64,000 nt of DNA from Gemmatimonadaceae bacterium. GTDB taxonomy: Bacteria > Gemmatimonadota > Gemmatimonadetes > Gemmatimonadales > Gemmatimonadaceae. Below the pieces are notes generated by a model. That model ran no database searches and was not told the origin of the DNA. It saw only the letters and a list, made by a program, of their open reading frames with translations. The position numbers were made by a program, and so were the translations under genes. Below are positions 1-64,000 of the stretch, in pieces (positions within the stretch are counted from its first letter, which is position 1; every line of letters begins with the position of its first letter). The stretch spans positions 62,001 to 126,000 of the forward strand of contig JBBJNV010000001.1 in the NCBI GenBank assembly GCA_037721215.1, in the 5' to 3' direction.

Positions 1-907
1 CGAAGCCGAGCACGCCGATGAGAATTCCGGAATAGACCATCACCGGGTATCCGAACAGCGGCTTCTTCGAGAATGTCGGCAGCACTTCGGAGACCAGTCC
101 GAATGCCGGCAGGATGAGGATGTAGACCTCGGGGTGACCGAAAATCCAGAACAGGTGCTGCCATAGCAGCGGGTCGGCGCCTTGGGCAACAGTGTAGAAA
201 TTCGTTCCGAAGAAACGGTCGAACAGCAGGAACACCAGCGCGATCGTTATCACCGGAAACGCCAGGATCACGAGGAACTGAACGACGAACGACATCCACG
301 TGAACATCGGCATCCGCATCAGCGTCATTCCCGGCGCGCGCAGATTGATGATCGTAGTGATGAAGTTGAACGCCGCCGCGAGAGATGAAATGCCCAGTAT
401 CTGGAGGCCGATCACCCAGAAGTCGATGTTGATGCCGGGTGAGTACGCCTTCGTGGTAAGCGGCGTGTAGCCGAACCAGCCGCCGTTCGGCGCGAGTTGA
501 AAGAGAATCGGCACCGTGATGAAGATTCCGCCAAACAGGTACACCCAGTAGCTGAACGCGTTGAGACGTGGGAAGGCCACGTCGCGTGCGCCTATCTGAA
601 GTGGAATCAGGAAGTTGAAGAACGACGCCGAGAGCGGCATGATGGCGAGAAACACCATCGTCGTCCCATGCATCGTAAAGAGCTGATTGTACATCTCGGC
701 CGAAACGAGCTGGCCGTTGGGGCCCTGGAGCTGGGCGCGGAGGATGACCGCTTCCATGCCTCCCCAGATGAAGAAGAAGAGCGACGTGTAGAGATAGAGG
801 ATGCCGATGCGTTTGTGGTCCACCGTGGTGAGCCAGCTCCAGACGCCGCTGTTCTCATATGCTTTCGGCGCGGTGGACGTGCCCACCGGCATTGCTGTCG
901 TTGCCAT
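1..907 (-). CDS. ctaD: Cytochrome c oxidase subunit I (3' part outside window)
   Basis: Heme-copper oxidase catalytic subunit, which reduces O2 to water at the heme a3/CuB site and pumps protons in the inner membrane. About 302 residues are visible, starting MATTAMPVG. Seen are the N-terminal helix region (SWLTTVDHKRIGILY), the heme-ligand segment FTMHGTTMVF, GARDVAFPRLNAFSYW, and the CuB-type segment WIFGHPEVYI. The window edge removes the rest, so this is a partial gene by position and not a broken one. The ATG lies 8 bp after the coxB stop, with a GAGG ribosome site overlapping that stop, so the two genes are co-transcribed. The motifs leave little doubt about the family. Confidence 0.95.
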   Translation of the reverse strand, partial: MATTAMPVGTSTAPKAYENSGVWSWLTTVDHKRIGILYLYTSLFFFIWGGMEAVILRAQLQGPNGQLVSAEMYNQLFTMHGTTMVFLAIMPLSASFFNFLIPLQIGARDVAFPRLNAFSYWVYLFGGIFITVPILFQLAPNGGWFGYTPLTTKAYSPGINIDFWVIGLQILGISSLAAAFNFITTIINLRAPGMTLMRMPMFTWMSFVVQFLVILAFPVITIALVFLLFDRFFGTNFYTVAQGADPLLWQHLFWIFGHPEVYILILPAFGLVSEVLPTFSKKPLFGYPVMVYSGILIGVLGF

Positions 908-915
908 TCGAATGC

Positions 916-2358
916 TTACCTCAGGGCCGTCAGGTACGCGACGATGTCAGCGATCTGCTGGTCGTCGAGCCCGCCGGTGGTAACTGGTTTGCCCGTCTGC
1001 GGGCTGATCTGATTTTTTCCAAGTGTCGGCATCAGAACACCGGGCTTCATGCGCGGGGTGTTCTTGATCCAGAGCGCGAGATATGCGGGTGTGTTCGGGA
1101 AAGTGCCGGCGCCCAGTGTGCTGCGTGTTCCAATGTGCGTCAGGTTGGGACCGACGTTGCCGACCGACATCGGGTTGCCCTTGATTGCGTGGCATCCGAT
1201 GCATGCAGCCGAGGAGTAGACCTGCTGTCCGCGGGCGGCGTTGCCGGTGAGGCCTTTCGTGAAGGTCAGGCCGGATGGAATCGGCGTGCGCGGCTTCGCG
1301 TAATCGAATGCTGGCTGGTTTGCCGGGAAGGTGTAGCCTGGCGCGACGTTGGAGACCGGGATTGCAGTGGTCTGCGGTGGGGCGGCGACCGTGTCGGGGC
1401 CTTCGATGCTGGCGCCCGGCGCGCGTCTCAGCGCGGGATCGTTGCCGCCTTGAGTGCCGGTGCCCGCGATGCGTGGCTGTGCCGGGTTCTGCGTGACCGC
1501 GGATTGCACCGCCTGGCCGGTAGTCGCGGTAGCGGTCTGATTCGGCGTATTGGACGTGCGAACGTTCTGCCCTGCGATTCCAGCGGCTTGACTGATTGCT
1601 GTTGGCGCAGCGACCGCTCCATACGCGGCGGGCAGCTGCTGGGTGGCGACCCAGCTTGCGAATTGAGGGGGCTTCACCGTGAAGACGCGGAACCGCATCT
1701 TCGCGTGCGAGTCGCCGCAGTATTCGGTACAGAAGCCATTCCATACTGCAGGCTGCATCGCCGAATCCGGCGTCAGCCAGATGTAGTTGACGCGGTTGGT
1801 AATCGCGTCGCGTTTGCCGCCGAGCTGCGGGATCCAGAACGAGTGGATGACATCGACGGAGGTGAGCTTGAAGTTCACCGTGCGGCCCGTTGGCAGGTAG
1901 ATCTCGTTGGCGGTGGTGATGTTGTATTCCGGGTATCGGAATTCCCACCACCACTGGTGTCCGATGACTTCGATTTCGAGTGCACCGGCGGCGACTTTAG
2001 CCTGGGTCTTGAAGATCGTTCGGACCGTCGGCACTGCGATGAAGAGCAGGATGAACGCCGGGATCAGCGTCCAGATCACTTCGAGAACCGCGTTACCGTG
2101 AGTCTGTGGTGGCCGGACGTCTGTCGTTTTGCGGCGGTACTTGAAGACCACAAAAATCAGCGCCGCCTCGACGAGCACGAAGACAATGGTGCCGAGGAGA
2201 AGTAAGCGGTCCCATAGAAAATCGATGTCGCGACCGAAGTCGGAGTGCGGATCGAAGGTGGTATTGGGATACTGTTCGGAGCAGGCCGCCAATGTCACAG
2301 CGAGTACGGCCAGTGCTCCGGGTAATGCAAGCCGCCGCAGGCGGGGAATGCCTATCAT
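916..2358 (-). CDS. ctaC: Cytochrome c oxidase subunit II with fused cytochrome c domain (caa3 type)
   Basis: Electron-entry subunit of the terminal oxidase. The product is 480 residues. I chose the second Met (2358) because AAAGGA sits 6 nt before it; the upstream ATG at 2376 lacks a ribosome site. A lipoprotein signal ends in LAAC (Cys26), followed by two membrane helices and the cupredoxin domain. CuA ligands are visible: His172 in DVIHSFW, and Cys210, Cys214, His218 and Met221 in CTEYCGDSHAKM. A Pro/Ala/Thr/Gln-rich linker (about 245-370) leads to a C-terminal cytochrome c domain with CIGCH (Cys386, Cys389, His390) and a likely axial Met in MKPGVLMP. This domain order defines caa3 oxidases, where the fused heme c receives electrons directly. 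Confidence 0.96.
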   Translation of the reverse strand: MIGIPRLRRLALPGALAVLAVTLAACSEQYPNTTFDPHSDFGRDIDFLWDRLLLLGTIVFVLVEAALIFVVFKYRRKTTDVRPPQTHGNAVLEVIWTLIPAFILLFIAVPTVRTIFKTQAKVAAGALEIEVIGHQWWWEFRYPEYNITTANEIYLPTGRTVNFKLTSVDVIHSFWIPQLGGKRDAITNRVNYIWLTPDSAMQPAVWNGFCTEYCGDSHAKMRFRVFTVKPPQFASWVATQQLPAAYGAVAAPTAISQAAGIAGQNVRTSNTPNQTATATTGQAVQSAVTQNPAQPRIAGTGTQGGNDPALRRAPGASIEGPDTVAAPPQTTAIPVSNVAPGYTFPANQPAFDYAKPRTPIPSGLTFTKGLTGNAARGQQVYSSAACIGCHAIKGNPMSVGNVGPNLTHIGTRSTLGAGTFPNTPAYLALWIKNTPRMKPGVLMPTLGKNQISPQTGKPVTTGGLDDQQIADIVAYLTALR

Positions 2359-2531
2359 TACAGGTCCTTTAGCCATCGGTTCTGGAGCGCGGATTATTGC
2401 GATGCTGCCGCGCTCTTCAGGTGTGGGAAACCGCTGAAAAGCTAATGCGAGGCGGGCGGTATCGGGAGTATCGTCTGGGGGTCAGTTCCGGTGGGATGGC
2501 AATCTGCGTTGCTCGGGCTGTGTGAGACACC

Positions 2532-2785
2532 GAGACCACCGAGACCACCGAGACCTGCGGGTAGTGAACCACAGATGGCACAGATGGCACCGATGACACA
2601 GATCAACTACAAGATCAACTACAAGATCAAACTACAAGATCAAACTACAACTGATTAAGGGGGACTACGGGGCAGCGCGAACTGCAGGGAGGCGGGAACT
2701 GTGGGGTAATTCTCGAATCGTTCCGGGACCCATGCGCTGTTCCCTTCAGTTTGTCGTAGCAGTTCTCGGTGGTCTCGGTGGTCTC
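2532..2785. repeat. Inverted pair of GAGACCACC tandem repeats
   Basis: Positions 2532-2552 read GAGACCACC twice plus GAG. Positions 2765-2785 are the exact 21-bp reverse complement. The arms are about 210 bp apart in the spacer between aspA and coxB. Such arms could form a long stem or mark a dispersed intergenic repeat. No protein coding explains them. Confidence 0.75.
2601..2650. repeat. Four-copy GATCAACTACAA direct repeat
   Basis: Two 12-bp units GATCAACTACAA (2601-2612, 2613-2624) are followed by two 13-bp units GATCAAACTACAA (2625-2637, 2638-2650). Units abut without spacers, so this is a microsatellite-like tandem and not a CRISPR array. It is AT-rich against a GC-rich background. Confidence 0.85.
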
Positions 2786-2801
2786 TGTGTCCATAACATC
2801 A

Positions 2802-4235
2802 TCAGGCACTCGCTGAATTCCCGTTTGGCCCCGTCATCGCCTCGGGATTCAGCGCCCGGTCCAGTTCCTCGCGGGTCATCAGGCCGCGCTCGCAGACCAG
2901 ATCGTAGACGCCGCGTCCGGTTTCCAGCGCGTCGCGGGCGATTTCCGACGCTGTGTCGTAGCCGAGGATCGGAACGAGGGCCGTGACGATGCCAACCGAG
3001 TGTTCGACGAAGTACCGCATTCGCTCGACGTTCGGGGTGATGCCCTCGATGCACCGCATGCGCAGGGCGTCGCATGCCCGGGAGAGGATGATCATCCCGC
3101 TGAGCAGGCGGTAGGCGATGATCGGCTCGAAGACATTCAGCTGGAGTTGTCCGCCTTCGGCTGCCATCGTGACCGTGACGTCGCCGCCGATGATGTCGAA
3201 GCAGACCTGGTTCACCATCTCGGGGATGACCGGGTTCACCTTGCCCGGCATGATCGACGAACCAGGCTGCATCGGCGGGAGGTTGATTTCGCCGAAGCCC
3301 GCGCGGGGGCCGGAGCTGAGCAGGCGGAGATCGTTGCAGATCTTCGAGAGTTTGACCGCGCAGCGTTTGAGAACGCCTGAGAGCTGGACGAATACGCCCG
3401 TGTCCGATGTCGCTTCCACCAGATCAGGCGCGGTGATCAACTCGAGACCCGTGATGCGCGAGAGGTGTTTCCGAACGCCCTCGGCGTAGCCGTGAGATGC
3501 CGTGATCCCCGTGCCGATCGCCGTGGCGCCCATGTTGATTTCGCGGATCAAGGCTTGGGCTTCGGTGAGGCGTTCGACGTCTTCGAGCATCGTGTGCGCG
3601 AAGGCCGTGAATTCCTGGCCGAGTGTCATGGGGACCGCGTCCTGGAGCTGGGTGCGGCCCATTTTGATGTGCGGGGAGAACTCTTCGCCCTTGATGAGGA
3701 ATGCGCCTGCGAGTGCGCCCATCGCGTGTTTGAGATCGTCGATGCTGCTGTGCATCGCGAGCTTGATCGCGGTGGGGTAGACGTCGTTGGTGGATTGGCT
3801 GAGGTTGACGTGCGTGTTCGGGTGGACCGCGTCGTAGTCGCCGCGCTGGCGGTTTAAAAGCTCGAGGGCGCGGTTGGCGATGACCTCGTTGGCGTTCATG
3901 TTCGTCGAGGTTCCGGCGCCGCCCTGGATCATGTCGACGCGGAAGTGTTCGTGGTGCTGGCCGGCGCGAAGCTCGCGGGCAGCGGCGATGATCGCGTCGG
4001 CTACTTCATCAGAGAGGAGGCCCAGGTCGCGGTTGGTTTCGGCGGCGGCTTCCTTGACCGATGCGATCGCGCTGATGAGCGTAGGGAATTCGCAGAGCTC
4101 GACTCCGGAGATGGCGAAGTTCTCCATCGCGCGGAGCGTCTGTATACCATAGAGAGCGTCTTGGGGGACGTCGCGTTCGCCGAGGAGGTCGTGTTCGCGG
4201 CGGGTGGTGGGGGCGACGGGGTCGGGCGGCGTCAT
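2802..4235 (-). CDS. aspA: Aspartate ammonia-lyase
   Basis: Deaminates L-aspartate to fumarate and ammonia; a homotetrameric cytosolic enzyme of the aspartase/fumarase superfamily. The 477-residue product has the usual length. The N-terminus RREHDLLGERDVPQDALYG and the segment TTVTMAAE-like VTVTMAAEGGQLQLNV are typical of aspartases more than class II fumarases. The superfamily signature GSSIMPGKVNP is at 325-335 and holds the catalytic Ser loop. HVNLSQSTNDVYPTA lies at 142-156. It is divergent from the asparaginase-family gene at 4345, with 109 bp between. A fumarase function is the main alternative; I consider it less likely. Confidence 0.9.
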   Translation of the reverse strand: MTPPDPVAPTTRREHDLLGERDVPQDALYGIQTLRAMENFAISGVELCEFPTLISAIASVKEAAAETNRDLGLLSDEVADAIIAAARELRAGQHHEHFRVDMIQGGAGTSTNMNANEVIANRALELLNRQRGDYDAVHPNTHVNLSQSTNDVYPTAIKLAMHSSIDDLKHAMGALAGAFLIKGEEFSPHIKMGRTQLQDAVPMTLGQEFTAFAHTMLEDVERLTEAQALIREINMGATAIGTGITASHGYAEGVRKHLSRITGLELITAPDLVEATSDTGVFVQLSGVLKRCAVKLSKICNDLRLLSSGPRAGFGEINLPPMQPGSSIMPGKVNPVIPEMVNQVCFDIIGGDVTVTMAAEGGQLQLNVFEPIIAYRLLSGMIILSRACDALRMRCIEGITPNVERMRYFVEHSVGIVTALVPILGYDTASEIARDALETGRGVYDLVCERGLMTREELDRALNPEAMTGPNGNSASA

Positions 4236-4344
4236 GTATGGCGGGAAACTACACCCGTTCCGTACGTTATGTCAGCCGATTGCCGGTGGTTCTGAGTGGA
4301 TTTCGGCAGCTATGGCTCACCTTGTACAGCTGATGGAGAAATGA

Positions 4345-5475
4345 ATGGACGCCAGGATTAATCGTCGTGAATTCGTGGTTGGCGGAACGGCTGCCGGGTT
4401 GTCGCTTGCGATTGCGGGGAAGGGCGAGTCGCAGGTGGTTCAGGCGCCGAACGTCATTACGCGGAAGGCTGCGGAGCCGGTGGTGATTGCGTCGTCGAAC
4501 GGGCATCGATTCAAGAATGGTGGGACCGTAACCGCAGTCGAGAAGGCGTTCACGATGATGGTTGGTGGAGCGGATGTGCTCGATTCGCTGATTGCCGGCG
4601 TGAACATTGTCGAGCTCGATCCTCTCGATGACAGCGTTGGTTTTGGCGGGTTGCCGAATGCTGAAGGGGTGGTGCAGCTGGACTCGTGTGTGATGCATGG
4701 GCCGAAGCGGCGCGCGGGCGGGGTCGCTTCTATAGAAGGGGTGCGGACGCCGTCGCTGGTGGCGAAGGCGGTGATGGAGATGACAGATCATCATCTGCTG
4801 GTGGGGAAGGGGGCGCAGGAATTTGCGCGGAATATGGGGTTTACCGTCGAGGATGATATCAACACGCCCAACTCGCGGAAGTTGTGGTTGGAGTGGAAGA
4901 GGCGGATTGACCCGGAGCATTATCTCGATCCGACGAAGCGATCGGATGCTGCGCATGCTGCCGGGATGTCGATGGTCGCGGACGGGTTGATCGACCCGGA
5001 GCATTACTACGGGACCATCAACTGCGATGGGGTGAATGCGAAAGGGGAAGTTTGTGGGGTAACGACGACGAGCGGGTTGGCGTGGAAGATCCCGGGGCGG
5101 GTGGGGGATTCGCCTGTTCTAGGCGCCGGATTGTATGTGGATGGGGATGTTGGAGCTGCGGGGTCGACCGGGCGGGGGGAGGCGAATCTTTATAATCTCA
5201 GCTCCTATTTGATTGTCGAGAATATGAGGCGGGGGATGCATCCCAAGGATGCGGCGATGGATGCGTGCAAGCGGATTCAGAAGAATACTGTTGAGAAAAG
5301 ATTGTTGAATAGCCGAGGGCTGCCGAATTTCGGGATCAGTTTTTATTGTGTGAATGCGAAGGGGCAGCATGCGGGGGTGACGATGTATGGGGGGAGGAGC
5401 TATGCGGTTTGCGATGCTAAAGGGGGGAGGATAGTGCCGACGGAGGCGTTGCTAGCTGGGCAGGCGGGTGGATAA
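4345..5475 (+). CDS. Glycosylasparaginase / isoaspartyl peptidase family hydrolase, Tat-exported
   Basis: N-terminal-nucleophile hydrolase of the aspartylglucosaminidase family. These enzymes mature by self-cleavage before a Thr and release aspartate from GlcNAc-Asn or related amides. The 376-residue protein starts with a twin-arginine-type signal (NRREFVVGGTAAG), placing it outside the cytoplasm. The likely nucleophile is Thr224 in HYYGTINCDGV, with the substrate loop GVTTTSG and the later GEANLYNLSSY also recognisable. A GGAG ribosome site precedes the ATG. Its product, aspartate, is the substrate of the divergent aspartase, so the pair may scavenge asparagine-linked material to fumarate. 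The exact substrate is not readable from sequence. Confidence 0.85.
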   Translation: MDARINRREFVVGGTAAGLSLAIAGKGESQVVQAPNVITRKAAEPVVIASSNGHRFKNGGTVTAVEKAFTMMVGGADVLDSLIAGVNIVELDPLDDSVGFGGLPNAEGVVQLDSCVMHGPKRRAGGVASIEGVRTPSLVAKAVMEMTDHHLLVGKGAQEFARNMGFTVEDDINTPNSRKLWLEWKRRIDPEHYLDPTKRSDAAHAAGMSMVADGLIDPEHYYGTINCDGVNAKGEVCGVTTTSGLAWKIPGRVGDSPVLGAGLYVDGDVGAAGSTGRGEANLYNLSSYLIVENMRRGMHPKDAAMDACKRIQKNTVEKRLLNSRGLPNFGISFYCVNAKGQHAGVTMYGGRSYAVCDAKGGRIVPTEALLAGQAGG

Positions 5476-5912
5476 ATACACTCAGTCGACGACGCGCCGC
5501 GCGGTGGGATCAGTGCTTGGCACGAAAGCGCGCTTTACGAACTGTTTAACTTTTCGCGAGCTTGGTGAGCCTGCGCGCGCTAGGGGCCAACGGAAAAAGC
5601 AGTTCGTGACACTATTAAGTCGAGACCGTTGTTCAAAGGATGAACTTGCGCTCGGCGATGGCTCCGGCGGCAAGCGAATCGATTGGCTCTTCTTGCCAAC
5701 TATTTTTCGTTGAGCTGAGCCGTAAGTATCAATCGGTAACAAGGCGGCGAAGCTTTTGTTTTTCGGTCGCGAGAACCTTGATGCGTTCATACATCGGCGT
5801 GTGCCTTAGCGGACGTCGTCGACCAGCAAGATCCCGGGCCGACATCATTGCAGCTGTAACGCGATCCTCAAAGACGCTGGGTTTCGAACTCATTCTTTTA
5901 ATGGTGACAGAG
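5476..5912. other. Non-coding accessory spacer
   Basis: No protein here is convincing; the short open frames on both strands have no recognisable motifs or ribosome sites. The sequence is less GC-rich than its surroundings. An ACGAACTG / CAGTTCGT inverted pair flanks about 55 bp near 5536-5607, an imperfect stem of unknown meaning. Confidence 0.4.
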
Positions 5913-6320
5913 CTAGTTTTGAAGCCCGTACACCCAGTCTGTCTTCCCGTCTCCGCTCCATTGCACAATCAACGATTCAGACGAGAGCCTGCCACGCGCC
6001 CGACCGCCGCCGAATACAAATCCGGTGTCCATCCTTTCCCATGAACCAGCCCCGGTTCTTGTCTCGCTCCGGCCTTCAGGCATAAACCGCGTCGTCCGGC
6101 TGAACGTATAGGTGCCGTCCTCGCTGATGACGAACTTCTCGGCGATCAGCAATTCCCTGTAGCCATCGGCAACGCCATACGTCATTGCCGGCAACGCTTT
6201 CCCGTCCCATGTTCTTAGCTGCCAGGCCCCAACGATAGGGTTGGTCGGGGCGGTAGAGTTAGTGCACGAGGCGACTGTCATAGCGATTGCAACAACGGCG
6301 ATCAATCGTGGAATGCGCAT
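5913..6320 (-). CDS. Small lipoprotein, lipocalin-like fold possible
   Basis: The 135-residue product begins with a lipoprotein signal (LIAVVAIAMTVASC, Cys19) followed by a Ser/Thr/Pro-rich tether. The rest reads as short beta strands: IVGAWQLRTW, KFVISEDGTYTF, GRSETRTGAGSWE. The opening 'GAWQL' with later 'GTYTF' and 'GSWE' resembles small lipocalin-like or META-type domains, but I cannot assign a family. It is single, with no operon partner, between two apparently decayed stretches. The ribosome site is weak. Confidence 0.65.
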   Translation of the reverse strand: MRIPRLIAVVAIAMTVASCTNSTAPTNPIVGAWQLRTWDGKALPAMTYGVADGYRELLIAEKFVISEDGTYTFSRTTRFMPEGRSETRTGAGSWERMDTGFVFGGGRARGRLSSESLIVQWSGDGKTDWVYGLQN

Positions 6321-6793
6321 GGGTTGAGACTCAACTTGGGTTAGGGTCTAACGACTGAGCCACCCTAATTCGGGCGATGTTAAACCGCAGTCAAAAGCCG
6401 GGACCCGGTTTAGCCTTGGAAATCCGCTCACCCAGTACTCGGAAAATCGGCACGGACCGGCTCATCATCGAGCGTGGTTTCGCCATTTACGGGGCTACCC
6501 GCGCCATCGGACCCCCGGGCCTGCATCGCCTGCACAACGAGAACTACTCCCACGCAGCCGTTTAACGCGCGTTTAACGCACAATGCTGATTCTGGAAATG
6601 GCCCCAACACTCACAAAAACGCGTTGGAAATAGTCAAGGCTCGATGACGGACATAGCTAACCGACCAAAGGCCCGGCTCACGACGCTCGGCCAACTCTCG
6701 CTGACACTCGTTGCCCGCGATGGCACACCACGTATTCTGCTCAAACCAAGCAAGCCGCTGATCGACGTAAATAGTCGAGTGAACGTCGACAGC
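6321..6793. other. Spacer with no supported gene
   Basis: About 470 bp upstream of the decarboxylase stub. Short open frames are present but show no family resemblance. A direct repeat CGTTTAACGCG/CGTTTAACGCA occurs near 6559-6579. The open frame of the downstream stub extends back to 6644, but that part does not resemble the decarboxylase family. Confidence 0.4.
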
Positions 6794-7231
6794 TTGCCTC
6801 TGAAAGTCTGGGTTGGTGTACGTCACGTCGGGCGAGATGGGTACATCCAGATGATCGGTGACGACATCGCTCTTTCAGAGGCGCTGTCTAGGGTTGTTGG
6901 GGGTTGCAGCGAATTACAGGTTGTTACTCAGAGCCTGAGCATCACCACTTTTCGGTTAATTCCGCCTGACCTATCCGACGATTCGGAAGTTGTCGGGGAG
7001 TATCTGAACAAACTCAACGAAGATCTGGTGAATCGCCGGCAGGCAGGCGGTGAAGCATTTATCTCGAACGCAGGCGTCGACGGCAAATATCTGCTGAGCG
7101 CATGCATCGTCAACTTTCGTACGACTTTGTCCGATGTGGAAGCGCTACCGGAAATTGTGATAAGGCTCGGAACGGAGCTTGACTCAGATCTACGTCCCGA
7201 GTCGTTGCGATCAAATCGAGGTGTCGTCTGA
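6794..7231 (+). pseudogene. C-terminal stub of a PLP-dependent (aromatic amino acid type) decarboxylase
   Basis: About 145 residues match, from memory, the end of group II PLP decarboxylases. Recognisable blocks are LPLKVWVGVRHVGRDGY, MIGDDIALSEAL, LSITTFRLIPP, NRRQAGGEAFISN and LLSACIVNFRTT, in family order. The family is about 470 residues, so the PLP-lysine and the whole large domain are missing. Upstream sequence to 6644 is open but unrelated. No start with a ribosome site precedes the homologous part. I read it as a 5'-deleted gene remnant. The reading frame is intact to the stop, so the deletion may be fairly recent. Confidence 0.75.
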
Positions 7232-7270
7232 GTTGTTCAGCTCGCTCCCCGCGGACGCTTGGCTCGTCAG

Positions 7271-7657
7271 TTACCAGACTCGAATCACATCGTACTTATC
7301 GAATGCAGCTTCATTTGACACGAGCGCCAGGTCGTTAGCACGCGCCTGGGCCATAAGTATCCTATCAAACGGATCCCGGTGCTCGCCGGAGAGAGCGCCG
7401 GCGCGGCGGCCATCCTCGAGAGTTATGTCGAGCGCCAGAAACCCTTGCCTGGAAATTTCACCGGCGAAATCTCGCGCCAGCGGACCAATGCGTGGCATCC
7501 TGCCAAGACGGTGCTTTGTGGCGACCTCCCACGCGGACGCGGCGCTGACGTATATGGGGTTGCTCTGGTCCTCCAGCGCCCAGCGCGCCGTTGGCGAAAG
7601 CTGTTTGTCGCCGGCGAGCCACCACAATAGCGCATGGGTGTCCAGGAGTAGTTTCAC
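7271..7657 (-). CDS. vapC: PIN-domain toxin, VapC type
   Basis: Probable RNA-cleaving toxin of a type II toxin-antitoxin pair. The 128-residue product starts at GTG with LLLDTHALLWW, which carries the first acidic metal ligand (Asp6). SAASAWEVATK holds the conserved Glu, and HRDPFDRILMAQA the central Asp pair. ALVSNEAAFDKY closes the PIN fold. The GGGAG ribosome site lies inside the antitoxin stop region and only 4 bp separate the genes, so translation is coupled. The DTHALLWW/DPFDR combination is typical of PIN proteins that pair with Phd-type antitoxins. Confidence 0.93.
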   Translation of the reverse strand: MKLLLDTHALLWWLAGDKQLSPTARWALEDQSNPIYVSAASAWEVATKHRLGRMPRIGPLARDFAGEISRQGFLALDITLEDGRRAGALSGEHRDPFDRILMAQARANDLALVSNEAAFDKYDVIRVW

Positions 7658-7661
7658 GGGA

Positions 7662-7895
7662 CTACTTCTCCCATGCTGCGATCTCGTCCTCCGCCAGCGG
7701 ATCGAAAAAGCTCGGGGGCACGGCCAGCTTCCCGCGGAGCGAGCCGAACTCGCGCTTCGATGGTGCCTTCTCGAGCGGCACGAGGCGGGCGACGGGTTGA
7801 GAGCCCCGGGCGATGACTATTTCCTCCCCCGCCAGCACTCTGGCTATAAGACGGGAGAAATGGGTTTTCGCCGCGTGAATCGTTACGTATGGCAA
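7662..7895 (-). CDS. Phd/YefM-type antitoxin
   Basis: DNA-binding antitoxin for the PIN toxin. The family core TIHAAKTHFSRLIARVLAGE is followed by EIVIARGSQPVARLVPL and an acidic C-terminus (FDPLAEDEIAAWEK) that would cover the toxin. I place the start at TTG 7895 (MPYVTIHAAK), as in the family. A second copy of this control region at 15023-15155 carries an ATG at the equivalent codon. The in-frame ATG at 7919 would add eight residues lying inside the palindromic operator, so it is less likely. Autoregulation is expected. Confidence 0.88.
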   Translation of the reverse strand: MPYVTIHAAKTHFSRLIARVLAGEEIVIARGSQPVARLVPLEKAPSKREFGSLRGKLAVPPSFFDPLAEDEIAAWEK

Positions 7896-8015
7896 TTTGT
7901 TAGTCCGATTAGTTAACATACTTAGTCTAATCGACTAGAAGCATTGGTGCAACGCTCGACGCTCCGCGCTGAGCCACGAAGTGCGGCTACGGGGATAACA
8001 GGTTGTGGCTGACAT
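7881..8015. repeat. Dispersed ~135-bp repeat, copy 1 (toxin-antitoxin control region)
   Basis: Runs from the first antitoxin codons through the operator and about 80 bp of non-coding DNA, ending at GTGGCTGACAT. It aligns along its length with 15023-15155. The best-conserved blocks are TTAGTCCGATTAGT, CTTAGTCTAATC, CGACGCTC and GGCTGACAT. The conservation beyond the operator suggests that a longer mobile or duplicated unit once carried it. Confidence 0.85.
7900..7937. promoter_or_regulatory. Palindromic operator of the toxin-antitoxin operon
   Basis: TTAGTCCGATTAG at about 7900-7912 is answered by CTAATCGACTAG at about 7927-7938, giving interrupted inverted half sites directly upstream of the antitoxin start. 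Phd-family antitoxins bind such palindromes to repress their own operon. The same half sites recur at 15042-15080. Confidence 0.6.
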
Positions 8016-8299
8016 CGCGCAGACATTTGGATTCCCGAACCCGAGCACCAGCTACCTGAATCCTGCTTGAAAAATACCAGCCGCAGGGCGACCAGAGTTT
8101 CTCACTCCAGCTCGAAGTAAGTAATACGACCTACGCTGGCAAAAAAATTCTCCTAAAGCTGCCCACCGCGTATGGCTATCTCCCAATTTTCGCCCGGCGG
8201 CATTCTCTCCAGAATTCGCGCTGAGACCACGACGTATGCCCGCAGCCGAAGCGGAGGAGAGGCCTCCACGGCGCGCAGCCAACCCAGCCCGAGGAAGTT
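8016..8299. other. Upstream region of subtilase gene
   Basis: About 280 bp with no supported gene. It should contain the promoter of the protease at 8300. An A-rich tract occurs near 8140-8147. No operator was recognised. Confidence 0.4.
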
Positions 8300-9784
8300 A
8301 TGCACCCGCGAATCAGCCGATGGTCGCTCGTCGTTGTTCCCTCGCTGTTGACGATTGCCGCATGCTCCGATCAGCCAACCTCGCCTTCTTCAGCAATGTC
8401 AAAAGCACCCGATGGTCCTTCAGCGACCGTCGCCGCCAGTGGAATCCCGACCGGCAGAACTGTGGTGGTTTTCAAGGACACAGCGTCGATTCCCGCGGCT
8501 GGTCTCGCCCTCCTTAGCTCGTTGGGCGGAACCGTCACCACTCGATGGGACAACATCGGTGTCGCGTTCGTATCCGGACTCTCGACGAGCGCGCTCAGCA
8601 ATCTCAGCGCGAGCGGGCTGGTTACCGCGGTCGGCAATGACAGAATTCTGAACTGGCTGCCCAAGACGAGGGTGTTCGCGGTAGAGGGCGACGCCGTCGT
8701 GCTTCCACAGAATGACCCCGCCAAGGCGCGATATTTTGCCGACGGAACGCAGTGGAACATGCGCGTCATAGGCGCTGACAAGGCCTGGGCCGCGGGCAAG
8801 CAGGGACTTCCTTCGACGCGGGTCGCAATCGTCGACACCGGCATCGATTACGACCATCGTGAAATTCGCACCCTTGTAGACCGCGCTGCTTCGGCATCGT
8901 TCACGTCGCTCTTCGTGGGCGAGGGTCCCGTCGGCGCGGAAGTGCCGGTGGAGCCACAGATGCCGGGCGACAGTCCGTACATGGATAACCACTTTCACGG
9001 CACGCACGTCGCTTCGACTGTCGCGACCAACAACATCAGCGTCGCCAGCATCGCGCCGGACGTGACGTTGATTGCGGTAAAGGTCTTGAACTTTCAGGGC
9101 AGCGGGTCTTTTGAGGGCGTGGCCAGTGGAATCCGTCACGCGGCCGGACCGGCGAACGCCGATGTGATCAACATGAGCCTTGGCGCCAACGTTGAACCGA
9201 ACGAGGAGGGGGCACCTGCACTTCTCGAGCTGATGGCCCGCGTCATCAAGGATGCAGAGAAGCAGGGGGCGATCGTGATTTCTGCCGCCGGCAACAGTGC
9301 ACTGAACCTCGACCAGGGAACTGTCGTCTCCACTCCCTGTGAGCAGAGCACCCTCTGCGTGTCTGCCACTGGTCCGCTGCTTCAGCAGAACTTCGACCAG
9401 CCAGCGACGTACACGAACTACGGAATAACGGCCATCGAAGTGGCCGCTCCGGGCGGCAATGCGTCCGACGTTGAAGGTGGGTCTGAAACGAAGGATCTTA
9501 TCATCGGTGCCTGCTCGAGGCGCACGTCCGAGCCAGGACTCGCCGTGTGTCGCGGGAATGTTGACGGCGGCGTCTACTTCTATGCCTACGCGGCAGGCAC
9601 CAGCATGGCGTCGCCACACGTTGCAGGGGTGGCAGCGATGATCAAATCGTACAATCCGTTGCTGTCGGTGAACGGGCTCAAAACGAAGATCCTCTCTACC
9701 GCCGATGATGTCGGCGTAAAGGGCCGTGACATCTACACCAATTACGGCCGGATCAACCTCGCCACCGCTCTCGGACTGAAATAA
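8300..9784 (+). CDS. Secreted subtilisin-family (S8) serine protease, lipoprotein signal
   Basis: A 494-residue exported protease. The lipoprotein signal ends in LTIAAC (Cys22). A short propeptide-like region (TGRTVVVFKDT to about 115) precedes the S8 domain. The catalytic triad is visible: Asp179 in AIVDTGIDYDH, His233 in HFHGTHVAS, Ser435 in AGTSMASPHVAG. The oxyanion Asn is in ISAAGNSALN. Cys pairs within the domain (CEQSTLC, CSRRTSEPGLAVC) could form disulfides. GAGGAAG precedes the ATG. A second S8 gene follows 76 bp after the stop, separated by a terminator-like hairpin, so they may be independent units. Confidence 0.93.
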   Translation: MHPRISRWSLVVVPSLLTIAACSDQPTSPSSAMSKAPDGPSATVAASGIPTGRTVVVFKDTASIPAAGLALLSSLGGTVTTRWDNIGVAFVSGLSTSALSNLSASGLVTAVGNDRILNWLPKTRVFAVEGDAVVLPQNDPAKARYFADGTQWNMRVIGADKAWAAGKQGLPSTRVAIVDTGIDYDHREIRTLVDRAASASFTSLFVGEGPVGAEVPVEPQMPGDSPYMDNHFHGTHVASTVATNNISVASIAPDVTLIAVKVLNFQGSGSFEGVASGIRHAAGPANADVINMSLGANVEPNEEGAPALLELMARVIKDAEKQGAIVISAAGNSALNLDQGTVVSTPCEQSTLCVSATGPLLQQNFDQPATYTNYGITAIEVAAPGGNASDVEGGSETKDLIIGACSRRTSEPGLAVCRGNVDGGVYFYAYAAGTSMASPHVAGVAAMIKSYNPLLSVNGLKTKILSTADDVGVKGRDIYTNYGRINLATALGLK

Positions 9785-9795
9785 CAACCCGTCAT

Positions 9796-9828
9796 GATGC
9801 AGGCGGAAATCCGTTTTCCGTCTGCATC
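9796..9828 (+). terminator. Hairpin between the two subtilase genes
   Basis: GATGCAGGCGGAAA pairs with TTTCCGTCTGCATC around a 5-nt loop, a 14-bp stem with one G-T pair. It lies 12 bp after the first protease stop. No long T tract follows, so it may be a weak terminator or an mRNA-stabilising stem. Confidence 0.6.
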
Positions 9829-9860
9829 ACATCCCACTGCAGCACCCAAGGAGCCCCTGG

Positions 9861-11186
9861 ATGTTCCGACACCTTCGACTGATACTCGCGGCCGTCGCGC
9901 TGGCCGCATGTAACGACGCATCACAACCGGTAGGCCTGAATGCGAATGCGGCCCCGGCGCGCACGCTCGTCGCGTCCGATGGATCGATCCCCGGCCACTA
10001 TATAGTAGTCGCGGACTGGAGCGCCAATACCCTCGCCGTTGCCGCCGATTACGGCATCAAGCCCCGGCACGTTTATACGGAACTGCTGAATGGATTCTCC
10101 GCGGCGTTACCGTCGAGTGTCGCCGACGCACTGCTGGCCGACCAGCGCATTCTCAGCGTGACTGTGCAGCGTCAGATGTCCAAGATCGAAACGGTGACTC
10201 AAACCGGGGCCACCTGGGGACTCGACCGGATCGACCAGCGGGCGCTGCCGATGGACTCGCTCTACAGCTACGATTTCACCGGGGCGGGTGTGACGGCGTA
10301 CATCATCGACACCGGCATTCGTTACTCGCACAGCGAATTCGAGGGCCGGGCGGTAAAGGGGTTCGACGCGTTTGCCGCCGACCCAACCGACCCGCTGCTC
10401 GGGTATGACGGCTCCGGAGACTGTGACGGGCATGGTACCCACGTTTCCGGCACCATCGGAGGCAAAACCTGGGGTGTCGCCAAGAAAGTCGCGCTCGTGG
10501 GAGTGCGCGTGCTCAACTGCGCCGGATATGGATCTGACGCCGACGTGATTGCGGGAATGGACTGGGTCGCCAAAAACGCTACCATACCCGCATCGGCAAA
10601 CATGTCTCTTGGAGATCCAGTGCCGACGAAAACGCTGGGCACCAACGGGCCGATGGACAACGCGGTCAACGCGCTGATCTCTTCGGGCGTCACTCTCGCG
10701 GTGGCGGCGGGCAACGGCTGGGGCAATGGCACTGTTGGGGCCGACGCATGCATGTTCCCGATCGCCAACGTACCTGCGGCGATAACGGTGGCAGCCTCGA
10801 CCAGGACCGATACGCGCACCACGTGGACGAACTACGGCGCATGCGTCGACATCTTCGCGCCCGGATCGGGGATCACGTCGGCGACGTTCGACACGGACAA
10901 TTCTTCAGGCGCGAAAAGCGGGACGTCCATGGCGGCGCCACATGTCGCTGGCGCGGCCGCGCTCGTTCTTCAGCAGGCGCCGGGAGCCACCCCCGCACAG
11001 GTCCGCGACATTCTCGTCAGCCAGGCAACGCAAAACATCATCCTGCCAACGACCCTTAACGGGGGTCACACGATGAACAGCCACCTGCTCTTCAGCCGCG
11101 TAGCGGTGCCGCGTGAACTGATTGGAAAACCGCCCAAGAACACCAAGCCGTGCACGCCGCGCCGGCAGCGCGACGGCCTTTGCTGA
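9861..11186 (+). CDS. Secreted subtilisin-family (S8) protease, proteinase K/aqualysin-like
   Basis: A 441-residue exported endopeptidase. The lipoprotein signal ends LAAVALAAC (Cys17). An I9-type inhibitor propeptide follows (IPGHYIVVADW to about 103). The S8 domain has Asp150 in YIIDTGIRYSH, His191 in DGHGTHVSGT, Ser356 in SGTSMAAPHVAGA, and the oxyanion Asn in VAAGNG. The sequence between (WGLDRIDQRALP, GVRVLNCAGYG, ASANMSLG) is typical of proteinase K relatives. The C-terminal tail is basic and Cys-containing. It is a diverged neighbour of the preceding protease, not a recent duplicate. Confidence 0.94.
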   Translation: MFRHLRLILAAVALAACNDASQPVGLNANAAPARTLVASDGSIPGHYIVVADWSANTLAVAADYGIKPRHVYTELLNGFSAALPSSVADALLADQRILSVTVQRQMSKIETVTQTGATWGLDRIDQRALPMDSLYSYDFTGAGVTAYIIDTGIRYSHSEFEGRAVKGFDAFAADPTDPLLGYDGSGDCDGHGTHVSGTIGGKTWGVAKKVALVGVRVLNCAGYGSDADVIAGMDWVAKNATIPASANMSLGDPVPTKTLGTNGPMDNAVNALISSGVTLAVAAGNGWGNGTVGADACMFPIANVPAAITVAASTRTDTRTTWTNYGACVDIFAPGSGITSATFDTDNSSGAKSGTSMAAPHVAGAAALVLQQAPGATPAQVRDILVSQATQNIILPTTLNGGHTMNSHLLFSRVAVPRELIGKPPKNTKPCTPRRQRDGLC

Positions 11187-11228
11187 TGCAGCGATTGCGG
11201 TAACCGGAGGACTGCCGCAGGACGCTCG

Positions 11229-11266
11229 AAGGCCCCGCCGCTGGCTGCGCGCGGGGCCTTTCGCTT
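11229..11266. terminator. Bidirectional terminator between protease and regulator genes
   Basis: AAGGCCCCGC (11229-11238) and GCGGGGCCTT (11251-11260) form a perfect 10-bp stem with a 12-nt loop, followed by TTCGCTT. It sits between the convergent protease (ends 11186) and the regulator on the minus strand (ends 11265), so it can serve both. Confidence 0.85.
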
Positions 11267-14216
11267 ACTGCGGAACGAAGCGTGCCGCCTGCGTCCGGGT
11301 CTTGCACCCCAGCTTCGCCAGGATGTGACCTACGTGCACTCCTACGGTTTTTTCTGCGATACCGAGGGCGTGCGCGATCTCACGGTTGGTGCGGCCCTGC
11401 GCGACGTGACGGAGCACGTCGGCCTCACGAGCTGTCAGCCGCGATAATGAATCATCGCCATTGGCAATGGTTTCCCGCGCCCTGGGCCGCGTCCGCACAC
11501 CAGCGCGGCGAAGAGTACGGCGCACGTGCTCGCGTTCCGGAGGTATCAACAACCCGTCCAACTCCTCCAGCAGGCGCCGCCCGAGCGCCATGCCGTCCGA
11601 TGAATCGCCCGCGCCCAGCATCGCGTCGAGCAGGGATATGCGTATCCATGTAGCCTCGAGGCGGTTGCCGAGTGTGTCCCATACACCGACGGCCATGGCG
11701 AGCGCGTCGCGCGCCGACTCGAAGTTTCCCTTTGCGAGTTGTACCAACCCGCGGGCGTGCGAGACCTGGGCCACTGCTGCAGGGGCTTCAGGCAAATCCT
11801 GAGCGCCGTCAACCAGGATCGCGGCATCGTGCACCTTGCCAACCTCAATCAATGCTTTCACGGTGTACGGCAGAATCTGGCGCGCCAGCAGTGGCTGATC
11901 ACGGGGAACCGCATGGAATTGAGACTCAAGTGCGCTCGCTGCTTCTTCAATGCGACCTTCGGACAGCGAGAGGAGAGCAAGCCCTATCGAGTGTCCCTCC
12001 TCACTCAATGAAAGGGCTTCTTCGTAAGCGGTCCTCGCCGCTTGGAAGTTGCCGCGGGACCTGTGAACGAATCCCAGTACGTGCAATGCCTCGCGTAATT
12101 CGGCTCGATTAGACCGGCGAAGCGCCTCCACTCCGGCGGCCGCCTCGGCGAGGGTATCTTCCTTCGAGCCTGTGATCGTGAGGACTGCAGCGCGTGAGGC
12201 ACGGAACAGCCCATCGAGCCCGACGACTCCCTGCTCGCAGCAAACGGAATAGGCGGCGTTCGACCAGTTGAGTGCGCGCTCATAGTCGTGTGCCAGCAGC
12301 AGCGTTCGCACCCCGATTTCATAAACGCGGGCGAGCCGCTCGAAGGGGAGCCGGCCTTCCTGCATGAGCGACAGGGCGTCATCGAGGCGGGTTATCCCAG
12401 CGGTGACCTGCCCGCCGACGACGCTCAGCTCGGCCAGACTGACAAGAGCGAGCACTTCCTCAGCGCCATCCGCATGACGGGACGCGAGTGTCAATCCGCG
12501 CACCAGCAACTCTTCGGCACGGTTCAGATTTCCCTGTGCCAGGGAAAGGCGGCCGAGGTCGTCGTAAATTGGTCCGAGTTCGCGGCTCTCGGGGGTGTCG
12601 CCAAGAAGCTTCAGCCCTTCGTCGAGCGCCTGGGTTGCGCCCTCCGTATCACCTTCTTCCGCGCGTTGTTCGGCGATCCGGCGCAGCAGCCGTGCAGCCT
12701 CTTCGTTGTGCCCCAGAGCGCGACGCAACCGCAGGGCTTCCTCGGCGAACTGGCGGGCCGGTAATGACCGGCTCTGTCTCCACGCGACCCCCGCGAGACG
12801 CTCGAGGAGCTCCGCGGCGCGCTGCCCTTCATCGGAGAGCAGCTCGAGAGATGCAAGTGCGTTCTCGTAGTGCGCGGCCGCGTCGTCCCACGCATTCAAA
12901 CGCACCGCCTCGTCGCCGGCGAGCCGCGCGTATTCGTAGGCACGTTCTGGCTCGCCGCCGAGCCTGAAATGATAAGCCAGCTCATCGAGCCGTTTCGGGC
13001 TGCGGCGTGCCGTTCGCTTCTCGAGGGCCGTAGCGGCCTGGCGATGCAGAGTGCGGCGCCTGCGCGAAATGATGCTTTCGTAGAACGCTTCCTGCATCAG
13101 GGCATGAGGGAATCCGTATCGTTCACCGTGCCCGTCCGGTTCTTCCTCCAGAAACTGGTGTGCCACCAGCTCCTCGATGACGGCGATCAGATCTTCTTCC
13201 GCGATGCTCAGAACATTGCAGAGGTCGTCGAATTCAAACGTTCGTCCGAGCACTGCCGCCGCCGACAAGGTATCGTACGCGCGCGACCCAAGCGCACGTG
13301 CCCGCGCCAGAACGGCCTCACTCACGGTTGCCGGCAGCCGCAGCCTCTCGAGTGCAGCGACCGCCGGGGCATTTGGCTCGAGAAGCGCGTTCTCGGACAG
13401 AACTGTCAAAAGCTCTTCGATGAAGAACGGATTCCCCTCCGTACGGCGCCAGATGCCCGCGGCAATGGCAGGGTCAGGATCGGCCCCCAGTATCCGGCGC
13501 AGCATCTCCGTGGTTTCTTCGCGAGTGAGCGGCTCGAGTCGCATCTCCACTCCGACACGGTCGCGAGCGATGGTGCCGAGAAGCTTGCGCACCGGATGAC
13601 TGGAATGAAGCTCGTCCGATCTGTAAGTGGCGACAATCAACAGCCGCAATGAATGCGAGCGGTGAGCGAGATGACGTAGAATTTCCAGGGAGGTCTGGTC
13701 GGCCCAATGAACATCTTCGAGCACGAGCAACATCGGCTCTGCCGCCGAGAGACGCTCGAACACGCTGACGATCAGCTCGAGGGGACGGTCAGGATGACGC
13801 TCAAATGCATTGTCGGGGGCGCTTTCCTTTCCTTCGAGCTGCGGAAACAGAGGAGCCAGAATTTCGCGAAGGGGCCCAAGCATGTGTGCGGCAACATCGC
13901 CTTCACCCCGCGCAATGCGGAACCGCAGCGCGTCCATCAGCGGTGCATATGGCACTGACGAATCGGTGCTGGAGCATCGCCCCTCGATAATGCGTACCCC
14001 GAGCTCGGTCGCCTCGTTTTTCAGGTCGCGAATCATCCTGGTTTTGCCGATGCCGGCGGTTCCACCGACGAGTACGACCGCTCCCTCGCCCGCAATCGCT
14101 CGTCCGAGCCGCTCGGTAAGCGCGCGCATCGGTGCGTCGCGACCCACCGAGGTGGTGCATACGAGCGGTGATCGAATCATGGAGCAAATGTAGGCATGGC
14201 TGATGAGGTGAGCCAT
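11265..14216 (-). CDS. Large ATP-binding LuxR-family (LAL) transcriptional regulator
   Basis: A 983-residue STAND-type regulator. The N-terminal AAA-like ATPase has Walker A GGTAGIGKTR (51-60) and Walker B LLVLEDVHWAD. The middle (about 400-880) is helical and TPR-like, with many ALxLxxxG-type repeats. The C-terminus is a LuxR helix-turn-helix (LTAREADVLRHVAQGRTNREI, then GIAEKTVGVHVGHILAKL). LAL proteins respond to a small-molecule inducer and activate nearby or distant operons. Its targets and inducer are unknown. The start may instead be Met13 (14180), because the sequence before MIRSPLVCTTSVGRD is not family-like and neither start has a clear ribosome site. Confidence 0.93.
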   Translation of the reverse strand: MAHLISHAYICSMIRSPLVCTTSVGRDAPMRALTERLGRAIAGEGAVVLVGGTAGIGKTRMIRDLKNEATELGVRIIEGRCSSTDSSVPYAPLMDALRFRIARGEGDVAAHMLGPLREILAPLFPQLEGKESAPDNAFERHPDRPLELIVSVFERLSAAEPMLLVLEDVHWADQTSLEILRHLAHRSHSLRLLIVATYRSDELHSSHPVRKLLGTIARDRVGVEMRLEPLTREETTEMLRRILGADPDPAIAAGIWRRTEGNPFFIEELLTVLSENALLEPNAPAVAALERLRLPATVSEAVLARARALGSRAYDTLSAAAVLGRTFEFDDLCNVLSIAEEDLIAVIEELVAHQFLEEEPDGHGERYGFPHALMQEAFYESIISRRRRTLHRQAATALEKRTARRSPKRLDELAYHFRLGGEPERAYEYARLAGDEAVRLNAWDDAAAHYENALASLELLSDEGQRAAELLERLAGVAWRQSRSLPARQFAEEALRLRRALGHNEEAARLLRRIAEQRAEEGDTEGATQALDEGLKLLGDTPESRELGPIYDDLGRLSLAQGNLNRAEELLVRGLTLASRHADGAEEVLALVSLAELSVVGGQVTAGITRLDDALSLMQEGRLPFERLARVYEIGVRTLLLAHDYERALNWSNAAYSVCCEQGVVGLDGLFRASRAAVLTITGSKEDTLAEAAAGVEALRRSNRAELREALHVLGFVHRSRGNFQAARTAYEEALSLSEEGHSIGLALLSLSEGRIEEAASALESQFHAVPRDQPLLARQILPYTVKALIEVGKVHDAAILVDGAQDLPEAPAAVAQVSHARGLVQLAKGNFESARDALAMAVGVWDTLGNRLEATWIRISLLDAMLGAGDSSDGMALGRRLLEELDGLLIPPEREHVRRTLRRAGVRTRPRARETIANGDDSLSRLTAREADVLRHVAQGRTNREIAHALGIAEKTVGVHVGHILAKLGCKTRTQAARFVPQ

Positions 14217-14439
14217 CTAAACTGTCAAAGGGGGGCCTTACCTTCCGAGTTCAGCTCCACATCGATAACGGGGAGAAACTCGTGCCGCGGTTAAGAGAAC
14301 TCAGCTCAGACGTCAGGATTGGGGAAGGCATTACGCGCCACAATCTCAGGATCGGTTGTCAGAGGCGGATACTACGTTTGACTTGAGGTTGACGGACAAA
14401 TCGAACCATCGGAGGAATTGCAAACAAGGAGACTATCGT

Positions 14440-15003
14440 ATGAGCCTGACGATCTACGGCTTCAACATCATTCTGAAAAGGGAGGCGCTCGATCTCGCCA
14501 TAAAGGGCGGCTCCGAGTCTTTCATCAAGCGGGTGGCTGAACCACGGCACGGCACCGAGTGGGTTTCGAGCGATGACAACCTCGTGGCTGTCCGGTTTTC
14601 CGTCCCGGTTCTCCTCGAATATCTGGTCAGGAACCTGCTCCGCGCCGGGCTTCACCTGTCGAAGAACGGAGTCTTTGCCGACTTCGCGATTGTCCATGCG
14701 CAGCACGGCCTGGACATGCCCTGCGACTGGCTCGAGTATGAGTGCCTCGATGAGAAGGCCGACGTATGGCTCAAAGGAACCGTGCGGGAGCCGTCGTGTT
14801 TCGTTCCTTTCGATACCAACATGGAACCGTTTGATTCGGAGGTTCTGGCTGACAGCCCCAGTTGGGCTGAGCGCGGCTGGGTTACCCAGGTGGGCCGTGG
14901 CTTTCTGCTTTCAAGAGAGAGCGACTACCACTCCTGGGTCGACTTCAACACCGGGCGTGTGATCATCAACTTCCTGCCACGCACATCGGCGACTGCGCAC
15001 TGA
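14440..15003 (+). CDS. Hypothetical cytosolic protein
   Basis: I do not recognise this 187-residue product. An AAGGAG site 8 nt before ATG 14440 fixes the start; an upstream in-frame start at 14356 lacks one. There is no signal or membrane segment. The protein is acidic with many Trp residues (WVSSDDN, CDWLEYECLDEKADVW, SWAERGWV, YHSWVDFNTG). It appears monocistronic and is divergent from the LAL regulator with about 220 bp between. It ends about 20 bp before the orphan copy of the toxin-antitoxin control region. Confidence 0.75.
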   Translation: MSLTIYGFNIILKREALDLAIKGGSESFIKRVAEPRHGTEWVSSDDNLVAVRFSVPVLLEYLVRNLLRAGLHLSKNGVFADFAIVHAQHGLDMPCDWLEYECLDEKADVWLKGTVREPSCFVPFDTNMEPFDSEVLADSPSWAERGWVTQVGRGFLLSRESDYHSWVDFNTGRVIINFLPRTSATAH

Positions 15004-15022
15004 GTGCGCGTTGCTTCATGAC

Positions 15023-15155
15023 AGTTACGTCGGGCATTTTCTTAGTCCGATTAGTCAATATGCTTAGTCTAATCAACTAGCAACGTAGGGCTACGCCCGA
15101 CGCTCACGCTAGACCACGTAGTGCCACTACCGGGCTCACAGGTTCTGGCTGACAT
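15023..15155. repeat. Dispersed ~135-bp repeat, copy 2 (orphan toxin-antitoxin control region)
   Basis: Aligns with 7881-8015. On the minus strand it keeps the two operator half sites and then an ATG (15037) followed by MPDVTV, matching the antitoxin start MPYVTI. Similarity stops after about five codons and no toxin or antitoxin gene follows. It looks like the control region left after a second toxin-antitoxin module was lost, or a partial duplication. The remaining DNA to 15399 shows no gene. Confidence 0.8.
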
Positions 15156-15399
15156 GCAGCGCTCGGGGGCAAGGACATGGCGGCCGCCGGTCATCTCGTT
15201 GCAGCCATGAGCGAGCGAAGTCGCGCGTGCCGTCGCCGCGCTGCAACCCAGCAGGCAGGCCGCTTCAGGCGACTATTGGTGCCGCGAAGCCCACCGCGGC
15301 CTTCCAGCTTGGCATGCACAGAAAATCGTTTGGTTTTAGCAGGATCAAAATGCCTAGATTATTTGGCGAACCGACATATCCACTCGGAGTACCAATTCC
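15156..15399. other. Upstream region of the hexuronate operon
   Basis: About 245 bp with no supported gene. It should contain the uxaC promoter. A GGAG site near 15385 serves the TTG start. No clear operator palindrome was recognised. Confidence 0.4.
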
Positions 15400-16890
15400 T
15401 TGAACGCTCGAATTGCCCTCGGCGGCAACGCCGGCCGACATCCGCTCGAACTCGACGAGGATCGTTTCTTTGATTCCGATCCGGCCATTCGCCGAGCGGC
15501 GCGTGCGATCTACGACGAGACGAAGCGGCTCCCGCTGATATGTCCGCACGGTCACGTCGATCCCGGGCTACTCTCGTCAAACGCGCCGTTCCCTGAGCCC
15601 ACCGCGCTGTTGATTGCTCCCGATCATTACATCTTCAGGATGCTCTACTCGCAGGGAATCGCCCTCGAGAGTCTGGGTATATCCAACGCCGATGGCTCAG
15701 CCCAGGCGACCGATCCGCGGGAAGTCTGGCAGATCTTCGCAGACCACTGGTACCTCTTCAGAGGCACTCCAACCGGCGCATGGCTGGAGCACGAGCTCTA
15801 CGAGTTGTTCGGAGTAAGGGAGAAGCTCAATCGCGACACGGCACAAGAGATATACGATCGGATTTTCACGTGCCTTCGATCGGCTGAGTTCCTTCCGCGA
15901 AGCCTCTTCGACCGCTTCAACATCGAAGTTCTCGCAACCACAGATGCCGCGACTGATCCGCTTACCGATCACGCGACGATCCGCGATTCGGACTGGGACG
16001 GAAGGGTGCTGCCTACATTTCGGCCGGACGCAGTGTTTCGCATCGGAGCGCCCCAATGGAAGAGCGAGATTACCGCGCTCTCAGTTCAATCCGGAATTGA
16101 AATTGGGAGCTACGCGACTTTCATTCGCGCGATCGAGGAGCGACGCGCGTTTTTCAGGAGCGTGGGAGCGACGTCTACCGATCATGCCGTAGTCGAACCT
16201 TACACCGAAAGACTGAGCGACCACGAGGCAGAGCGTCTGTTTGCGCGCGCGCTTGCCGGGAATGCAGATGATGCGGACCAGCGGCGATTCGACGCCCACA
16301 TGCTGATGGAATCGGCTCGAATGTCGGCCGAAGATGGGATGGTGATGCAGATTCATCCGGGTGCGATTCGCGATCACAATGAGTCGATCGCATCACGGTT
16401 TGGACGCGACAAAGGCGGTGACATTCCCCGCGCAACCGAGTTTACCGATAATCTGCGGGCGCTCCTCAATGCGTACGGAAACGATTCGCGCTTCACTCTC
16501 GTGCTTTTCACGCTGGACGAATCGGCGTATGCCCGCGAGTTGGCGCCGCTGGCCGGTCACTATCCCGCACTCCGGCTCGGACCACCGTGGTGGTTCCACG
16601 ATTCGATCGAAGGCATGATGCGGTACCGCTCGTCGGTGACCGAGACAGCAGGCATCTACAACACCGCCGGCTTCAACGACGATACGCGCGCGTTCTGCTC
16701 GATCGCGGCCCGCCACGACCTTTCACGCCGCGTCGATGCCAACTGGCTCGGCGGTCTCGTCGCGCGACATGTCATCGACCTGGCGGATGCGCGTGCGATG
16801 AGCCGCGCTCTCGCGTACGATCTCGCACGGGAGACGTACAAGCTGGACCGGCCCGGCGGCCTGATGCAGCATCCAAACCTGGAGCGCTGA
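15400..16890 (+). CDS. uxaC: Glucuronate isomerase
   Basis: Interconverts D-glucuronate/D-fructuronate and D-galacturonate/D-tagaturonate, the first step of hexuronate catabolism in the cytosol. The 496-residue product belongs to the amidohydrolase-superfamily UxaC family. Seen are DEDRFFDSDP near the start, the metal-site segment LICPHGHVDPGLL, LATTDAATDPLTDH, MVMQIHPGAIRDHN and the C-terminal block RLGPPWWFHDSIEGM. The start codon appears to be TTG with GGAG upstream; no ATG lies between it and the conserved region. kdgK begins 3 bp after the stop, so the two are an operon. Confidence 0.95.
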   Translation: MNARIALGGNAGRHPLELDEDRFFDSDPAIRRAARAIYDETKRLPLICPHGHVDPGLLSSNAPFPEPTALLIAPDHYIFRMLYSQGIALESLGISNADGSAQATDPREVWQIFADHWYLFRGTPTGAWLEHELYELFGVREKLNRDTAQEIYDRIFTCLRSAEFLPRSLFDRFNIEVLATTDAATDPLTDHATIRDSDWDGRVLPTFRPDAVFRIGAPQWKSEITALSVQSGIEIGSYATFIRAIEERRAFFRSVGATSTDHAVVEPYTERLSDHEAERLFARALAGNADDADQRRFDAHMLMESARMSAEDGMVMQIHPGAIRDHNESIASRFGRDKGGDIPRATEFTDNLRALLNAYGNDSRFTLVLFTLDESAYARELAPLAGHYPALRLGPPWWFHDSIEGMMRYRSSVTETAGIYNTAGFNDDTRAFCSIAARHDLSRRVDANWLGGLVARHVIDLADARAMSRALAYDLARETYKLDRPGGLMQHPNLER

Positions 16891-16893
16891 CAA

Positions 16894-17922
16894 GTGAAAA
16901 GAGTGGTCACTTTTGGAGAGGTCATGCTCCGGCTCAAGGCGCCGGCGTTCGAGCGGCTTATGCAGTCACCAGTTCTCGAGGCGACGTTCGGCGGGGCTGA
17001 GGCGAATGTGGCTGTCTCGCTGGCGCAATACGGTGTGCAGGCGTCGTTCGTCACCGCACTTCCCGCAAACCCGCTTGGCGACGCAGCGATTCAATCGGTG
17101 CGTGCAATGGGTGCTGATACGACGTTCGTACGGCGCAGCGGTGACCGCATCGGGGTCTACTTTCTTGAGACGGGCGCGAACCAACGGCCGTCGAGGGTTA
17201 CCTACGATCGAGCGGGATCATCAATCGCCGGCGCGAAGCCCGGCGACTTCGACTGGCCGCGCATTTTCGAGGGTGCTCACTGGTTTCATGTGAGCGGTGT
17301 CACCCCGGCAATCAGCCAGAACGCAGCGGATTCAACCATCGAGGCGATTGCCGCGGCCCGTACCGCCGGCGTGACGGTTTCGTGCGACTACAACTTCCGC
17401 AAGAATCTGTGGAAATACGGAAAGACCGCTCCGGAAGTCATGCGCGAGATCGTCAGCAATGTCGATATTGGTATCGCCAACGAAGAGGATTGCGAAATGG
17501 CGCTCGGCATCGAGTCCGCGGGCGATGTCCGCAGCGGAGAGATCGACAAAGAGCGCTACCGCCGTGTTGCGGAATCGGTCTTCCACGCATTCCCCAATCT
17601 GCAGAAGCAGGTAATCACTCTTCGCGAGAGTTACAGCGCTGACCACAATGGGTGGTCGGCGGTACTGCATAACGGAAGAGAGCTTCTCTCCAGCCGTCGC
17701 TATGAGATCACCGATATCGTGGACAGAGTTGGAGGCGGTGACTCTTTCGCGGCAGGATTGATTTACGGGCTCATCACGTACGGCGACGATCAACGCGCGC
17801 TCGAATTCGCCACCGCTGCATCGTGTCTCAAACATTCGATTTCCGGAGACTTCAACCGTGTCGGTGTTCTGGAAGTCGAGGCGCTCATGAAAGGAGATGC
17901 GAGTGGACGAGTCCAGCGCTGA
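16894..17922 (+). CDS. kdgK: 2-keto-3-deoxygluconate kinase (PfkB family)
   Basis: Phosphorylates 2-keto-3-deoxygluconate to KDPG, the late step joining hexuronate breakdown to the Entner-Doudoroff route. The 342-residue product opens [11 protein letters not shown] and has the first PfkB signature region [16 protein letters not shown]. The C-terminal signature is [16 protein letters not shown], whose Asp is the catalytic base. [11 protein letters not shown] is characteristic of KdgK-type members. The start is GTG with GGAG in the uxaC end. The aldolase and the uxuA/uxuB steps are not in this window. Confidence 0.93.
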
Positions 17923-17929
17923 GGAGCGC

Positions 17930-20539
17930 ATGACCGACCAGATCACCAGAATCCGGAACGCACTCGCGGATCGCTACGAGATCGAGCGTGAGGTCGGGCG
18001 CGGCGGCATGGCGACGGTATTTCTTGCGCGCGACCTCCGCCACAAGCGCGCGGTGGCGATCAAGGTGCTGCACGCCGACCTCGCCGCATCGGTTGGCGCA
18101 GACCGGTTCCTCAGAGAAATCGAGACCGTCGCAGGTCTCAGTCATCCCCACATTCTTCCGCTCTTCGATTCTGGTGAAGCGGGAGGATTTCTATACTACG
18201 TCATGCCGTACGTGGATGGCGAATCGCTACGCGCGCGCCTGGAACGCGGTGGCGAACTTCCGGTAGCCGAAACGGTTCGCGTCCTTGGAGAGGTTGCCGA
18301 CGCACTTCAGTACGCTCATCATCGCGGAGTCGTCCACCGCGACATCAAACCTGAAAATGTGCTGTTCAGCGGACGCCATGCACTGGTGACGGATTTTGGA
18401 GTGGCCAAAGCGGTGTCTGCATCCGTGAGCGCGCAGTCATTCACCACGGCTGGCATGGCGATAGGGACACCTGCCTACATGGCGCCGGAACAGGCTGCGG
18501 CCGATCCACAGGTCGATCACCGCGCCGATCTGTACGCACTCGGCGTTCTCGGCTACGAGATGCTCGCGGGCGAGCCTCCATTCCGCGGACGATCCTCGCA
18601 GGCGATCCTCGCCGCTCATATGACGCAGGATCCGGAGCCACTCGATCAGCGACGCAGCGGTGTTCCAGTCGCGCTCACGGAAGTGATTATGCAGCTTCTC
18701 GCGAAGCGCCCAGCAGATCGCCCACAGTCGGCCGAGCAGGTGCAGCGACAGATGGAAAACGTGCCCGTCGCAAGCGGGATGACGCGCACGGCATCCGGAC
18801 CTTCGCAAAAGAGTGAGAAGCGAAAGGCGGTGCTCGCGGGAGCGGCGATAGCTGTTGTTGCGCTGGTCGGCACAGCTCTCGCGGTGCGCGGGCGTGGTGT
18901 GGAATCGACGCTCGACCCCAAGCGAGTCGTAGTGGCGTCGTTCGAGAACCGCACTGGCGATTCCAGTCTCGACCCCATCGGAGACATGGCAATTGACTGG
19001 CTGACACAGGGACTTTCCCGCACCGGAATTTTGCAGGTCGTGGATTCCCGTACGGCGCTTGACGAGCCTGGCTCGCCGGACGCGAAAGCCGGAGCCAGCG
19101 CTGCGCGACTCAGGTCACTCGCCGAGCGGACCGGCGCGGGGACAGTCGTGTGGGGCGCGTACTACAGGGAGGGGGACAGTATCCGGTTCCAGACCCAGAT
19201 CACCAACGGCGGCAGCGGTGAATTGATAAGCTCGATCGACGCCGTAAAGGCTTCGGCTGCCTCACCCGCCGACGCTCTGGAGCGGCTTCGGCAGAAAGTG
19301 ACTGGCGCGCTGGCAATTGCGTACGATCCCAAGCTTGAAGGTTGGGCGATGACGACCACCCGGCCGCCGACGTATGAGGCCTACGTCGCGTTTCTTGAAG
19401 GTGCGGCGGCCTGGTCGCGCGGCGACTTCAGCACCTCAGCGGCGAAGCACCTGCGCGCGGCCAATCTGGATCCCAGCTTCGATCTCGCGGCCCTGCAGGC
19501 GGCATGGAGCTACTGGGAGAGCGGCGGACTCGCCGTGGCTGATTCACTGGCGACCGCGCTGACGGGTCGGCGGGAGAGGCTTTCGCCGTACGATCGAGCG
19601 TCGCTCGACAATCTCGTCTCATTTATCAAAGGCGATTACGAAGCAGCGCTGCGGGCGGCGCGAGAGGGACTCGGGGTTGCCCCGGCGTCAGAGGATGCTC
19701 AGCTCGCCCTTTACTACGCGGCAATGACGACCGGTCGTTACCGCGAAGCGTTGGCGGTGCTGGAGCGTATGGACCCCCGCCGCGGCTTGTATAGCGAGAC
19801 TTCCTGGTACGCAAGCGTCACGGCAAGCGCGCTTCATATGCTCGGCAACTACACTCGCGAGCTCGAAGTCGTAGCTGAGGCACGAAAGGCTGGCACGACT
19901 ACACCCGTCTGGCTCCACGAGCCGGAAATCCGCGCGTTGATCGGTCTGGGAAGGTTGACGGAAGCCAACGAACGCCTGACCGCGGTCGCATTCGTACCAC
20001 CCTCCACGACCCGCCGCTACGGAAACTTTTTGTTTCTTGCGTCATCGGAGATGCTTGCCCACGGTTACGTAGCTGCCAGCAGAGGCCTTGCCGAGCGTGG
20101 CGTGGCGTGGATAAAGGGCACGTCGCGCGATGAACTGGCGAAGCACTCCGCGCAACGTGGCATGGCGGATCTGCTGATGCTCACTTCACATCCCCAGAAC
20201 GCACGTCCCATTTACGAGCGCCTTTCAGCGCAGTTTCCCGACACGATCGAATTTCTGGGTCGGCTCGGGATGCTTGCCGGGTGGCGAGGCGACCGGGAGG
20301 AGGCCGACAGCATTTCGGTAAAAATCGGCGGTGCAAAACAGCCCTACCTGCGGGGAGCCGGCGACTTCAGCCGCGCCTGCATTGCGGCGGCGCTCGGTGA
20401 CAAGGGGCGGGCGCTTGCATTGCTCGCCGAGGCAAGGACCAAGGGCGCCGTGCATTTTCAATACGTGCACGCCAACGACATGCTTCGCGATCTGCGCGAT
20501 TACCCGGCGTTCAGGGAGATGTACAAGCAGAAGGATTGA
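17930..20539 (+). CDS. Membrane-anchored Ser/Thr protein kinase with FlgO/TolB-like and TPR domains
   Basis: An 869-residue PknB-type kinase. The start is chosen at ATG 17930 because GAGGAG precedes it; an in-frame ATG at 17897 overlaps kdgK. The kinase domain is at about 13-280: GRGGMATVFLARD loop, VAIKVL lysine, HRDIKPEN (Asp138), TDFGVAKA and PAYMAPEQ. One membrane helix (about 301-320) is followed by an extracytoplasmic domain opening VVVASFENRTGD, of the FlgO/TolB-N type, then TPR-like helices to the end. It begins 7 bp after kdgK, so it is probably co-transcribed with uxaC-kdgK. Whether it senses sugar status is only a guess from position. Confidence 0.93.
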   Translation: MTDQITRIRNALADRYEIEREVGRGGMATVFLARDLRHKRAVAIKVLHADLAASVGADRFLREIETVAGLSHPHILPLFDSGEAGGFLYYVMPYVDGESLRARLERGGELPVAETVRVLGEVADALQYAHHRGVVHRDIKPENVLFSGRHALVTDFGVAKAVSASVSAQSFTTAGMAIGTPAYMAPEQAAADPQVDHRADLYALGVLGYEMLAGEPPFRGRSSQAILAAHMTQDPEPLDQRRSGVPVALTEVIMQLLAKRPADRPQSAEQVQRQMENVPVASGMTRTASGPSQKSEKRKAVLAGAAIAVVALVGTALAVRGRGVESTLDPKRVVVASFENRTGDSSLDPIGDMAIDWLTQGLSRTGILQVVDSRTALDEPGSPDAKAGASAARLRSLAERTGAGTVVWGAYYREGDSIRFQTQITNGGSGELISSIDAVKASAASPADALERLRQKVTGALAIAYDPKLEGWAMTTTRPPTYEAYVAFLEGAAAWSRGDFSTSAAKHLRAANLDPSFDLAALQAAWSYWESGGLAVADSLATALTGRRERLSPYDRASLDNLVSFIKGDYEAALRAAREGLGVAPASEDAQLALYYAAMTTGRYREALAVLERMDPRRGLYSETSWYASVTASALHMLGNYTRELEVVAEARKAGTTTPVWLHEPEIRALIGLGRLTEANERLTAVAFVPPSTTRRYGNFLFLASSEMLAHGYVAASRGLAERGVAWIKGTSRDELAKHSAQRGMADLLMLTSHPQNARPIYERLSAQFPDTIEFLGRLGMLAGWRGDREEADSISVKIGGAKQPYLRGAGDFSRACIAAALGDKGRALALLAEARTKGAVHFQYVHANDMLRDLRDYPAFREMYKQKD

Positions 20540-20624
20540 GTACGAGTTCTCATCGAATAAACGGGAAAGAAAGTCGGCTCAGAGGATCAGCAGAACCCCG
20601 GATCACGCCAGGACGCCCTTCGCT

Positions 20625-23279
20625 TCAGCCCACGGGCTTCAATAACTCCATGAATGCCGGGTAACCGTTGAGCGGAAGCAGCAATGAATCGTGCTGAAGA
20701 ATATTGAGAGGGCTAGTCAGGTTCGCGCCCTCGGAGAGCGCCTGCTGAAGCAGACCGACAGCGCGGCTGCGTTCGCCAAGGTGCGCGGCGATACGTGCGC
20801 GCATCAGTTTGCTGAAGCCGTAATCATACTTTCCTGCCCCGGCGGCGAGTTGCGCTTCGGCTCTTTGCGCCTCGGCTCTGTTGCCCTGATGCGCGGCCAC
20901 GACTCCGGTGATGCTGAGAAGGTGACCGCGGAGATATTTATCGGTCCGCACGCGCGACATCGCATCGCGCGCCAGGGGAGCTACGTCATTCCAGCGGCCG
21001 AGTGAACTGAGCAATGATATTCGGACCATCGTCGCTGCCATGGACGTGTCGGGCAGGGCTTGCACGCGAGGCAGCCAGGTCGAAGCAAGGCGGGTTGAGT
21101 GGTTATCGAGCCCCGCAGCTCTGAAAACCGTGGCGAAGTGGGCTGCGCGGCGGGCCTGTCCGATGGTTCGAGTGGCGCTCCCTGTCGGAGCGTTCTCGAT
21201 GAGCTCGTCCAGCTCATCAAATCTGCCAAGCATCAGCAGAGATTCTCCCTTGATGTAAGAAAGAGCCGAATTTTTCGGGAAACGCCGCAGTCCCTGGTTG
21301 GCCACGTCGAGTGCTTTTTCATACTGTCCTGTTTCGCGCAACCCGCCCGCCGTGTAGAACCAGTAGAATGCTCCCGCCAGGTGAAGGCCGCGGTTCGGAT
21401 CTACGTTCCTCAGAACCGAAAGGGCCAATCGGGGTCTGCCGGTGGCCAGGGCTGTACTCGCGACGAGCAGCGGACTCTCGCCTGAACCAGGCGTTGCCCG
21501 CAGGAACTCCTCGGAAGTTCGGAGAGACGCATCCCCATCACCTCTGAGCATTGCCTCGACATGAGCGAGCATCGCCCGGTCACCCGGCGCCATTCGCTCG
21601 CGTAACCGCTGAGCGTGGGTGACGGCCGCTTCCGCCAGTTCATGGTCATCCCTGTACAGTCTGCTGAAGGCAAGCAGGACGACCGGTGTGGCATAGGTGG
21701 AGTCGAGAGCAATTGCACGTTCGAAATAAGCGTGGACGAGTGTGTCCTGCCGGAAGTAGGCTTCGATGCCCCGGCGCGTCTGCTCGTACGCCTCCAGTGA
21801 AGGTGGCTCCGAGTAAGTACCGAGACCCGATGCAATCGTATCCATCGCCTGGGCGACGTTCGCGATTGTGCGGCGGTTCAGCTGATCGAGAACCTGGGTT
21901 GGAGCGGAGACCGGGCCACTTACCGTAGTGAGCGCGCGCAACAGTTTGCCTGACTTTGCGTCGCTCATCCTGGCCTGAATCCGAAGCGAGTCTCCATCAC
22001 GGTAGATTCGGCCGGAAAGCACGATTCCGGCGCCAGTCTCTTCAGCGAGTGCCTTCTGGCGATTGCGGGACTTGAACGGCCATGGAATTCTGTCCACCAC
22101 TTCGCCGGACACCAGTGTCGTGCGCGCGTCGACTACCTCAATACCGCCGACACTGGTGAGAGCCTGCGCAAGCCAGTCGGCCGCCATCGTGCCGAGAGAT
22201 GCCAGCTTGGGATCACCTGTCTCGTTCTCGAACGGAGTGACGATGATCCGGTTGGGCAGCAGCGTCGCAGCGTCTCGCCGCATGAGGGCAACCGCCATCG
22301 TGAGTTGATCACGCGGAGCGAAGGCGAGTGCTCCACCGGCGGTAAGTAGAATTGCGATGACACCTCCGGCCGCAGCCCGCTTCCACCCGCGGGACCGGCT
22401 GCTGACGCGAAGCGTTGCCGCAACACGCTCGGAGGTCGCTGCGGAATCGAGCTCCGCAAGCATTTCGTCCGCCGTCTGCGGCCGCTTGAGAGGATCCTTC
22501 TCCAGGCATCGCATTACGAGTGCGGCGAGCCCTTCCGGCATCGACGGGATTCTGGAAGATGGGTGCGCCGGCACTTCGACGATGTGCGCCGCGATCATCT
22601 GCTGCGGCGTTCTTCCCGCGAATGGGTGCAGCCCGGTGAGCATCTCGTAAGCAACAGCGCCGAGTGAGTAGATATCGGCGCGGTGATCGACGGCCGGGTC
22701 CCCCATACTCTGCTCGGGAGCCATGTAGGCGGGAGTCCCCAACGACACGCCAACAGTGGTGAGACCGCTGTCGGTTTCGGCTGCTACGCTGACGGCTTTG
22801 GCGATGCCGAAATCGGCGACAAGTGCGCTGTCTTCCGACAACAGAATGTTGTCAGGCTTGATATCGCGGTGCACGACGCCATGCCGGTGCGCATATGCCA
22901 GCGCGCGGATGGCGTCGCGAAGTATGGCGATGCAGTCGGCTGTGGGCAGGGCACCGACGCGCGATATGCGAGCGCCAAGTGACTCGCCATCGACGAACGG
23001 CATCGTGTAGAAAAGAATGTCGCCTGCGCTGGCGGCTGTCAGAACAGGTACGATGTGTGGATGTTGCAGGCGCGCGGAAACCTGGATCTCGCGCTTGAAC
23101 CGGTCGACACTTACCGCCCCCGAAAGCTCCGGAGGAAGAACCTTGATGACGATTTTCCTGTCGAGCTCCAAGTCCCGCGCGAGGAACACGCGCGACATGC
23201 CGCCGCCGCCGAGTTCGCGCTCGATGGTGTAGCCGGGGCTGATGATGCCTTGAAGCCGATTGCGAAGATCTTCGGGCAG
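20625..23279 (-). CDS. Membrane-anchored Ser/Thr protein kinase, paralog, likely CTG start
   Basis: About 884 residues. The kinase needs sequence upstream of the first ATG (23198), because that Met lies inside the glycine loop ELGGGGMSRVFLARD. The frame is open back to a TAG and holds no ATG, GTG or TTG. CTG at 23279 lies 6 nt after AAGGAGG and gives MPEDLRNRLQGIISPGYTIE, a normal kinase beginning. Other motifs are IVIKVL, HRDIKPDN, ADFGIAKA and PAYMAPEQ. One membrane helix (WKRAAAGGVIAILLTAGG) is followed by IVTPFENETGD (FlgO/TolB-like) and TPR-like helices. It is convergent with the kinase ending at 20539. Confidence 0.92.
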   Translation of the reverse strand: MPEDLRNRLQGIISPGYTIERELGGGGMSRVFLARDLELDRKIVIKVLPPELSGAVSVDRFKREIQVSARLQHPHIVPVLTAASAGDILFYTMPFVDGESLGARISRVGALPTADCIAILRDAIRALAYAHRHGVVHRDIKPDNILLSEDSALVADFGIAKAVSVAAETDSGLTTVGVSLGTPAYMAPEQSMGDPAVDHRADIYSLGAVAYEMLTGLHPFAGRTPQQMIAAHIVEVPAHPSSRIPSMPEGLAALVMRCLEKDPLKRPQTADEMLAELDSAATSERVAATLRVSSRSRGWKRAAAGGVIAILLTAGGALAFAPRDQLTMAVALMRRDAATLLPNRIIVTPFENETGDPKLASLGTMAADWLAQALTSVGGIEVVDARTTLVSGEVVDRIPWPFKSRNRQKALAEETGAGIVLSGRIYRDGDSLRIQARMSDAKSGKLLRALTTVSGPVSAPTQVLDQLNRRTIANVAQAMDTIASGLGTYSEPPSLEAYEQTRRGIEAYFRQDTLVHAYFERAIALDSTYATPVVLLAFSRLYRDDHELAEAAVTHAQRLRERMAPGDRAMLAHVEAMLRGDGDASLRTSEEFLRATPGSGESPLLVASTALATGRPRLALSVLRNVDPNRGLHLAGAFYWFYTAGGLRETGQYEKALDVANQGLRRFPKNSALSYIKGESLLMLGRFDELDELIENAPTGSATRTIGQARRAAHFATVFRAAGLDNHSTRLASTWLPRVQALPDTSMAATMVRISLLSSLGRWNDVAPLARDAMSRVRTDKYLRGHLLSITGVVAAHQGNRAEAQRAEAQLAAGAGKYDYGFSKLMRARIAAHLGERSRAVGLLQQALSEGANLTSPLNILQHDSLLLPLNGYPAFMELLKPVG

Positions 23280-23635
23280 TTTCTCCCTCCTTTTCGTTCG
23301 CTACGATAAAGCCGCGATTTATGGAATCCAGAATGGCAGCATCTGTGCTGGAGCTGTGCGGCCAGCTCGTCAACCGTTTTCGGAGGAAAGTGCATCGCTA
23401 ATGTAAGGCCTCAGTAATGGTAGCGCGCCTGTAGAAATCCCACGGATCGTCGAAACACCTCGTGGCACGACTTCTACAATCCGCAGTAGATCGGTAACCG
23501 CAGTTGCGGCCTTCCTCACACCCGCGCTCCGGGCGACGACAAAGGGTCGATCAACTACTAGCGTGGCATAGTCGCATGACGTGGGCCCGCACCAGAGTCA
23601 GGCACTGGTGCGGCGCGGGCGTTGCGCTTTGATCG
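23280..23635. other. Spacer between two kinases, with inverted repeats
   Basis: About 356 bp with no supported gene. It must contain the promoter of the kinase starting at 23279. An imperfect inverted repeat, TGTAGAA (23430-23436) / TTCTACA (23472-23478) with inner CACG/CGTG, could be an operator. A terminator-like stem next to the upstream kinase is listed separately. Confidence 0.45.
23588..23612 (-). terminator. Hairpin after kinase stop
   Basis: CGCACCAG (23588-23595) pairs with CTGGTGCG (23605-23612) around a 9-nt loop, with further partial GGGCCCG/CGCGGGC pairing outside. It lies 24 bp downstream of the minus-strand kinase stop. No T tract is seen, so termination strength is uncertain. 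Confidence 0.55.
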
Positions 23636-26215
23636 TCAAGTCCTGGGGCGAATGCGTTTCTGCCATTTGTCGGCCTCCGCGGGCTTTCCCCAAGCCGTGT
23701 AAAGTGCAACGAGCCGCGATCTCGCGTCGGCAATCACAGGGGCTTCCTCGCCCCGCGCATCGACCAGTTTCTTCTCGGACGTCACCAGCAGTTCCTCGGC
23801 TTCCGCGAAACGACGTGCAAGAACGAAGTGCGCACCGAGAATGCTCTCGCTCGACGCAAGCGCCCAATGGCCCTCGGGTAAAGTCTTGCGGCGTAGCGCC
23901 AGGCTTTCCCGCAGATACCGTTCTGCCGCAGCGAGTGAGTCCATCGGCCCCAGTGCGCGGCCGAGCAGACTTAGTGCTGTCGATACCGCCATGTGAGTTT
24001 CTGGGAGTGTCTTGCCGCGAAGCTTCAACACCTCCCGCGACCACTTCGCGGCTTCCGGATATCGTTTGTGAGCCTGCAGAAAATCTGCATAGCTGAACAT
24101 CGTCCAGGCATACTCGGGGTGTTCCGCTCCAAGCAGCTTGCGCCGGATGTCGAGGACCTGAATGTAGGTAGACTCCGCCTTTGCTGTTTTTCCGGCCCAA
24201 TCGAGAACGCTCGCGTACGGAGAGAGTATCGCGGCGAGCTCAGGGTGTTCCGGACCAAACGCGCGCCGCGCAGCCGCCACCGCCATCTCGTACAACTTTT
24301 CCGATTCTGCCGGCTTTCCGAGCTCGGTCTTTACGAAACCGAGATTCGCCAGGGCATTTGCCATAATCGAGTCTCGCCCGGGCGCAGCTTTAATCGTGAT
24401 GTCGAGCGCTTCCTGAAGCACAGGCTCGGCTTCCTTGTTTTGTCCAAGCCGGATCAGGATCCGCGCTCTCTGATCGAGGAAGGTTGCGCGCTCGAGCGGG
24501 TCTCTGTGTGGGTGTCGTTCAATCAGCGCGGCGGCTTGCCGGAGGACTGAATCAGCCGCAGCATACTCTCCGAGATATTCGAAGGCGTGGCTCTGCTTCG
24601 TCAGCGTGATTGCGGTGGCGTGATCTCCACCGGGCACACGCCGTCCGTGCGCTCGGAGTGCCCGGCGGAACTGAGCCTCGCCTGCGGCGAACTCACCGAG
24701 CGCCATGTAGGTGCTGCCGATGACGGTGCGGATCTCTGATTCGAGCGAGGGATCACGCGCCAGGGTATCAGCGCGGGCTGCAGCCGAATCGAGCACCTCG
24801 CGTACGGTTACACCGCGTCCGAGCGAGGCCGGGTCGGCTGAACCAAGCATCGTCGTGATGAACGCGGTGACCTGCGTAGCGCGCCGACTCTCTGCCTCTG
24901 CGCGCCTGCTTTGTGTCTCCGCGCGTCTGCTCTGCGCCTCGGCTCGCCGCGCCTGGGCAGTTGCCGCTGCCACGCCGATGACCAGCGACACGATAGCGAT
25001 CAACGACGCAGCAGTCTCGATCCTTCGGCGCCGAACGAGTTTCCGCATGCGATAGCCCATACCATCAGGTCGCGCCGATACCGGCAGCCCATCGAGATGC
25101 TGCTGTATGTCGCGAGCAAGCAGGTCCGTCGACCCATAGCGGCGCTCAGGCTCTTTCCTGAGGGCCATGCTTACCACAGCGTCGAGATCACCTTCGACGT
25201 TCGCGCGGGCGCGGGACGTTGATCCATCCCCAAGTATTGCTGCCCGCGCCCCATCTATAGAAGCACTTGCCCGCGGCGGCTCGGTCTCACGCACGATGCG
25301 CTCTGCCTCACTAAGGGTCTTGTCGCGCAGATCGAATGGCCGATGTCCGGCGAGCAGCTCGAACAGGACGACGCCAAGTGCGTAGACGTCGGCCCGGGTA
25401 TCCACGGAAAGCCCACTCATCTGTTCGGGCGCGGCGTAGTCAGGCGTGAACGAGCGGCTGCCTGAAAGCGTTGGCGGCAATTGATCCGGATCTGAATCTG
25501 TTGCCAGCAGTCGTGCGATACCAAAGTCAAGCAGCTTCACGCGACCTTCACCGGTCACCAGGATGTTGCCCGGCTTGAGGTCTCGGTGAACGACCAGGCT
25601 TCTGTGTGCGCTCTGTACTGCAGCGCACACCTGCAGATACAGCTCGAGTCGCTGTCGCACTGACAGTCGCTGCTCATCACACCATCGCGTAATGGGCTGG
25701 CCGTCGACGTACTCCATGATGATGTAAGGCTGACCATCCGCGGTGACTCCGCCATCCACGAGGGCGGCGATGTTCGGATGATTGAGGTTGGCGAGGATCT
25801 GCCTCTCTGCCCTGAACCGGGCGAGCGCCTGTGCGCCGGCCGCGTGCCGATGAAGAAACTTTACCGCAACGCGTTTTTTGTACTGATCGTCGTCGCGTGC
25901 TGCCTCGTAAACGGCCCCCATTCCGCCGACGCCTATCAGCCGTACCACACGGTACGCACCGACGCGGGTTCCAACCCATCGATCCTCCCCAGTTGCTGCG
26001 TCAATCAGCGCTGATGCGGAGACCGGGCTCTGAAACGCGGAATCATCACGTTCATGCGCGCGGACCAGTGCAAGGATTTCGGCTTTCAATTCGGCGTCAT
26101 CAGGTACGCGCGAATCGAGGAGCGCCGAACGCTCGGCAGCGGGGTGGTCGAGAGCCTCTTCAAAAAGCATCTGGAGTTTCTCCAGGCGCGTTGGTGTCAG
26201 GGGATTATCAGTCAT
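23636..26215 (-). CDS. Ser/Thr protein kinase with C-terminal TPR repeats, partner of ECF sigma
   Basis: An 859-residue protein. The N-terminus (1-80) is a helical leader. The kinase is at about 85-360: IGVGGMGAVYEA loop, VAVKFL lysine, HRDLKPGN, LDFGIARL and PDYAAPEQ. One membrane helix (about 397-417) is followed by a short heptad-like run of repeated RRAEAQS/RRAETQS units. About ten kinesin-light-chain-type TPRs then reach the end (e.g. ALANLGFVKTELGKP, SLLGRALGPMDSLAAAERYL). The start lies 3 bp after the sigma factor stop, so translation is coupled. Sigma-kinase pairs of this design are common in Acidobacteria and Gemmatimonadota. The kinase may act on the sigma factor, but this is inference. 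Confidence 0.94.
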   Translation of the reverse strand: MTDNPLTPTRLEKLQMLFEEALDHPAAERSALLDSRVPDDAELKAEILALVRAHERDDSAFQSPVSASALIDAATGEDRWVGTRVGAYRVVRLIGVGGMGAVYEAARDDDQYKKRVAVKFLHRHAAGAQALARFRAERQILANLNHPNIAALVDGGVTADGQPYIIMEYVDGQPITRWCDEQRLSVRQRLELYLQVCAAVQSAHRSLVVHRDLKPGNILVTGEGRVKLLDFGIARLLATDSDPDQLPPTLSGSRSFTPDYAAPEQMSGLSVDTRADVYALGVVLFELLAGHRPFDLRDKTLSEAERIVRETEPPRASASIDGARAAILGDGSTSRARANVEGDLDAVVSMALRKEPERRYGSTDLLARDIQQHLDGLPVSARPDGMGYRMRKLVRRRRIETAASLIAIVSLVIGVAAATAQARRAEAQSRRAETQSRRAEAESRRATQVTAFITTMLGSADPASLGRGVTVREVLDSAAARADTLARDPSLESEIRTVIGSTYMALGEFAAGEAQFRRALRAHGRRVPGGDHATAITLTKQSHAFEYLGEYAAADSVLRQAAALIERHPHRDPLERATFLDQRARILIRLGQNKEAEPVLQEALDITIKAAPGRDSIMANALANLGFVKTELGKPAESEKLYEMAVAAARRAFGPEHPELAAILSPYASVLDWAGKTAKAESTYIQVLDIRRKLLGAEHPEYAWTMFSYADFLQAHKRYPEAAKWSREVLKLRGKTLPETHMAVSTALSLLGRALGPMDSLAAAERYLRESLALRRKTLPEGHWALASSESILGAHFVLARRFAEAEELLVTSEKKLVDARGEEAPVIADARSRLVALYTAWGKPAEADKWQKRIRPRT

Positions 26216-26218
26216 GAT

Positions 26219-26770
26219 TCAACTGGCAGTCTCGAGAGATCGCAGAAGAAAAGCGCGGGCGAAAGTCCAGTCACGCTTCACCGTCGCTGACGATATACCG
26301 AGCGCATGGGCCGTCTCTTCTATCTCGAGCCCGCCGAAAAAACGGAGCTCGACGACGCGTGCCTGGCGCGGCGAAGCCGCGTCGAGTTGCTCGAGAGCGT
26401 CGTCGAGTGCGATGAGATCGATCGAGCGATCCGGAGTTTCAACGATTGACTCGTCGAGCGTGACGCGCACGCCATGGTCCCGTTTCTGGCGGCGACGGTG
26501 GCGAGCATGATCGACGAGGATGCGGCGAATGGTGCTAGCGGCAACGGCGAAGAACTGCGCGCGGTTCTGCCACGAAACTTCGCGCTGGCCAAGAAGCCGG
26601 ACGAACGCCTCGTCGACGAGCTCGGTTGGCTGGAGCGTGTGGCCGTCGCTTTCCCGGCGCATTGCGACCTGAGCAATGCGATGCAAATCGGCAAAAACAG
26701 CCGACGCGAGGCGGTCCCCCGCACCCGGAACTCCGCTTTCGACTTCCTGGAGTATCGCCGTGATTTCCAT
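26219..26770 (-). CDS. ECF RNA polymerase sigma factor
   Basis: A 183-residue sigma factor. Region 2 has LQPTELVDEAFVRLLGQ and WQNRAQFFAVAASTIRRIL, with the basic VDHARHRRRQKRDHG. Region 4 is helix-turn-helix-like: ARVVELRFFGGLEIEETAHALGISSATVKRDW. The TELVDEA/HARHRRRQKR wording matches the ECF group found next to Ser/Thr kinases. ATG 26770 (MEITAILQEV) is preferred over an upstream start that adds 30 unrelated residues; GTGGAAG precedes it. No anti-sigma gene is adjacent; the coupled kinase may take that role. Confidence 0.93.
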   Translation of the reverse strand: MEITAILQEVESGVPGAGDRLASAVFADLHRIAQVAMRRESDGHTLQPTELVDEAFVRLLGQREVSWQNRAQFFAVAASTIRRILVDHARHRRRQKRDHGVRVTLDESIVETPDRSIDLIALDDALEQLDAASPRQARVVELRFFGGLEIEETAHALGISSATVKRDWTFARAFLLRSLETAS

Positions 26771-26871
26771 CTTCCACAACCATACCGCCGCGCATTGATG
26801 TGCGCAAACAATCCCGGAATCATGCGTTCGACACCGGGATCGCCGTGCCTGGAAGTACACCTCGCCAACGG

Positions 26872-28047
26872 TTATGCTCGCCTGACCTTTGCGAGTTTCA
26901 CCAGATCGCCTTCGCAGCCAACACCCAGGTACTGATTTCGAATCCGTCGCACCGTCTCACGGTTGAGGATCGCCGAATGCGCCGCCGGATTCCTGACGTC
27001 GGCAAGTTCCTTGAGGATTGGAGGCAGACTTCCCGTGAACCACGCGCCGCCCTGAGGAACAAGCTGTTTCTTCAACGCGGAATTGACGTTCTCGTTATCG
27101 CCAATGATGATCGCAAGCTGGCCCAGCGACCACGGCCCGCCTGTCGCGACATCCACCGAGCGACCATCGACGTTGACCGTCCGCTCGGCAGCATGTGCGC
27201 GTTCGAGCGATGAGCGAAGAACGATGTTCGACTGTACTTCAAAGGCCTTGGCAAAGCTAAGAACGACGGGTGAAAAATCGAACGAGGCGTCGTTGGCCTG
27301 GTCGCGATACAGTTTCTCCGCAGTCGCGATGAAGGTGCGGGTCCCTGCGTCCAGCCCCGCCCAAAGTTCTTCGCCGAAGTGATTCTCGCGCAGCTCGCGT
27401 TCGGTGGCACCGATGCCGCTGTGCTCGCTGTCGAACTCCACCCAGTAAACCCCGTCAGTAAGCTGGTCGCGGACGTCTTCCTCGAAATACCTCGCACCGT
27501 CTGGCCGGGTGACGATCAACGGAAGGTCGACCATGCCGCCGTAGAGTGAAACGGGCATGCCGTGATACGCAGTGTTGTTCAGTTTCTTCAGCTCTTCGAC
27601 CACCGCAAGCGTATCGTCAGAAACGAGACGCCGAATGTCCCACAGCCGGAACCAGCAGTCGCAGTGAGTATCCTTCCCGCGATAAATTGCAGGAACGTGC
27701 GCGTCGTCGTCGTCCTGGCATTGATCATCGGTTGTTATCTCGCCTACGTGTGCTACGTAGAGCGATCGATAATCGGTGAGATAAAGCTGAATCTCGCGGG
27801 TTGCCGCTCCCTCGTCGTCGATAAGGTCGGCCCCGACCGCGATAATGTCATCGAGGTTTTTGAGCGCTGTCTGACGCCGGGATGACCGGATCTTCCCCCA
27901 CCATACATAGACGTTTTCCTCGTCGCTCTCGCCCTCCCGAAACCGCCGGGCGTTATCGCGCAGAAGCCTGATGTGTGTTTCCATCACGTCAGTTCCGTAG
28001 GATGGGTTCCACACACTAACGAGATGACGGCTAGATGATGTCGTCAT
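26872..28047 (-). CDS. Uncharacterised two-part protein with HEPN-like C-terminus
   Basis: I do not recognise this 391-residue protein as a named family. The N-terminal half (about 1-130) has strand-rich segments around YVWWGKIRSSRR and IQLYLTDYRSLYVAHVGEI, which could be a PUA/EVE-like nucleic-acid-reading fold; this is a tentative reading. The C-terminal half (about 235-391) is helical. FAKAFEVQSNIVLRSSLE and then RNPAAH (Arg352, His357) fit the Rx4H signature of HEPN RNases or RNA-binding HEPN proteins. It has no signal or membrane segment. It follows the AAA+ ATPase by 33 bp on the same strand, so they are probably one operon. Confidence 0.8.
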   Translation of the reverse strand: MTTSSSRHLVSVWNPSYGTDVMETHIRLLRDNARRFREGESDEENVYVWWGKIRSSRRQTALKNLDDIIAVGADLIDDEGAATREIQLYLTDYRSLYVAHVGEITTDDQCQDDDDAHVPAIYRGKDTHCDCWFRLWDIRRLVSDDTLAVVEELKKLNNTAYHGMPVSLYGGMVDLPLIVTRPDGARYFEEDVRDQLTDGVYWVEFDSEHSGIGATERELRENHFGEELWAGLDAGTRTFIATAEKLYRDQANDASFDFSPVVLSFAKAFEVQSNIVLRSSLERAHAAERTVNVDGRSVDVATGGPWSLGQLAIIIGDNENVNSALKKQLVPQGGAWFTGSLPPILKELADVRNPAAHSAILNRETVRRIRNQYLGVGCEGDLVKLAKVRRA

Positions 28048-28080
28048 TGTGGCGCGTAAAAGCGGCGGTTTGTTGGAAAT

Positions 28081-29100
28081 CTAAATGGTTCTCACAATTG
28101 CCACCGCGACCGCGACCAGTGCCAACGCTATACTCAGCCCTGCCGTCGCAAGTGCTGCCTGCGCGGTTTTCCTCCAACGTAGCTCGGCTGCCTCGACCGC
28201 ACGCATCAGACGGTCCTCGCCCGTCTGCTCACGCTCGCCAAACAGCGACTGCTGCATCACGCTCTTGCCGCCGACGACCTCATCTATCGCCCGCTCGAAT
28301 TGCCACTGATGAATTTTCTTCACTGCATCCATTCCCGGCTCCGCTGCTGCCGTGGTCGCCGCCTTGAGAACAGCGTTCTTGATGTCGCCACCGCTGACCT
28401 CATAGCGTTCCGCCAGCAGACGAAAGTTCACGTCTTCACCGAGCGGCGTTTTTGCCGGGTGAACCTGAACCTGCCAGATCTTCTCCCGCTCGTCGACACC
28501 CGGCATCTCGAACAAAACGTGAGTCCGGATGCGCCGCTCGAACGCCGGATCGAAGTTGACGGCCAGGTTCGTCGCGAAAATCACGACCCCGTTGAATACT
28601 TCTAGCTCCTTGAGAAGGACATTGACCACCGTGTTGGATTCGCGCTGATACGACTGAGCCGCGCCCGTCGTTCGGCGGGACGCGATTGCATCCGCTTCAT
28701 CGAAGAACAGCACTGCATCTTCGTCCGTGGCCATTCTGAACACCGCCGCGACATTCTTCGGCGTCTCACCCGCCCACATCGATTCCATCTCGGCGTATCG
28801 AACCGAAAGAAGTTTCTTCCCGAGAGCAGTCGCGATTGCCTCGGCACAGATGGTCTTTCCGGTACCGGGTGGTCCCGCGAAATTGAAGGCCAGACCCAGT
28901 CCGCTCGAGTGCCGCTCGCCCAGCCCCCATTGAGTGAAGATGAGCTCGTGGCTTTTCACCAGACTCAGCGCCTCGTCCAGCGTTGCCCGGGTGCGCGGTG
29001 GGAGAATTACGTCAGCAAAGGTGCGGTGCGTGACGATTGTTTCGACAGCACGGCGACCGCCGATGCGTCCGGCAATGAAATCACGAATTGGAGTTGGCAT
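28081..29100 (-). CDS. AAA+ ATPase with C-terminal membrane tail
   Basis: A 339-residue single-ring AAA+ ATPase of the FtsH/CDC48-like class. Walker A is GPPGTGKT (76-83), Walker B LFFDEADA (131-138), sensor 1 VVIFATNLA (Asn178), and arginine-finger segment FERRIRTH. The last ~25 residues (AALATAGLSIALALVAVAVA) form one hydrophobic helix, so the protein is tail-anchored. No protease domain is present. The start at 29100 (MPTPIRDFIAG) is preferred over an upstream start overlapping the TPR gene, with GAGG before it. It begins 7 bp after the TPR gene and precedes the HEPN-like gene by 33 bp. The substrate is unknown. Confidence 0.9.
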   Translation of the reverse strand: MPTPIRDFIAGRIGGRRAVETIVTHRTFADVILPPRTRATLDEALSLVKSHELIFTQWGLGERHSSGLGLAFNFAGPPGTGKTICAEAIATALGKKLLSVRYAEMESMWAGETPKNVAAVFRMATDEDAVLFFDEADAIASRRTTGAAQSYQRESNTVVNVLLKELEVFNGVVIFATNLAVNFDPAFERRIRTHVLFEMPGVDEREKIWQVQVHPAKTPLGEDVNFRLLAERYEVSGGDIKNAVLKAATTAAAEPGMDAVKKIHQWQFERAIDEVVGGKSVMQQSLFGEREQTGEDRLMRAVEAAELRWRKTAQAALATAGLSIALALVAVAVAIVRTI

Positions 29101-29107
29101 TGTGCAG

Positions 29108-30691
29108 CTACCTCGTTGTTGGACCCCGCGTAAGCGCACTAAGCTTGGCGCGCAGCCCTGCTTCCGTTCTCCGCTCACCCGCCGCCTTCGCAGCGCGCAT
29201 TCCTCCCGCCAGCGCACGATAGCGATTCGGCTCCTTGCGCAGCGTCGCCTGATACTCTACCAGCGCTTCAGACGGTTGGCGGAGTTCCATCAGCATGTCA
29301 CCAAGCATCTCACGCGCAGGCGCAAGCGGCCCAGGCGTGACGGCATTTTTCTCGGTTGCATCCTCCCGCGCCGCCGCCTCGCGCATCCGCGACAACGCAG
29401 AGTCCGCCCGTCCCTGGGCCAGATCGAGCCATGCATGCGCGGCGATGTGCTGAATCGCAACCTGCTCACGCCAGTACGGCTCATCGCGAGCGGCGAGCCG
29501 ATCGCGAATTGTCGCCAGCGAATCGATCGAGCCACGCGCCTTCGCCATATCTCCTGTGCGTGATGCGCCGAGCGCGCGGGCGAAATGCGTCATGGCCTCG
29601 GTCCATGGGAATGCGCTGGCCTTCGGTTCGAGTCGAGCCGCTTCCGCCCACGCTTCACGCTCGAGTGCATATCGCGCCGGAATCGCGGCGAGCGCAAACA
29701 CACCTGCCGAGCCGGGCGCAGCACCCGTGACGGCATTCACGTCGAAGCGAGCCGCCAACGCCGGCAGCTTGTCCACGATGCTCCTGGCCGCAGACTCGCT
29801 TCGCATCTGCAGGTACGCATACGCGGCGTAATCGGAAGCGTGAAGCGCCTCGGCGATGGATCCGGTGCTCATCGCGACCCGAGCCGAGCGGAGGTTCATG
29901 TCTATCGACTCGCGCCACAGGCCGGTGCGGGTGAAGATGTGCGACGGCATGTGGAGGGCGTGCGCTGCTGAAGGAGCGATGGTGGCGTAACTCCGCGCCG
30001 CCGCCGCCGCTTCGGACGCAAGCGCCGGATAGTCGTATGTGTGGATAATGTAGTGAGCGATGCCGGGATGACTCGGCTGATTCTTCCAGAGCGTCTCAAG
30101 AATGCTCCCGGCTTTTTTCTGGCTCGCGTATGTCTTGTCGCCGGGGAGTGCCGAAGCCGCGAGAGAAAGGGCGTGAAAGATCTTTGCTTCGGTATCAACG
30201 GGTTGCTTTGCAACGAGATCTCTCATTGCCAGTTCGTAGGCCGCGATGCGTGCGCGCTGTGGAACGTTCCCGGAATCGCCGTACAACTTCGCGACGGCAT
30301 TGATGTACCCTCGCTCCCGGTCGGTGGCGCGAGCAGCAACGCGGTTCGCCGCCTCTACCGCAAGGCGTCCCTGCAGGAGCTGTTGCGGAGACCGACTGCC
30401 AGCAGCCATCGGATTGCTCCACCGGCTGAGTGCGATTCCCCAGTACGCCATAGCACAGGATGAGTCGGTGGCGATAACGCCTTCGAAGGCCTTGATTGCC
30501 GCACCGAACTCGAACGAGTGAAGTAATGCCACGGCGCGATTGAATTGCGACGTCACGCCGGGATTGCACGATGTTGCGAAGTTGACAGTACCCAGCTTTT
30601 CGGCGGGGGCGGCCGAAGGGTGAATGTGTTCCTGTCCGCTTGCCGAAGACACGAACGCGAAAAGCAGGATTGAAACATAAAGGCGAATCAT
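29108..30691 (-). CDS. Exported TPR-repeat protein
   Basis: A 527-residue protein with a cleavable signal (MIRLYVSILLFAFVSSASG), so periplasmic or outer-membrane associated. The rest is alpha-helical TPR-like. LLHSFEFGAAIKAFEGVI, AMAYWGIALSRWSNPMA and HPGIAHYIIHTYDYP are the best-conserved-looking segments, with APSAAHALHMPSHIFTRTGLW after them. The His-rich HYIIHTYDYP and HALHMPSHIF patterns recur in a widespread but uncharacterised TPR family, in my recollection. It is the first gene of the minus-strand run with the AAA+ ATPase and the HEPN-like gene. The function is unknown. Confidence 0.88.
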   Translation of the reverse strand: MIRLYVSILLFAFVSSASGQEHIHPSAAPAEKLGTVNFATSCNPGVTSQFNRAVALLHSFEFGAAIKAFEGVIATDSSCAMAYWGIALSRWSNPMAAGSRSPQQLLQGRLAVEAANRVAARATDRERGYINAVAKLYGDSGNVPQRARIAAYELAMRDLVAKQPVDTEAKIFHALSLAASALPGDKTYASQKKAGSILETLWKNQPSHPGIAHYIIHTYDYPALASEAAAAARSYATIAPSAAHALHMPSHIFTRTGLWRESIDMNLRSARVAMSTGSIAEALHASDYAAYAYLQMRSESAARSIVDKLPALAARFDVNAVTGAAPGSAGVFALAAIPARYALEREAWAEAARLEPKASAFPWTEAMTHFARALGASRTGDMAKARGSIDSLATIRDRLAARDEPYWREQVAIQHIAAHAWLDLAQGRADSALSRMREAAAREDATEKNAVTPGPLAPAREMLGDMLMELRQPSEALVEYQATLRKEPNRYRALAGGMRAAKAAGERRTEAGLRAKLSALTRGPTTR

Positions 30692-30754
30692 TGGTCGCTC
30701 CGTGGCTCTTGTGTGAAGCGAACTACTCGGCGGTGATTCCAGACGAGGGTCGGT

Positions 30755-30982
30755 CTATTTCGTCTGAAAATTATCCTTGAGCAGCTCGATCAGTCGATGA
30801 CTGGCGGACCGGATCTTTTCCAGTTGAGGAATGAACTCTTCGTTCCCGGAGTCTTTCATCTGCTCTATCATCAGCTCTGAGTAGCCCAGAATATGACCAA
30901 GAGGCGTACGCAGATCGTGGAGCAGATTGGCGGGCACAACGTGCTGAACCTTCTCTTCCATCGAATCCGATAAATCGCTCAC
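30755..30982 (-). CDS. Stand-alone histidine-kinase H-box (DHp-like) protein
   Basis: Only 75 residues, yet it contains a clear histidine-kinase dimerisation/phosphoacceptor pattern: LLHDLRTPLGHILGYSELM, with the phospho-accepting His followed by Asp-Leu-Arg-Thr-Pro. A second helix (PQLEKIRSASHRLIELLKD) would complete the hairpin. There is no ATPase domain, receiver or sensor. The ATG overlaps the stop of the receiver gene by 4 bp (ATGA), so they are translationally coupled. It may be a phosphotransfer relay or decoy for the adjacent receiver and hybrid kinase. A truncated kinase gene is the alternative; no kinase domain debris was seen after it. Confidence 0.82.
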   Translation of the reverse strand: MSDLSDSMEEKVQHVVPANLLHDLRTPLGHILGYSELMIEQMKDSGNEEFIPQLEKIRSASHRLIELLKDNFQTK

Positions 30983-31392
30983 GAGCCCCTCTCTGTATCC
31001 GTCTCGGCGCCCGCGCTCTTCTCATCTGCCCGGCCAATCAACGCTTCCATTTTACCGAGGAGGCGCGTCAGCTCGATCGGTTTCGTGTCGTAGTCGTCGC
31101 AGCCGGCCTCGAGTGCCTTGTCGCGGTCTGTCGACATTGCATGCGCCGTAAGCGCAATCACGGGTATGTGCCTCGTTTCCGCTGCCGCCTTGAGCGTCCG
31201 CGTTGCTTCCCAACCATCGACTACGGGCAGACTCATATCCATCAGGACCAGATCCGGCAGTTCCGACTTCGCCATCGCGACTCCCTGCCCGCCATCGACT
31301 GCGATCATGACTTCATAACCCCTGCGCAGCAGTCGGCGCGACAGCATGTCGCGATTCATTTCGTTGTCCTCTACCAGCAGAATTCTGGCCAT
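30979..31392 (-). CDS. Single-domain response regulator (CheY-like receiver)
   Basis: 137 residues. The receiver has the acidic pair in LLVEDNEMNRDML, the phospho-acceptor Asp in LVLMDMSLPVVDGWEA, Thr in VIALTAHAM and Lys in YDTKPIEL. A short acidic tail follows. The LTAHAM and KPI wording is like receivers of hybrid-kinase phosphorelays. No output domain is present. It lies 59 bp after the hybrid kinase and overlaps the H-box protein by 4 bp, so the three genes likely form one phosphorelay unit. Confidence 0.93.
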   Translation of the reverse strand: MARILLVEDNEMNRDMLSRRLLRRGYEVMIAVDGGQGVAMAKSELPDLVLMDMSLPVVDGWEATRTLKAAAETRHIPVIALTAHAMSTDRDKALEAGCDDYDTKPIELTRLLGKMEALIGRADEKSAGAETDTERGS

Positions 31393-31451
31393 GTAATTAT
31401 GAATTCATAGTTGACGAGTCACGCCGCCCTGGCGATACACACGACAGGAGG

Positions 31452-33803
31452 CTACGATCGCTGCGGGACCAGATTGTCCAGCGTGTCCCGCACCTGCTGG
31501 AGCAGCCCCTCTTTGGAAGAGCCCGTCTTGTTGAGAACGGTTTCCACGAATCCGCTGAGACGCCTTCGTTCCTCGCCTGTGAGGTCACGGGCCGTGACCA
31601 CCACGATGGGAATGGAGCGCCACTCTGGATGGGCGCGAACTCTGTCGGCAAATGTAAAGCCATCCATCACTGGCATCATCAAATCCAGAAAGATCAGACT
31701 GGGCCTTTCTTTTTCCATGGCTGCCAGGCCCATTTCGCCGTTCTCGGCTTCTGTCACCCGCCAACCTTGCTTCTCCAGCAATTTGCGCATCGAAGCGCGA
31801 TTGGCCGGATCGTCGTCCACGACTAGAATCGGGCATGGAGGTCTTGGACAGGAGTAGCGCTCGAGAACCTTGGACAGCCGCCGTCGGTCCACTGGCTTGG
31901 TAAGGTAATCGGCGGCGCCGAGCGCCAGGCCTCGCTCCGGATCATCGACCATGGTCAGCATGATCACAGGAATTTCGTGCAAACGAGGATCGTTCTTGAG
32001 CTCCTCAAGAACGGCCCACCCATCCATCTCGGGCATCATGACATCCAGCGTGATGGCGATGGGCATCAGCTGTCGCGCAAGCCGCAACCCCTCCTCACCA
32101 TTGTCAGCACACCGAACGAAAAAACCTTCCTTGCTCAGGAAGCGCCGCATCAGGTCACGCTGTGACGGGTCATCATCGATGACGAGTACGCACGTACCCG
32201 GTGCCGGCAACGGATCTGAAGTGCGATCGCGCCCCATTACAAGGGCTGGCGATCCCTCCCCGGAGTCACCGCTACGGTCAGTCCTCGGTTCGCGGACAGT
32301 CGCGGGAATCTGGATTGTAAACGTGCTGCCCTCGCCGGGCTCGCTGCGCACAGTCACGTCGCCGCCCATCATCTGGCAGAATCGCCGGGTGAGTGCCAGA
32401 CCCAGACCCGTTCCTCCGAATCTGCGGGTCGTCGAGGCATCCGCCTGTGTGAAATCCTGGAACAGCCTGACGACCTTGTCGGAACTGAGTCCGATGCCCG
32501 TGTCGGTCACACGAAACACGATCCACTCCATGCCGTTCATGTTCAGCCGTTCGGCGTTGAGTGTTATCGACCCATCCCGGGTAAACTTGGCGGCATTCGA
32601 CAAAAGATTGTACAACGTCTGTCGCACTTTTATCTGATCCGCATGCATTCCGCCGAGGTCCACGGCACGCTCGATATGCAGCGTGTTGGAATTCTTCTGC
32701 ACCATCGGCTGGACCGTCGAGGCGACGTCGTCGATCAACTCGTTCAGATCGAAACTCTCGAGGTAAAGGTCCATCTTGCCCGCTTCGATTTTTGACAGAT
32801 CCAGAATGTCATTGATGAGAGCGAGCAGATGTCTGCCAGAGGCGTTGATTTTCCCGAGGTCAGCGCCGAACGAATCGAGGTCCTGCTCGGTTGCTTCCTC
32901 CTGGAGCATCTCGGAGTACCCGACGATTGCGTTGAGTGGCGTCCGCAGCTCGTGACTCATGTTGGCGAGAAACAGGCTCTTCGTCCTGTTGGCGAGCTCT
33001 GATGCTTCCTTGGCTTTTGCGACTTCTTCTTCCGCACGCCGTCGTTCCGTTACGTCTTCCATGGCGAGCACCAGCAGCTCGCCATGGTGGCCGGCTTGCA
33101 ATCTTCGCGCGTTCAGCAGCATGACCCTTCGGCCAAGATCCGGAAAGTCATGCTCGAGCTCGAAGTCGTTGAACACCGAGCTCGTTGGAACGATATCCTC
33201 GAGAAGAGTACGCAGTGCCGGGATGTCCCACTGACCATTGCCCAGCTCGTAGATCTGGCGGTTTTCCGTTTCCTCCGGCGACACCTTGAACGTATGGTAG
33301 AAGGCGCGGTTACCGGATTGCACGCGCAACGTCTCGTCGAGAATCAGCAGTGGCTCACGCACGGTGTCCACGATGTCCTGCGCATATGTCTCAATTGCTC
33401 TGAGATCAGCTTCCGATTGCCGCCTCGCCGTCACGTCCTCCATGGCGAGCACGATGATCGCCGAATGGCTGCCGGCGCGAAGCTTTCTGCCATTAAGCAG
33501 CATCACTCGGCGCCCGATCACCGGGAAGGTGTGCTCCAACTCGAAGTCGTTGAAAACCGAGCTGGTGGGGATGACGTCCTCGAGAAGCGTCCTCAGGGCA
33601 GGGATGTCCCACTGGCCATTACCCAGCTGGTAGATGAGCTGGTTTTCGGTTTCATTCGGCGAGACCTGAAAGGTTTCGTAGAACGCGCGGTTGGCGCTCT
33701 GGACGCGGAGGTTGGTGTCGAGCATGAGCAGCGGCTCGCGCACCGTATCCACGATGTCCTGCGCATAAGTTTCGATGTTTTCGACGAACGGCTTTGAATT
33801 CAT
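31452..33803 (-). CDS. Soluble hybrid histidine kinase: PAS-PAS-HisKA-HATPase-REC-REC
   Basis: 783 residues from ATG 33803, which has GGGAG upstream. The longer open frame to 34385 overlaps the amidohydrolase gene antisense and is rejected. Two PAS domains (about 10-125 and 130-245) are near-duplicates, each opening IETYAQDIVDTVREPLL. The H-box is LANMSHELRTPLNAIVGYSE with His284. ATPase motifs are NLLSNAAKFT, VTDTGIGLS and FGGTGLGLAL. Two C-terminal receivers follow, with Asp in TLDVMMPEMDGW (about 537-650) and FLDLMMPVMDGF (about 657-775). There is no membrane segment, so it senses a cytosolic signal. It pairs with the receiver and H-box genes. Confidence 0.95.
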   Translation of the reverse strand: MNSKPFVENIETYAQDIVDTVREPLLMLDTNLRVQSANRAFYETFQVSPNETENQLIYQLGNGQWDIPALRTLLEDVIPTSSVFNDFELEHTFPVIGRRVMLLNGRKLRAGSHSAIIVLAMEDVTARRQSEADLRAIETYAQDIVDTVREPLLILDETLRVQSGNRAFYHTFKVSPEETENRQIYELGNGQWDIPALRTLLEDIVPTSSVFNDFELEHDFPDLGRRVMLLNARRLQAGHHGELLVLAMEDVTERRRAEEEVAKAKEASELANRTKSLFLANMSHELRTPLNAIVGYSEMLQEEATEQDLDSFGADLGKINASGRHLLALINDILDLSKIEAGKMDLYLESFDLNELIDDVASTVQPMVQKNSNTLHIERAVDLGGMHADQIKVRQTLYNLLSNAAKFTRDGSITLNAERLNMNGMEWIVFRVTDTGIGLSSDKVVRLFQDFTQADASTTRRFGGTGLGLALTRRFCQMMGGDVTVRSEPGEGSTFTIQIPATVREPRTDRSGDSGEGSPALVMGRDRTSDPLPAPGTCVLVIDDDPSQRDLMRRFLSKEGFFVRCADNGEEGLRLARQLMPIAITLDVMMPEMDGWAVLEELKNDPRLHEIPVIMLTMVDDPERGLALGAADYLTKPVDRRRLSKVLERYSCPRPPCPILVVDDDPANRASMRKLLEKQGWRVTEAENGEMGLAAMEKERPSLIFLDLMMPVMDGFTFADRVRAHPEWRSIPIVVVTARDLTGEERRRLSGFVETVLNKTGSSKEGLLQQVRDTLDNLVPQRS

Positions 33804-33957
33804 AGTACTCCCGTCACTCAATCTAGCGGGGCAGGCCGCGCGGGTGGACAGCTCACGCTCTGGCTGCATGGACGGCAGACTGCACCGGTACGATGTTTCA
33901 CCCCTCGTGCGCCTCCGTGTCGCGCTGCATTTTATGAATTCAGTCAACCCCGGGACC

Positions 33958-36900
33958 ATGCTGAAGACTTCCTTGTTCTTCCTGCTGTCGATTCTTTTTG
34001 TGCCGCCGGCCATCGCCCAACAGGACACCGCACGCAGAGACGTTTCAAATCGCACTTCGGCCCGACCCGATGCCGCTGTCCGCCCGAACCGCGATCTCCC
34101 GCTCGAGGCGGCACGCACGCTGTCGCTCGACACCGACGAGGGATCGTGGATGTCACTCGACGTCTCTCCCGACGGCCGAACAATCGTCTTCGACCTCCTC
34201 GGCGATCTGTACACCATTCCGATCGCGGGCGGCAGCGCTACGCAACTGACGAGCGGAATGGCATTCGATGCGCAGCCGCGTTTCAGTCCCGACGGCAAAT
34301 TGATTGTGTACACATCCGACAGGGACGGCGGCGACAACGTATGGGCTTTCGACGTAGCCAGCCGGCGCGAGAAACAGATCACCAAGGGAAAGGCAAACCG
34401 GTACCGCTCTCCGGAATGGACGCCGGACGGCAGGTACGTCGTCGTGTCCCGCTCCGCTACTCCTATCGGAGCATCGAAGCTCTGGCTTTTTCATGCTGAT
34501 GGTGGTGGAGGTACTCAGCTGATCAAGGATGCGCAGCCTCTGCTCGCTGGAGCGAACCCGATTGGAGCGATGGGAGCGGCCTTTGGGAAAGACGAGCGGT
34601 TCATCTGGTACGCTCAACGCAGCGGCGCGTGGGAATACAACGCGGGGCTTCCTCAGTTTGTCATCGCGACGTTCGACCGGCAGAACGGCCGGCGTGAAAA
34701 CCGCGCTGGGCTCTACGGCTCAGCGTTTCGGCCAGCTCTTTCACCCGACGGCAAATATCTGGTCTATGGCTCCCGGTACGAGGCAGAAACAGGACTGCGC
34801 ATTCGCGATCTCGGGACAAGCGAAGAACGGTGGCTCGCGTATCCGGTGCAGCACGATGAGCAGGAATCAGTCGCCTCGCTGGATGTGCTGCCGGGCTATT
34901 CCTTCACTCCTGATTCCCGCGCCGTCGTAGTCTCGTACGGTGGCAAAATCTGGCGTGTTCCGGTTGATGGAAAGGCTGCAACACAAATTCCCTTCCGCGT
35001 CGTATCGCGAATCGGGATTGGGCCGAACGTAGCGTTCGATTACAGAGTCGAAGACACTCCGGATTTTCTCGTGCGGCAGATACGGGATGCCGTACCGTCG
35101 CCCGATGGAAAACGGCTCGCCTTTGTTGCCACCGACAGGTTGTATGTCATGGACTACCCGGGCGGCAAACCCCGGCAGCTGATAAACCTCGAGGGGAACG
35201 AGGCGCAGCCGGCATGGTCGCCCGACGGCAAGTCGATTGCGTTCGTCACATGGACGAAAACGGGAGGCCGACTCTACAGAATACCTGCGGCCGGTGGACG
35301 CGCGACAGACCTCGTTGGAGCGGACGCGTTGTACCTGCAACCCGCTTGGTCGCGAGACGGGCGCAGAGTCGTATTTCTGCGCAGCTCCGCGCAGGCTGTA
35401 CGTGAATCGGGTGGATTCGGCGGACCGGCCGAGCTTCTGTGGGTGCCGGGCTCGGGGGGGAAGGCGACCTTCATCACGACAGGGGCGGGGCGCACGGCTC
35501 CCCACTTCGGCCCGGATTCCTCCCGCATCTTCGTCTACAGCCAGGGCGATGGCCTCATATCGTTTCGGTGGGATGGGAGCGATCAACGCACGCATCTAAA
35601 AGTCACCGGAGCAAAATTCCCCGAGCCTGCACCAGGCGGGCCGACGGCAGCGGCAGCGAGTCTCGTGCGCATTTCTCCAATGGGAGACCAGGCGCTCGTG
35701 CACGTGGCCAACGACCTGTATATCGTGCCGGTGCCCTTCGCGGGAGACGCACCAAGTATCGGTCTGGCCGACGTCGCATCGGCGGAATTTCCGGCGCGGC
35801 GGCTGACCGATGTCGGAGGGCAGTTCCCGGCCTGGAGCAGGGACGGGCGGCTTGTGCACTGGTCGATCGGCAATTCTCACTTTGTGTACGATCTGACGCG
35901 TGCCCGTCAGTTCGACGACTCGCTTGCAGAGGTGAAGCGCCTGCGCGGGGACACCACAGCTTCTCCTCCGCGGCCCGCACCTCAGCCACAGGCGAATGAC
36001 AGCAGCGGTCGGGCTGGCGACACGACACCTCCCGTAGCCGCAGGTCCGGCTGCGAATCCCGCTGGATACCAGCCTCGTGAAACGCAGATATCCATCCGCG
36101 CGAAACGCGATATACCGCAAGGCACTGTTTTGTTGAAGGGCGGGCGCGTGATAACGCTCAAGGGAACCGAAGTGATCGAGCGGGGCGATGTGCTTGTTCG
36201 CGATAACCGCATCGTTTCAGTAGGGCGGGCAGGTTCGCTTACCGTACCGGCAGGAACGCGCGAAATAGACGTGAGCGGAAAGACGGTGATGCCGGGTTTC
36301 GTCGACACACACGCACATCTCCGCGTGAGTCAGGGCGTTCATCTCCAGCCGTGGTCTTATCTCGCGAATCTGGCCTATGGGGTGACGACGACGCGCGATC
36401 CGCAGACGGGAACGACGGACGTCCTGACGTACGAGGATGCAGTAACGGCGGGCACCGCCATTGGCCCGCGTATCTACCACACGGGGCCGGGCCTTTTCAG
36501 CAGTGGTTACCAGCCCTCGGCCGGCGAGGACATCAAGGATCTGGAGCATGCGCGGCGGATCATGCGCCGGTACAGCAAGTACTACGACACCAAGACTCTC
36601 AAGATGTACATCGCCGGGAACCGGCAGCAGCGCCAGTGGATCATTCAGGCCGCGCGCGAGCAGCGAATAATGCCGACCACTGAAGGTGCACTTGACTTCC
36701 GTTACGATCTGACACTGGCGATCGACGGATACTCCGGATTGGAGCACGCGTTGCCCGCGTATCCGTTGTACAAGGATGTCGTGAGCCTGTTCGCCGCCAG
36801 TGGGACCGCGTACACTCCCACGCTCATCGTGGCGTACAACGGGCCCTGGGGCGAGAATTATTACTACACGACCGAGAATGTTTACGGCGACCCGAAGCTG

Positions 36901-37419
36901 CGCCGGTTTACGCCTTATGAAGTTCTCGCTCCAGCGACGCGTCGGCGGGTGCGCAGCCGGTTCGGTGGAGGCAACGACGGCGGCTGGTTCGCGAAGGACG
37001 AGTACTCATTTCCGGAGCAGGCAAAGGTGGCCAACGCAATCGTAAAGGCGGGTGGACGGGTGGGTGTCGGCAGTCACGGTCAGCTTCAGGGGCTGGGCTA
37101 TCACTGGGAACTGTGGATGCTGCAGTCCGGTGGAATGTCCGCCTTCGATGCTCTGCGCTGCGCAACGATTCTTGGCGCGGAAGCAATCGGGCTTCAGCGG
37201 GATCTCGGTTCGATCGAAGCAGGAAAACTCGCGGACATTCTGGTGCTCGACGCCAACCCGCTCGACAATATCAGGAATTCAAATACGCTCAGGTACGTGA
37301 TGAAGAACGGGCGTCTTCATGATGCAACATCACTGGATGAGATCTGGCCGCGGCAGCGGGTGATGATTCCGATTCAGGGAACCGCGGCCACGCCGGTGAC
37401 GCAAGCGGGGATCAGATAG
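33958..37419 (+). CDS. Exported TolB-like beta-propeller fused to amidohydrolase
   Basis: About 1153 residues. The signal peptide MLKTSLFFLLSILFVPPAIA fixes the likely start at 33958; ATG 33934 in the same frame is possible. Residues about 55-690 hold PD40/WD40-like repeats (VSPDGRTIVFDLLGDLYTIP, FSPDGKLIVYTSDRDGGDNV, WSPDGKSIAFVTW). After a Pro/Ala-rich linker, an amidohydrolase domain starts near 715. The metal-binding HxH is in GFVDTHAHLRV (about 784/786), later VGVGSHGQLQG, and the family end signature SIEAGKLADILVLDANP is present. This fusion is widespread in Gemmatimonadota and Acidobacteria. A peptidase or prolidase-like activity is possible; the substrate is unknown. Confidence 0.92.
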   Translation: MLKTSLFFLLSILFVPPAIAQQDTARRDVSNRTSARPDAAVRPNRDLPLEAARTLSLDTDEGSWMSLDVSPDGRTIVFDLLGDLYTIPIAGGSATQLTSGMAFDAQPRFSPDGKLIVYTSDRDGGDNVWAFDVASRREKQITKGKANRYRSPEWTPDGRYVVVSRSATPIGASKLWLFHADGGGGTQLIKDAQPLLAGANPIGAMGAAFGKDERFIWYAQRSGAWEYNAGLPQFVIATFDRQNGRRENRAGLYGSAFRPALSPDGKYLVYGSRYEAETGLRIRDLGTSEERWLAYPVQHDEQESVASLDVLPGYSFTPDSRAVVVSYGGKIWRVPVDGKAATQIPFRVVSRIGIGPNVAFDYRVEDTPDFLVRQIRDAVPSPDGKRLAFVATDRLYVMDYPGGKPRQLINLEGNEAQPAWSPDGKSIAFVTWTKTGGRLYRIPAAGGRATDLVGADALYLQPAWSRDGRRVVFLRSSAQAVRESGGFGGPAELLWVPGSGGKATFITTGAGRTAPHFGPDSSRIFVYSQGDGLISFRWDGSDQRTHLKVTGAKFPEPAPGGPTAAAASLVRISPMGDQALVHVANDLYIVPVPFAGDAPSIGLADVASAEFPARRLTDVGGQFPAWSRDGRLVHWSIGNSHFVYDLTRARQFDDSLAEVKRLRGDTTASPPRPAPQPQANDSSGRAGDTTPPVAAGPAANPAGYQPRETQISIRAKRDIPQGTVLLKGGRVITLKGTEVIERGDVLVRDNRIVSVGRAGSLTVPAGTREIDVSGKTVMPGFVDTHAHLRVSQGVHLQPWSYLANLAYGVTTTRDPQTGTTDVLTYEDAVTAGTAIGPRIYHTGPGLFSSGYQPSAGEDIKDLEHARRIMRRYSKYYDTKTLKMYIAGNRQQRQWIIQAAREQRIMPTTEGALDFRYDLTLAIDGYSGLEHALPAYPLYKDVVSLFAASGTAYTPTLIVAYNGPWGENYYYTTENVYGDPKLRRFTPYEVLAPATRRRVRSRFGGGNDGGWFAKDEYSFPEQAKVANAIVKAGGRVGVGSHGQLQGLGYHWELWMLQSGGMSAFDALRCATILGAEAIGLQRDLGSIEAGKLADILVLDANPLDNIRNSNTLRYVMKNGRLHDATSLDEIWPRQRVMIPIQGTAATPVTQAGIR

Positions 37420-38122
37420 AACGCGATACGGCTGAAACGAACGACTCTACCGCCGGCGGTCCCGAGCCGGCGCCTTCGTCGTGCTTGAAGTAAACGTATG
37501 CCTCGTTCCACTTCTGAGCCGTCACGCGCTTCGCCCATTCTTCGAGCCCTGACTGATCATAGTCAAGCTTGTGCAATCTCAGGTATCCCCATGAGGCGGT
37601 GCACACCACCGGACACCTGAGCTCCGCCTGCTCTGAAATACACATTGCGATATCCCGATCGCGAAGTGCGGTGAAGGTGTCCTCATCCCACCAGCTTTCG
37701 TGCCTGAACTCGATCGTGTACCGGCGGTCTGGCGGCAGGTAACCGATGAAGCCCTTCAGCCTCTCAGTGTCTTTTTTGAGGTTTGGCGGCAGCTGAAACA
37801 GAATTGGGCCCAGCCGCTCCGTGAGCACCGCCGTGTTTTTGATCAGATATTCGACCAGCGGCTGGGATTCGGCCTTGAGACGCGCGTGGTGGGTGATGCG
37901 CTGGCTGGCCTTGATTGCGAACGTGAAATCTTCGGGCACCTGATGGGCCCACTCGAGAAGCACATGCTCTTTCGGCAGCCGGTAGAACGTGTTGTTGATC
38001 TCGATCGTCGGAAACCTTGTGGCGTAAAAGCCGAGCATTCCGGCGGCTTTGATGTCGGCGGGATAAAAGCTGCCCTTCCATTCCTTGAACGAATAACCGC
38101 TCGTGCCGGAGCGCAGCTTCAT
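37412..38122 (-). CDS. DUF72 (YecE-like) family protein
   Basis: A 236-residue TIM-barrel-type DUF72 protein. It has the family opening RSGTSGYSFKEWKGSFYP, the middle motif FPTIEINNTFYRLP, FAIKASQRITHHARL, and TIEFRHESWW with the conserved Glu/Arg/His. GYLRLHKLDY occurs near the end. The biochemical role of DUF72 is unknown. It lies 2 bp after Ku, so it is in the Ku operon; DUF72 genes often sit near repair or UvrD-like genes, in my recollection. Its 3' end overlaps the convergent amidohydrolase stop by 8 bp. Confidence 0.92.
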   Translation of the reverse strand: MKLRSGTSGYSFKEWKGSFYPADIKAAGMLGFYATRFPTIEINNTFYRLPKEHVLLEWAHQVPEDFTFAIKASQRITHHARLKAESQPLVEYLIKNTAVLTERLGPILFQLPPNLKKDTERLKGFIGYLPPDRRYTIEFRHESWWDEDTFTALRDRDIAMCISEQAELRCPVVCTASWGYLRLHKLDYDQSGLEEWAKRVTAQKWNEAYVYFKHDEGAGSGPPAVESFVSAVSRSI

Positions 38123-38124
38123 GC

Positions 38125-38961
38125 TCAGGAAGCCTTTTTCTTCTTACGCTCGGGTTGCTCTTCCTCCTCCTCGGCCTCGCTGGACTTTGCTTTTGCAAGG
38201 CTCGCCTTCAGTGCAGCCATCAGGTCGATGACCTTGTCACCGCCTCCGACGACGGCAGGCTGAGTGGTGATGTCCTGCCCGTCGACCTTCTGCTGAATAG
38301 TCTCGAGAATTCGCTCGCGCACTGTATCCTTGTACTTGGACGGCTCGAATTCCTCGCTTGCCGTCTGCTCGATCAGCATCATCGCAAGCTTGAGCTCCTG
38401 ATCTTTTACCTCGCCATCGGGAACAGGAACCTCATCGGTGGGGCGGATTTCATCGGCATAGTGAAGCTGCTCCATCACCAGCCGTCCGTTCAGGGTTCGC
38501 AACAACACGAGGTGCTGCTGCCCGCGTGCAGCATATTGGCCCAGCGCTGCCCGTCCTGACTCGTCGAGCGCCTTGGCGAGGAGTCGGTACGCACGATCCC
38601 CACCCTTGTCGGGGCCGAGGTAGTAGACCTTTTCGAGATATTCACGGTCAACCTTGGCGAGCGGAACGAATTCGAGTACGTCGATGGTGCTGGTTGCCTT
38701 CTCCTCGAGCGCCTTCAACTCCTCTGTAGACAGTACGACGTACTGATCTTTCGCGAACTCATAACCCTTGACGGTGTCGGCGCGCGAGACGACTTCGTTG
38801 TCCTTGGGGCAGATATACTGCTGCTTGAGACGCGAGTTGCACTTGTTGTGCAGCATGTTGAACGAAACGCTCGCCTTCGACTCCGAGGACGAATAGATGT
38901 TGACGGGCACGGAAACCAGCCCGAATGAAATCGTGGCGTTGGCAATCGAGCGTGCTGGCAT
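38125..38961 (-). CDS. ku: Ku protein (non-homologous end joining)
   Basis: A 278-residue homodimeric DNA-end-binding ring protein that recruits LigD. The family opening is MPARSIANATISFGLVSVPV; I therefore use ATG 38961 and not the upstream GTG at 39030. Other family segments are FNMLHNKCNSRLKQQYICP, VVSRADTVKGYEF, YYLGPDKGG, MEQLHYADEIR and MMLIEQTASEEFEPSKYKD. The C-terminus is a Lys/Glu-rich tail (PERKKKKAS), typical of bacterial Ku and used for DNA contacts. It is divergent from ligD across about 130 bp, which suggests shared control of the end-joining pair. Confidence 0.96.
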   Translation of the reverse strand: MPARSIANATISFGLVSVPVNIYSSSESKASVSFNMLHNKCNSRLKQQYICPKDNEVVSRADTVKGYEFAKDQYVVLSTEELKALEEKATSTIDVLEFVPLAKVDREYLEKVYYLGPDKGGDRAYRLLAKALDESGRAALGQYAARGQQHLVLLRTLNGRLVMEQLHYADEIRPTDEVPVPDGEVKDQELKLAMMLIEQTASEEFEPSKYKDTVRERILETIQQKVDGQDITTQPAVVGGGDKVIDLMAALKASLAKAKSSEAEEEEEQPERKKKKAS

Positions 38962-39090
38962 GGACCGAAGGGTTGAATGGCCGGTTTGCAAAATCGCGCT
39001 GAGCGCCGCGTTTCGAACGACGCCGTTCACGAAGTATAGCGTTCTCCCGGGGCGCTGGCACGTGGATCAGCTCCGCACTACAATGGAAGC

Positions 39091-41751
39091 ATGCCGGAAC
39101 CGACAGAGCCGGGAATGAATGACAACGACCGGCTGACTACTTATCGCTCGAAGCGGTCGGCCGACCGTTCCCCCGAGCCCGTCGGCACCGTCTCAGCCGT
39201 GCCCGGAAGCCTGTTCGTGGTTCACAAGCATGCAGCGCGCCAGCTCCATTTCGACCTGAGACTGGAGATGGATGGGGTGCTGCGCTCATGGGCAGTGCCG
39301 AAGGGCCCCTCATATGACCAGGCGGACAAGCGGTACGCGGTGATGGTCGAGGATCACCCTCTGGAGTACGGTGACTTCGAAGGAACCATCCCTCCCGGGA
39401 ATTACGGTGCCGGCGGGGTGATTGTATGGGACCGCGGGGAGTGGGTAGCGCTGGAGGACTGGAGGACCGGGCTCGAGAAGGGGAAGCTTCTGTTCGAGCT
39501 GAGGGGTTACAAGCTCCACGGAAAGTGGACCTTGGTAAAAATCAAGAAGACCGAGAGGGACTGGCTGCTCATCAAGGAGCGCGACGCCTGGCTGAAATCG
39601 CCGGGCGATGTCTTTCCCGAGGAATCTGTCCTGTCGGGGCTTACCGTGGACGAGGTCAAGGCCGGTGTCGTCCCGGGCGATTCGCTTCGCAAGGCAATCG
39701 AAAAAAGCGGTGCGGTGAGGTCACGTGTGGATCCAAACACAGTCGAAGCGATGCACGCCGAGCCAGCGGATGAGGCGTTCACACGCGACGGCTGGGTGTT
39801 CGAGTTGAAGCTGGATGGGTACCGGCTTATCGCGGCGAAGTCGGGCGGTGATGCTTTGCTTATCACGCGGAACGGCAACGACTACACCAGAGTCTTTCCC
39901 GAAATCGCACGCGCAGTAAGGGCTCTTCCAGTCGAGGAATGCATCATCGATGGCGAGGTGGTCGTGTCCGATGAGAAGGGGCTGCCGAGTTTCGCGATGC
40001 TTCAGCGTCGGGGCGGGTTGACGTCGCCGATAGATGTCAAACGCGCTTCGGTCGAATTGCCGGCGACCTTTTATGCGTTCGATCTTCTGGCGTACGAGGA
40101 TCTCGATCTGCGGGAGCTGCCGCTCCTCGAGCGGAAGCGGTTTCTGTCAGATGTCGTTCCGAAGCTCGGTGCGTTGCGCGCGCTCGATCACGTCGAGCGC
40201 GAGGGCGCAGCATTCATGAAGAGCGTCACCGAGCTTGGTCTCGAGGGCATCATTGCCAAAAAAGCCGACGGTCATTATCGCAGGGGAAGATCGGGCGAGT
40301 GGCTCAAGATCAAGGCGGAGAAGACAGCTGATTTCGTTATCGTGGGTTTTACGGAGGCGAGGCGAAGTCGTGCGCATTTCGGCGCGCTTCAGCTTGCCGA
40401 TTACGTCGACGGAACCCTGGTCTATGCCGGACGCGCAGGCACTGGCTTCAACGAGTCCAAGCTGGCGGAGTTGCACAAACTTCTCGCGCCAATCGTGCGG
40501 CCCGATGCTCCATGTCTGGGAATGGTGGCGAGGCCTGGAGTATCGCCTCTCAAGAGCTCAGGCATTCCGCAAACGAAGACCACAACGTGGGTCGATCCCG
40601 CGTACGTATGCGAGGTACGGTTTCGCGAATGGACGCCCGATGGATTGTTGAGGCATCCCGCGTTTCTGCGGCTGAGGGATGACAAGCGGCCACATGAGTG
40701 CGAGCGGCAGGGGTGGGTTGTTCCTGCTGCCAGTGCGTCGCTCGCGTTGCATGATAAGGCTGATGATCGCGAAGTGTCTGCCCCTTCGCACAACTCGCTG
40801 CCGCCTCCACCTGCAGATGAGATTCAGAAGACGGCCAACATCTCCAACCCCGGGAAGGTCTACTGGCCTGCGGAGCGTTACACGAAGGGCGAGATGATCG
40901 AATACTACCGAGCAGTGTCACCTTGGCTCCTCCCGTATCTCAGGAACCGGCCAGTTGTGTTGACGCGGTTCCCGGACGGAATCGACGGGAAGTCATTCTA
41001 TCAGAAGGACGCGCCCGATTCTGCGCCGGAATGGATGCGAACCGTTCCAATCTGGAGCGAGGACACGCAGCGTGACATTCGCTACTTCGTGGCTGACGAC
41101 GAGGAGTCAATCCTCTATCTCGCCAACAGCGGCTCGATCCCGCTGCATATCTGGGGAAGCAGGGTAGGATCGCTCGAACTGCCAGACTGGTGCGTAATGG
41201 ACCTCGATCCCAAGGACGCTTCGTTCGCAGATGTGATCCGGTGCGCGCTGGTGCTGCGGCGGATCTGCGAAGCAGCGGGATTGCCCAGTTACGTAAAGAC
41301 GACCGGCAAGAGCGGACTGCACGTCATGCTGCCGCTCGGCAGGCAGTTCACCTACGAGCAGTGCCGTACACTGGGCGAGCTGCTTGCTCGCCTCATGCTA
41401 AGGGAACTCGGCGACATCGCGACAATCACACGGCACATCACGAAACGGGGAGACAAAGTCTATCTCGACTATCTGCAGAACCGGCATGGGCAGCTGATCG
41501 TCGCGCCGTTCAGCGTGCGGCCAGTGCCGGGCGCGTCAGTGTCGATGCCGCTATTGTGGGACGAGGTCGATCAATCGCTCGATCCGCGGGCGTTCACGAT
41601 CAGGACTGCAATCGAGCGGATGGAACGGCTTGGCGATGATCCTGTGGTTCCGGTGCTCGAAGCGAAGCCCGATCTGGCGCAGGTTCTCGAACGGCTGTCG
41701 GTTCTTTTTGCGGGAACTCAAAGCCCGGATGAGCCCGAACGGCTTCAATGA
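39091..41751 (+). CDS. ligD: Multidomain ATP-dependent DNA ligase D (PE-LIG-POL)
   Basis: An 886-residue end-joining enzyme. The N-terminal 3'-phosphoesterase (about 15-165) has FVVHKHAARQLHFDLRLEMD with the metal-site His and Asp. The ligase domain (about 215-520) has the nucleotidyl-lysine motif FELKLDGYR (Lys240), then IIDGEVV and EGIIAKKADGHYRRGRSGEWLK split across motifs IV-V. The C-terminal primase-polymerase (about 584-870) has NPGKVYWP, RFPDGIDGKSFYQKD, CVMDLDPKD with catalytic Asp residues, and KSGLHVMLPL. Domain order PE-LIG-POL is like the Pseudomonas enzyme. No residue loss is apparent. Acts with the divergent Ku. Confidence 0.97.
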   Translation: MPEPTEPGMNDNDRLTTYRSKRSADRSPEPVGTVSAVPGSLFVVHKHAARQLHFDLRLEMDGVLRSWAVPKGPSYDQADKRYAVMVEDHPLEYGDFEGTIPPGNYGAGGVIVWDRGEWVALEDWRTGLEKGKLLFELRGYKLHGKWTLVKIKKTERDWLLIKERDAWLKSPGDVFPEESVLSGLTVDEVKAGVVPGDSLRKAIEKSGAVRSRVDPNTVEAMHAEPADEAFTRDGWVFELKLDGYRLIAAKSGGDALLITRNGNDYTRVFPEIARAVRALPVEECIIDGEVVVSDEKGLPSFAMLQRRGGLTSPIDVKRASVELPATFYAFDLLAYEDLDLRELPLLERKRFLSDVVPKLGALRALDHVEREGAAFMKSVTELGLEGIIAKKADGHYRRGRSGEWLKIKAEKTADFVIVGFTEARRSRAHFGALQLADYVDGTLVYAGRAGTGFNESKLAELHKLLAPIVRPDAPCLGMVARPGVSPLKSSGIPQTKTTTWVDPAYVCEVRFREWTPDGLLRHPAFLRLRDDKRPHECERQGWVVPAASASLALHDKADDREVSAPSHNSLPPPPADEIQKTANISNPGKVYWPAERYTKGEMIEYYRAVSPWLLPYLRNRPVVLTRFPDGIDGKSFYQKDAPDSAPEWMRTVPIWSEDTQRDIRYFVADDEESILYLANSGSIPLHIWGSRVGSLELPDWCVMDLDPKDASFADVIRCALVLRRICEAAGLPSYVKTTGKSGLHVMLPLGRQFTYEQCRTLGELLARLMLRELGDIATITRHITKRGDKVYLDYLQNRHGQLIVAPFSVRPVPGASVSMPLLWDEVDQSLDPRAFTIRTAIERMERLGDDPVVPVLEAKPDLAQVLERLSVLFAGTQSPDEPERLQ

Positions 41752-41907
41752 CCGTGATTCGATGGAGCGCAACCAGTTCATCTTTTGTGCGCGGCAGCCA
41801 CGTATTGTAGGGAACAGAAAAATTTCGTTGGAAATGCCTCGAAGATGACGCAGATTTATTCATCTGTCCGCTCAATGAATTCAACTCGACCTAACGAAGG
41901 AGTAAGC

Positions 41908-42024
41908 ATGGCCGACATCCGGATCGAAGAAAAAAGCAGGAAGGGCCTACCTAACTGGCTGCTGATCCTGCTCGTAATAACTGTGGCCATTGTTGCCTGG
42001 TGGTACATAACGCAGGTCGCGTAG
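41908..42024 (+). CDS. 38-residue single-span membrane protein
   Basis: A tiny gene with a strong AAGGAG site 7 nt before ATG 41908. The product has a charged N-terminus (MADIRIEEKSRKGLP) and one hydrophobic helix (NWLLILLVITVAIVAWW). An in-frame upstream start at 41785 lacks a ribosome site. It is followed at once by a strong hairpin, which supports a short independent transcript. The function is unknown. Confidence 0.72.
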   Translation: MADIRIEEKSRKGLPNWLLILLVITVAIVAWWYITQVA

Positions 42025-42042
42025 GGGCCAGGGTCTCGAATC

Positions 42043-42082
42043 ATGGTTTGCGCGGGCTCCGGCTGGGCCCCGCGCAAACCAT
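42043..42082 (+). terminator. Perfect 14-bp stem downstream of small membrane protein
   Basis: ATGGTTTGCGCGGG (42043-42056) pairs perfectly with CCCGCGCAAACCAT (42069-42082), loop 12 nt. It lies 18 bp after the 38-residue gene. No T tract follows, so it could be a Rho-independent-like block or a structured RNA end. Confidence 0.7.
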
Positions 42083-42553
42083 CAGCAGCTTAATCCGCCA
42101 ATAATTCGCACCGTCAGTAACTCACCTGACCAGAGCTGCGGTGAGCAGGTGCTTGACCGCATGCGCTGGGCGGGACAGTCGGTTAGAGACCCACACGCCG
42201 GATGGGGAATAGTGAACGCATATAAGGCTGTGGGAGGCATGTATGGTGGCGCGATCACGCCCGACCAGCAGCTCTACCGGTGGCCGGTAGTCGACGAGCT
42301 AACCGTCACCGCAACTTTCTCCGGTGGCGATGGATCGTTCACCTACCAATGGGACAACGGCGCGACAAGCCCCGCGACGACGGTCTATGCGCAGTATTTT
42401 GAGAACCAGGGTCCGGGCACAATCCGGGCGAGGATTTCTGCAAGCGTAACAATTACGGACCTGTCCGACGGCGGCAAACTGCACATCGGCTTCGGTCACA
42501 ACTTCACCGAGCCGCCGGAAGGGTGTTCGACGTGCGTGACGGATCCGCCATGA
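42083..42553 (+). pseudogene. C-terminal remnant of a subtilase-like secreted protein
   Basis: An open frame without a convincing start; its first start codon is GTG 42149 with no ribosome site, and the frame is open upstream to the hairpin. AGWGIVNAYKAVGG resembles the last helix of S8 protease domains (GxGxINAxxAV). An Ig/PKD-like strand region follows (TVTATFSGGDGSFTYQWDNG), ending CSTCVTDPP. No triad residues are present. It may be the tail of a lost protease. Family assignment rests on one short motif, so it could also be an unrelated secreted fragment. Confidence 0.4.
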
Positions 42554-42567
42554 GGGAGCGAACTGAA

Positions 42568-43011
42568 ATGAAACGCGCAACGAGGAACCGGATTGTGGCT
42601 TGCCTGGCCGCGAATTCGGCGATTCTACTACTGGTGTCCGCAGAACTGCCCGCGCAAAGAGTCTCAGATGGCTTTGCTCACACAGGAAGCCTGGCTGAAG
42701 CACACGCGGCAGCGCCGTTCGCACCGGGGCATCTCGGACAGGAGAGCACCATCAAGGAGAGGACAAAAAGGATTAAATCGCGGTCGGACATCGTCGCGCA
42801 GCATATGGCTATCGGGGCCCTCCTAGGCTTTTTAGCGGGGTACGTCTCATATCGCACATCAGACCGAACCTGCGAGGATTGTATGTTAGACCTCGGGCCA
42901 CTATACGACTTTGCTATCTACGTAGGGCCAGCAATGGCGCTTGGAGCATTGGTTGGCTATGTCCGCACCATTCCAAAGAAAGCGAGCCCGCCGGAAGCCA
43001 ACCCTGAATGA
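42568..43011 (+). CDS. Hypothetical membrane protein
   Basis: 147 residues from ATG 42568, with GGGAG 9 nt upstream; ATG 42550 overlaps the preceding stop and is an alternative. A signal-like N-terminus (RIVACLAANSAILLLVSAELPA) and two later hydrophobic segments (MAIGALLGFLAGYVSY, FAIYVGPAMALGALVGYV) are seen. A CEDC pair lies between them. I recognise no family. It lies at the edge of an apparently decayed region. Confidence 0.55.
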   Translation: MKRATRNRIVACLAANSAILLLVSAELPAQRVSDGFAHTGSLAEAHAAAPFAPGHLGQESTIKERTKRIKSRSDIVAQHMAIGALLGFLAGYVSYRTSDRTCEDCMLDLGPLYDFAIYVGPAMALGALVGYVRTIPKKASPPEANPE

Positions 43012-43963
43012 CCGGTTAACCACGCTCAACAGGAGCGTTCGGGCAACCCCAACAGAGTGGGCTAGGGGGTGCCGGCAACCAACACCACAACACGTTCACC
43101 ACCACCTAACGCCCATGCTATTCAACCAGTTGCAGATGGTCGGTCCTGTCTGAAGTATCGATTCTCACGCTCGCGGCACAGCGGTTCTTCCACCTATCGT
43201 GCATCGAAGGCGCTCAACCCCCTGAATACGCGGAAATTCAACCGAGCGACGCCGCCGCCGCGGCGTGGGGATGCGGACCGGTAGAATTCCACTTGGCACC
43301 GTCTTCGCGAAAGCTTGACGGCCAAGACCGGCCAGTGCGATGTGCACCGCTATCTGTACCCGCTGCTCGACCGCATCCTGAAGGGTGAGACGATCCGCCC
43401 GAGATTATCTCACGCAGCGTCAGTCTGAATGACGCGCCGAAGATGTATGATCTGTTTGAACCCGAGAGGACGAGCGCACCATTATAACAGGACGGCAAGC
43501 CACCAACGATTGAAGACACTACCATCGAATCGCTACTCGGCCGGGGCCGGTTTCTCTTTCGGCATCGTGTAGGATCGGGGCCGCGAAAATAGGTCATTTC
43601 GTCCCGAGGCGGAGCTGAAGAAGCCGCAACCGGCGCTGACCACCCGGCCGTCACGGTTGCGGCTACGTGTGCTCGCGGCTTTTCGCTCATTATCGCAGGA
43701 TTGATCAGCTCATTTGCCATTCTGGAGCGCACGCCGGGGGAGAGCCTTGGTGGAAACGCGCCGGGCCGCGAAGCTGGCGCGCCCGCTGTGCGGGCTCGCC
43801 CGGCAGACTCGGATGCACTGCGACTGTACCTGCTAGTGCAGCGCGCCGGTCGGCACACGCGGGCGCACTAAAATGGGATGAAGCCGGTTTCGCAACCAGA
43901 GGGAATCGCGGTGACTGGGTCAGCCTTGTAAGGTTTCCGGTACCAGCCGCGTTTGATTGTACG
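43012..43963. other. Decayed, mostly non-coding region
   Basis: About 950 bp between the membrane protein and the sigma factor. It holds the alcohol dehydrogenase remnant at 43280-43460. Near 43610-43870 a plus-strand frame is open without a usable start; it reads a possible membrane helix (FSLIIAGLISSFAIL) and ERTPGESLGGNAPG, ending at TAA 43871. No family was recognised. A long minus-strand open frame here (43238-43858) is judged spurious. Confidence 0.5.
43280..43460 (+). pseudogene. Frameshifted C-terminal remnant of a zinc-type alcohol dehydrogenase
   Basis: Translating in shifting frames gives GRIPLGTVFAKALTAKTGQC, then DVHRYLYPLLDRILKGE, then ISHSVSLNDAPKMYDLFE-like text. This is the order of the last strands and helices of medium-chain zinc alcohol dehydrogenases (LTxKTGQ, PLLxxIxxGxxxP, ITHxLxLxxAPxxYxxF). 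A one-base loss near 43314 and another near 43403 are needed to join the blocks. The rest of the gene, about 300 residues, is absent. Confidence 0.65.
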
Positions 43964-44533
43964 ATGCCTTATTCCGATTCCTCGCGTCACGACGTACTGC
44001 CGATGCAGATGAGCGACCTCATCAACCGTACCCGGAGGGGTGAACCGGCGGCACTAGCCGAAGTTTACGGACGCTACTCGGAATCGCTCATGCGGCTCGC
44101 GTGGCGTCTCACGGGGTCGGCCGACGACGCAGAAGATATTCTGCATGATGTTTTCGTGGGATTGCCCGAAGCATTGAGGCATTACGACGAGCGTGGGTCG
44201 TTCGAACCCTGGATCAAGCGAATCATTGCGAGAACAGCGCTCTCCGCGATCCGCGCCAAACGAAGATCCCGCGAGCTTTCGCTCGACGACCATCCGCTCA
44301 TCGAGTCGAGCGAACGCGCCGATTCGGCTGCTGACTCTGCTCCGATCCAGCGGGCGATCGAAGCCCTTCCTGAATCTTTGAGACTCGTGTTCGTACTCAA
44401 GGTCATGGAGGGACACTCGCATGCAGAGATCTCGGCGATGCTTGGAATCAACCGCGGCACATCCGAGGTGCGGCTGCATCGCGCAGTACGCGCATTAAGG
44501 CTGGCGCTTCACTCCGACCACGACGACCGATGA
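43964..44533 (+). CDS. ECF RNA polymerase sigma factor
   Basis: 189 residues from ATG 43964; starts at 44003 or 44009 are also possible and none has a clear ribosome site. Region 2 motifs are VYGRYSESLMRLAWRLTG, DDAEDILHDVFVGLPEAL and FEPWIKRIIARTALSAIRA. Region 4 is LVFVLKVMEGHSHAEISAML, then GINRGTSEVRLHRAVRAL. The stop overlaps the next gene's ATG by 4 bp (ATGA), giving a coupled sigma/anti-sigma pair. The signal and regulon are unknown. Confidence 0.93.
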   Translation: MPYSDSSRHDVLPMQMSDLINRTRRGEPAALAEVYGRYSESLMRLAWRLTGSADDAEDILHDVFVGLPEALRHYDERGSFEPWIKRIIARTALSAIRAKRRSRELSLDDHPLIESSERADSAADSAPIQRAIEALPESLRLVFVLKVMEGHSHAEISAMLGINRGTSEVRLHRAVRALRLALHSDHDDR

Positions 44534-45768
44534 CGATCTCCCTTTTCCATCCGCGCGCCGGCGCACTGCAACGTTTCGCCGATGGCGAGACCACGCCACT
44601 CGAACATTCCCGGGTCTCGGCGCATCTCACGTCCTGCCATCAATGCCGCCGAACCGTAGGCTCGACACGTGACGTTACGGCGCAGGCCCGGCTGATCGCC
44701 TCTCCGACGGTGTCCCCTGAGCTGATCGAGAAAATTCTCAGTACGCGTGCGGCCGGTGACCGAATCATTCTGCCGCGAGACGACGAGCGGACCACCGGGC
44801 GCTCGAGAATGATCGGCAGCATTGCCGCTGGTATGATGCTCGTCATCGGTGCAGCAGGCTACCTGGCATTCGACAGTCGTTCCTCCCGCACATCGCCAGT
44901 GATCGACAACAGAGCGACCACTGGTTCGCCGTACGACGATTCGATTGACATGCCGATCAGTACGCCGGGAGTCTTCATCAGCCGGCTGCTCCTGCCTTCC
45001 ACTGCAGCGGCCTTGCAGCCTTCGACGCTGCCTCGCCTCAGGGGGGTAGACGGACGCCGGTTGAAGGCAGGCCAATATTTTTTCTCCCGCATTGAGACAA
45101 CGGCACTGGGTGCGCAATCCCGTGCAACCGGCCGTGGCCTTCTGCGGGTTTCCCCTTGGAACGTTGCCGGGGTTCCGTCCTGGCTCGTCGAGCACAGGTG
45201 GACCATGGAGCCGGGCACCAACGGCGTTCGTATCGAGACTGAATCACTCGTGGTGAGGCAGCGCGATCTGACGCCTGTCATGCGCACCGTCCACGTGTCG
45301 CCGTACCTGCGCTACAGCCGGCTGAACATCAGTCAGCGTTTCACCGGCGACAGTGTTTCGGGATCAATGAGCGCAGAGATAAATGACAAGGTCACGGTTC
45401 GACGGCCTATCGCAAAATTCCTGGCGCCCGCCTCCGGCCCGTACATGAGCGAAGCGTCGGCTCCACTCATGCTTTCAGCGGTGCGCTTGCACGCCGGCTG
45501 GGCCGCCAGCCTTTCACTAGTCGGCTGGGCAGTAGTGCCTGCCGACGTTCGTTATCCCATACAGCTCCGGGTTACAGGTGAAGAGCGCATACGGGTTCCG
45601 GCCGGCGAATTCGACTGCTGGCGGCTTGCCGTCACTCACGGAACCGTCGTCCACACCTACTGGGTGAGAAAGTCCGACGGCCTGGGTATTCGAACGAAGG
45701 TAGACCGGAAGCGGTCGTCAGGAACAAAGGGCAATCACGAAATCGTTCTCACTCGCGAGGTAAAATAA
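44530..45768 (+). CDS. Zinc-finger anti-sigma factor with long extracytoplasmic domain
   Basis: 412 residues. The N-terminal zinc-finger anti-sigma pattern is RFADGETTPLEHSRVSAHL then TSCHQC, a His-x3-Cys-x2-Cys arrangement. One membrane helix follows at about 96-113 (IGSIAAGMMLVIGAAGYLAF). The remaining ~290 residues would face the periplasm and contain beta-rich sequence (LKAGQYFFSRIETTALG, VPAGEFDCWRLAV, HTYWVRKSDGLGIR), similar in style to DUF3108-like outer domains. Overlap with the sigma gene supports partnership. The large sensor part is more than anti-sigma function alone needs. Confidence 0.88.
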   Translation: MTISLFHPRAGALQRFADGETTPLEHSRVSAHLTSCHQCRRTVGSTRDVTAQARLIASPTVSPELIEKILSTRAAGDRIILPRDDERTTGRSRMIGSIAAGMMLVIGAAGYLAFDSRSSRTSPVIDNRATTGSPYDDSIDMPISTPGVFISRLLLPSTAAALQPSTLPRLRGVDGRRLKAGQYFFSRIETTALGAQSRATGRGLLRVSPWNVAGVPSWLVEHRWTMEPGTNGVRIETESLVVRQRDLTPVMRTVHVSPYLRYSRLNISQRFTGDSVSGSMSAEINDKVTVRRPIAKFLAPASGPYMSEASAPLMLSAVRLHAGWAASLSLVGWAVVPADVRYPIQLRVTGEERIRVPAGEFDCWRLAVTHGTVVHTYWVRKSDGLGIRTKVDRKRSSGTKGNHEIVLTREVK

Positions 45769-45784
45769 AATCTTCAAACGATCA

Positions 45785-46798
45785 TTGTCATTTCTTGCCG
45801 TGACCGCAGCGCTTTTCTCGTTAAGCATTCCGGCTCAGGACCTCCGAACCGAAGCGGCTCGCGTCGCGCGAGCGGCGCCCCCGGCTCTTCGAGAGTTCCG
45901 CATCGACACCGGACACTCCGACGTCTCGTTTTCGATCGGCTTCCTCGGCCGCGCCGTCAAAGGCCGATTTGACGACGTCCAGGGGACGTTGGTCTACGCA
46001 CCCACGACAGACGGAAGCCCCGGGCAATCGGCAATCACCGTCGCAATCGAGACCAACAGCATCAACACCGGGTGGAAACATCGCGACGACCATCTTCGAA
46101 GCGCGGACTTTTTCGACGCAAGGAAATTCCCAACGATAGTTTTTCAGAGCAAGTCCATTCGCCGCGCGCAAAATGGCTTTGTGGCGTCAGGGCCGTTGAC
46201 GATGCATGGAGTCACGCGGACTATCGACATCCCGTTTCGTCCTCTCAGAACCAAGCCCCTGGAAGATCCGCACGGATCAACGTTGCTGGCATTTGGCGGC
46301 ACGATGCGAATTGCACGAAAAGATTTCGGTATCGTTGGTGGCGGCAAGTACAACGAATGGTTCGATCAGCTGCGAAGCGCGACGATGGCCGATACAGTCG
46401 ATATCAATATCGAGCTCGACGTGTGGGCTACCGATTTCTCACGCGATCGGCGGTATGACGCCGCCCTGAAGCGTATCGCGGCCGAAGGGGTCGATCGCCG
46501 TGTGGCGGACGCGCGCGCAGCCTATGCAAAAGATCCAAAGGCTTTCGACGGTGCCGAGTGGGAATTCAGCCAGATCGGGGCTGCGCTGATCGCGAGAGGG
46601 AAGGGCACCGATGCAGTAAAGATCATGAAGCTGAGTGCCGAGCTGTTTCCCAGGTCGGTGGCGGCACGTGCTGGACTTGCGCGCGCGCACGAAGCAGCGG
46701 GCGAACCAGTTCTAGCGCGGAGTCTCGTCGCAGAAGCTCTCAAGCTCGACCCGTTTCATACCCGCAGCCTGGAGTTGAGGCGAAGGCTTGGCTCCTGA
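45785..46798 (+). CDS. YceI-family lipid-binding-like protein with C-terminal TPR-like extension
   Basis: About 337 residues. The YceI barrel (about 38-215) shows FRIDTGHSDVSFSIGFLGRAVKGRF, split as REFRIDTGHSDVSFSIGF and AVKGRFDDV, then WKHRDDHLRSADFFDARKFP and MHGVTRTIDIPF. The last ~110 residues form a helical, TPR-like region (AVKIMKLSAELFPRSVAARA, AHEAAGEPVLARSLVAEAL). The first standard start is TTG 45785, giving a signal lacking basic residues. An ATC at 45770 would add IFKRS and give a proper signal peptide, so the true start is uncertain. It follows the anti-sigma gene by 16 bp. Confidence 0.87.
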   Translation: MSFLAVTAALFSLSIPAQDLRTEAARVARAAPPALREFRIDTGHSDVSFSIGFLGRAVKGRFDDVQGTLVYAPTTDGSPGQSAITVAIETNSINTGWKHRDDHLRSADFFDARKFPTIVFQSKSIRRAQNGFVASGPLTMHGVTRTIDIPFRPLRTKPLEDPHGSTLLAFGGTMRIARKDFGIVGGGKYNEWFDQLRSATMADTVDINIELDVWATDFSRDRRYDAALKRIAAEGVDRRVADARAAYAKDPKAFDGAEWEFSQIGAALIARGKGTDAVKIMKLSAELFPRSVAARAGLARAHEAAGEPVLARSLVAEALKLDPFHTRSLELRRRLGS

Positions 46799-46893
46799 CT
46801 ACGAAAAGCGGTTGGCATCAAGTGCTGAGCGCAGTCACAACTTCCAGCGAATCGAGCGCCACTCTACAAAGCCCCCATCCAAACCGCGTCGCG

Positions 46894-47571
46894 CTAAAAA
46901 GCCGCCCGTCTCACCACTGGCGTTCCATGCACCGGGGTATCGCCCAGCTTGAATGTCCCCACGAGCTGAGCCACACGCTTCGCCGCAGAGCTGAGCGAAC
47001 TCGCTGCACCGGCGATCTCGTCGATGCTGTCGCTCTGCTCCTCGCTCGTCGCGGCTACCTGATGCATTGCGCTTGCAAAGCGCTGAGTGCCGAGCGCGAG
47101 GATGTCGAGGCGCTCGGTCATGTCGACTACCAGTCGTCCCGAATCCGCAACAGCGCTTTCAATCGCCCCGCTCCATTTTTCGGCGCCAATTACGCCTTGC
47201 TCGACCTGAAGGAATGACTGCCGGCCATGATGCGTGGCATCGTTGACCGTTTGCAGTGTGGAGAGAGTTCGCGCCGCCGACTCTCGCGATCGCCCAACTC
47301 GCTCCGCCATCGCGCGAGCCAGAAGATCAGTACGCTCCGCCGCTTCTGCCGAATCGGCGACGACGCCAAACCCTTCGCCCTGCTCGCCCGCGCGCGCAGC
47401 TTTGGACTGCCGCGAGATTGTTTGACCCTGGCGCTGAAGCATGCCAAGGAGAGGTGTCATGAGTCCTCCCGATTCCACATCCACGACCAGAATTCCTTCC
47501 CATGATGGTGTGAGGATCAGCGCGGTATCGCTCTGCAAACGTTGAGGGTGCATCGGCAGCGGATGGGTCAT
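46894..47571 (-). CDS. Soluble methyl-accepting-chemotaxis-like signalling protein, degenerate
   Basis: About 225 residues. The recognisable core is the MCP hairpin tip, SRQSKAARAGEQGEGFGVVA, matching the usual EAARAGExGxGFAVVA. Coiled-coil helices follow (AERTDLLARAMAERVG, VAATSEEQSDSIDEIAGAAS). There is no sensor domain or membrane helix, and the front half of the hairpin is short. ATG 47571 avoids overlap with leuS; longer frames do not. It is divergent from leuS with 41 bp between. It could be a minimal cytosolic chemoreceptor or a decaying one. Confidence 0.75.
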   Translation of the reverse strand: MTHPLPMHPQRLQSDTALILTPSWEGILVVDVESGGLMTPLLGMLQRQGQTISRQSKAARAGEQGEGFGVVADSAEAAERTDLLARAMAERVGRSRESAARTLSTLQTVNDATHHGRQSFLQVEQGVIGAEKWSGAIESAVADSGRLVVDMTERLDILALGTQRFASAMHQVAATSEEQSDSIDEIAGAASSLSSAAKRVAQLVGTFKLGDTPVHGTPVVRRAAF

Positions 47572-47612
47572 GGCAGGGTGAAAGTCTGAAAGGGTGACGC
47601 TAACTTGTACTG

Positions 47613-50105
47613 ATGGACATCCCGCACATCCCGGACAATGCGGCTGGTGCATATCCCGCCGCAGAGAAGGTGGGATATGACCCGTCGGCAGTCGAAGCAA
47701 AATGGGAACAGGCGTGGCGCGACCGCCGCACCAACATTGTCGACACCCGGGATGCGCCTGATCCGTTTTATGCCCTGATGATGTTCCCGTATCCGTCCGC
47801 GGAAGGGCTGCACGTCGGCAATCTTTTCGCGTTCGTTGGGAGCGACATATATGGACGATTTCAGCGATTGCAGGGGCACAATGTCCTGCAGCCCCTGGGA
47901 TACGATGCGTTCGGCATCCACTCCGAGAATTATGCGCTCAAGGTGGGCATACATCCGACAAAGCTGATTCCCCGGAACATCACAAATTTCCGGCGGCAGC
48001 TCGAGCGGGCAGGGCTGATGGTGGATTGGACACACTCGCTCTCAACGACTGACCCTGAATATTACAAATGGACGCAGTGGGTATTCCTGCAGCTGCTGAA
48101 GCATGGGCTTGCATATAAAAAACAGGCGGCGGTGAACTGGTGCCCCAGCTGCAAGACGGTGCTTGCGAACGAACAGGTGGTTGGCGGTGCGTGTGAGCGC
48201 TGCGACACGCCAGTGGAACAGCGTTTTCTGAGCCAGTGGTTTTTCCGGATCAGCGATTATGCGGAGCGGCTCCTTTCCAACCTCGACACGCTGGATTGGT
48301 CGGAGACCACCAAGACAGCGCAGCGAAACTGGATTGGGAGATCCGAAGGCGCGCAGATCGCGTTTCCGCTTAGGGCAATCGGTACGGCGGGGGACAAGGA
48401 ATCGATCCGCGTTTTTACGACCCGTCCCGATACTGTTTTCGGCGCGACGTATCTGGTTCTGGCACCGGAGCATCCGCTCGTGGCCGCTCTGGCCGGTGGT
48501 GTCTACCGAAGCGCGGTCGAGCAATACCTGGCGCGCAGCGCGAAGCAGGATGTAGTGACGCGGAAGAGTGGTACTGACAAGACGGGCGTCTTCACTGGTG
48601 CGTACGCGACCAACCCCGCAACGGGGAAGGATATTCCGGTGTGGATCTCGGACTACGTCCTGATGGAGTACGGGACGGGCGCAATCATGGCAGTGCCAGG
48701 CCACGACGAACGCGACTTCGAGTTCGCGTCGGTATTCGGCCTGCCAATCGTGCGGGTGGTCGCCGCCGACGGTGAAACCGCCGAGACGCCGCTGGTGGAA
48801 GCGTTTACCGAATCGGCCGATGGAACGATGGTCAATTCAGGGCGATTCGACGGAATGCCGGTGAGTCAGGCAAAGCGCGAGATCGTCGGCATGCTGGGTG
48901 AATCCGGCACCGGGTCTGCCATTGTGAATTACAGACTTCACGACTGGTGCATCTCGAGGCAGAGATACTGGGGCCCGCCCATTCCGATCATCTACTGTGA
49001 CGACTGCGGCGCAGTTCCGGTGCCGGAAACGGACCTGCCGGTGGAGCTGCCATTCGTCAGCGATTTCAAGCCCGACGACTCGGGCGTATCGCCGCTCGCT
49101 CGTCACGAGAGCTGGTACCTGGTTGACTGCCCGGCATGTGGGAAGACCGGCCGCCGGGAGACCGACGTATCAGACACCTTCCTCGACAGCGCGTGGTATT
49201 TTCTGCGATACCCGAGTGTCGGAATAGATGGGGTCCCATTCGATTCCGCGATCACGAAGAAATGGCTTCCTGTGGACAGCTATATCGGTGGCAACGAGCA
49301 CGCGGTTCTCCACCTGCTGTATTCCCGATTCGTGACGATGGTACTGCACGACATGGGTCACATCGACTTTGAGGAGCCGTTCACGCGCTTTCGCGCCCAC
49401 GGTCTCATCATTCGCGATGGCGCCAAGATGTCGAAGAGCCGCGGCAACGTCGTCATTCCCGACCAGTACATCGAGAAATGGGGCGCCGACGCCTTCCGCA
49501 CCTATCTAATGTTCCTTGGGCCCTTCGAAGAGGGGGGTGACTTCCGGGATGCCAGCATTTCGGGTGTCAGACGATTCCTGGACAGGCTCTGGGCATCGGT
49601 GGTCACTGCCAGCGAGTCCCCGCCAGACGCTGCCGCGGGCGATTCACGCGTGACGCGGAAACTCCATCAAACGATCCGCAAGGTTTCGCAGGATATTCCG
49701 CAGCTCAGCTACAACACTGCCGTCGCCGCGATGATGGAATACATGAACGTGCTGCGCCGCGGCGAGCGCACGCCTTCGCGCGCCGAGGTGGTGCCGCTGG
49801 TGCAGCTCGTCTCGCCGTTTGCGCCGCATGTGGCCGAAGAGTTGTGGGAGAAGCTGGGGCACGAAGGCAGTGTTTTCGATGCCGGGTGGCCCCAGTTCGA
49901 CGCGCTGCTCGCCTTCGAGGACAAGGTTGACCTCGCTGTTCAGGTCAACGGGAAGATGCGCGGGAAACTGCATGTTCCCCGCGATATCACTCAGGACGAG
50001 GCATTCGCGGTGGCGATGAAGGAGGAGTCGATCGCAAAATTTGTTTCAGGTGCGCCGCGAAAAATCGTGTTTGTCCCGGAAAGGCTGCTCAGCATTGTCG
50101 CGTAA
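47613..50105 (+). CDS. leuS: Leucyl-tRNA synthetase
   Basis: 830-residue class I synthetase that charges tRNA-Leu. The HIGH motif appears as GLHVGN within MMFPYPSAEGLHVGNLF. KMSKS is present exactly (Lys605 in GAKMSKSRGNVV). The editing (CP1) domain has VFTTRPDTVFGATYLVLAP and YGTGAIMAVPGHDERDFEF with the conserved Asp. Zinc-like Cys pairs occur (CPSCKTV, CERC). The end AVQVNGKMRGK matches the C-terminal domain. Length is normal. No ribosome site is obvious before the ATG. It appears monocistronic. Confidence 0.98.
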   Translation: MDIPHIPDNAAGAYPAAEKVGYDPSAVEAKWEQAWRDRRTNIVDTRDAPDPFYALMMFPYPSAEGLHVGNLFAFVGSDIYGRFQRLQGHNVLQPLGYDAFGIHSENYALKVGIHPTKLIPRNITNFRRQLERAGLMVDWTHSLSTTDPEYYKWTQWVFLQLLKHGLAYKKQAAVNWCPSCKTVLANEQVVGGACERCDTPVEQRFLSQWFFRISDYAERLLSNLDTLDWSETTKTAQRNWIGRSEGAQIAFPLRAIGTAGDKESIRVFTTRPDTVFGATYLVLAPEHPLVAALAGGVYRSAVEQYLARSAKQDVVTRKSGTDKTGVFTGAYATNPATGKDIPVWISDYVLMEYGTGAIMAVPGHDERDFEFASVFGLPIVRVVAADGETAETPLVEAFTESADGTMVNSGRFDGMPVSQAKREIVGMLGESGTGSAIVNYRLHDWCISRQRYWGPPIPIIYCDDCGAVPVPETDLPVELPFVSDFKPDDSGVSPLARHESWYLVDCPACGKTGRRETDVSDTFLDSAWYFLRYPSVGIDGVPFDSAITKKWLPVDSYIGGNEHAVLHLLYSRFVTMVLHDMGHIDFEEPFTRFRAHGLIIRDGAKMSKSRGNVVIPDQYIEKWGADAFRTYLMFLGPFEEGGDFRDASISGVRRFLDRLWASVVTASESPPDAAAGDSRVTRKLHQTIRKVSQDIPQLSYNTAVAAMMEYMNVLRRGERTPSRAEVVPLVQLVSPFAPHVAEELWEKLGHEGSVFDAGWPQFDALLAFEDKVDLAVQVNGKMRGKLHVPRDITQDEAFAVAMKEESIAKFVSGAPRKIVFVPERLLSIVA

Positions 50106-50130
50106 CTGAAGAGTACCGGCAGCGGCCAGG

Positions 50131-51279
50131 CTAGAACAGATCGCCCACCCATCCGCCTACGAAGTAACCGAGTATCGCAACTCCCAGCCCGACGACAAAC
50201 ATGTCAAGCCCCGATCGAAAAATGCTGCGGCCGGTGAACACCGATCTTGCCGCACCCACCAGGAAATGCGACAGCATCGAGATTGCGAATGACAGCACGA
50301 TGGCCGTCGTTGCGCTCGTGAAGAAGAACGGAAATACGGGAATGATCGCGCCGAATGCCGTCGCGGTTCCCGTCACCCATGCTTCCCGGAACGGAGTGGT
50401 GGTCTGCTCGCCGATCTTCAACTCTTCCTGGACTTGCTCCTGCAGCATGCGCTCGGGATCGGCCATGACCTGAGTAGCGAGCTTGTGCGCAGACGTCTTA
50501 TCCATACCCTTGGCTTCGTAAATCAGCGCCAGCTCGTCGCGCTCGATCTCCGGCATCAGCGCGATTTCGTCCTTCTCCATCGCGATCTCGTAATCGTAGA
50601 CTTCGCGCTCGCTCTTGGCGGCGAGAAATCCGCTCGATCCCATCGACAGTGCATCCGCGATGACTCCCGCAACTCCGGCAACTACCACCGCCTGATGCTG
50701 TTCCGTAATTCCGGCACCGATGATACCGGCAACAAGTCCAAAGTTTGCCGTGAGCCCATCGTTGAATCCGTAGACGACGTTGCGGAGAAATCCCCCGGAT
50801 TCGGTCCGATGCCATGGCTCGCCACTCTTGCCCGCGATTCCAGCAAGCGTAGTCGCGTGCTCAGCGGACTCCTTCGCGAGAGTGAGGGCTTCACCGCCGC
50901 CGGGTGCACCGGCCGGGGTGGCCCGATGCATGTCGAGGTAGGCCTTTACCTCCCGGCCTTCCTCCTGCAGGAGCATTGGAAGCAGAAACCCGGGGCCAAA
51001 CGTCTTTCCCAGGCGCGCAAGCACGCGGGCTCTCGGGCTGGGCCTGAACTCGCGAGCCGGATGACCGTGCTTCTCCATCAGGTCGCCCCATACGACTACA
51101 TGCCGGTCTTCGACCGCGGCAAGTCTCGCATATATGTCACTCTTCCCGGCGTCAGTCTCCGACTCGGCGAGAATCCTGTAGAGGAACGCAGCGTCAGCTT
51201 CGTCCTGCCAATGGTGCTCGAACGTGTGAACGTCCGGAACGTGCGGCTCGCGCTTACCCGGTTCGACTGTGGTCGCCAT
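50131..51279 (-). CDS. Ferritin-like/VIT1 fusion, membrane iron transporter
   Basis: 382 residues. The N-terminal ~150 residues are a rubrerythrin/erythrin-like helical domain with Glu/His pairs (HWQDEADAAFLYRILAESE, AAVEDRHVVVWGDLME, LQEEGREVKAYLDMHR). The C-terminal VIT1/CCC1 transporter begins NVVYGFNDGLTANFGLVAG and has the metal-binding Glu segment (MEKDEIALMPEIERDELA). Membrane helices at the end finish GWVGDLF. This is the erythrin-VIT1 (MbfA-like) architecture, which exports or stores iron or manganese under oxidative stress. It is divergent from the PDZ gene. Confidence 0.92.
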   Translation of the reverse strand: MATTVEPGKREPHVPDVHTFEHHWQDEADAAFLYRILAESETDAGKSDIYARLAAVEDRHVVVWGDLMEKHGHPAREFRPSPRARVLARLGKTFGPGFLLPMLLQEEGREVKAYLDMHRATPAGAPGGGEALTLAKESAEHATTLAGIAGKSGEPWHRTESGGFLRNVVYGFNDGLTANFGLVAGIIGAGITEQHQAVVVAGVAGVIADALSMGSSGFLAAKSEREVYDYEIAMEKDEIALMPEIERDELALIYEAKGMDKTSAHKLATQVMADPERMLQEQVQEELKIGEQTTTPFREAWVTGTATAFGAIIPVFPFFFTSATTAIVLSFAISMLSHFLVGAARSVFTGRSIFRSGLDMFVVGLGVAILGYFVGGWVGDLF

Positions 51280-51376
51280 GGCTCAAATATGCCCGGCTTT
51301 GCCGTCCTTTTGCACCGGCAACCCTGCGCTGGCGGATGCTGTCATACAACGTGAAACCAGATTCCCGGAGAAGATG

Positions 51377-52243
51377 ATGCGTGTTATCAAGGCAATATTC
51401 GCCCCCGCCGCAATTGCTGCCTTTGCGGCCTCAATGGGCGCACAGCAACCCCCCCAACGACCGTCGCAACCACGTCAGCCCGCACCCCTCCGTATGCCTT
51501 TGCCAGATGGCGAGAATTGCGTGACCACTGGAGAAGGCCGCGTTGAATGCACGCGGACAGTACGGGTTACCCGCAGCGATTCCGCACTAATGAGGCGTGG
51601 CGCCCTCGGCCTGCAGGTTACCGCCACCGGGAGTGTCCGCGACAGCCTCGGCGTATTCGTGACGCATGTTAACCCGAAAGGGCCAGCGGAGAACGCGGGG
51701 ATCATCGAGGGCGATCGTATTGTCTCGATCAATGGAGTCGACCTGAGATTGTCAGCGGCGGATGCTGCTGACACTTACACGAGTGGATTGCCGTCCCATC
51801 GGCTTACACGCGAAGTGGGCAAGCTCACACCCGGGGGCGTCGCAAACGTGCGCGTCTACTCAGCGGGTCGCTTGCGCGACGTTCGTGTCATCGCGGGGAG
51901 GGCATCCGATCTGATGACGCGAGACCGCGCATTCGGCTTCGGCTTCGACGGCCTTACCGGCGCCGGCAACACTTTCATGTATCGCACCGCTCCCGGGATG
52001 TACAACGTCCGGCCCCAGAATTTCACCATGCCCCGGGTGCGCATTGAAACGCGGCCGCAACCGGAGATGCTGGAGCGTCTGGAGGAGCTACGGTTGCTGT
52101 CGCCATCGCGTGTGCCGGGATCGAGCCGCATCCGGATTCTCGAGGACAATGGTGAGGGCTTCATCGATGCGGATACTGTCATCTACAAACGCTCCGACAG
52201 GCGGGACGCGAAGAAGGGAGCCGCTAGGGAAAAGAAGAAGTAG
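51377..52243 (+). CDS. Exported PDZ-domain protein
   Basis: 288 residues from ATG 51377, which has GGAG 6 nt upstream (ATG 51374 is adjacent). A signal peptide (MRVIKAIFAPAAIAAFAASMGA) precedes a Gln/Pro-rich linker. One PDZ domain at about 75-175 follows: LGLQVTATGSVRDSLGVFV, then PAENAGIIEGDRIVSINGVD. The C-terminal part is Arg/Pro/Met-rich with a basic end. No protease domain is present, so it may be an adaptor or a periplasmic chaperone-like protein. It runs ahead of the S4 gene by 9 bp. Confidence 0.85.
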   Translation: MRVIKAIFAPAAIAAFAASMGAQQPPQRPSQPRQPAPLRMPLPDGENCVTTGEGRVECTRTVRVTRSDSALMRRGALGLQVTATGSVRDSLGVFVTHVNPKGPAENAGIIEGDRIVSINGVDLRLSAADAADTYTSGLPSHRLTREVGKLTPGGVANVRVYSAGRLRDVRVIAGRASDLMTRDRAFGFGFDGLTGAGNTFMYRTAPGMYNVRPQNFTMPRVRIETRPQPEMLERLEELRLLSPSRVPGSSRIRILEDNGEGFIDADTVIYKRSDRRDAKKGAAREKKK

Positions 52244-52252
52244 GTTGGGTAC

Positions 52253-52672
52253 ATGCCAGTGCCCCGCGGTTTCGAGGAAGGCGAACGATCCGGAAAGGTT
52301 CGCATCGACAAATGGCTGTGGGCGGCGAGGTTCTACAAAACTCGCGCACTGGCAGCCGATGCAATCGAAGGCGGCAAAATCGAGGTGAACGGCGAACGTT
52401 GCAAAAGGTCGCGGCTGGTCCAGGCGGGCGACAGAATCCGGATTCGCTCCGGGCCGTACGAGTATGTCATCGCCGTACTTGGCGTATCGGAGAAACGCGG
52501 ATCAGCCACCATCGCGTCCGCGCTTTATGCTGAAGATGCAGAGAGCAAAAAGGCCCGCGAGGCGATGGCGGCCCACGTTCGCGCAATGCACGCGAGTAAC
52601 AGTTACGAAACCGGTCGCCCGAGCAAGAAGGATCGCCGCGATATCGAGCGCGTTCGCGGGCGATCCGGCTAG
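52253..52672 (+). CDS. hslR: S4-domain RNA-binding protein, Hsp15-like
   Basis: 139 residues. The S4 RNA-binding motif is at about 15-75: VRIDKWLWAARFYKTRALAADAI, read as IDKWLWAARFYKTR and AIEGGKIEVNGERCKRSRLV. A basic tail (GRPSKKDRRDIERVRG) follows, typical of heat-shock protein 15, which binds stalled 50S subunits with nascent chain. The stop TAG shares the CTAG palindrome with the convergent kup stop, so the two genes overlap by 3-4 bp and have no room for a separate terminator. Confidence 0.9.
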   Translation: MPVPRGFEEGERSGKVRIDKWLWAARFYKTRALAADAIEGGKIEVNGERCKRSRLVQAGDRIRIRSGPYEYVIAVLGVSEKRGSATIASALYAEDAESKKAREAMAAHVRAMHASNSYETGRPSKKDRRDIERVRGRSG

Positions 52673-54621
52673 AACTGCAGCTGTGCCCCGAGCTCGACTA
52701 CGCGGTTAGAGGGAATATTGAAGAACTCGGTTGCTGAGCGCGAATTGCGGGACATGAACACGTAGAGCTTCTTGCGCCAGCGCGCCATAACCGGCTTGGT
52801 GTCGTTGATGATCAGTCGTTCCTTGCCCAGGTAGTAGGTGGTGCTCATCGGCTTTGCCATGATACCAGCATCGGCGCAACGCGCGAGAACAGCCGGTACG
52901 TCGGCGCTTTCCAGAAATCCGTAACGGGCCTTCACGCGCCAGAAATTTTCCGCGAGCGTCTCTATCGTGATTCGTTCGGCGTCTGGAAACTCAGGAACTT
53001 TCTCCGAGAGTATCGAAAGCAATACCACCTGCCTGTGCAGCACTCTGTTGTGCTTCATGTGATGCAACAACACCAGCGGCGCTCCTTCGGGATCCGATGT
53101 CATGAAGACTGCAGTGCCCTCTACGCGAAGCGGTTTCTCCTCGTTTTCGGACTTGAGAAACAAGTCAATGGGCAGGGAGTTGTCTCGCAGCAGGTCGCGA
53201 ACGATCCTCCTGCCGCGGTTCCATGTCGTCATCAGAGTAAAAAGGAATACGGCGAGGACGAGTGGTACCCATCCGCCGTGCGCAATCTTGAGAACGTTGG
53301 AGCTGAAAAACGCCAGGTCGATGATGAGAAAGAACGCCGCGAGTGAACCTGCTTTTGCAAGGCTCCAGTGCCAGCGATGGCGGGAAAGTATGTAGAACAG
53401 AACCGTCGTAATTGCCATCGTTCCAGTTACGGCTATCCCGTAAGCGGCGCCGAGCGCACTGGAGGACCGAAACCCGAGCACTACGAGAACGCAGCCGATC
53501 ATGAGAGTCGTGTTCACTTCCGGGATGTAGATCTGGCCCGTCTCCGTCTTCGAGGTGTGGATAATATTCACCCGCGGGCTGTAGCCGAGCTGGACCGCCT
53601 GGTGTGTCAGCGAAAACGCCCCGGAAATCAGCGCTTGGGATGCGATGATAGCGGCCATCGTGGCCAGCAGGACCAATGGGTAGAGAAGAAATCGCGGCGC
53701 CAGCAGGAAGAACGGATTTACGGCGCCGGCCGGATCACGCAAAATGAGCGCACCCTGCCCGAAGTAATTGAGCAACAGCGCCGGCAGCACGAGGTAGTAC
53801 CATGCGAGCCGGATTGGCCGAGCGCCAAAATGACCCATGTCGGCATACAGCGCCTCGCCCCCCGTGACGACCAGAACAACAGCGCCGAGCAGCACGAATC
53901 CCTGCGCTCCGTGAGTTGCGAGGAACCGTGCGCCATAAATCGGATTGACGGCTTGCAGGATTTCTGGTGCGAGAAGAATCTCATGCACGCCGAGAGCGGC
54001 GAGCGTAACAAACCAGATTGCCATCACCGGCCCGAACACCCGGCCGACCTGGGTCGTTCCCTTTTTCTGAACGAGAAACAGTGATATGATGACCCCGAGC
54101 GCCAGCGGGACCACCAGCGGCGTCAGCCGGGGTGTGATGACTTCGAGTCCTTCCATGGCACCGAGCACCGAAATCGCCGGAGTAATCACCCCATCGCCGT
54201 AGAGGAGAGCGGCCCCGACGATCCCGAGCCCGATCAATACCCGCCTCCGTACGTCCTCGCTGCCGTTGGTTTTCTGCAGAATGAGCGCGAGCAGCGACAG
54301 TACTCCACCTTCCCCGTTATTGTCCGCCCGGAGGATGAAAACGAGGTACTTTACGGTAACAACGAGGACGAGCGCCCAGACGACTAGGGAGAGAACACCG
54401 TAGACGTTCGCCGGAATGGCGGCGAGACCATATTCTTCCTTGAAGCACTCCCGAAGGGCGTAGAGCGGGCTGGTGCCGATATCGCCATAGACGACACCAA
54501 GGGCGACGAGCGTCAGTTGTCTGAGGCGGGTTCCGGTGGGATGAGCCTCGGGGTGCGTGCTGATTGCTGTGGACCGGTTCGATAAGAGGACATATCGCCG
54601 ACGTGTTGCCCTCAGGAGCAT
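52669..54621 (-). CDS. kup: Kup-family potassium uptake transporter
   Basis: 650-residue proton/K+ symporter. The family opening GVVYGDIGTSPLYALRE lies at about 38-54. Other Kup motifs are YGDGVITPAISVLGAMEGL, GGEALYADMGHFG, YFGQGALIL and IASQALISGAFSLT. About twelve membrane helices are followed by a cytosolic C-terminus (about 470-650) ending RNSRSATEFFNIP and VVELGAQLQF. GGAG precedes ATG 54621. A paralog lies immediately upstream on the same strand, 53 bp away. The two differ throughout, so the duplication is old or involved transfer. Confidence 0.95.
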   Translation of the reverse strand: MLLRATRRRYVLLSNRSTAISTHPEAHPTGTRLRQLTLVALGVVYGDIGTSPLYALRECFKEEYGLAAIPANVYGVLSLVVWALVLVVTVKYLVFILRADNNGEGGVLSLLALILQKTNGSEDVRRRVLIGLGIVGAALLYGDGVITPAISVLGAMEGLEVITPRLTPLVVPLALGVIISLFLVQKKGTTQVGRVFGPVMAIWFVTLAALGVHEILLAPEILQAVNPIYGARFLATHGAQGFVLLGAVVLVVTGGEALYADMGHFGARPIRLAWYYLVLPALLLNYFGQGALILRDPAGAVNPFFLLAPRFLLYPLVLLATMAAIIASQALISGAFSLTHQAVQLGYSPRVNIIHTSKTETGQIYIPEVNTTLMIGCVLVVLGFRSSSALGAAYGIAVTGTMAITTVLFYILSRHRWHWSLAKAGSLAAFFLIIDLAFFSSNVLKIAHGGWVPLVLAVFLFTLMTTWNRGRRIVRDLLRDNSLPIDLFLKSENEEKPLRVEGTAVFMTSDPEGAPLVLLHHMKHNRVLHRQVVLLSILSEKVPEFPDAERITIETLAENFWRVKARYGFLESADVPAVLARCADAGIMAKPMSTTYYLGKERLIINDTKPVMARWRKKLYVFMSRNSRSATEFFNIPSNRVVELGAQLQF

Positions 54622-54674
54622 GGAATCTCCGCTACCGATGCGGCAGAATCAAGCTGATGGCGCTACCTCGTTGC

Positions 54675-56636
54675 TCAGAATTCTATTTGTGCACCGAGCT
54701 CGACTACTCTGTTCGGGGGAATAGCGAAATACTCTGTCGCCGTACGCGAGTTTCGCGACATGAAGATGTAGAGCTTTTTCCTCCACCTGGCGAGTTTCGA
54801 GTTGCGGACTGCGAGCAGCCTTTCCCTGCCGAGATAGAAGCTCGTGTCCCGCGCATCGGAGACAACGCCCAGTTCTCTCGATCGTTCCAGCACATCCATT
54901 ACGTTTGCTTTCTCCATAAACCCAAAGCGGGCGGTCACTCGCGAGAACCCTTCTCCCAGCGCTGCGGCAGTGATTTGCTCGTCGGGTGCAACGGTCGGCA
55001 CGTTTGCCGACAGGACGGAAAGCAGAATCACATGCTCGTGCAGCACCTTGTTGTGTTTGAGATGATGCAGGAGAACAAGAGGAGCGCCATCGGGATTTGA
55101 CGTCATGAAAACCGCTGTACCCGGCACTCGGTATGGCTTCCGCTTCGCCACATCGGCGAGAAACAAATCGATCGGCAGTGACCCCTGGGTAAGTATCTCC
55201 TGCACGATTTTCCGACCTCGATTCCACGTCATCATGAGGGTGAATATCACTGCCGCGATCGCGATCGGCACCCAGCCGCCAGCCTTGATCTTCAGCGCAT
55301 TCGAGCCGAAGAATGACAGATCGACGATGAGCAACAATGCAACGAGCGGCCCCAGCCGCCACCAGCTCCAATGCCACTGGGTGCGCGCCAGCGTCGCAAA
55401 CAATATGGTGGTGATAGCCATAGAGCCGGTGACCGCGATACCATATGCCGCACCCAGCGCGCTAGTCGACCGAAACCCGATGACGACCAGCAGACAGCCG
55501 ATCATCAGCGCCTTGTTCACCTCGGGTATGTAAATCTGACCGTGCTCGGTCTCCGAGGTCTGCACTATCGTCACCCGCGGGCTGTAACCAAGCTGCACAC
55601 ACTGCTTCGTGATGGAGAACGCACCGGAAATGAGCGCCTGTGAAGCGATGATGGCGGCGAGTGTAGCCAGTGCAATCAATGGGTATAGCAGCACGCGTGG
55701 CGCAAGCATGAAAAACGGATTCTCGGCCGCCGTCGGATCCCGAAGCAGCAGCGCTCCCTGTCCGAAATAGTTGAGCAGGAGGGCGGGGAGGACGAGCCCG
55801 AACCACGCCAGCCGAATCGGCTTGCGCCCGAAATGACCCATGTCAGCGTACAATGCCTCTGCGCCAGTCACCACAAGTACGACTGCGCCGAGAACGACGA
55901 ACGCGATGAATCCGTGGTTGAGAAAGAAACGGATGCCGTGGAGAGGGTTGACCGCGAGAAAAATTCCGGGAGAAGCCACTATCTCCTTGACCCCGAGCGA
56001 TGCAATGACGAGAAACCAGATAACCATTACCGGCCCGAAGATGCGGCCCACCTTTGCGGTGCCTTTCTTCTGCACGAGAAAAAGCCCAAACAGGATCACC
56101 AGGGTGGCCGGAACGACAAAGACGCCGAAGCGCGGCGTTATGACTTTCAGTCCCTCGGTGGCGCCGAGAACCGACATTGCGGGCGTAATCAGCCCGTCGC
56201 CGTATAGCAGCGCGGCACCGATCAAGCCGAGCGCGGTGATAATGAGCCGGCGGCGGCCGTCGCCGTCCCGCCGCTGCTGCTGGAGAATCAGCGCCAGCAG
56301 CGCCAGCTCACCGCCTTCGCCGCGATTGTCGGCCTGAAGGATGAAAACGATGTACTTGATGCTCACTACAATGATCAATGCCCAGACAATCAGCGACAGA
56401 ATGCCGTAGACGTTAGGGGGTGTTACTGCCAAGCCGTTTTCATGCTTGAAGCATTCGCGGATCGCGTATAGCGGGCTCGTACCGATGTCGCCGTACACGA
56501 CACCGATTGCAACGAGTGCAAGACTGCGAAGACGGCTCCCGCTAGGATCAGTCTGTGAGTGCGTGCTGATGTGTTTGCCCCAGAGGGAGGTCGCACAGAT
56601 GAGGAAATGATGGCCGCAAAGCCTGCGGAATTTCAA
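54675..56636 (-). CDS. kup: Kup-family potassium uptake transporter, second copy
   Basis: 653-residue paralog of the next gene with the same landmarks: GVVYGDIGTSPLYAIRE, YGDGLITPAMSVLGATEGL, GAEALYADMGHFG, IASQALISGAFSITK and RNSRTATEYFAIP. The only standard start in frame is TTG 56636, without a ribosome site, and its first ~20 residues are not family-like. The shared sequence begins at ISTH in both copies, so the true start may be nearer 56570 and non-standard. It is transcribed first in the pair. Confidence 0.92.
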   Translation of the reverse strand: MKFRRLCGHHFLICATSLWGKHISTHSQTDPSGSRLRSLALVAIGVVYGDIGTSPLYAIRECFKHENGLAVTPPNVYGILSLIVWALIIVVSIKYIVFILQADNRGEGGELALLALILQQQRRDGDGRRRLIITALGLIGAALLYGDGLITPAMSVLGATEGLKVITPRFGVFVVPATLVILFGLFLVQKKGTAKVGRIFGPVMVIWFLVIASLGVKEIVASPGIFLAVNPLHGIRFFLNHGFIAFVVLGAVVLVVTGAEALYADMGHFGRKPIRLAWFGLVLPALLLNYFGQGALLLRDPTAAENPFFMLAPRVLLYPLIALATLAAIIASQALISGAFSITKQCVQLGYSPRVTIVQTSETEHGQIYIPEVNKALMIGCLLVVIGFRSTSALGAAYGIAVTGSMAITTILFATLARTQWHWSWWRLGPLVALLLIVDLSFFGSNALKIKAGGWVPIAIAAVIFTLMMTWNRGRKIVQEILTQGSLPIDLFLADVAKRKPYRVPGTAVFMTSNPDGAPLVLLHHLKHNKVLHEHVILLSVLSANVPTVAPDEQITAAALGEGFSRVTARFGFMEKANVMDVLERSRELGVVSDARDTSFYLGRERLLAVRNSKLARWRKKLYIFMSRNSRTATEYFAIPPNRVVELGAQIEF

Positions 56637-56763
56637 TTAGCGTGCCGTCCGCCGCAAGGCCAGAAGTTGTTGCCGGAAATTCACGGCACATCGCTTGCTA
56701 TTTACCACCCTGCCGCAAATGGCGGCCGATTCAATTCATGTTTGTCTGCAGCGGAGAATTACC

Positions 56764-56964
56764 ATGGACAAAGACCTCAAGCAGCGCGGGATGGAAAACC
56801 AGGCCGAAGGAAAGATGGAAGAGATGAAAGGCGATGCGCGCGCAAAGGTGGGCGATGCGACTGACAACCAGAGTGAGCACATTAAGGGTCACGCCGAAGA
56901 GCTGAAGGGCAAGATCAAGAAGAACTTCGGCAAGGCCGAAGAAAACGTCGACGACGCAGTCTAG
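56764..56964 (+). CDS. CsbD-family stress protein
   Basis: 66-residue, highly charged, largely helical CsbD-like protein (KQRGMENQAEGKMEEMKGDA, KVGDATDNQSEHIKGHAEEL). GGAG precedes ATG 56764 by 8 nt. CsbD proteins accumulate in general stress; the molecular role is unknown. It stands alone between the kup pair and the efflux operon and is followed by a terminator. Confidence 0.92.
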   Translation: MDKDLKQRGMENQAEGKMEEMKGDARAKVGDATDNQSEHIKGHAEELKGKIKKNFGKAEENVDDAV

Positions 56965-56991
56965 CACGCCAGCGGACAAATGAACTGAATG

Positions 56992-57025
56992 AAAAGCGGC
57001 TCTCGTTTTTACGAGGGCCGCTTTT
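56992..57025. terminator. Strong bidirectional terminator
   Basis: AAAAGCGGC-T-CTCGT pairs with ACGAG-G-GCCGCTTTT around a TTTT loop, a 15-bp stem with one T-G pair and A/T tracts on both sides. It lies 27 bp after csbD and 56 bp from the end of the minus-strand efflux operon, so it can serve both. Confidence 0.92.
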
Positions 57026-57081
57026 CGCTGTACCCGCCGGCTCCGCGCCGGCAGATACGCCGTTGTTGCAGCAACGTCGTG

Positions 57082-58419
57082 CTACTCGTAGCGCAACGCG
57101 ATGATCGGGTCGAGGGATGCCGCGCGGCGGGCCGGCCAGACGCCAAAGAGAATACCGACGCCCGCCGAGAACGCGAAGGCGAGCAGCACGGACGATGGAT
57201 CGACCTGCGTATTGAATCCGCCGAGCTTGTTGAGGAGAGCCGCACCGCCGCCGCCAAGTACCACCCCGACTATTCCGCCGAGAAGGCAGAGCACGATCGC
57301 CTCGATGAGAAACTGAAACAGAATGGCACCTTTCGTCGCGCCAAGCGCTTTACGTATGCCGATCTCGCGGGTGCGCTCGGTGACGGACACCAGCATGATG
57401 TTCATGATTCCGATGCCGCCCACAAGGAGACTCACTGCCGCTATACCAGCAAGCAGGAACGTGAATGTCTTCGTCGTCTCTGCAAAGGTATTGAGAAATT
57501 CCGCCTGATTACGAATATCGAAATCGTCTTTCTTCTCCGGCGTGAGCCGGTGCTCGCGGCGCAGGATCGATTGAATTTCCGCCTGTGCTTCGGGAATCTG
57601 CTCCTCTGATGCAGCCAGCACCGCTATGGAATTGAGACGGTCGGTACCCATCACCCGGTATCGCGCCGTGGTGATCGGGATCAGAACGAAGTCGTCGGGA
57701 TTCTGGCCCATACCGGTTTGACCTTTGGACGCCAGCACGCCGATCACCTCGAACTGCACACCGCCGATTCTCACGAGTTCTCCCAGTATAGCCTCAGGCG
57801 TTTGCAAACCGAGATTGTCGATCACCGCTGACCCGACGATCGCGAAACGCCGCATGCCGGCTTCCTCTGCTTCGTTGTACATCCGTCCGGCAGCCAGGGT
57901 GTATTTGCGGACATCCAGATAGTTTGCCCCAGCCCCCGTTATCTGCGTCAACGCGTTCAGGCTTCCAAACTGGAGCATCATTCGCTTCGTCATCTCCGGG
58001 CCGACAGCGGCGAAGAATTGTCCGCGGTCGCGCAGAGCTTCGGCATCCCTCATGGTGAGTTTTTCATTGTTCTCGGTTGCGACGCCGAAGCCGCGACGCG
58101 CGCCCGGCCGCACCTGCAGCAGCGTCGTTCCCAGGCCGGCAATGCGGTCACTGATGGACTTCTGCGCCCCCTTGCCAATCGCCACCATGGCAATTACGGC
58201 AGCTACCCCGATTACGATGCCGAGCATTGTCAGGAACGACCGCATTTTGTTCGCGCGTAAGGCCCCGAGTGCGACGAGCACGATCTCCTTCACCAGCGTC
58301 ACGCCGCCCGCCTTTGGCCGCGAGCCATCGAACGGCGTTCTGGTCTGTGGCAACGCCGCATTTGGCCTTTCGGAAATCTCCGCCTCGCGGGCCTCGATCT
58401 GTCGCGTGGGAAGTGTCAT
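57082..58419 (-). CDS. MacB-like ABC transporter permease, no ATPase domain
   Basis: 445 residues. After a ~45-residue leader, the first helix region is ALRANKMRSFLTMLGIVIGVAAVIAM. A large periplasmic MacB-type domain follows (about 75-315), then three helices. The conserved FtsX-fold block is GGIGIMNIMLVSVTERTREIGIRKALGA, split here as GGIGIMNIMLVSVTERTREI and GIRKALGATKGAIL. The end is WPARRAASLDPIIALRYE. MacB normally carries an N-terminal ATPase; here it is absent and no ATPase gene lies in the operon. Start and adaptor stop overlap (TGATG). It forms a tripartite pump with the adaptor and TolC; substrate unknown. Confidence 0.92.
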   Translation of the reverse strand: MTLPTRQIEAREAEISERPNAALPQTRTPFDGSRPKAGGVTLVKEIVLVALGALRANKMRSFLTMLGIVIGVAAVIAMVAIGKGAQKSISDRIAGLGTTLLQVRPGARRGFGVATENNEKLTMRDAEALRDRGQFFAAVGPEMTKRMMLQFGSLNALTQITGAGANYLDVRKYTLAAGRMYNEAEEAGMRRFAIVGSAVIDNLGLQTPEAILGELVRIGGVQFEVIGVLASKGQTGMGQNPDDFVLIPITTARYRVMGTDRLNSIAVLAASEEQIPEAQAEIQSILRREHRLTPEKKDDFDIRNQAEFLNTFAETTKTFTFLLAGIAAVSLLVGGIGIMNIMLVSVTERTREIGIRKALGATKGAILFQFLIEAIVLCLLGGIVGVVLGGGGAALLNKLGGFNTQVDPSSVLLAFAFSAGVGILFGVWPARRAASLDPIIALRYE

Positions 58420-60200
58420 CAGAAGCCACCACCGCGTTGACCACCGCTGCCGCGCGCGCCCGGCGTTCCACCCGCGCCACCACCACCGGGTGCACCCGGT
58501 CCGCCCTGCCCGCTGGGCTGACGCTGCATGCCTGGCATTCCGGTCCGTCCACGCATCTGATCCAGCTCGTTCGCCTGTTTTGCCTGCATCGCCGCGACAT
58601 TCAGGATGGCAACCTGCTCACCCTCATTGAGCCCGCTGAGCACTTCCGAGTAGTCGAAGTTATTGACACCGAGGCGTACGACTTTCGGCGTGTACTTGCC
58701 GTCTTTCACAGTGAACACCATTGCGGTTCGTCCGCGCGGACGGCCGCGGCCCATCCCGGCCGCCGCACTGGGCGACCCGCCGTTCTCACCGGTGGCACCG
58801 CCCTGTTCCATTTGACTGCCCTGTGGTGACCGGCCTCCCGGTCCCCTTTGCGGCGAACCGCCACTTCTGCTTTGCTGTCCGCGCTCACCGCGCTCCCGGA
58901 AATTGCAGGCTCGAACCACGCCGGCATCGAGCCCGGCGGCTGTGTAGATTTTCTGCATCTCCGCCTGCATCGCCTGCCGGTCGAGATCCCCCGATTGCAT
59001 TCGCGTCCTCAATTCCGCGACGCGAGTCCGGATCTCCGGTTTTTTCGCGAGTGCGGCGGTCACATCCGCGCATTGCTTGTCGGTAACTTCAGGCGTCGCA
59101 CCTCTTTCACCCTGCGCAGATGGGCCCTGATCGCTGACTGGAATAGCGCTCGCCCCTGGCTGAGCTCCACCCGCATCTGCCCTTCCGCCAGCTTTGGCGC
59201 CGCCGCGACCTTCCGCTCCGCCGCGGTTGCCGCGCGCGGCCCGGAGTTGGGCGCGCACTGAGTCGGCGTTGAGGCCGAGCAGTGTCGCAACCGACACGAT
59301 CTCGTTCGGACTTCGCACTGCATCGTTCGAAACAGCGATGACGTTCTCCCGCCGCTCGACCTGGATGGAAACCTCGCCATTCATGCCCGGCATGAGCAGA
59401 CCGGCCCGATTGTCGATGCTCACGAGGACTGGGAACATCGTCACCGACTGCTGAACTGTCGCCTGCGGCTCGATCTTCTCCACTGTCCCAACGAAGGGCC
59501 GATCCGGGAACGCATCGACCATCACCGTTGCCGACAGTCCCGCTCGGACCTTGCCAATGTCGGTCTCGTTCACGAGCGCGCGCACCCTTACCTTCGTGAG
59601 ATCGGCCATCTTCAGGATCGTCGTGCCACCTCCGAAGGATCCGGTTCCTGACGCGATTACCTGTCCGAGTGAAACTGTCTTCTCGATGACCGTCCCGCCC
59701 ACCGGTGCACGGACCGTTGCTTCCTCGAGCGACTGCGCCCTCAAGTCAAGCGAGGCGCGATTTCGGAGAACCGATGCCTGGGAATTCGCGTAATCCACCT
59801 GCGCTGCCTCGTTCTCGCCCGAGGTGATGATGCGCTCGCGGAACAACTCGCTTGCGCGATCGCGCGCGCGACGTGACACCTGGAGCTTGATGTTCCCCGC
59901 ATCCACATCTGCTTTTGCCTGCGCGTACGCGTTGCGCGTATCGCGGGTATCGAGCTGCACCAGAAGATCGCCCTGCTTGAGCAGCGTCCCCGTTTCGACA
60001 GGCATTGCCACGATCTGCCCCGAAGATTTGGCCTTGACCTCGATCACGTTGATCGGCTCTACGACTCCCGTCGCCTGCGCATCGACAACGATGGTCTGTC
60101 GCGTTACCGGCTCGATGGGAATTGTCAAACCTTCGTCCTTCTTTTTCGAACACGCCAGTACAGCGAATGCTGCAAGCGTGATGATGATATTCCGTTTCAA
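58419..60200 (-). CDS. MacA/HlyD-type periplasmic adaptor with large low-complexity insertion
   Basis: 593 residues, lipoprotein signal ending AVLAC (Cys17). The biotinyl-lipoyl and hairpin regions are normal: VIEVKAKSSGQIVAMPVETG, LLKQGDLLVQLDTRD, VRAPVGGTVIEKTVSLGQVI and the beta-barrel LTKVRVRALVNETDIG. From about 320 to 500 a Gly/Arg/Gln/Ala-rich stretch interrupts the membrane-proximal domain; it includes a helical part (CADVTAALAKKPEIRTRVAE). The domain then resumes (VFTVKDGKYTPKVVRLGV). The C-terminal tail is again Gly/Pro/Gln-rich. Usual adaptors are about 370-400 residues. It lies 2 bp after tolC. Confidence 0.92.
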   Translation of the reverse strand: MKRNIIITLAAFAVLACSKKKDEGLTIPIEPVTRQTIVVDAQATGVVEPINVIEVKAKSSGQIVAMPVETGTLLKQGDLLVQLDTRDTRNAYAQAKADVDAGNIKLQVSRRARDRASELFRERIITSGENEAAQVDYANSQASVLRNRASLDLRAQSLEEATVRAPVGGTVIEKTVSLGQVIASGTGSFGGGTTILKMADLTKVRVRALVNETDIGKVRAGLSATVMVDAFPDRPFVGTVEKIEPQATVQQSVTMFPVLVSIDNRAGLLMPGMNGEVSIQVERRENVIAVSNDAVRSPNEIVSVATLLGLNADSVRAQLRAARGNRGGAEGRGGAKAGGRADAGGAQPGASAIPVSDQGPSAQGERGATPEVTDKQCADVTAALAKKPEIRTRVAELRTRMQSGDLDRQAMQAEMQKIYTAAGLDAGVVRACNFRERGERGQQSRSGGSPQRGPGGRSPQGSQMEQGGATGENGGSPSAAAGMGRGRPRGRTAMVFTVKDGKYTPKVVRLGVNNFDYSEVLSGLNEGEQVAILNVAAMQAKQANELDQMRGRTGMPGMQRQPSGQGGPGAPGGGGAGGTPGARGSGGQRGGGF

Positions 60201-60202
60201 TT

Positions 60203-61528
60203 TTATTCCTGGATGTCACGGCCGATAAGCGCTTCCAGCTGCGCCTTCGCCACGCGGTAGTCATAGCGCGCCCTGATCAGTGACGTTCGCGCCTGGTCCA
60301 ACTGTGTTTGTGATGTAAGCAGATCGAGCAGCGTCGTCGCGCCGAGTTCGTACCTCCGCTGCTGCACGCGAAGATCCTCGAGCGCGGCGGCTACGGACGA
60401 CAGCTGGATCTCCACCTGCTGTCGGGCGGTGCTCATCTGATTGAGCGACTGTACCAGTGTCTGGCGCGCGAGGAACTTCGAATCACGCAACGAAACCACG
60501 GCATTGTCCTCGGCGACAGCCGCCCGCGCGACATTCACTTCACGATTCAGGTTGTTGAACAGGGGAAACTGCAGACTGAAGTTGACGTTCTGGTTATACG
60601 CATACCGTTTATCGCCCACGCCAAAACGTGGATCGAGTCCGCTGCCGCCCCGCTGAAAGCTCATGTTCACAGTTGGCAGAAACGAAGATTTCGCCGATCT
60701 CACCGCGGCACGCGCGGCAGTGAGCTGCGCATCGGCCTGCAGTACCGCTGGTGCCTCGAGGGCATAGCGCTCCAGCTCGGCGATCGCCGGAATGGTTACT
60801 GCCTGATCGATCGTGTCCGAGGCAACCGCGGTCACAGGCCGCGGCGACGCCACAAGCCTCGTCAGGGTCGCGTTCGAAAGGCTCAGATTATTCTGGGCAT
60901 TCAACAGCGAAAGCCGCGCGTTGCCCAGCAGAATTACCGAGCGCAGGGAATCGGAGAGCGTGGCGGCACCGGCGCGAAGCCTGATCGAAGCGGAGCGGAG
61001 CTGCTGTGTAGTCTGTTCGATCTGGGCGAGGGCTGCGCTCTCGGATTCCCGCGCGGCGAGAATATTGTAATACTGTTGCTTGACCTGGAGCGCGACCTGA
61101 TAGCGCTGTACCGTCTCGCCGGCCTCAGCCGCGTCCACGTCCGCCCTGGATCCGTTCAAGTCGAAATACCTGCGACCGCCATCGAAAAGTTGCAGGTTGC
61201 CGTTGAGACCGGTTGAGTAGTTTGTCGGCTGACCGGTAAATGGCACCAGGTTGCCCTGTGTATCGAACCTGTCGCCACGCTGGTTCGAGGTTCCGGCAGA
61301 CAGCGACAAGCTGGGCAGGAAGGCAGCGAAAGACTGCTTGACGGCGGCGTTTGAAGTACGAATCGCGCCACGCGCCTGCACGGTTGACGGCGAATTTTGT
61401 TGCGCCATTCGTACTGCTTCGGCAAGCGAGATTTGCACAGCAAACGTATCGGCAACTTGCTGCGCCGCAACTCGCAAAGAAGCGAGAGGGATCGATGCTA
61501 CGAGTAACACTGCGATGCTTCTGATCAT
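60203..61528 (-). CDS. TolC-family outer membrane efflux protein
   Basis: 441 residues with an N-terminal signal (IRSIAVLLVASIPLASLRVA). Two homologous helical halves of the TolC fold are seen: LAEAVRMAQQNSPSTVQARG with SFLPSLSLSAG-like FAAFLPSLSLSAGTSNQ, and ALEAPAVLQADAQLTAARAA with SSFLPTVNMSF. It forms the outer-membrane channel of the pump. Its ATG overlaps the stop of the Spy-like gene by 4 bp, so it is inside the sigma-led operon. Confidence 0.93.
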   Translation of the reverse strand: MIRSIAVLLVASIPLASLRVAAQQVADTFAVQISLAEAVRMAQQNSPSTVQARGAIRTSNAAVKQSFAAFLPSLSLSAGTSNQRGDRFDTQGNLVPFTGQPTNYSTGLNGNLQLFDGGRRYFDLNGSRADVDAAEAGETVQRYQVALQVKQQYYNILAARESESAALAQIEQTTQQLRSASIRLRAGAATLSDSLRSVILLGNARLSLLNAQNNLSLSNATLTRLVASPRPVTAVASDTIDQAVTIPAIAELERYALEAPAVLQADAQLTAARAAVRSAKSSFLPTVNMSFQRGGSGLDPRFGVGDKRYAYNQNVNFSLQFPLFNNLNREVNVARAAVAEDNAVVSLRDSKFLARQTLVQSLNQMSTARQQVEIQLSSVAAALEDLRVQQRRYELGATTLLDLLTSQTQLDQARTSLIRARYDYRVAKAQLEALIGRDIQE

Positions 61529-61956
61529 GGTTTGTGGTTAGCCCGGTCTTTGCCTGAATTCCAGCGTGCACGTTTCGCCGCGGCGTCTTTCCGGCTCCGC
61601 GCCCGCATTGCTTCCAGCTTTACCTGCTGTCCAGGCTCGAGCACGCGCATCATCTGGGCGTGCGTGCTGTCGCTGAGCGTCTTACCGATTCGTTCCATGG
61701 AGTCCATCTGGGCCTGGAACGGCTTGAATTGCTCATGCATCTGGCGGCGGCGGTTGGTCATGATCGAATCGAACTGAACACGCTGATCCGGTGTAAGGTC
61801 GAGCTCTTTGGCCATTCGACTCATGGAATGGCGGCCACCACCGCGGTGACCCGGCTGATCGCGCGAGATCACGCGATCGGCGGTGAAGCCCATCGCGCCT
61901 CCTGCAATGAAAGCGCCCAGCAGAAACATGAGCGCGTAACTTTTCGAGCGTTGCAT
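61525..61956 (-). CDS. Spy/CpxP-like periplasmic protein
   Basis: 143 residues with one N-terminal hydrophobic segment (YALMFLLGAFIAGGAMGF), anchored or exported. The helical body contains the LTxxQ-type motif ELDLTPDQRVQFDSIMTNRR and Met/His-rich stretches (HEQFKPFQAQMDSMERIG, HAQMMRVLEPGQQ). It ends in a basic tail. Spy/CpxP proteins are periplasmic chaperones or metal/envelope-stress sensors. Its place between the anti-sigma and efflux genes suggests an envelope stress role. Confidence 0.82.
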   Translation of the reverse strand: MQRSKSYALMFLLGAFIAGGAMGFTADRVISRDQPGHRGGGRHSMSRMAKELDLTPDQRVQFDSIMTNRRRQMHEQFKPFQAQMDSMERIGKTLSDSTHAQMMRVLEPGQQVKLEAMRARSRKDAAAKRARWNSGKDRANHKP

Positions 61957-61969
61957 GTGTGTCGTTGCC

Positions 61970-62425
61970 TTAATGGGAAAGAACGAAGCCGAGAGTAGCG
62001 TCGCTCCGCGAGCCTGCCGGGGCGCTCAGAAGATCGACCGGCGCCGACAGACTCTCCGGTGTCGCGGGCTGCACCACTGATTCGTAGACGAACTGAGAGT
62101 CGTTGTCGCTCACGCGCTGATTGATGACGCCGGCAACGGCGAAGATCGCAGCCGCAGCGATCAGGCCCGTTTGCGCCCACGCGCCGAGCACGGACCACCA
62201 CGGGCTATCGGCCCCTGCCAGCCCTGCTGCGCTGGCGCGAGTCATGATCCGCTCCTGGAGCCCGTTCCAGTAGGCAGCCCCCTCCGCGTCTGCCACCGGA
62301 GGAGCGTAAGCATCTCGCATCAGCTGAAGCAGCGGATTGGGCAGGCGGCCGTATTTATCCCGCTCGTCATCACCCTGATTTCCGTTCCACCCGGACGGAC
62401 CGGGAAATTTCAGCTCATCAGTCAT
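61970..62425 (-). CDS. Probable anti-sigma factor, single membrane span
   Basis: 151 residues. A soluble N-terminal part (about 1-75; PNPLLQLMRDAYAPPVADAE, AAYWNGLQERIM) is followed by one membrane helix (TGLIAAAAIFAVAGVI, about 88-104) and a ~45-residue periplasmic tail. No zinc-finger His-Cys-Cys motif is present. Identification as anti-sigma rests on topology and on position 1 bp after an ECF sigma gene. It could instead be an unrelated operon protein. Confidence 0.75.
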   Translation of the reverse strand: MTDELKFPGPSGWNGNQGDDERDKYGRLPNPLLQLMRDAYAPPVADAEGAAYWNGLQERIMTRASAAGLAGADSPWWSVLGAWAQTGLIAAAAIFAVAGVINQRVSDNDSQFVYESVVQPATPESLSAPVDLLSAPAGSRSDATLGFVLSH

Positions 62426-62426
62426 A

Positions 62427-62978
62427 TCACTGGCCTCTCAGATCGTTCAATAAAACCCGCAACTTCTGTCGCGCGTGGTGAAGATCGGACCTCGCGGTTC
62501 CGCCCGGAATGCCGAGCATCTCGCCGATCTCCACATGGGTAAATCCTTCCACGTCATGCATCACGATCACTGACCTTGCTCTATCGGGAAGCTGGGCCAG
62601 CGCTTCTGCGAGGCGGGTTCGTAACTCCGCGTCTTCGCCCGGATCGCGAAAACGTGATTGAAGAGCGTCGTGCAGTTCCTCGGTAGTGCGCACTTTCCGC
62701 CGCCGCGAAAGATCGAGTGCGGCGTTCGCGACAATCCTGTTGAGCCACGCCCCGAATGCCTGATCCGGATCGAACCGGTCGAGAGCCTGGAATGCCCGGA
62801 CAAAACCGTCCTGAACCGCGTCTTCTGCATCTTCGTGGACGGTGACAATTGCACGAGCCACCAGGTATGCGCGTCGCTGGTGCAGGCGAACCAGCCCTGC
62901 GAAAGCGTCGTGATCGCCTGCGCGGGCAGCAACGGCCAGCGCGCGTTCCTCATTGGGAATACGTGCCGGATCGTTCAA
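62427..62978 (-). CDS. ECF RNA polymerase sigma factor heading the efflux operon
   Basis: 183 residues, RpoE-like. Region 2 motifs: FAGLVRLHQRRAYLVARAIV, EDAEDAVQDGFVRAFQALDR and AFGAWLNRIVANAALDLSRR. Region 4: LPDRARSVIVMHDVEGFTHV, then GEMLGIPGGTARSDLHHARQ. It is first in a minus-strand run with the anti-sigma, Spy-like, TolC, adaptor and permease genes, spaced -4 to +13 bp. This suggests stress-induced, self-amplifying control of the pump. A GGAAC element in the hairpin at 63053-63071 might be part of its own promoter. Confidence 0.95.
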   Translation of the reverse strand: MNDPARIPNEERALAVAARAGDHDAFAGLVRLHQRRAYLVARAIVTVHEDAEDAVQDGFVRAFQALDRFDPDQAFGAWLNRIVANAALDLSRRRKVRTTEELHDALQSRFRDPGEDAELRTRLAEALAQLPDRARSVIVMHDVEGFTHVEIGEMLGIPGGTARSDLHHARQKLRVLLNDLRGQ

Positions 62979-63052
62979 TCGTTGAGTGGCGGTCGCAGAG
63001 ATAGCGGATCATGTGGTGTTACACCCATTACGCTCGCCATCTGCTTCGTGTT

Positions 63053-63071
63053 GGAACGCTTCAGGCGTTCC
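63053..63071 (-). terminator. Small hairpin between membrane-protein gene and sigma gene
   Basis: GGAACGC (63053-63059) pairs with GCGTTCC (63065-63071), loop 5 nt. It lies just after the minus-strand stop at 63087 and about 75 bp before the sigma start. It may be a terminator. It also places GGAAC, an ECF -35-like word, on both strands. Confidence 0.45.
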
Positions 63072-63086
63072 TGCCTCGAAGGACCT

Positions 63087-63281
63087 CTAGTGCGCCAATT
63101 TACCGGGCGGAGCGGCGGCACCGGGAGGCGATGCTGCCGCTCCGTGGCCTTCGCGATTGGCGAAGCTCGAATTGGTGAGCCAGACCACGAGGAGCATCAA
63201 CAGAAAAATAACGGAACCCCCTAGAACCAGGCCGGAAAGTGCAGCACCAAGATCCGTGCTCTTTGGCGCGGCCGTCGACAC
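63087..63281 (-). CDS. Small single-span membrane protein
   Basis: 64 residues from a GTG that overlaps the cyclophilin stop (TAGTG), so translation is coupled. One helix (LSGLVLGGSVIFLLMLLVVWL) is followed by an Ala/Pro/Gly-rich tail (AAASPPGAAAPPG). I recognise no family. Overlap with a conserved upstream gene supports it being real. Confidence 0.7.
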   Translation of the reverse strand: MSTAAPKSTDLGAALSGLVLGGSVIFLLMLLVVWLTNSSFANREGHGAAASPPGAAAPPGKLAH

Positions 63282-63766
63282 TATTCTTTCGCCTCGCCGG
63301 CACTGTCAGAGACACGAACCTTCGTCATCGTGTCATTGGCCTTAATGGTTTTCACAACTTCAAGGCCTTCAGTTACCTGGCCGAAAACGGTGTGGACGCC
63401 ATTCAGATGGCGGGTGTTTCCTTCGTTCAATACCACGAAGAACTGACTGCCGCCGGTATTCTTGCCGGCATGGGCCATCGACAGCGCTCCAACCTCGTGA
63501 CGATGCGGATTACCGGCTGTCTCACAGTCAATCTTGTATCCGGGACCGCCTGTGCCAATCCGGCGATCTCCTTCGGGATACTCACGGGAGTTGGGATCGC
63601 CCCCTTGAATCACGAAGTCCTCGATGACACGATGAAACTTGATTCCATCGTAGTAACCCTTATTGGCCAGCGTCTCGAAATTGGCGACGGTATTCGGCGC
63701 TTCCTTGTCGTAAAGCTCGGCGGTCATCGTCCCGCGGTTGGTCTCGATCGTTGCGTATCTGGTCAT
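63281..63766 (-). CDS. Peptidyl-prolyl cis-trans isomerase, cyclophilin type
   Basis: 161-residue cytosolic cyclophilin. Seen are [35 protein letters not shown] with the catalytic Arg, [19 protein letters not shown] with the conserved Gln/Phe, and [12 protein letters not shown] with the substrate-site His. There is no signal peptide. It accelerates proline isomerisation in folding. It lies 31 bp after nth and is coupled to the small membrane protein. Confidence 0.95.
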
Positions 63767-63797
63767 TTATTCGGGGAAAGTTGGCTGAATGATAACA

Positions 63798-64000
63798 TCA
63801 AACCCGGCTGGACGGGCAGGTGTCGTTAAGGATGCACGCGGCACACTTCGGATTGCGGGCGAGGCAGATTCGCCGGCCGTGAAATATCAGCAGGTGAGAG
63901 AGCAACGCCCACTCCTCACGCGGGAAAAGAGGCATCAGTGCTTTCTCGACCTTGACCGGGTCTGTCTCGTTGGTAAGGCCGAGCCGAACGGCCAGTCGCC
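63798..64000 (-). CDS. nth: Endonuclease III (5' part outside window)
   Basis: The last 66 residues of a DNA glycosylase/AP lyase of base-excision repair. The [4Fe-4S] cluster cysteines are visible as CLARNPKCAACILNDTC, a C-x6-C-x2-C-x5-C spacing, after EEWALLSHLLIFHGRRI. The product ends SSRV. The helix-hairpin-helix and catalytic Lys/Asp lie beyond the window edge. It reads toward the cyclophilin gene and is probably co-transcribed. Confidence 0.92.
   Translation of the reverse strand, partial: RLAVRLGLTNETDPVKVEKALMPLFPREEWALLSHLLIFHGRRICLARNPKCAACILNDTCPSSRV

Follow-up and report, generated by a model that had tools for sequence, protein, structure and literature searches.

The 391-residue protein described here, encoded in a Gemmatimonadaceae genome, joins a Pua-like N-terminal region to a helical C-terminal domain with an invariant HEPN signature. 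In relatives, its gene closes an operon that begins with two WYL regulator genes, and its family is patchily distributed over the phylum. We put at roughly 50% the probability that DNA damage or phage-derived single-stranded DNA (ssDNA) induces the protein and that it acts as an RNase effector. The whole stretch of DNA that was analysed, 64,000 nucleotides long, is referred to below as the window.

On the minus strand of the window, genes for a TPR protein, an AAA+ ATPase, the 391-residue protein, an ECF sigma factor and a Ser/Thr kinase with TPRs follow one another in this order (Table 1). The ATPase and 391-residue ORFs both look coding by codon-position composition. When ORFs and translations were rechecked, the preliminary description of this DNA proved accurate as to the two ORFs, their spacing, their motifs and the hydrophobic C-terminus. 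RNPAAH occupies residues 352-357 of the 391-residue protein, and the quoted IQLYLTDYRSLYVAHVGEI lies at its residues 86-104. The ATPase indeed contains GPPGTGKT, VLFFDEAD (Walker B), ATN (sensor 1) and FERRIR (arginine finger region), and the hydrophobic helix claimed for its C-terminus is 19 residues long (mean Kyte-Doolittle 2.5), ending three residues before the last.

Apart from generic kinases, nothing resembling a defence island was found in the window neighbourhood; matches of the neighbouring kinases to PADLOC PD-T4-6 were taken as generic kinase similarity. Empty-site comparison through the TPR and ECF neighbours gave no definable insertion site in the genus, because gene order around these neighbours varies within it.

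Table 1. Position of the two genes, the upstream TPR gene and the protein features discussed in the text
Feature	Coordinates	Strand	Basis
TPR protein gene	29108-30691	(-)	
AAA+ ATPase gene	28081-29100	(-)	339 aa from ATG; PF00004 5.7e-27
Walker A GPPGTGKT of AAA+	28852-28875	(-)	sequence
C-terminal hydrophobic segment of AAA+, residues 318-336, predicted tail anchor	28093-28149	(-)	hydropathy
HP0729-family gene	26872-28047	(-)	391 aa; NF041917 E 8.8e-33
Pua-like region, residues 44-140	27628-27918	(-)	PF24405 1.4e-5
Predicted C-terminal HEPN-type helical domain, residues 232-391	26875-27354	(-)	AF2 + hhalign
E244-x3-R248, Ex3[KR] motif	27304-27318	(-)	invariant 31/31
R352-N353-P-A-A-H357, putative catalytic Rx4H motif	26977-26994	(-)	R, N, H invariant 31/31

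Family membership and the two halves of the protein

The profile of the HP0729 family (NF041917) matches the 391-residue protein over its full length, residues 8-383 aligning with positions 1-352 of 355. Since the score, 114 bits, stays below the equivalog cut-off (250), the protein is a distant relative, homologous to this family and not an equivalog. No function is attached to the HP0729 family in the literature searched, and the name of NF041917 gives none. Relatives are found in 28 of 298 genomes of the phylum (about 9%). In a 31-member alignment, homologs are 39-69% identical to the window protein, and the AlphaFold2 (AF2) model of the whole protein calculated from these 31 sequences reaches a pLDDT of 91.6. 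Sequence and profile searches of PDB returned no match for either half, and searches of phages, plasmids and viral contigs returned no relatives.

The HP0729-like genes at two loci (L017 and L018) are fragments in which little or nothing of the N-terminal half is left, and they may be decayed copies. A contig titled Candidatus Kuenenia stuttgartiensis and a contig from a genome of the same family (L046 and L096, both 4644) carry the HP0729 gene at the same position; the organism named in the title may be wrong.

A PUA/EVE-like reader domain had been suspected in the N-terminal half, and the PUA-like part of this reading is supported by PF24405, which matches 27 of the 31 homologs at E <= 0.1 (best 8.8e-10) and the window protein at 25.4 bits, slightly under the gathering score of 27. 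The best viral Foldseek match (BFVD) was an ASCH domain, with a low probability of 0.54. Judging by these profile matches, the Pua-like region may read a modified nucleotide or RNA.

For the C-terminal half, the HEPN RNase signature consists of Ex3[KR] and R-polar-x3-H elements (PMC3710099). All 31 sequences possess both an Rx4-6H motif with a polar residue following the arginine and an acidic residue in Ex3[KR], so that the Arg/His pair pointed out earlier is invariant together with the second element. Among C-terminal positions, L219, G225, W229, F239, E244, R248, E270, R352, N353, H357, R370, G375 and G377 are kept in at least 97% of the aligned sequences. Folded alone, residues 212-391 give an AF2 model with a pLDDT of 95.9, mostly helical with a small hairpin insert, and the motif sits at the end of a long helix.

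The HEPN fold itself, expected from the preliminary description, found mixed support. The confident helical model agrees with it, as does hhalign against HEPN_Swt1 (PF18731), which yields a probability of 35% (controls 0.2-0.8%) and an E of 4e-4 over 26 columns near the motif; RN-x-x-AH following an acidic helix is common to both. Foldseek comparison of the whole protein and of the domain with PDB and BFVD, on the other hand, gave nothing significant (Csm6 stands at rank 37 of the PDB list, TM 0.32). HEPN_Swt1 profile matches are weak, 0.0013 at best among homologs and 0.091 for the window protein, which falls below the Pfam cut-off. The window domain further differs from Swt1-like domains in its fusion partner, a Pua-like half instead of a PIN domain or a DUF499 ATPase. 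Because Foldseek offers no significant match, the HEPN assignment draws on the motif, the helix layout and weak profile evidence. We infer from these that the C-terminal domain is HEPN-type and probably a metal-independent RNase.

WYL regulators in the vicinity of relatives

Genes of WYL regulators lie within about 5.5 kb of the HP0729 gene in 17 of about 39 other loci, usually as a tandem pair. The 38 control loci, drawn from the same phylum, have none (Fisher p 1.6e-6). About half of the HP0729 loci show no WYL gene and many contigs are short; as many of them end near the HP0729 gene, the 17 linked loci are a minimum. The genes are tightly packed in the order WYL-A, WYL-B, HP0729, with HP0729 last. 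WYL-B stands upstream of HP0729 on the same strand in ten of the 17 WYL-linked loci, and in eight of nine measurable loci the WYL-B stop and the best HP0729 start overlap by 1-8 nt, which suggests translational coupling, such overlaps being typical of it. Near these loci we found nucleases and helicases, namely RecD (two loci), RecC, UvrD, PDDEXK_1 and AddB/AddA-like proteins, as well as AAA_12 helicases, VWA proteins and HSDR, SIR2 and HNH genes. Helicase-nucleases of RecBCD or AddAB type are frequent in these surroundings. One 5.9-kb contig (L011, G006:C290) carries two HP0729-family copies (307-1479 and 5658-5944), each preceded by WYL genes; the second is interrupted by the contig end.

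In mycobacteria, ssDNA activates the DNA-damage regulator PafBC by binding to its WYL domains (PMC11804915). The WYL pair of the relatives resembles it in having WYL domains and, in WYL-B, also the PafC HTH and WCX domains. Its sensing of ssDNA is putative, and no such pair is found beside the window gene. Phage defence systems are known to come with WYL regulators (PMC9122601).

WYL pairs also occur without HP0729, one of them among toxin-antitoxin-like genes. The link between the two is therefore not exclusive, and such pairs may control several genes, HP0729 apparently among them. In genome G013 (L192, 675-17001) a WYL gene lies amid toxin-antitoxin-like, DUF262-like, SIR2/TIR-like and RecB-like nuclease genes, as judged by eye from translations.

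The WYL-A/WYL-B/HP0729 operon is missing at the window gene, beside which there is no WYL gene. In the tree, the sister of the window copy, from the same genus, is WYL-linked (support 100/99), and so is the next closest lineage, with weaker support (87/79). The window's genome does hold a tandem WYL pair on contig C6 (L190, 6784-9004), 54-78% identical to other copies in the genus; it adjoins a glutamate dehydrogenase gene and has no HP0729 gene beside it. The simplest reading is that effector and regulator became separated in the window lineage, leaving the window gene an orphan copy. Being separated from the pair, the gene is either controlled in trans, possibly by the pair on C6, or freed from that control.

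Possible roles of the protein

Tentatively, relatives of the window gene may represent an undescribed inducible system, in which a PafBC-like WYL pair reading ssDNA would switch on a Pua-like/HEPN RNase encoded by the same transcript, turning an attack on DNA into cleavage of RNA; HP0729 of H. pylori would be another member of this effector family. On the reading we think most likely, the pair, activated by ssDNA from phage attack or DNA damage, would induce the HP0729-family RNase. The enzyme would then cleave RNA chosen or licensed by its Pua-like half, and this cleavage would slow the cell or the invader.

The searches of phages, plasmids and viral contigs, which found no homolog, and the window neighbourhood, which is not a defence island, count against this reading. 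Its main rival is a toxin-like stress RNase, acting solo or under WYL control, that has no anti-phage function: the WYL pair would sense DNA damage and the RNase would slow growth during repair alongside RecBCD/AddAB. PafBC regulates the response to DNA damage (PMC11804915), and RecC, RecD and AddAB-like genes serve repair no less than defence; the failure to find phage or plasmid copies speaks for this rival as well. Patchy presence in the phylum and the HSDR, SIR2 and HNH neighbours, more usual at defence loci, speak against it, and we regard this alternative as possible but doubtful.

Less probable, in our opinion, is a helical C-terminal domain that is non-catalytic, binds RNA or protein and merely carries a HEPN-like motif, the protein being a housekeeping RNA-binding factor. 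Such a domain would explain why the fold match is not significant and HEPN profile scores are weak. It would leave unexplained the invariance of E244, R248, E270, R352, N353 and H357, an active-site pattern, and occurrence in so few genomes is unlike that of housekeeping genes.

The adjacent ATPase and the meaning for the family

The preliminary description had proposed that reader and HEPN effector work under the adjacent membrane AAA+ ATPase as a single defence or stress module. The two genes share a strand, merely 33 bp (28048-28080) separate them and no terminator-like site was found in between. Moreover, both families occur together in six sampled genomes where 2.4 are expected (Fisher one-sided p 0.024, uncorrected for kinship). 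Close AAA relatives are present in 26 of the 298 genomes, again about 9%, and most AAA-bearing genomes are devoid of HP0729. A seventh genome with both families (G006) came from the relatives search. Only in one of these seven, the window's own, are the genes adjacent; in G032 they reside on separate contigs of 0.5 and 1.1 Mb. Elsewhere, none of 26 surveyed AAA loci has an HP0729 gene beside it and none of about 39 surveyed HP0729 loci has such an AAA gene. The recurring neighbour of the HEPN-like gene is the tandem WYL pair, not an ATPase. As homologs of the two genes rarely adjoin, we reject the module, which these data have largely refuted and which we consider very improbable.

The nearest profile to the window AAA+ protein is phrog_3757 (1.5e-49). 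Its residues 19-252 also match IetA (1.4e-31), and it differs from IetAS in having a predicted C-terminal membrane tail and no subtilisin-like IetS partner. Membership in IetAS was discarded, as the protein's 98 bits fall short of the NCBIfam cut-off, 510, and the adjacent genes encode no protease. A hydrophobic C-terminal tail is common to all 24 AAA sequences measured. At the 26 loci elsewhere neighbour genes vary freely, and no conserved partner gene of this family was found across the surveyed loci in the phylum. In many members (the family comprises the window gene at 28081-29100(-), L027-L034 and L144-L161) a variable linker precedes the tail. We judge the AAA+ gene to belong to an orphan family of its own, whose members are predicted to be anchored in the membrane by the C-terminus, and to be a neighbour of the HP0729-family gene with no functional link to it.

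A tempting "membrane ATPase plus HEPN" system is thereby removed and a testable WYL-RNase system put in its place. HP0729 has been counted among 37 highly divergent genes of H. pylori (H. pylori literature). The test for diversifying selection on it was not significant (McDonald-Kreitman P 0.062, NI 2.12; H. pylori literature), and we therefore make no claim of an arms race. In a family known merely as the "HP0729 family", the HEPN active-site signature is fully conserved, and relatives of the window gene share an operon with regulators of the ssDNA-sensing type. If the proposed system is true, it would join the sensing of DNA damage to the cleavage of RNA and would provide the first functional lead for the uncharacterised Helicobacter protein HP0729.
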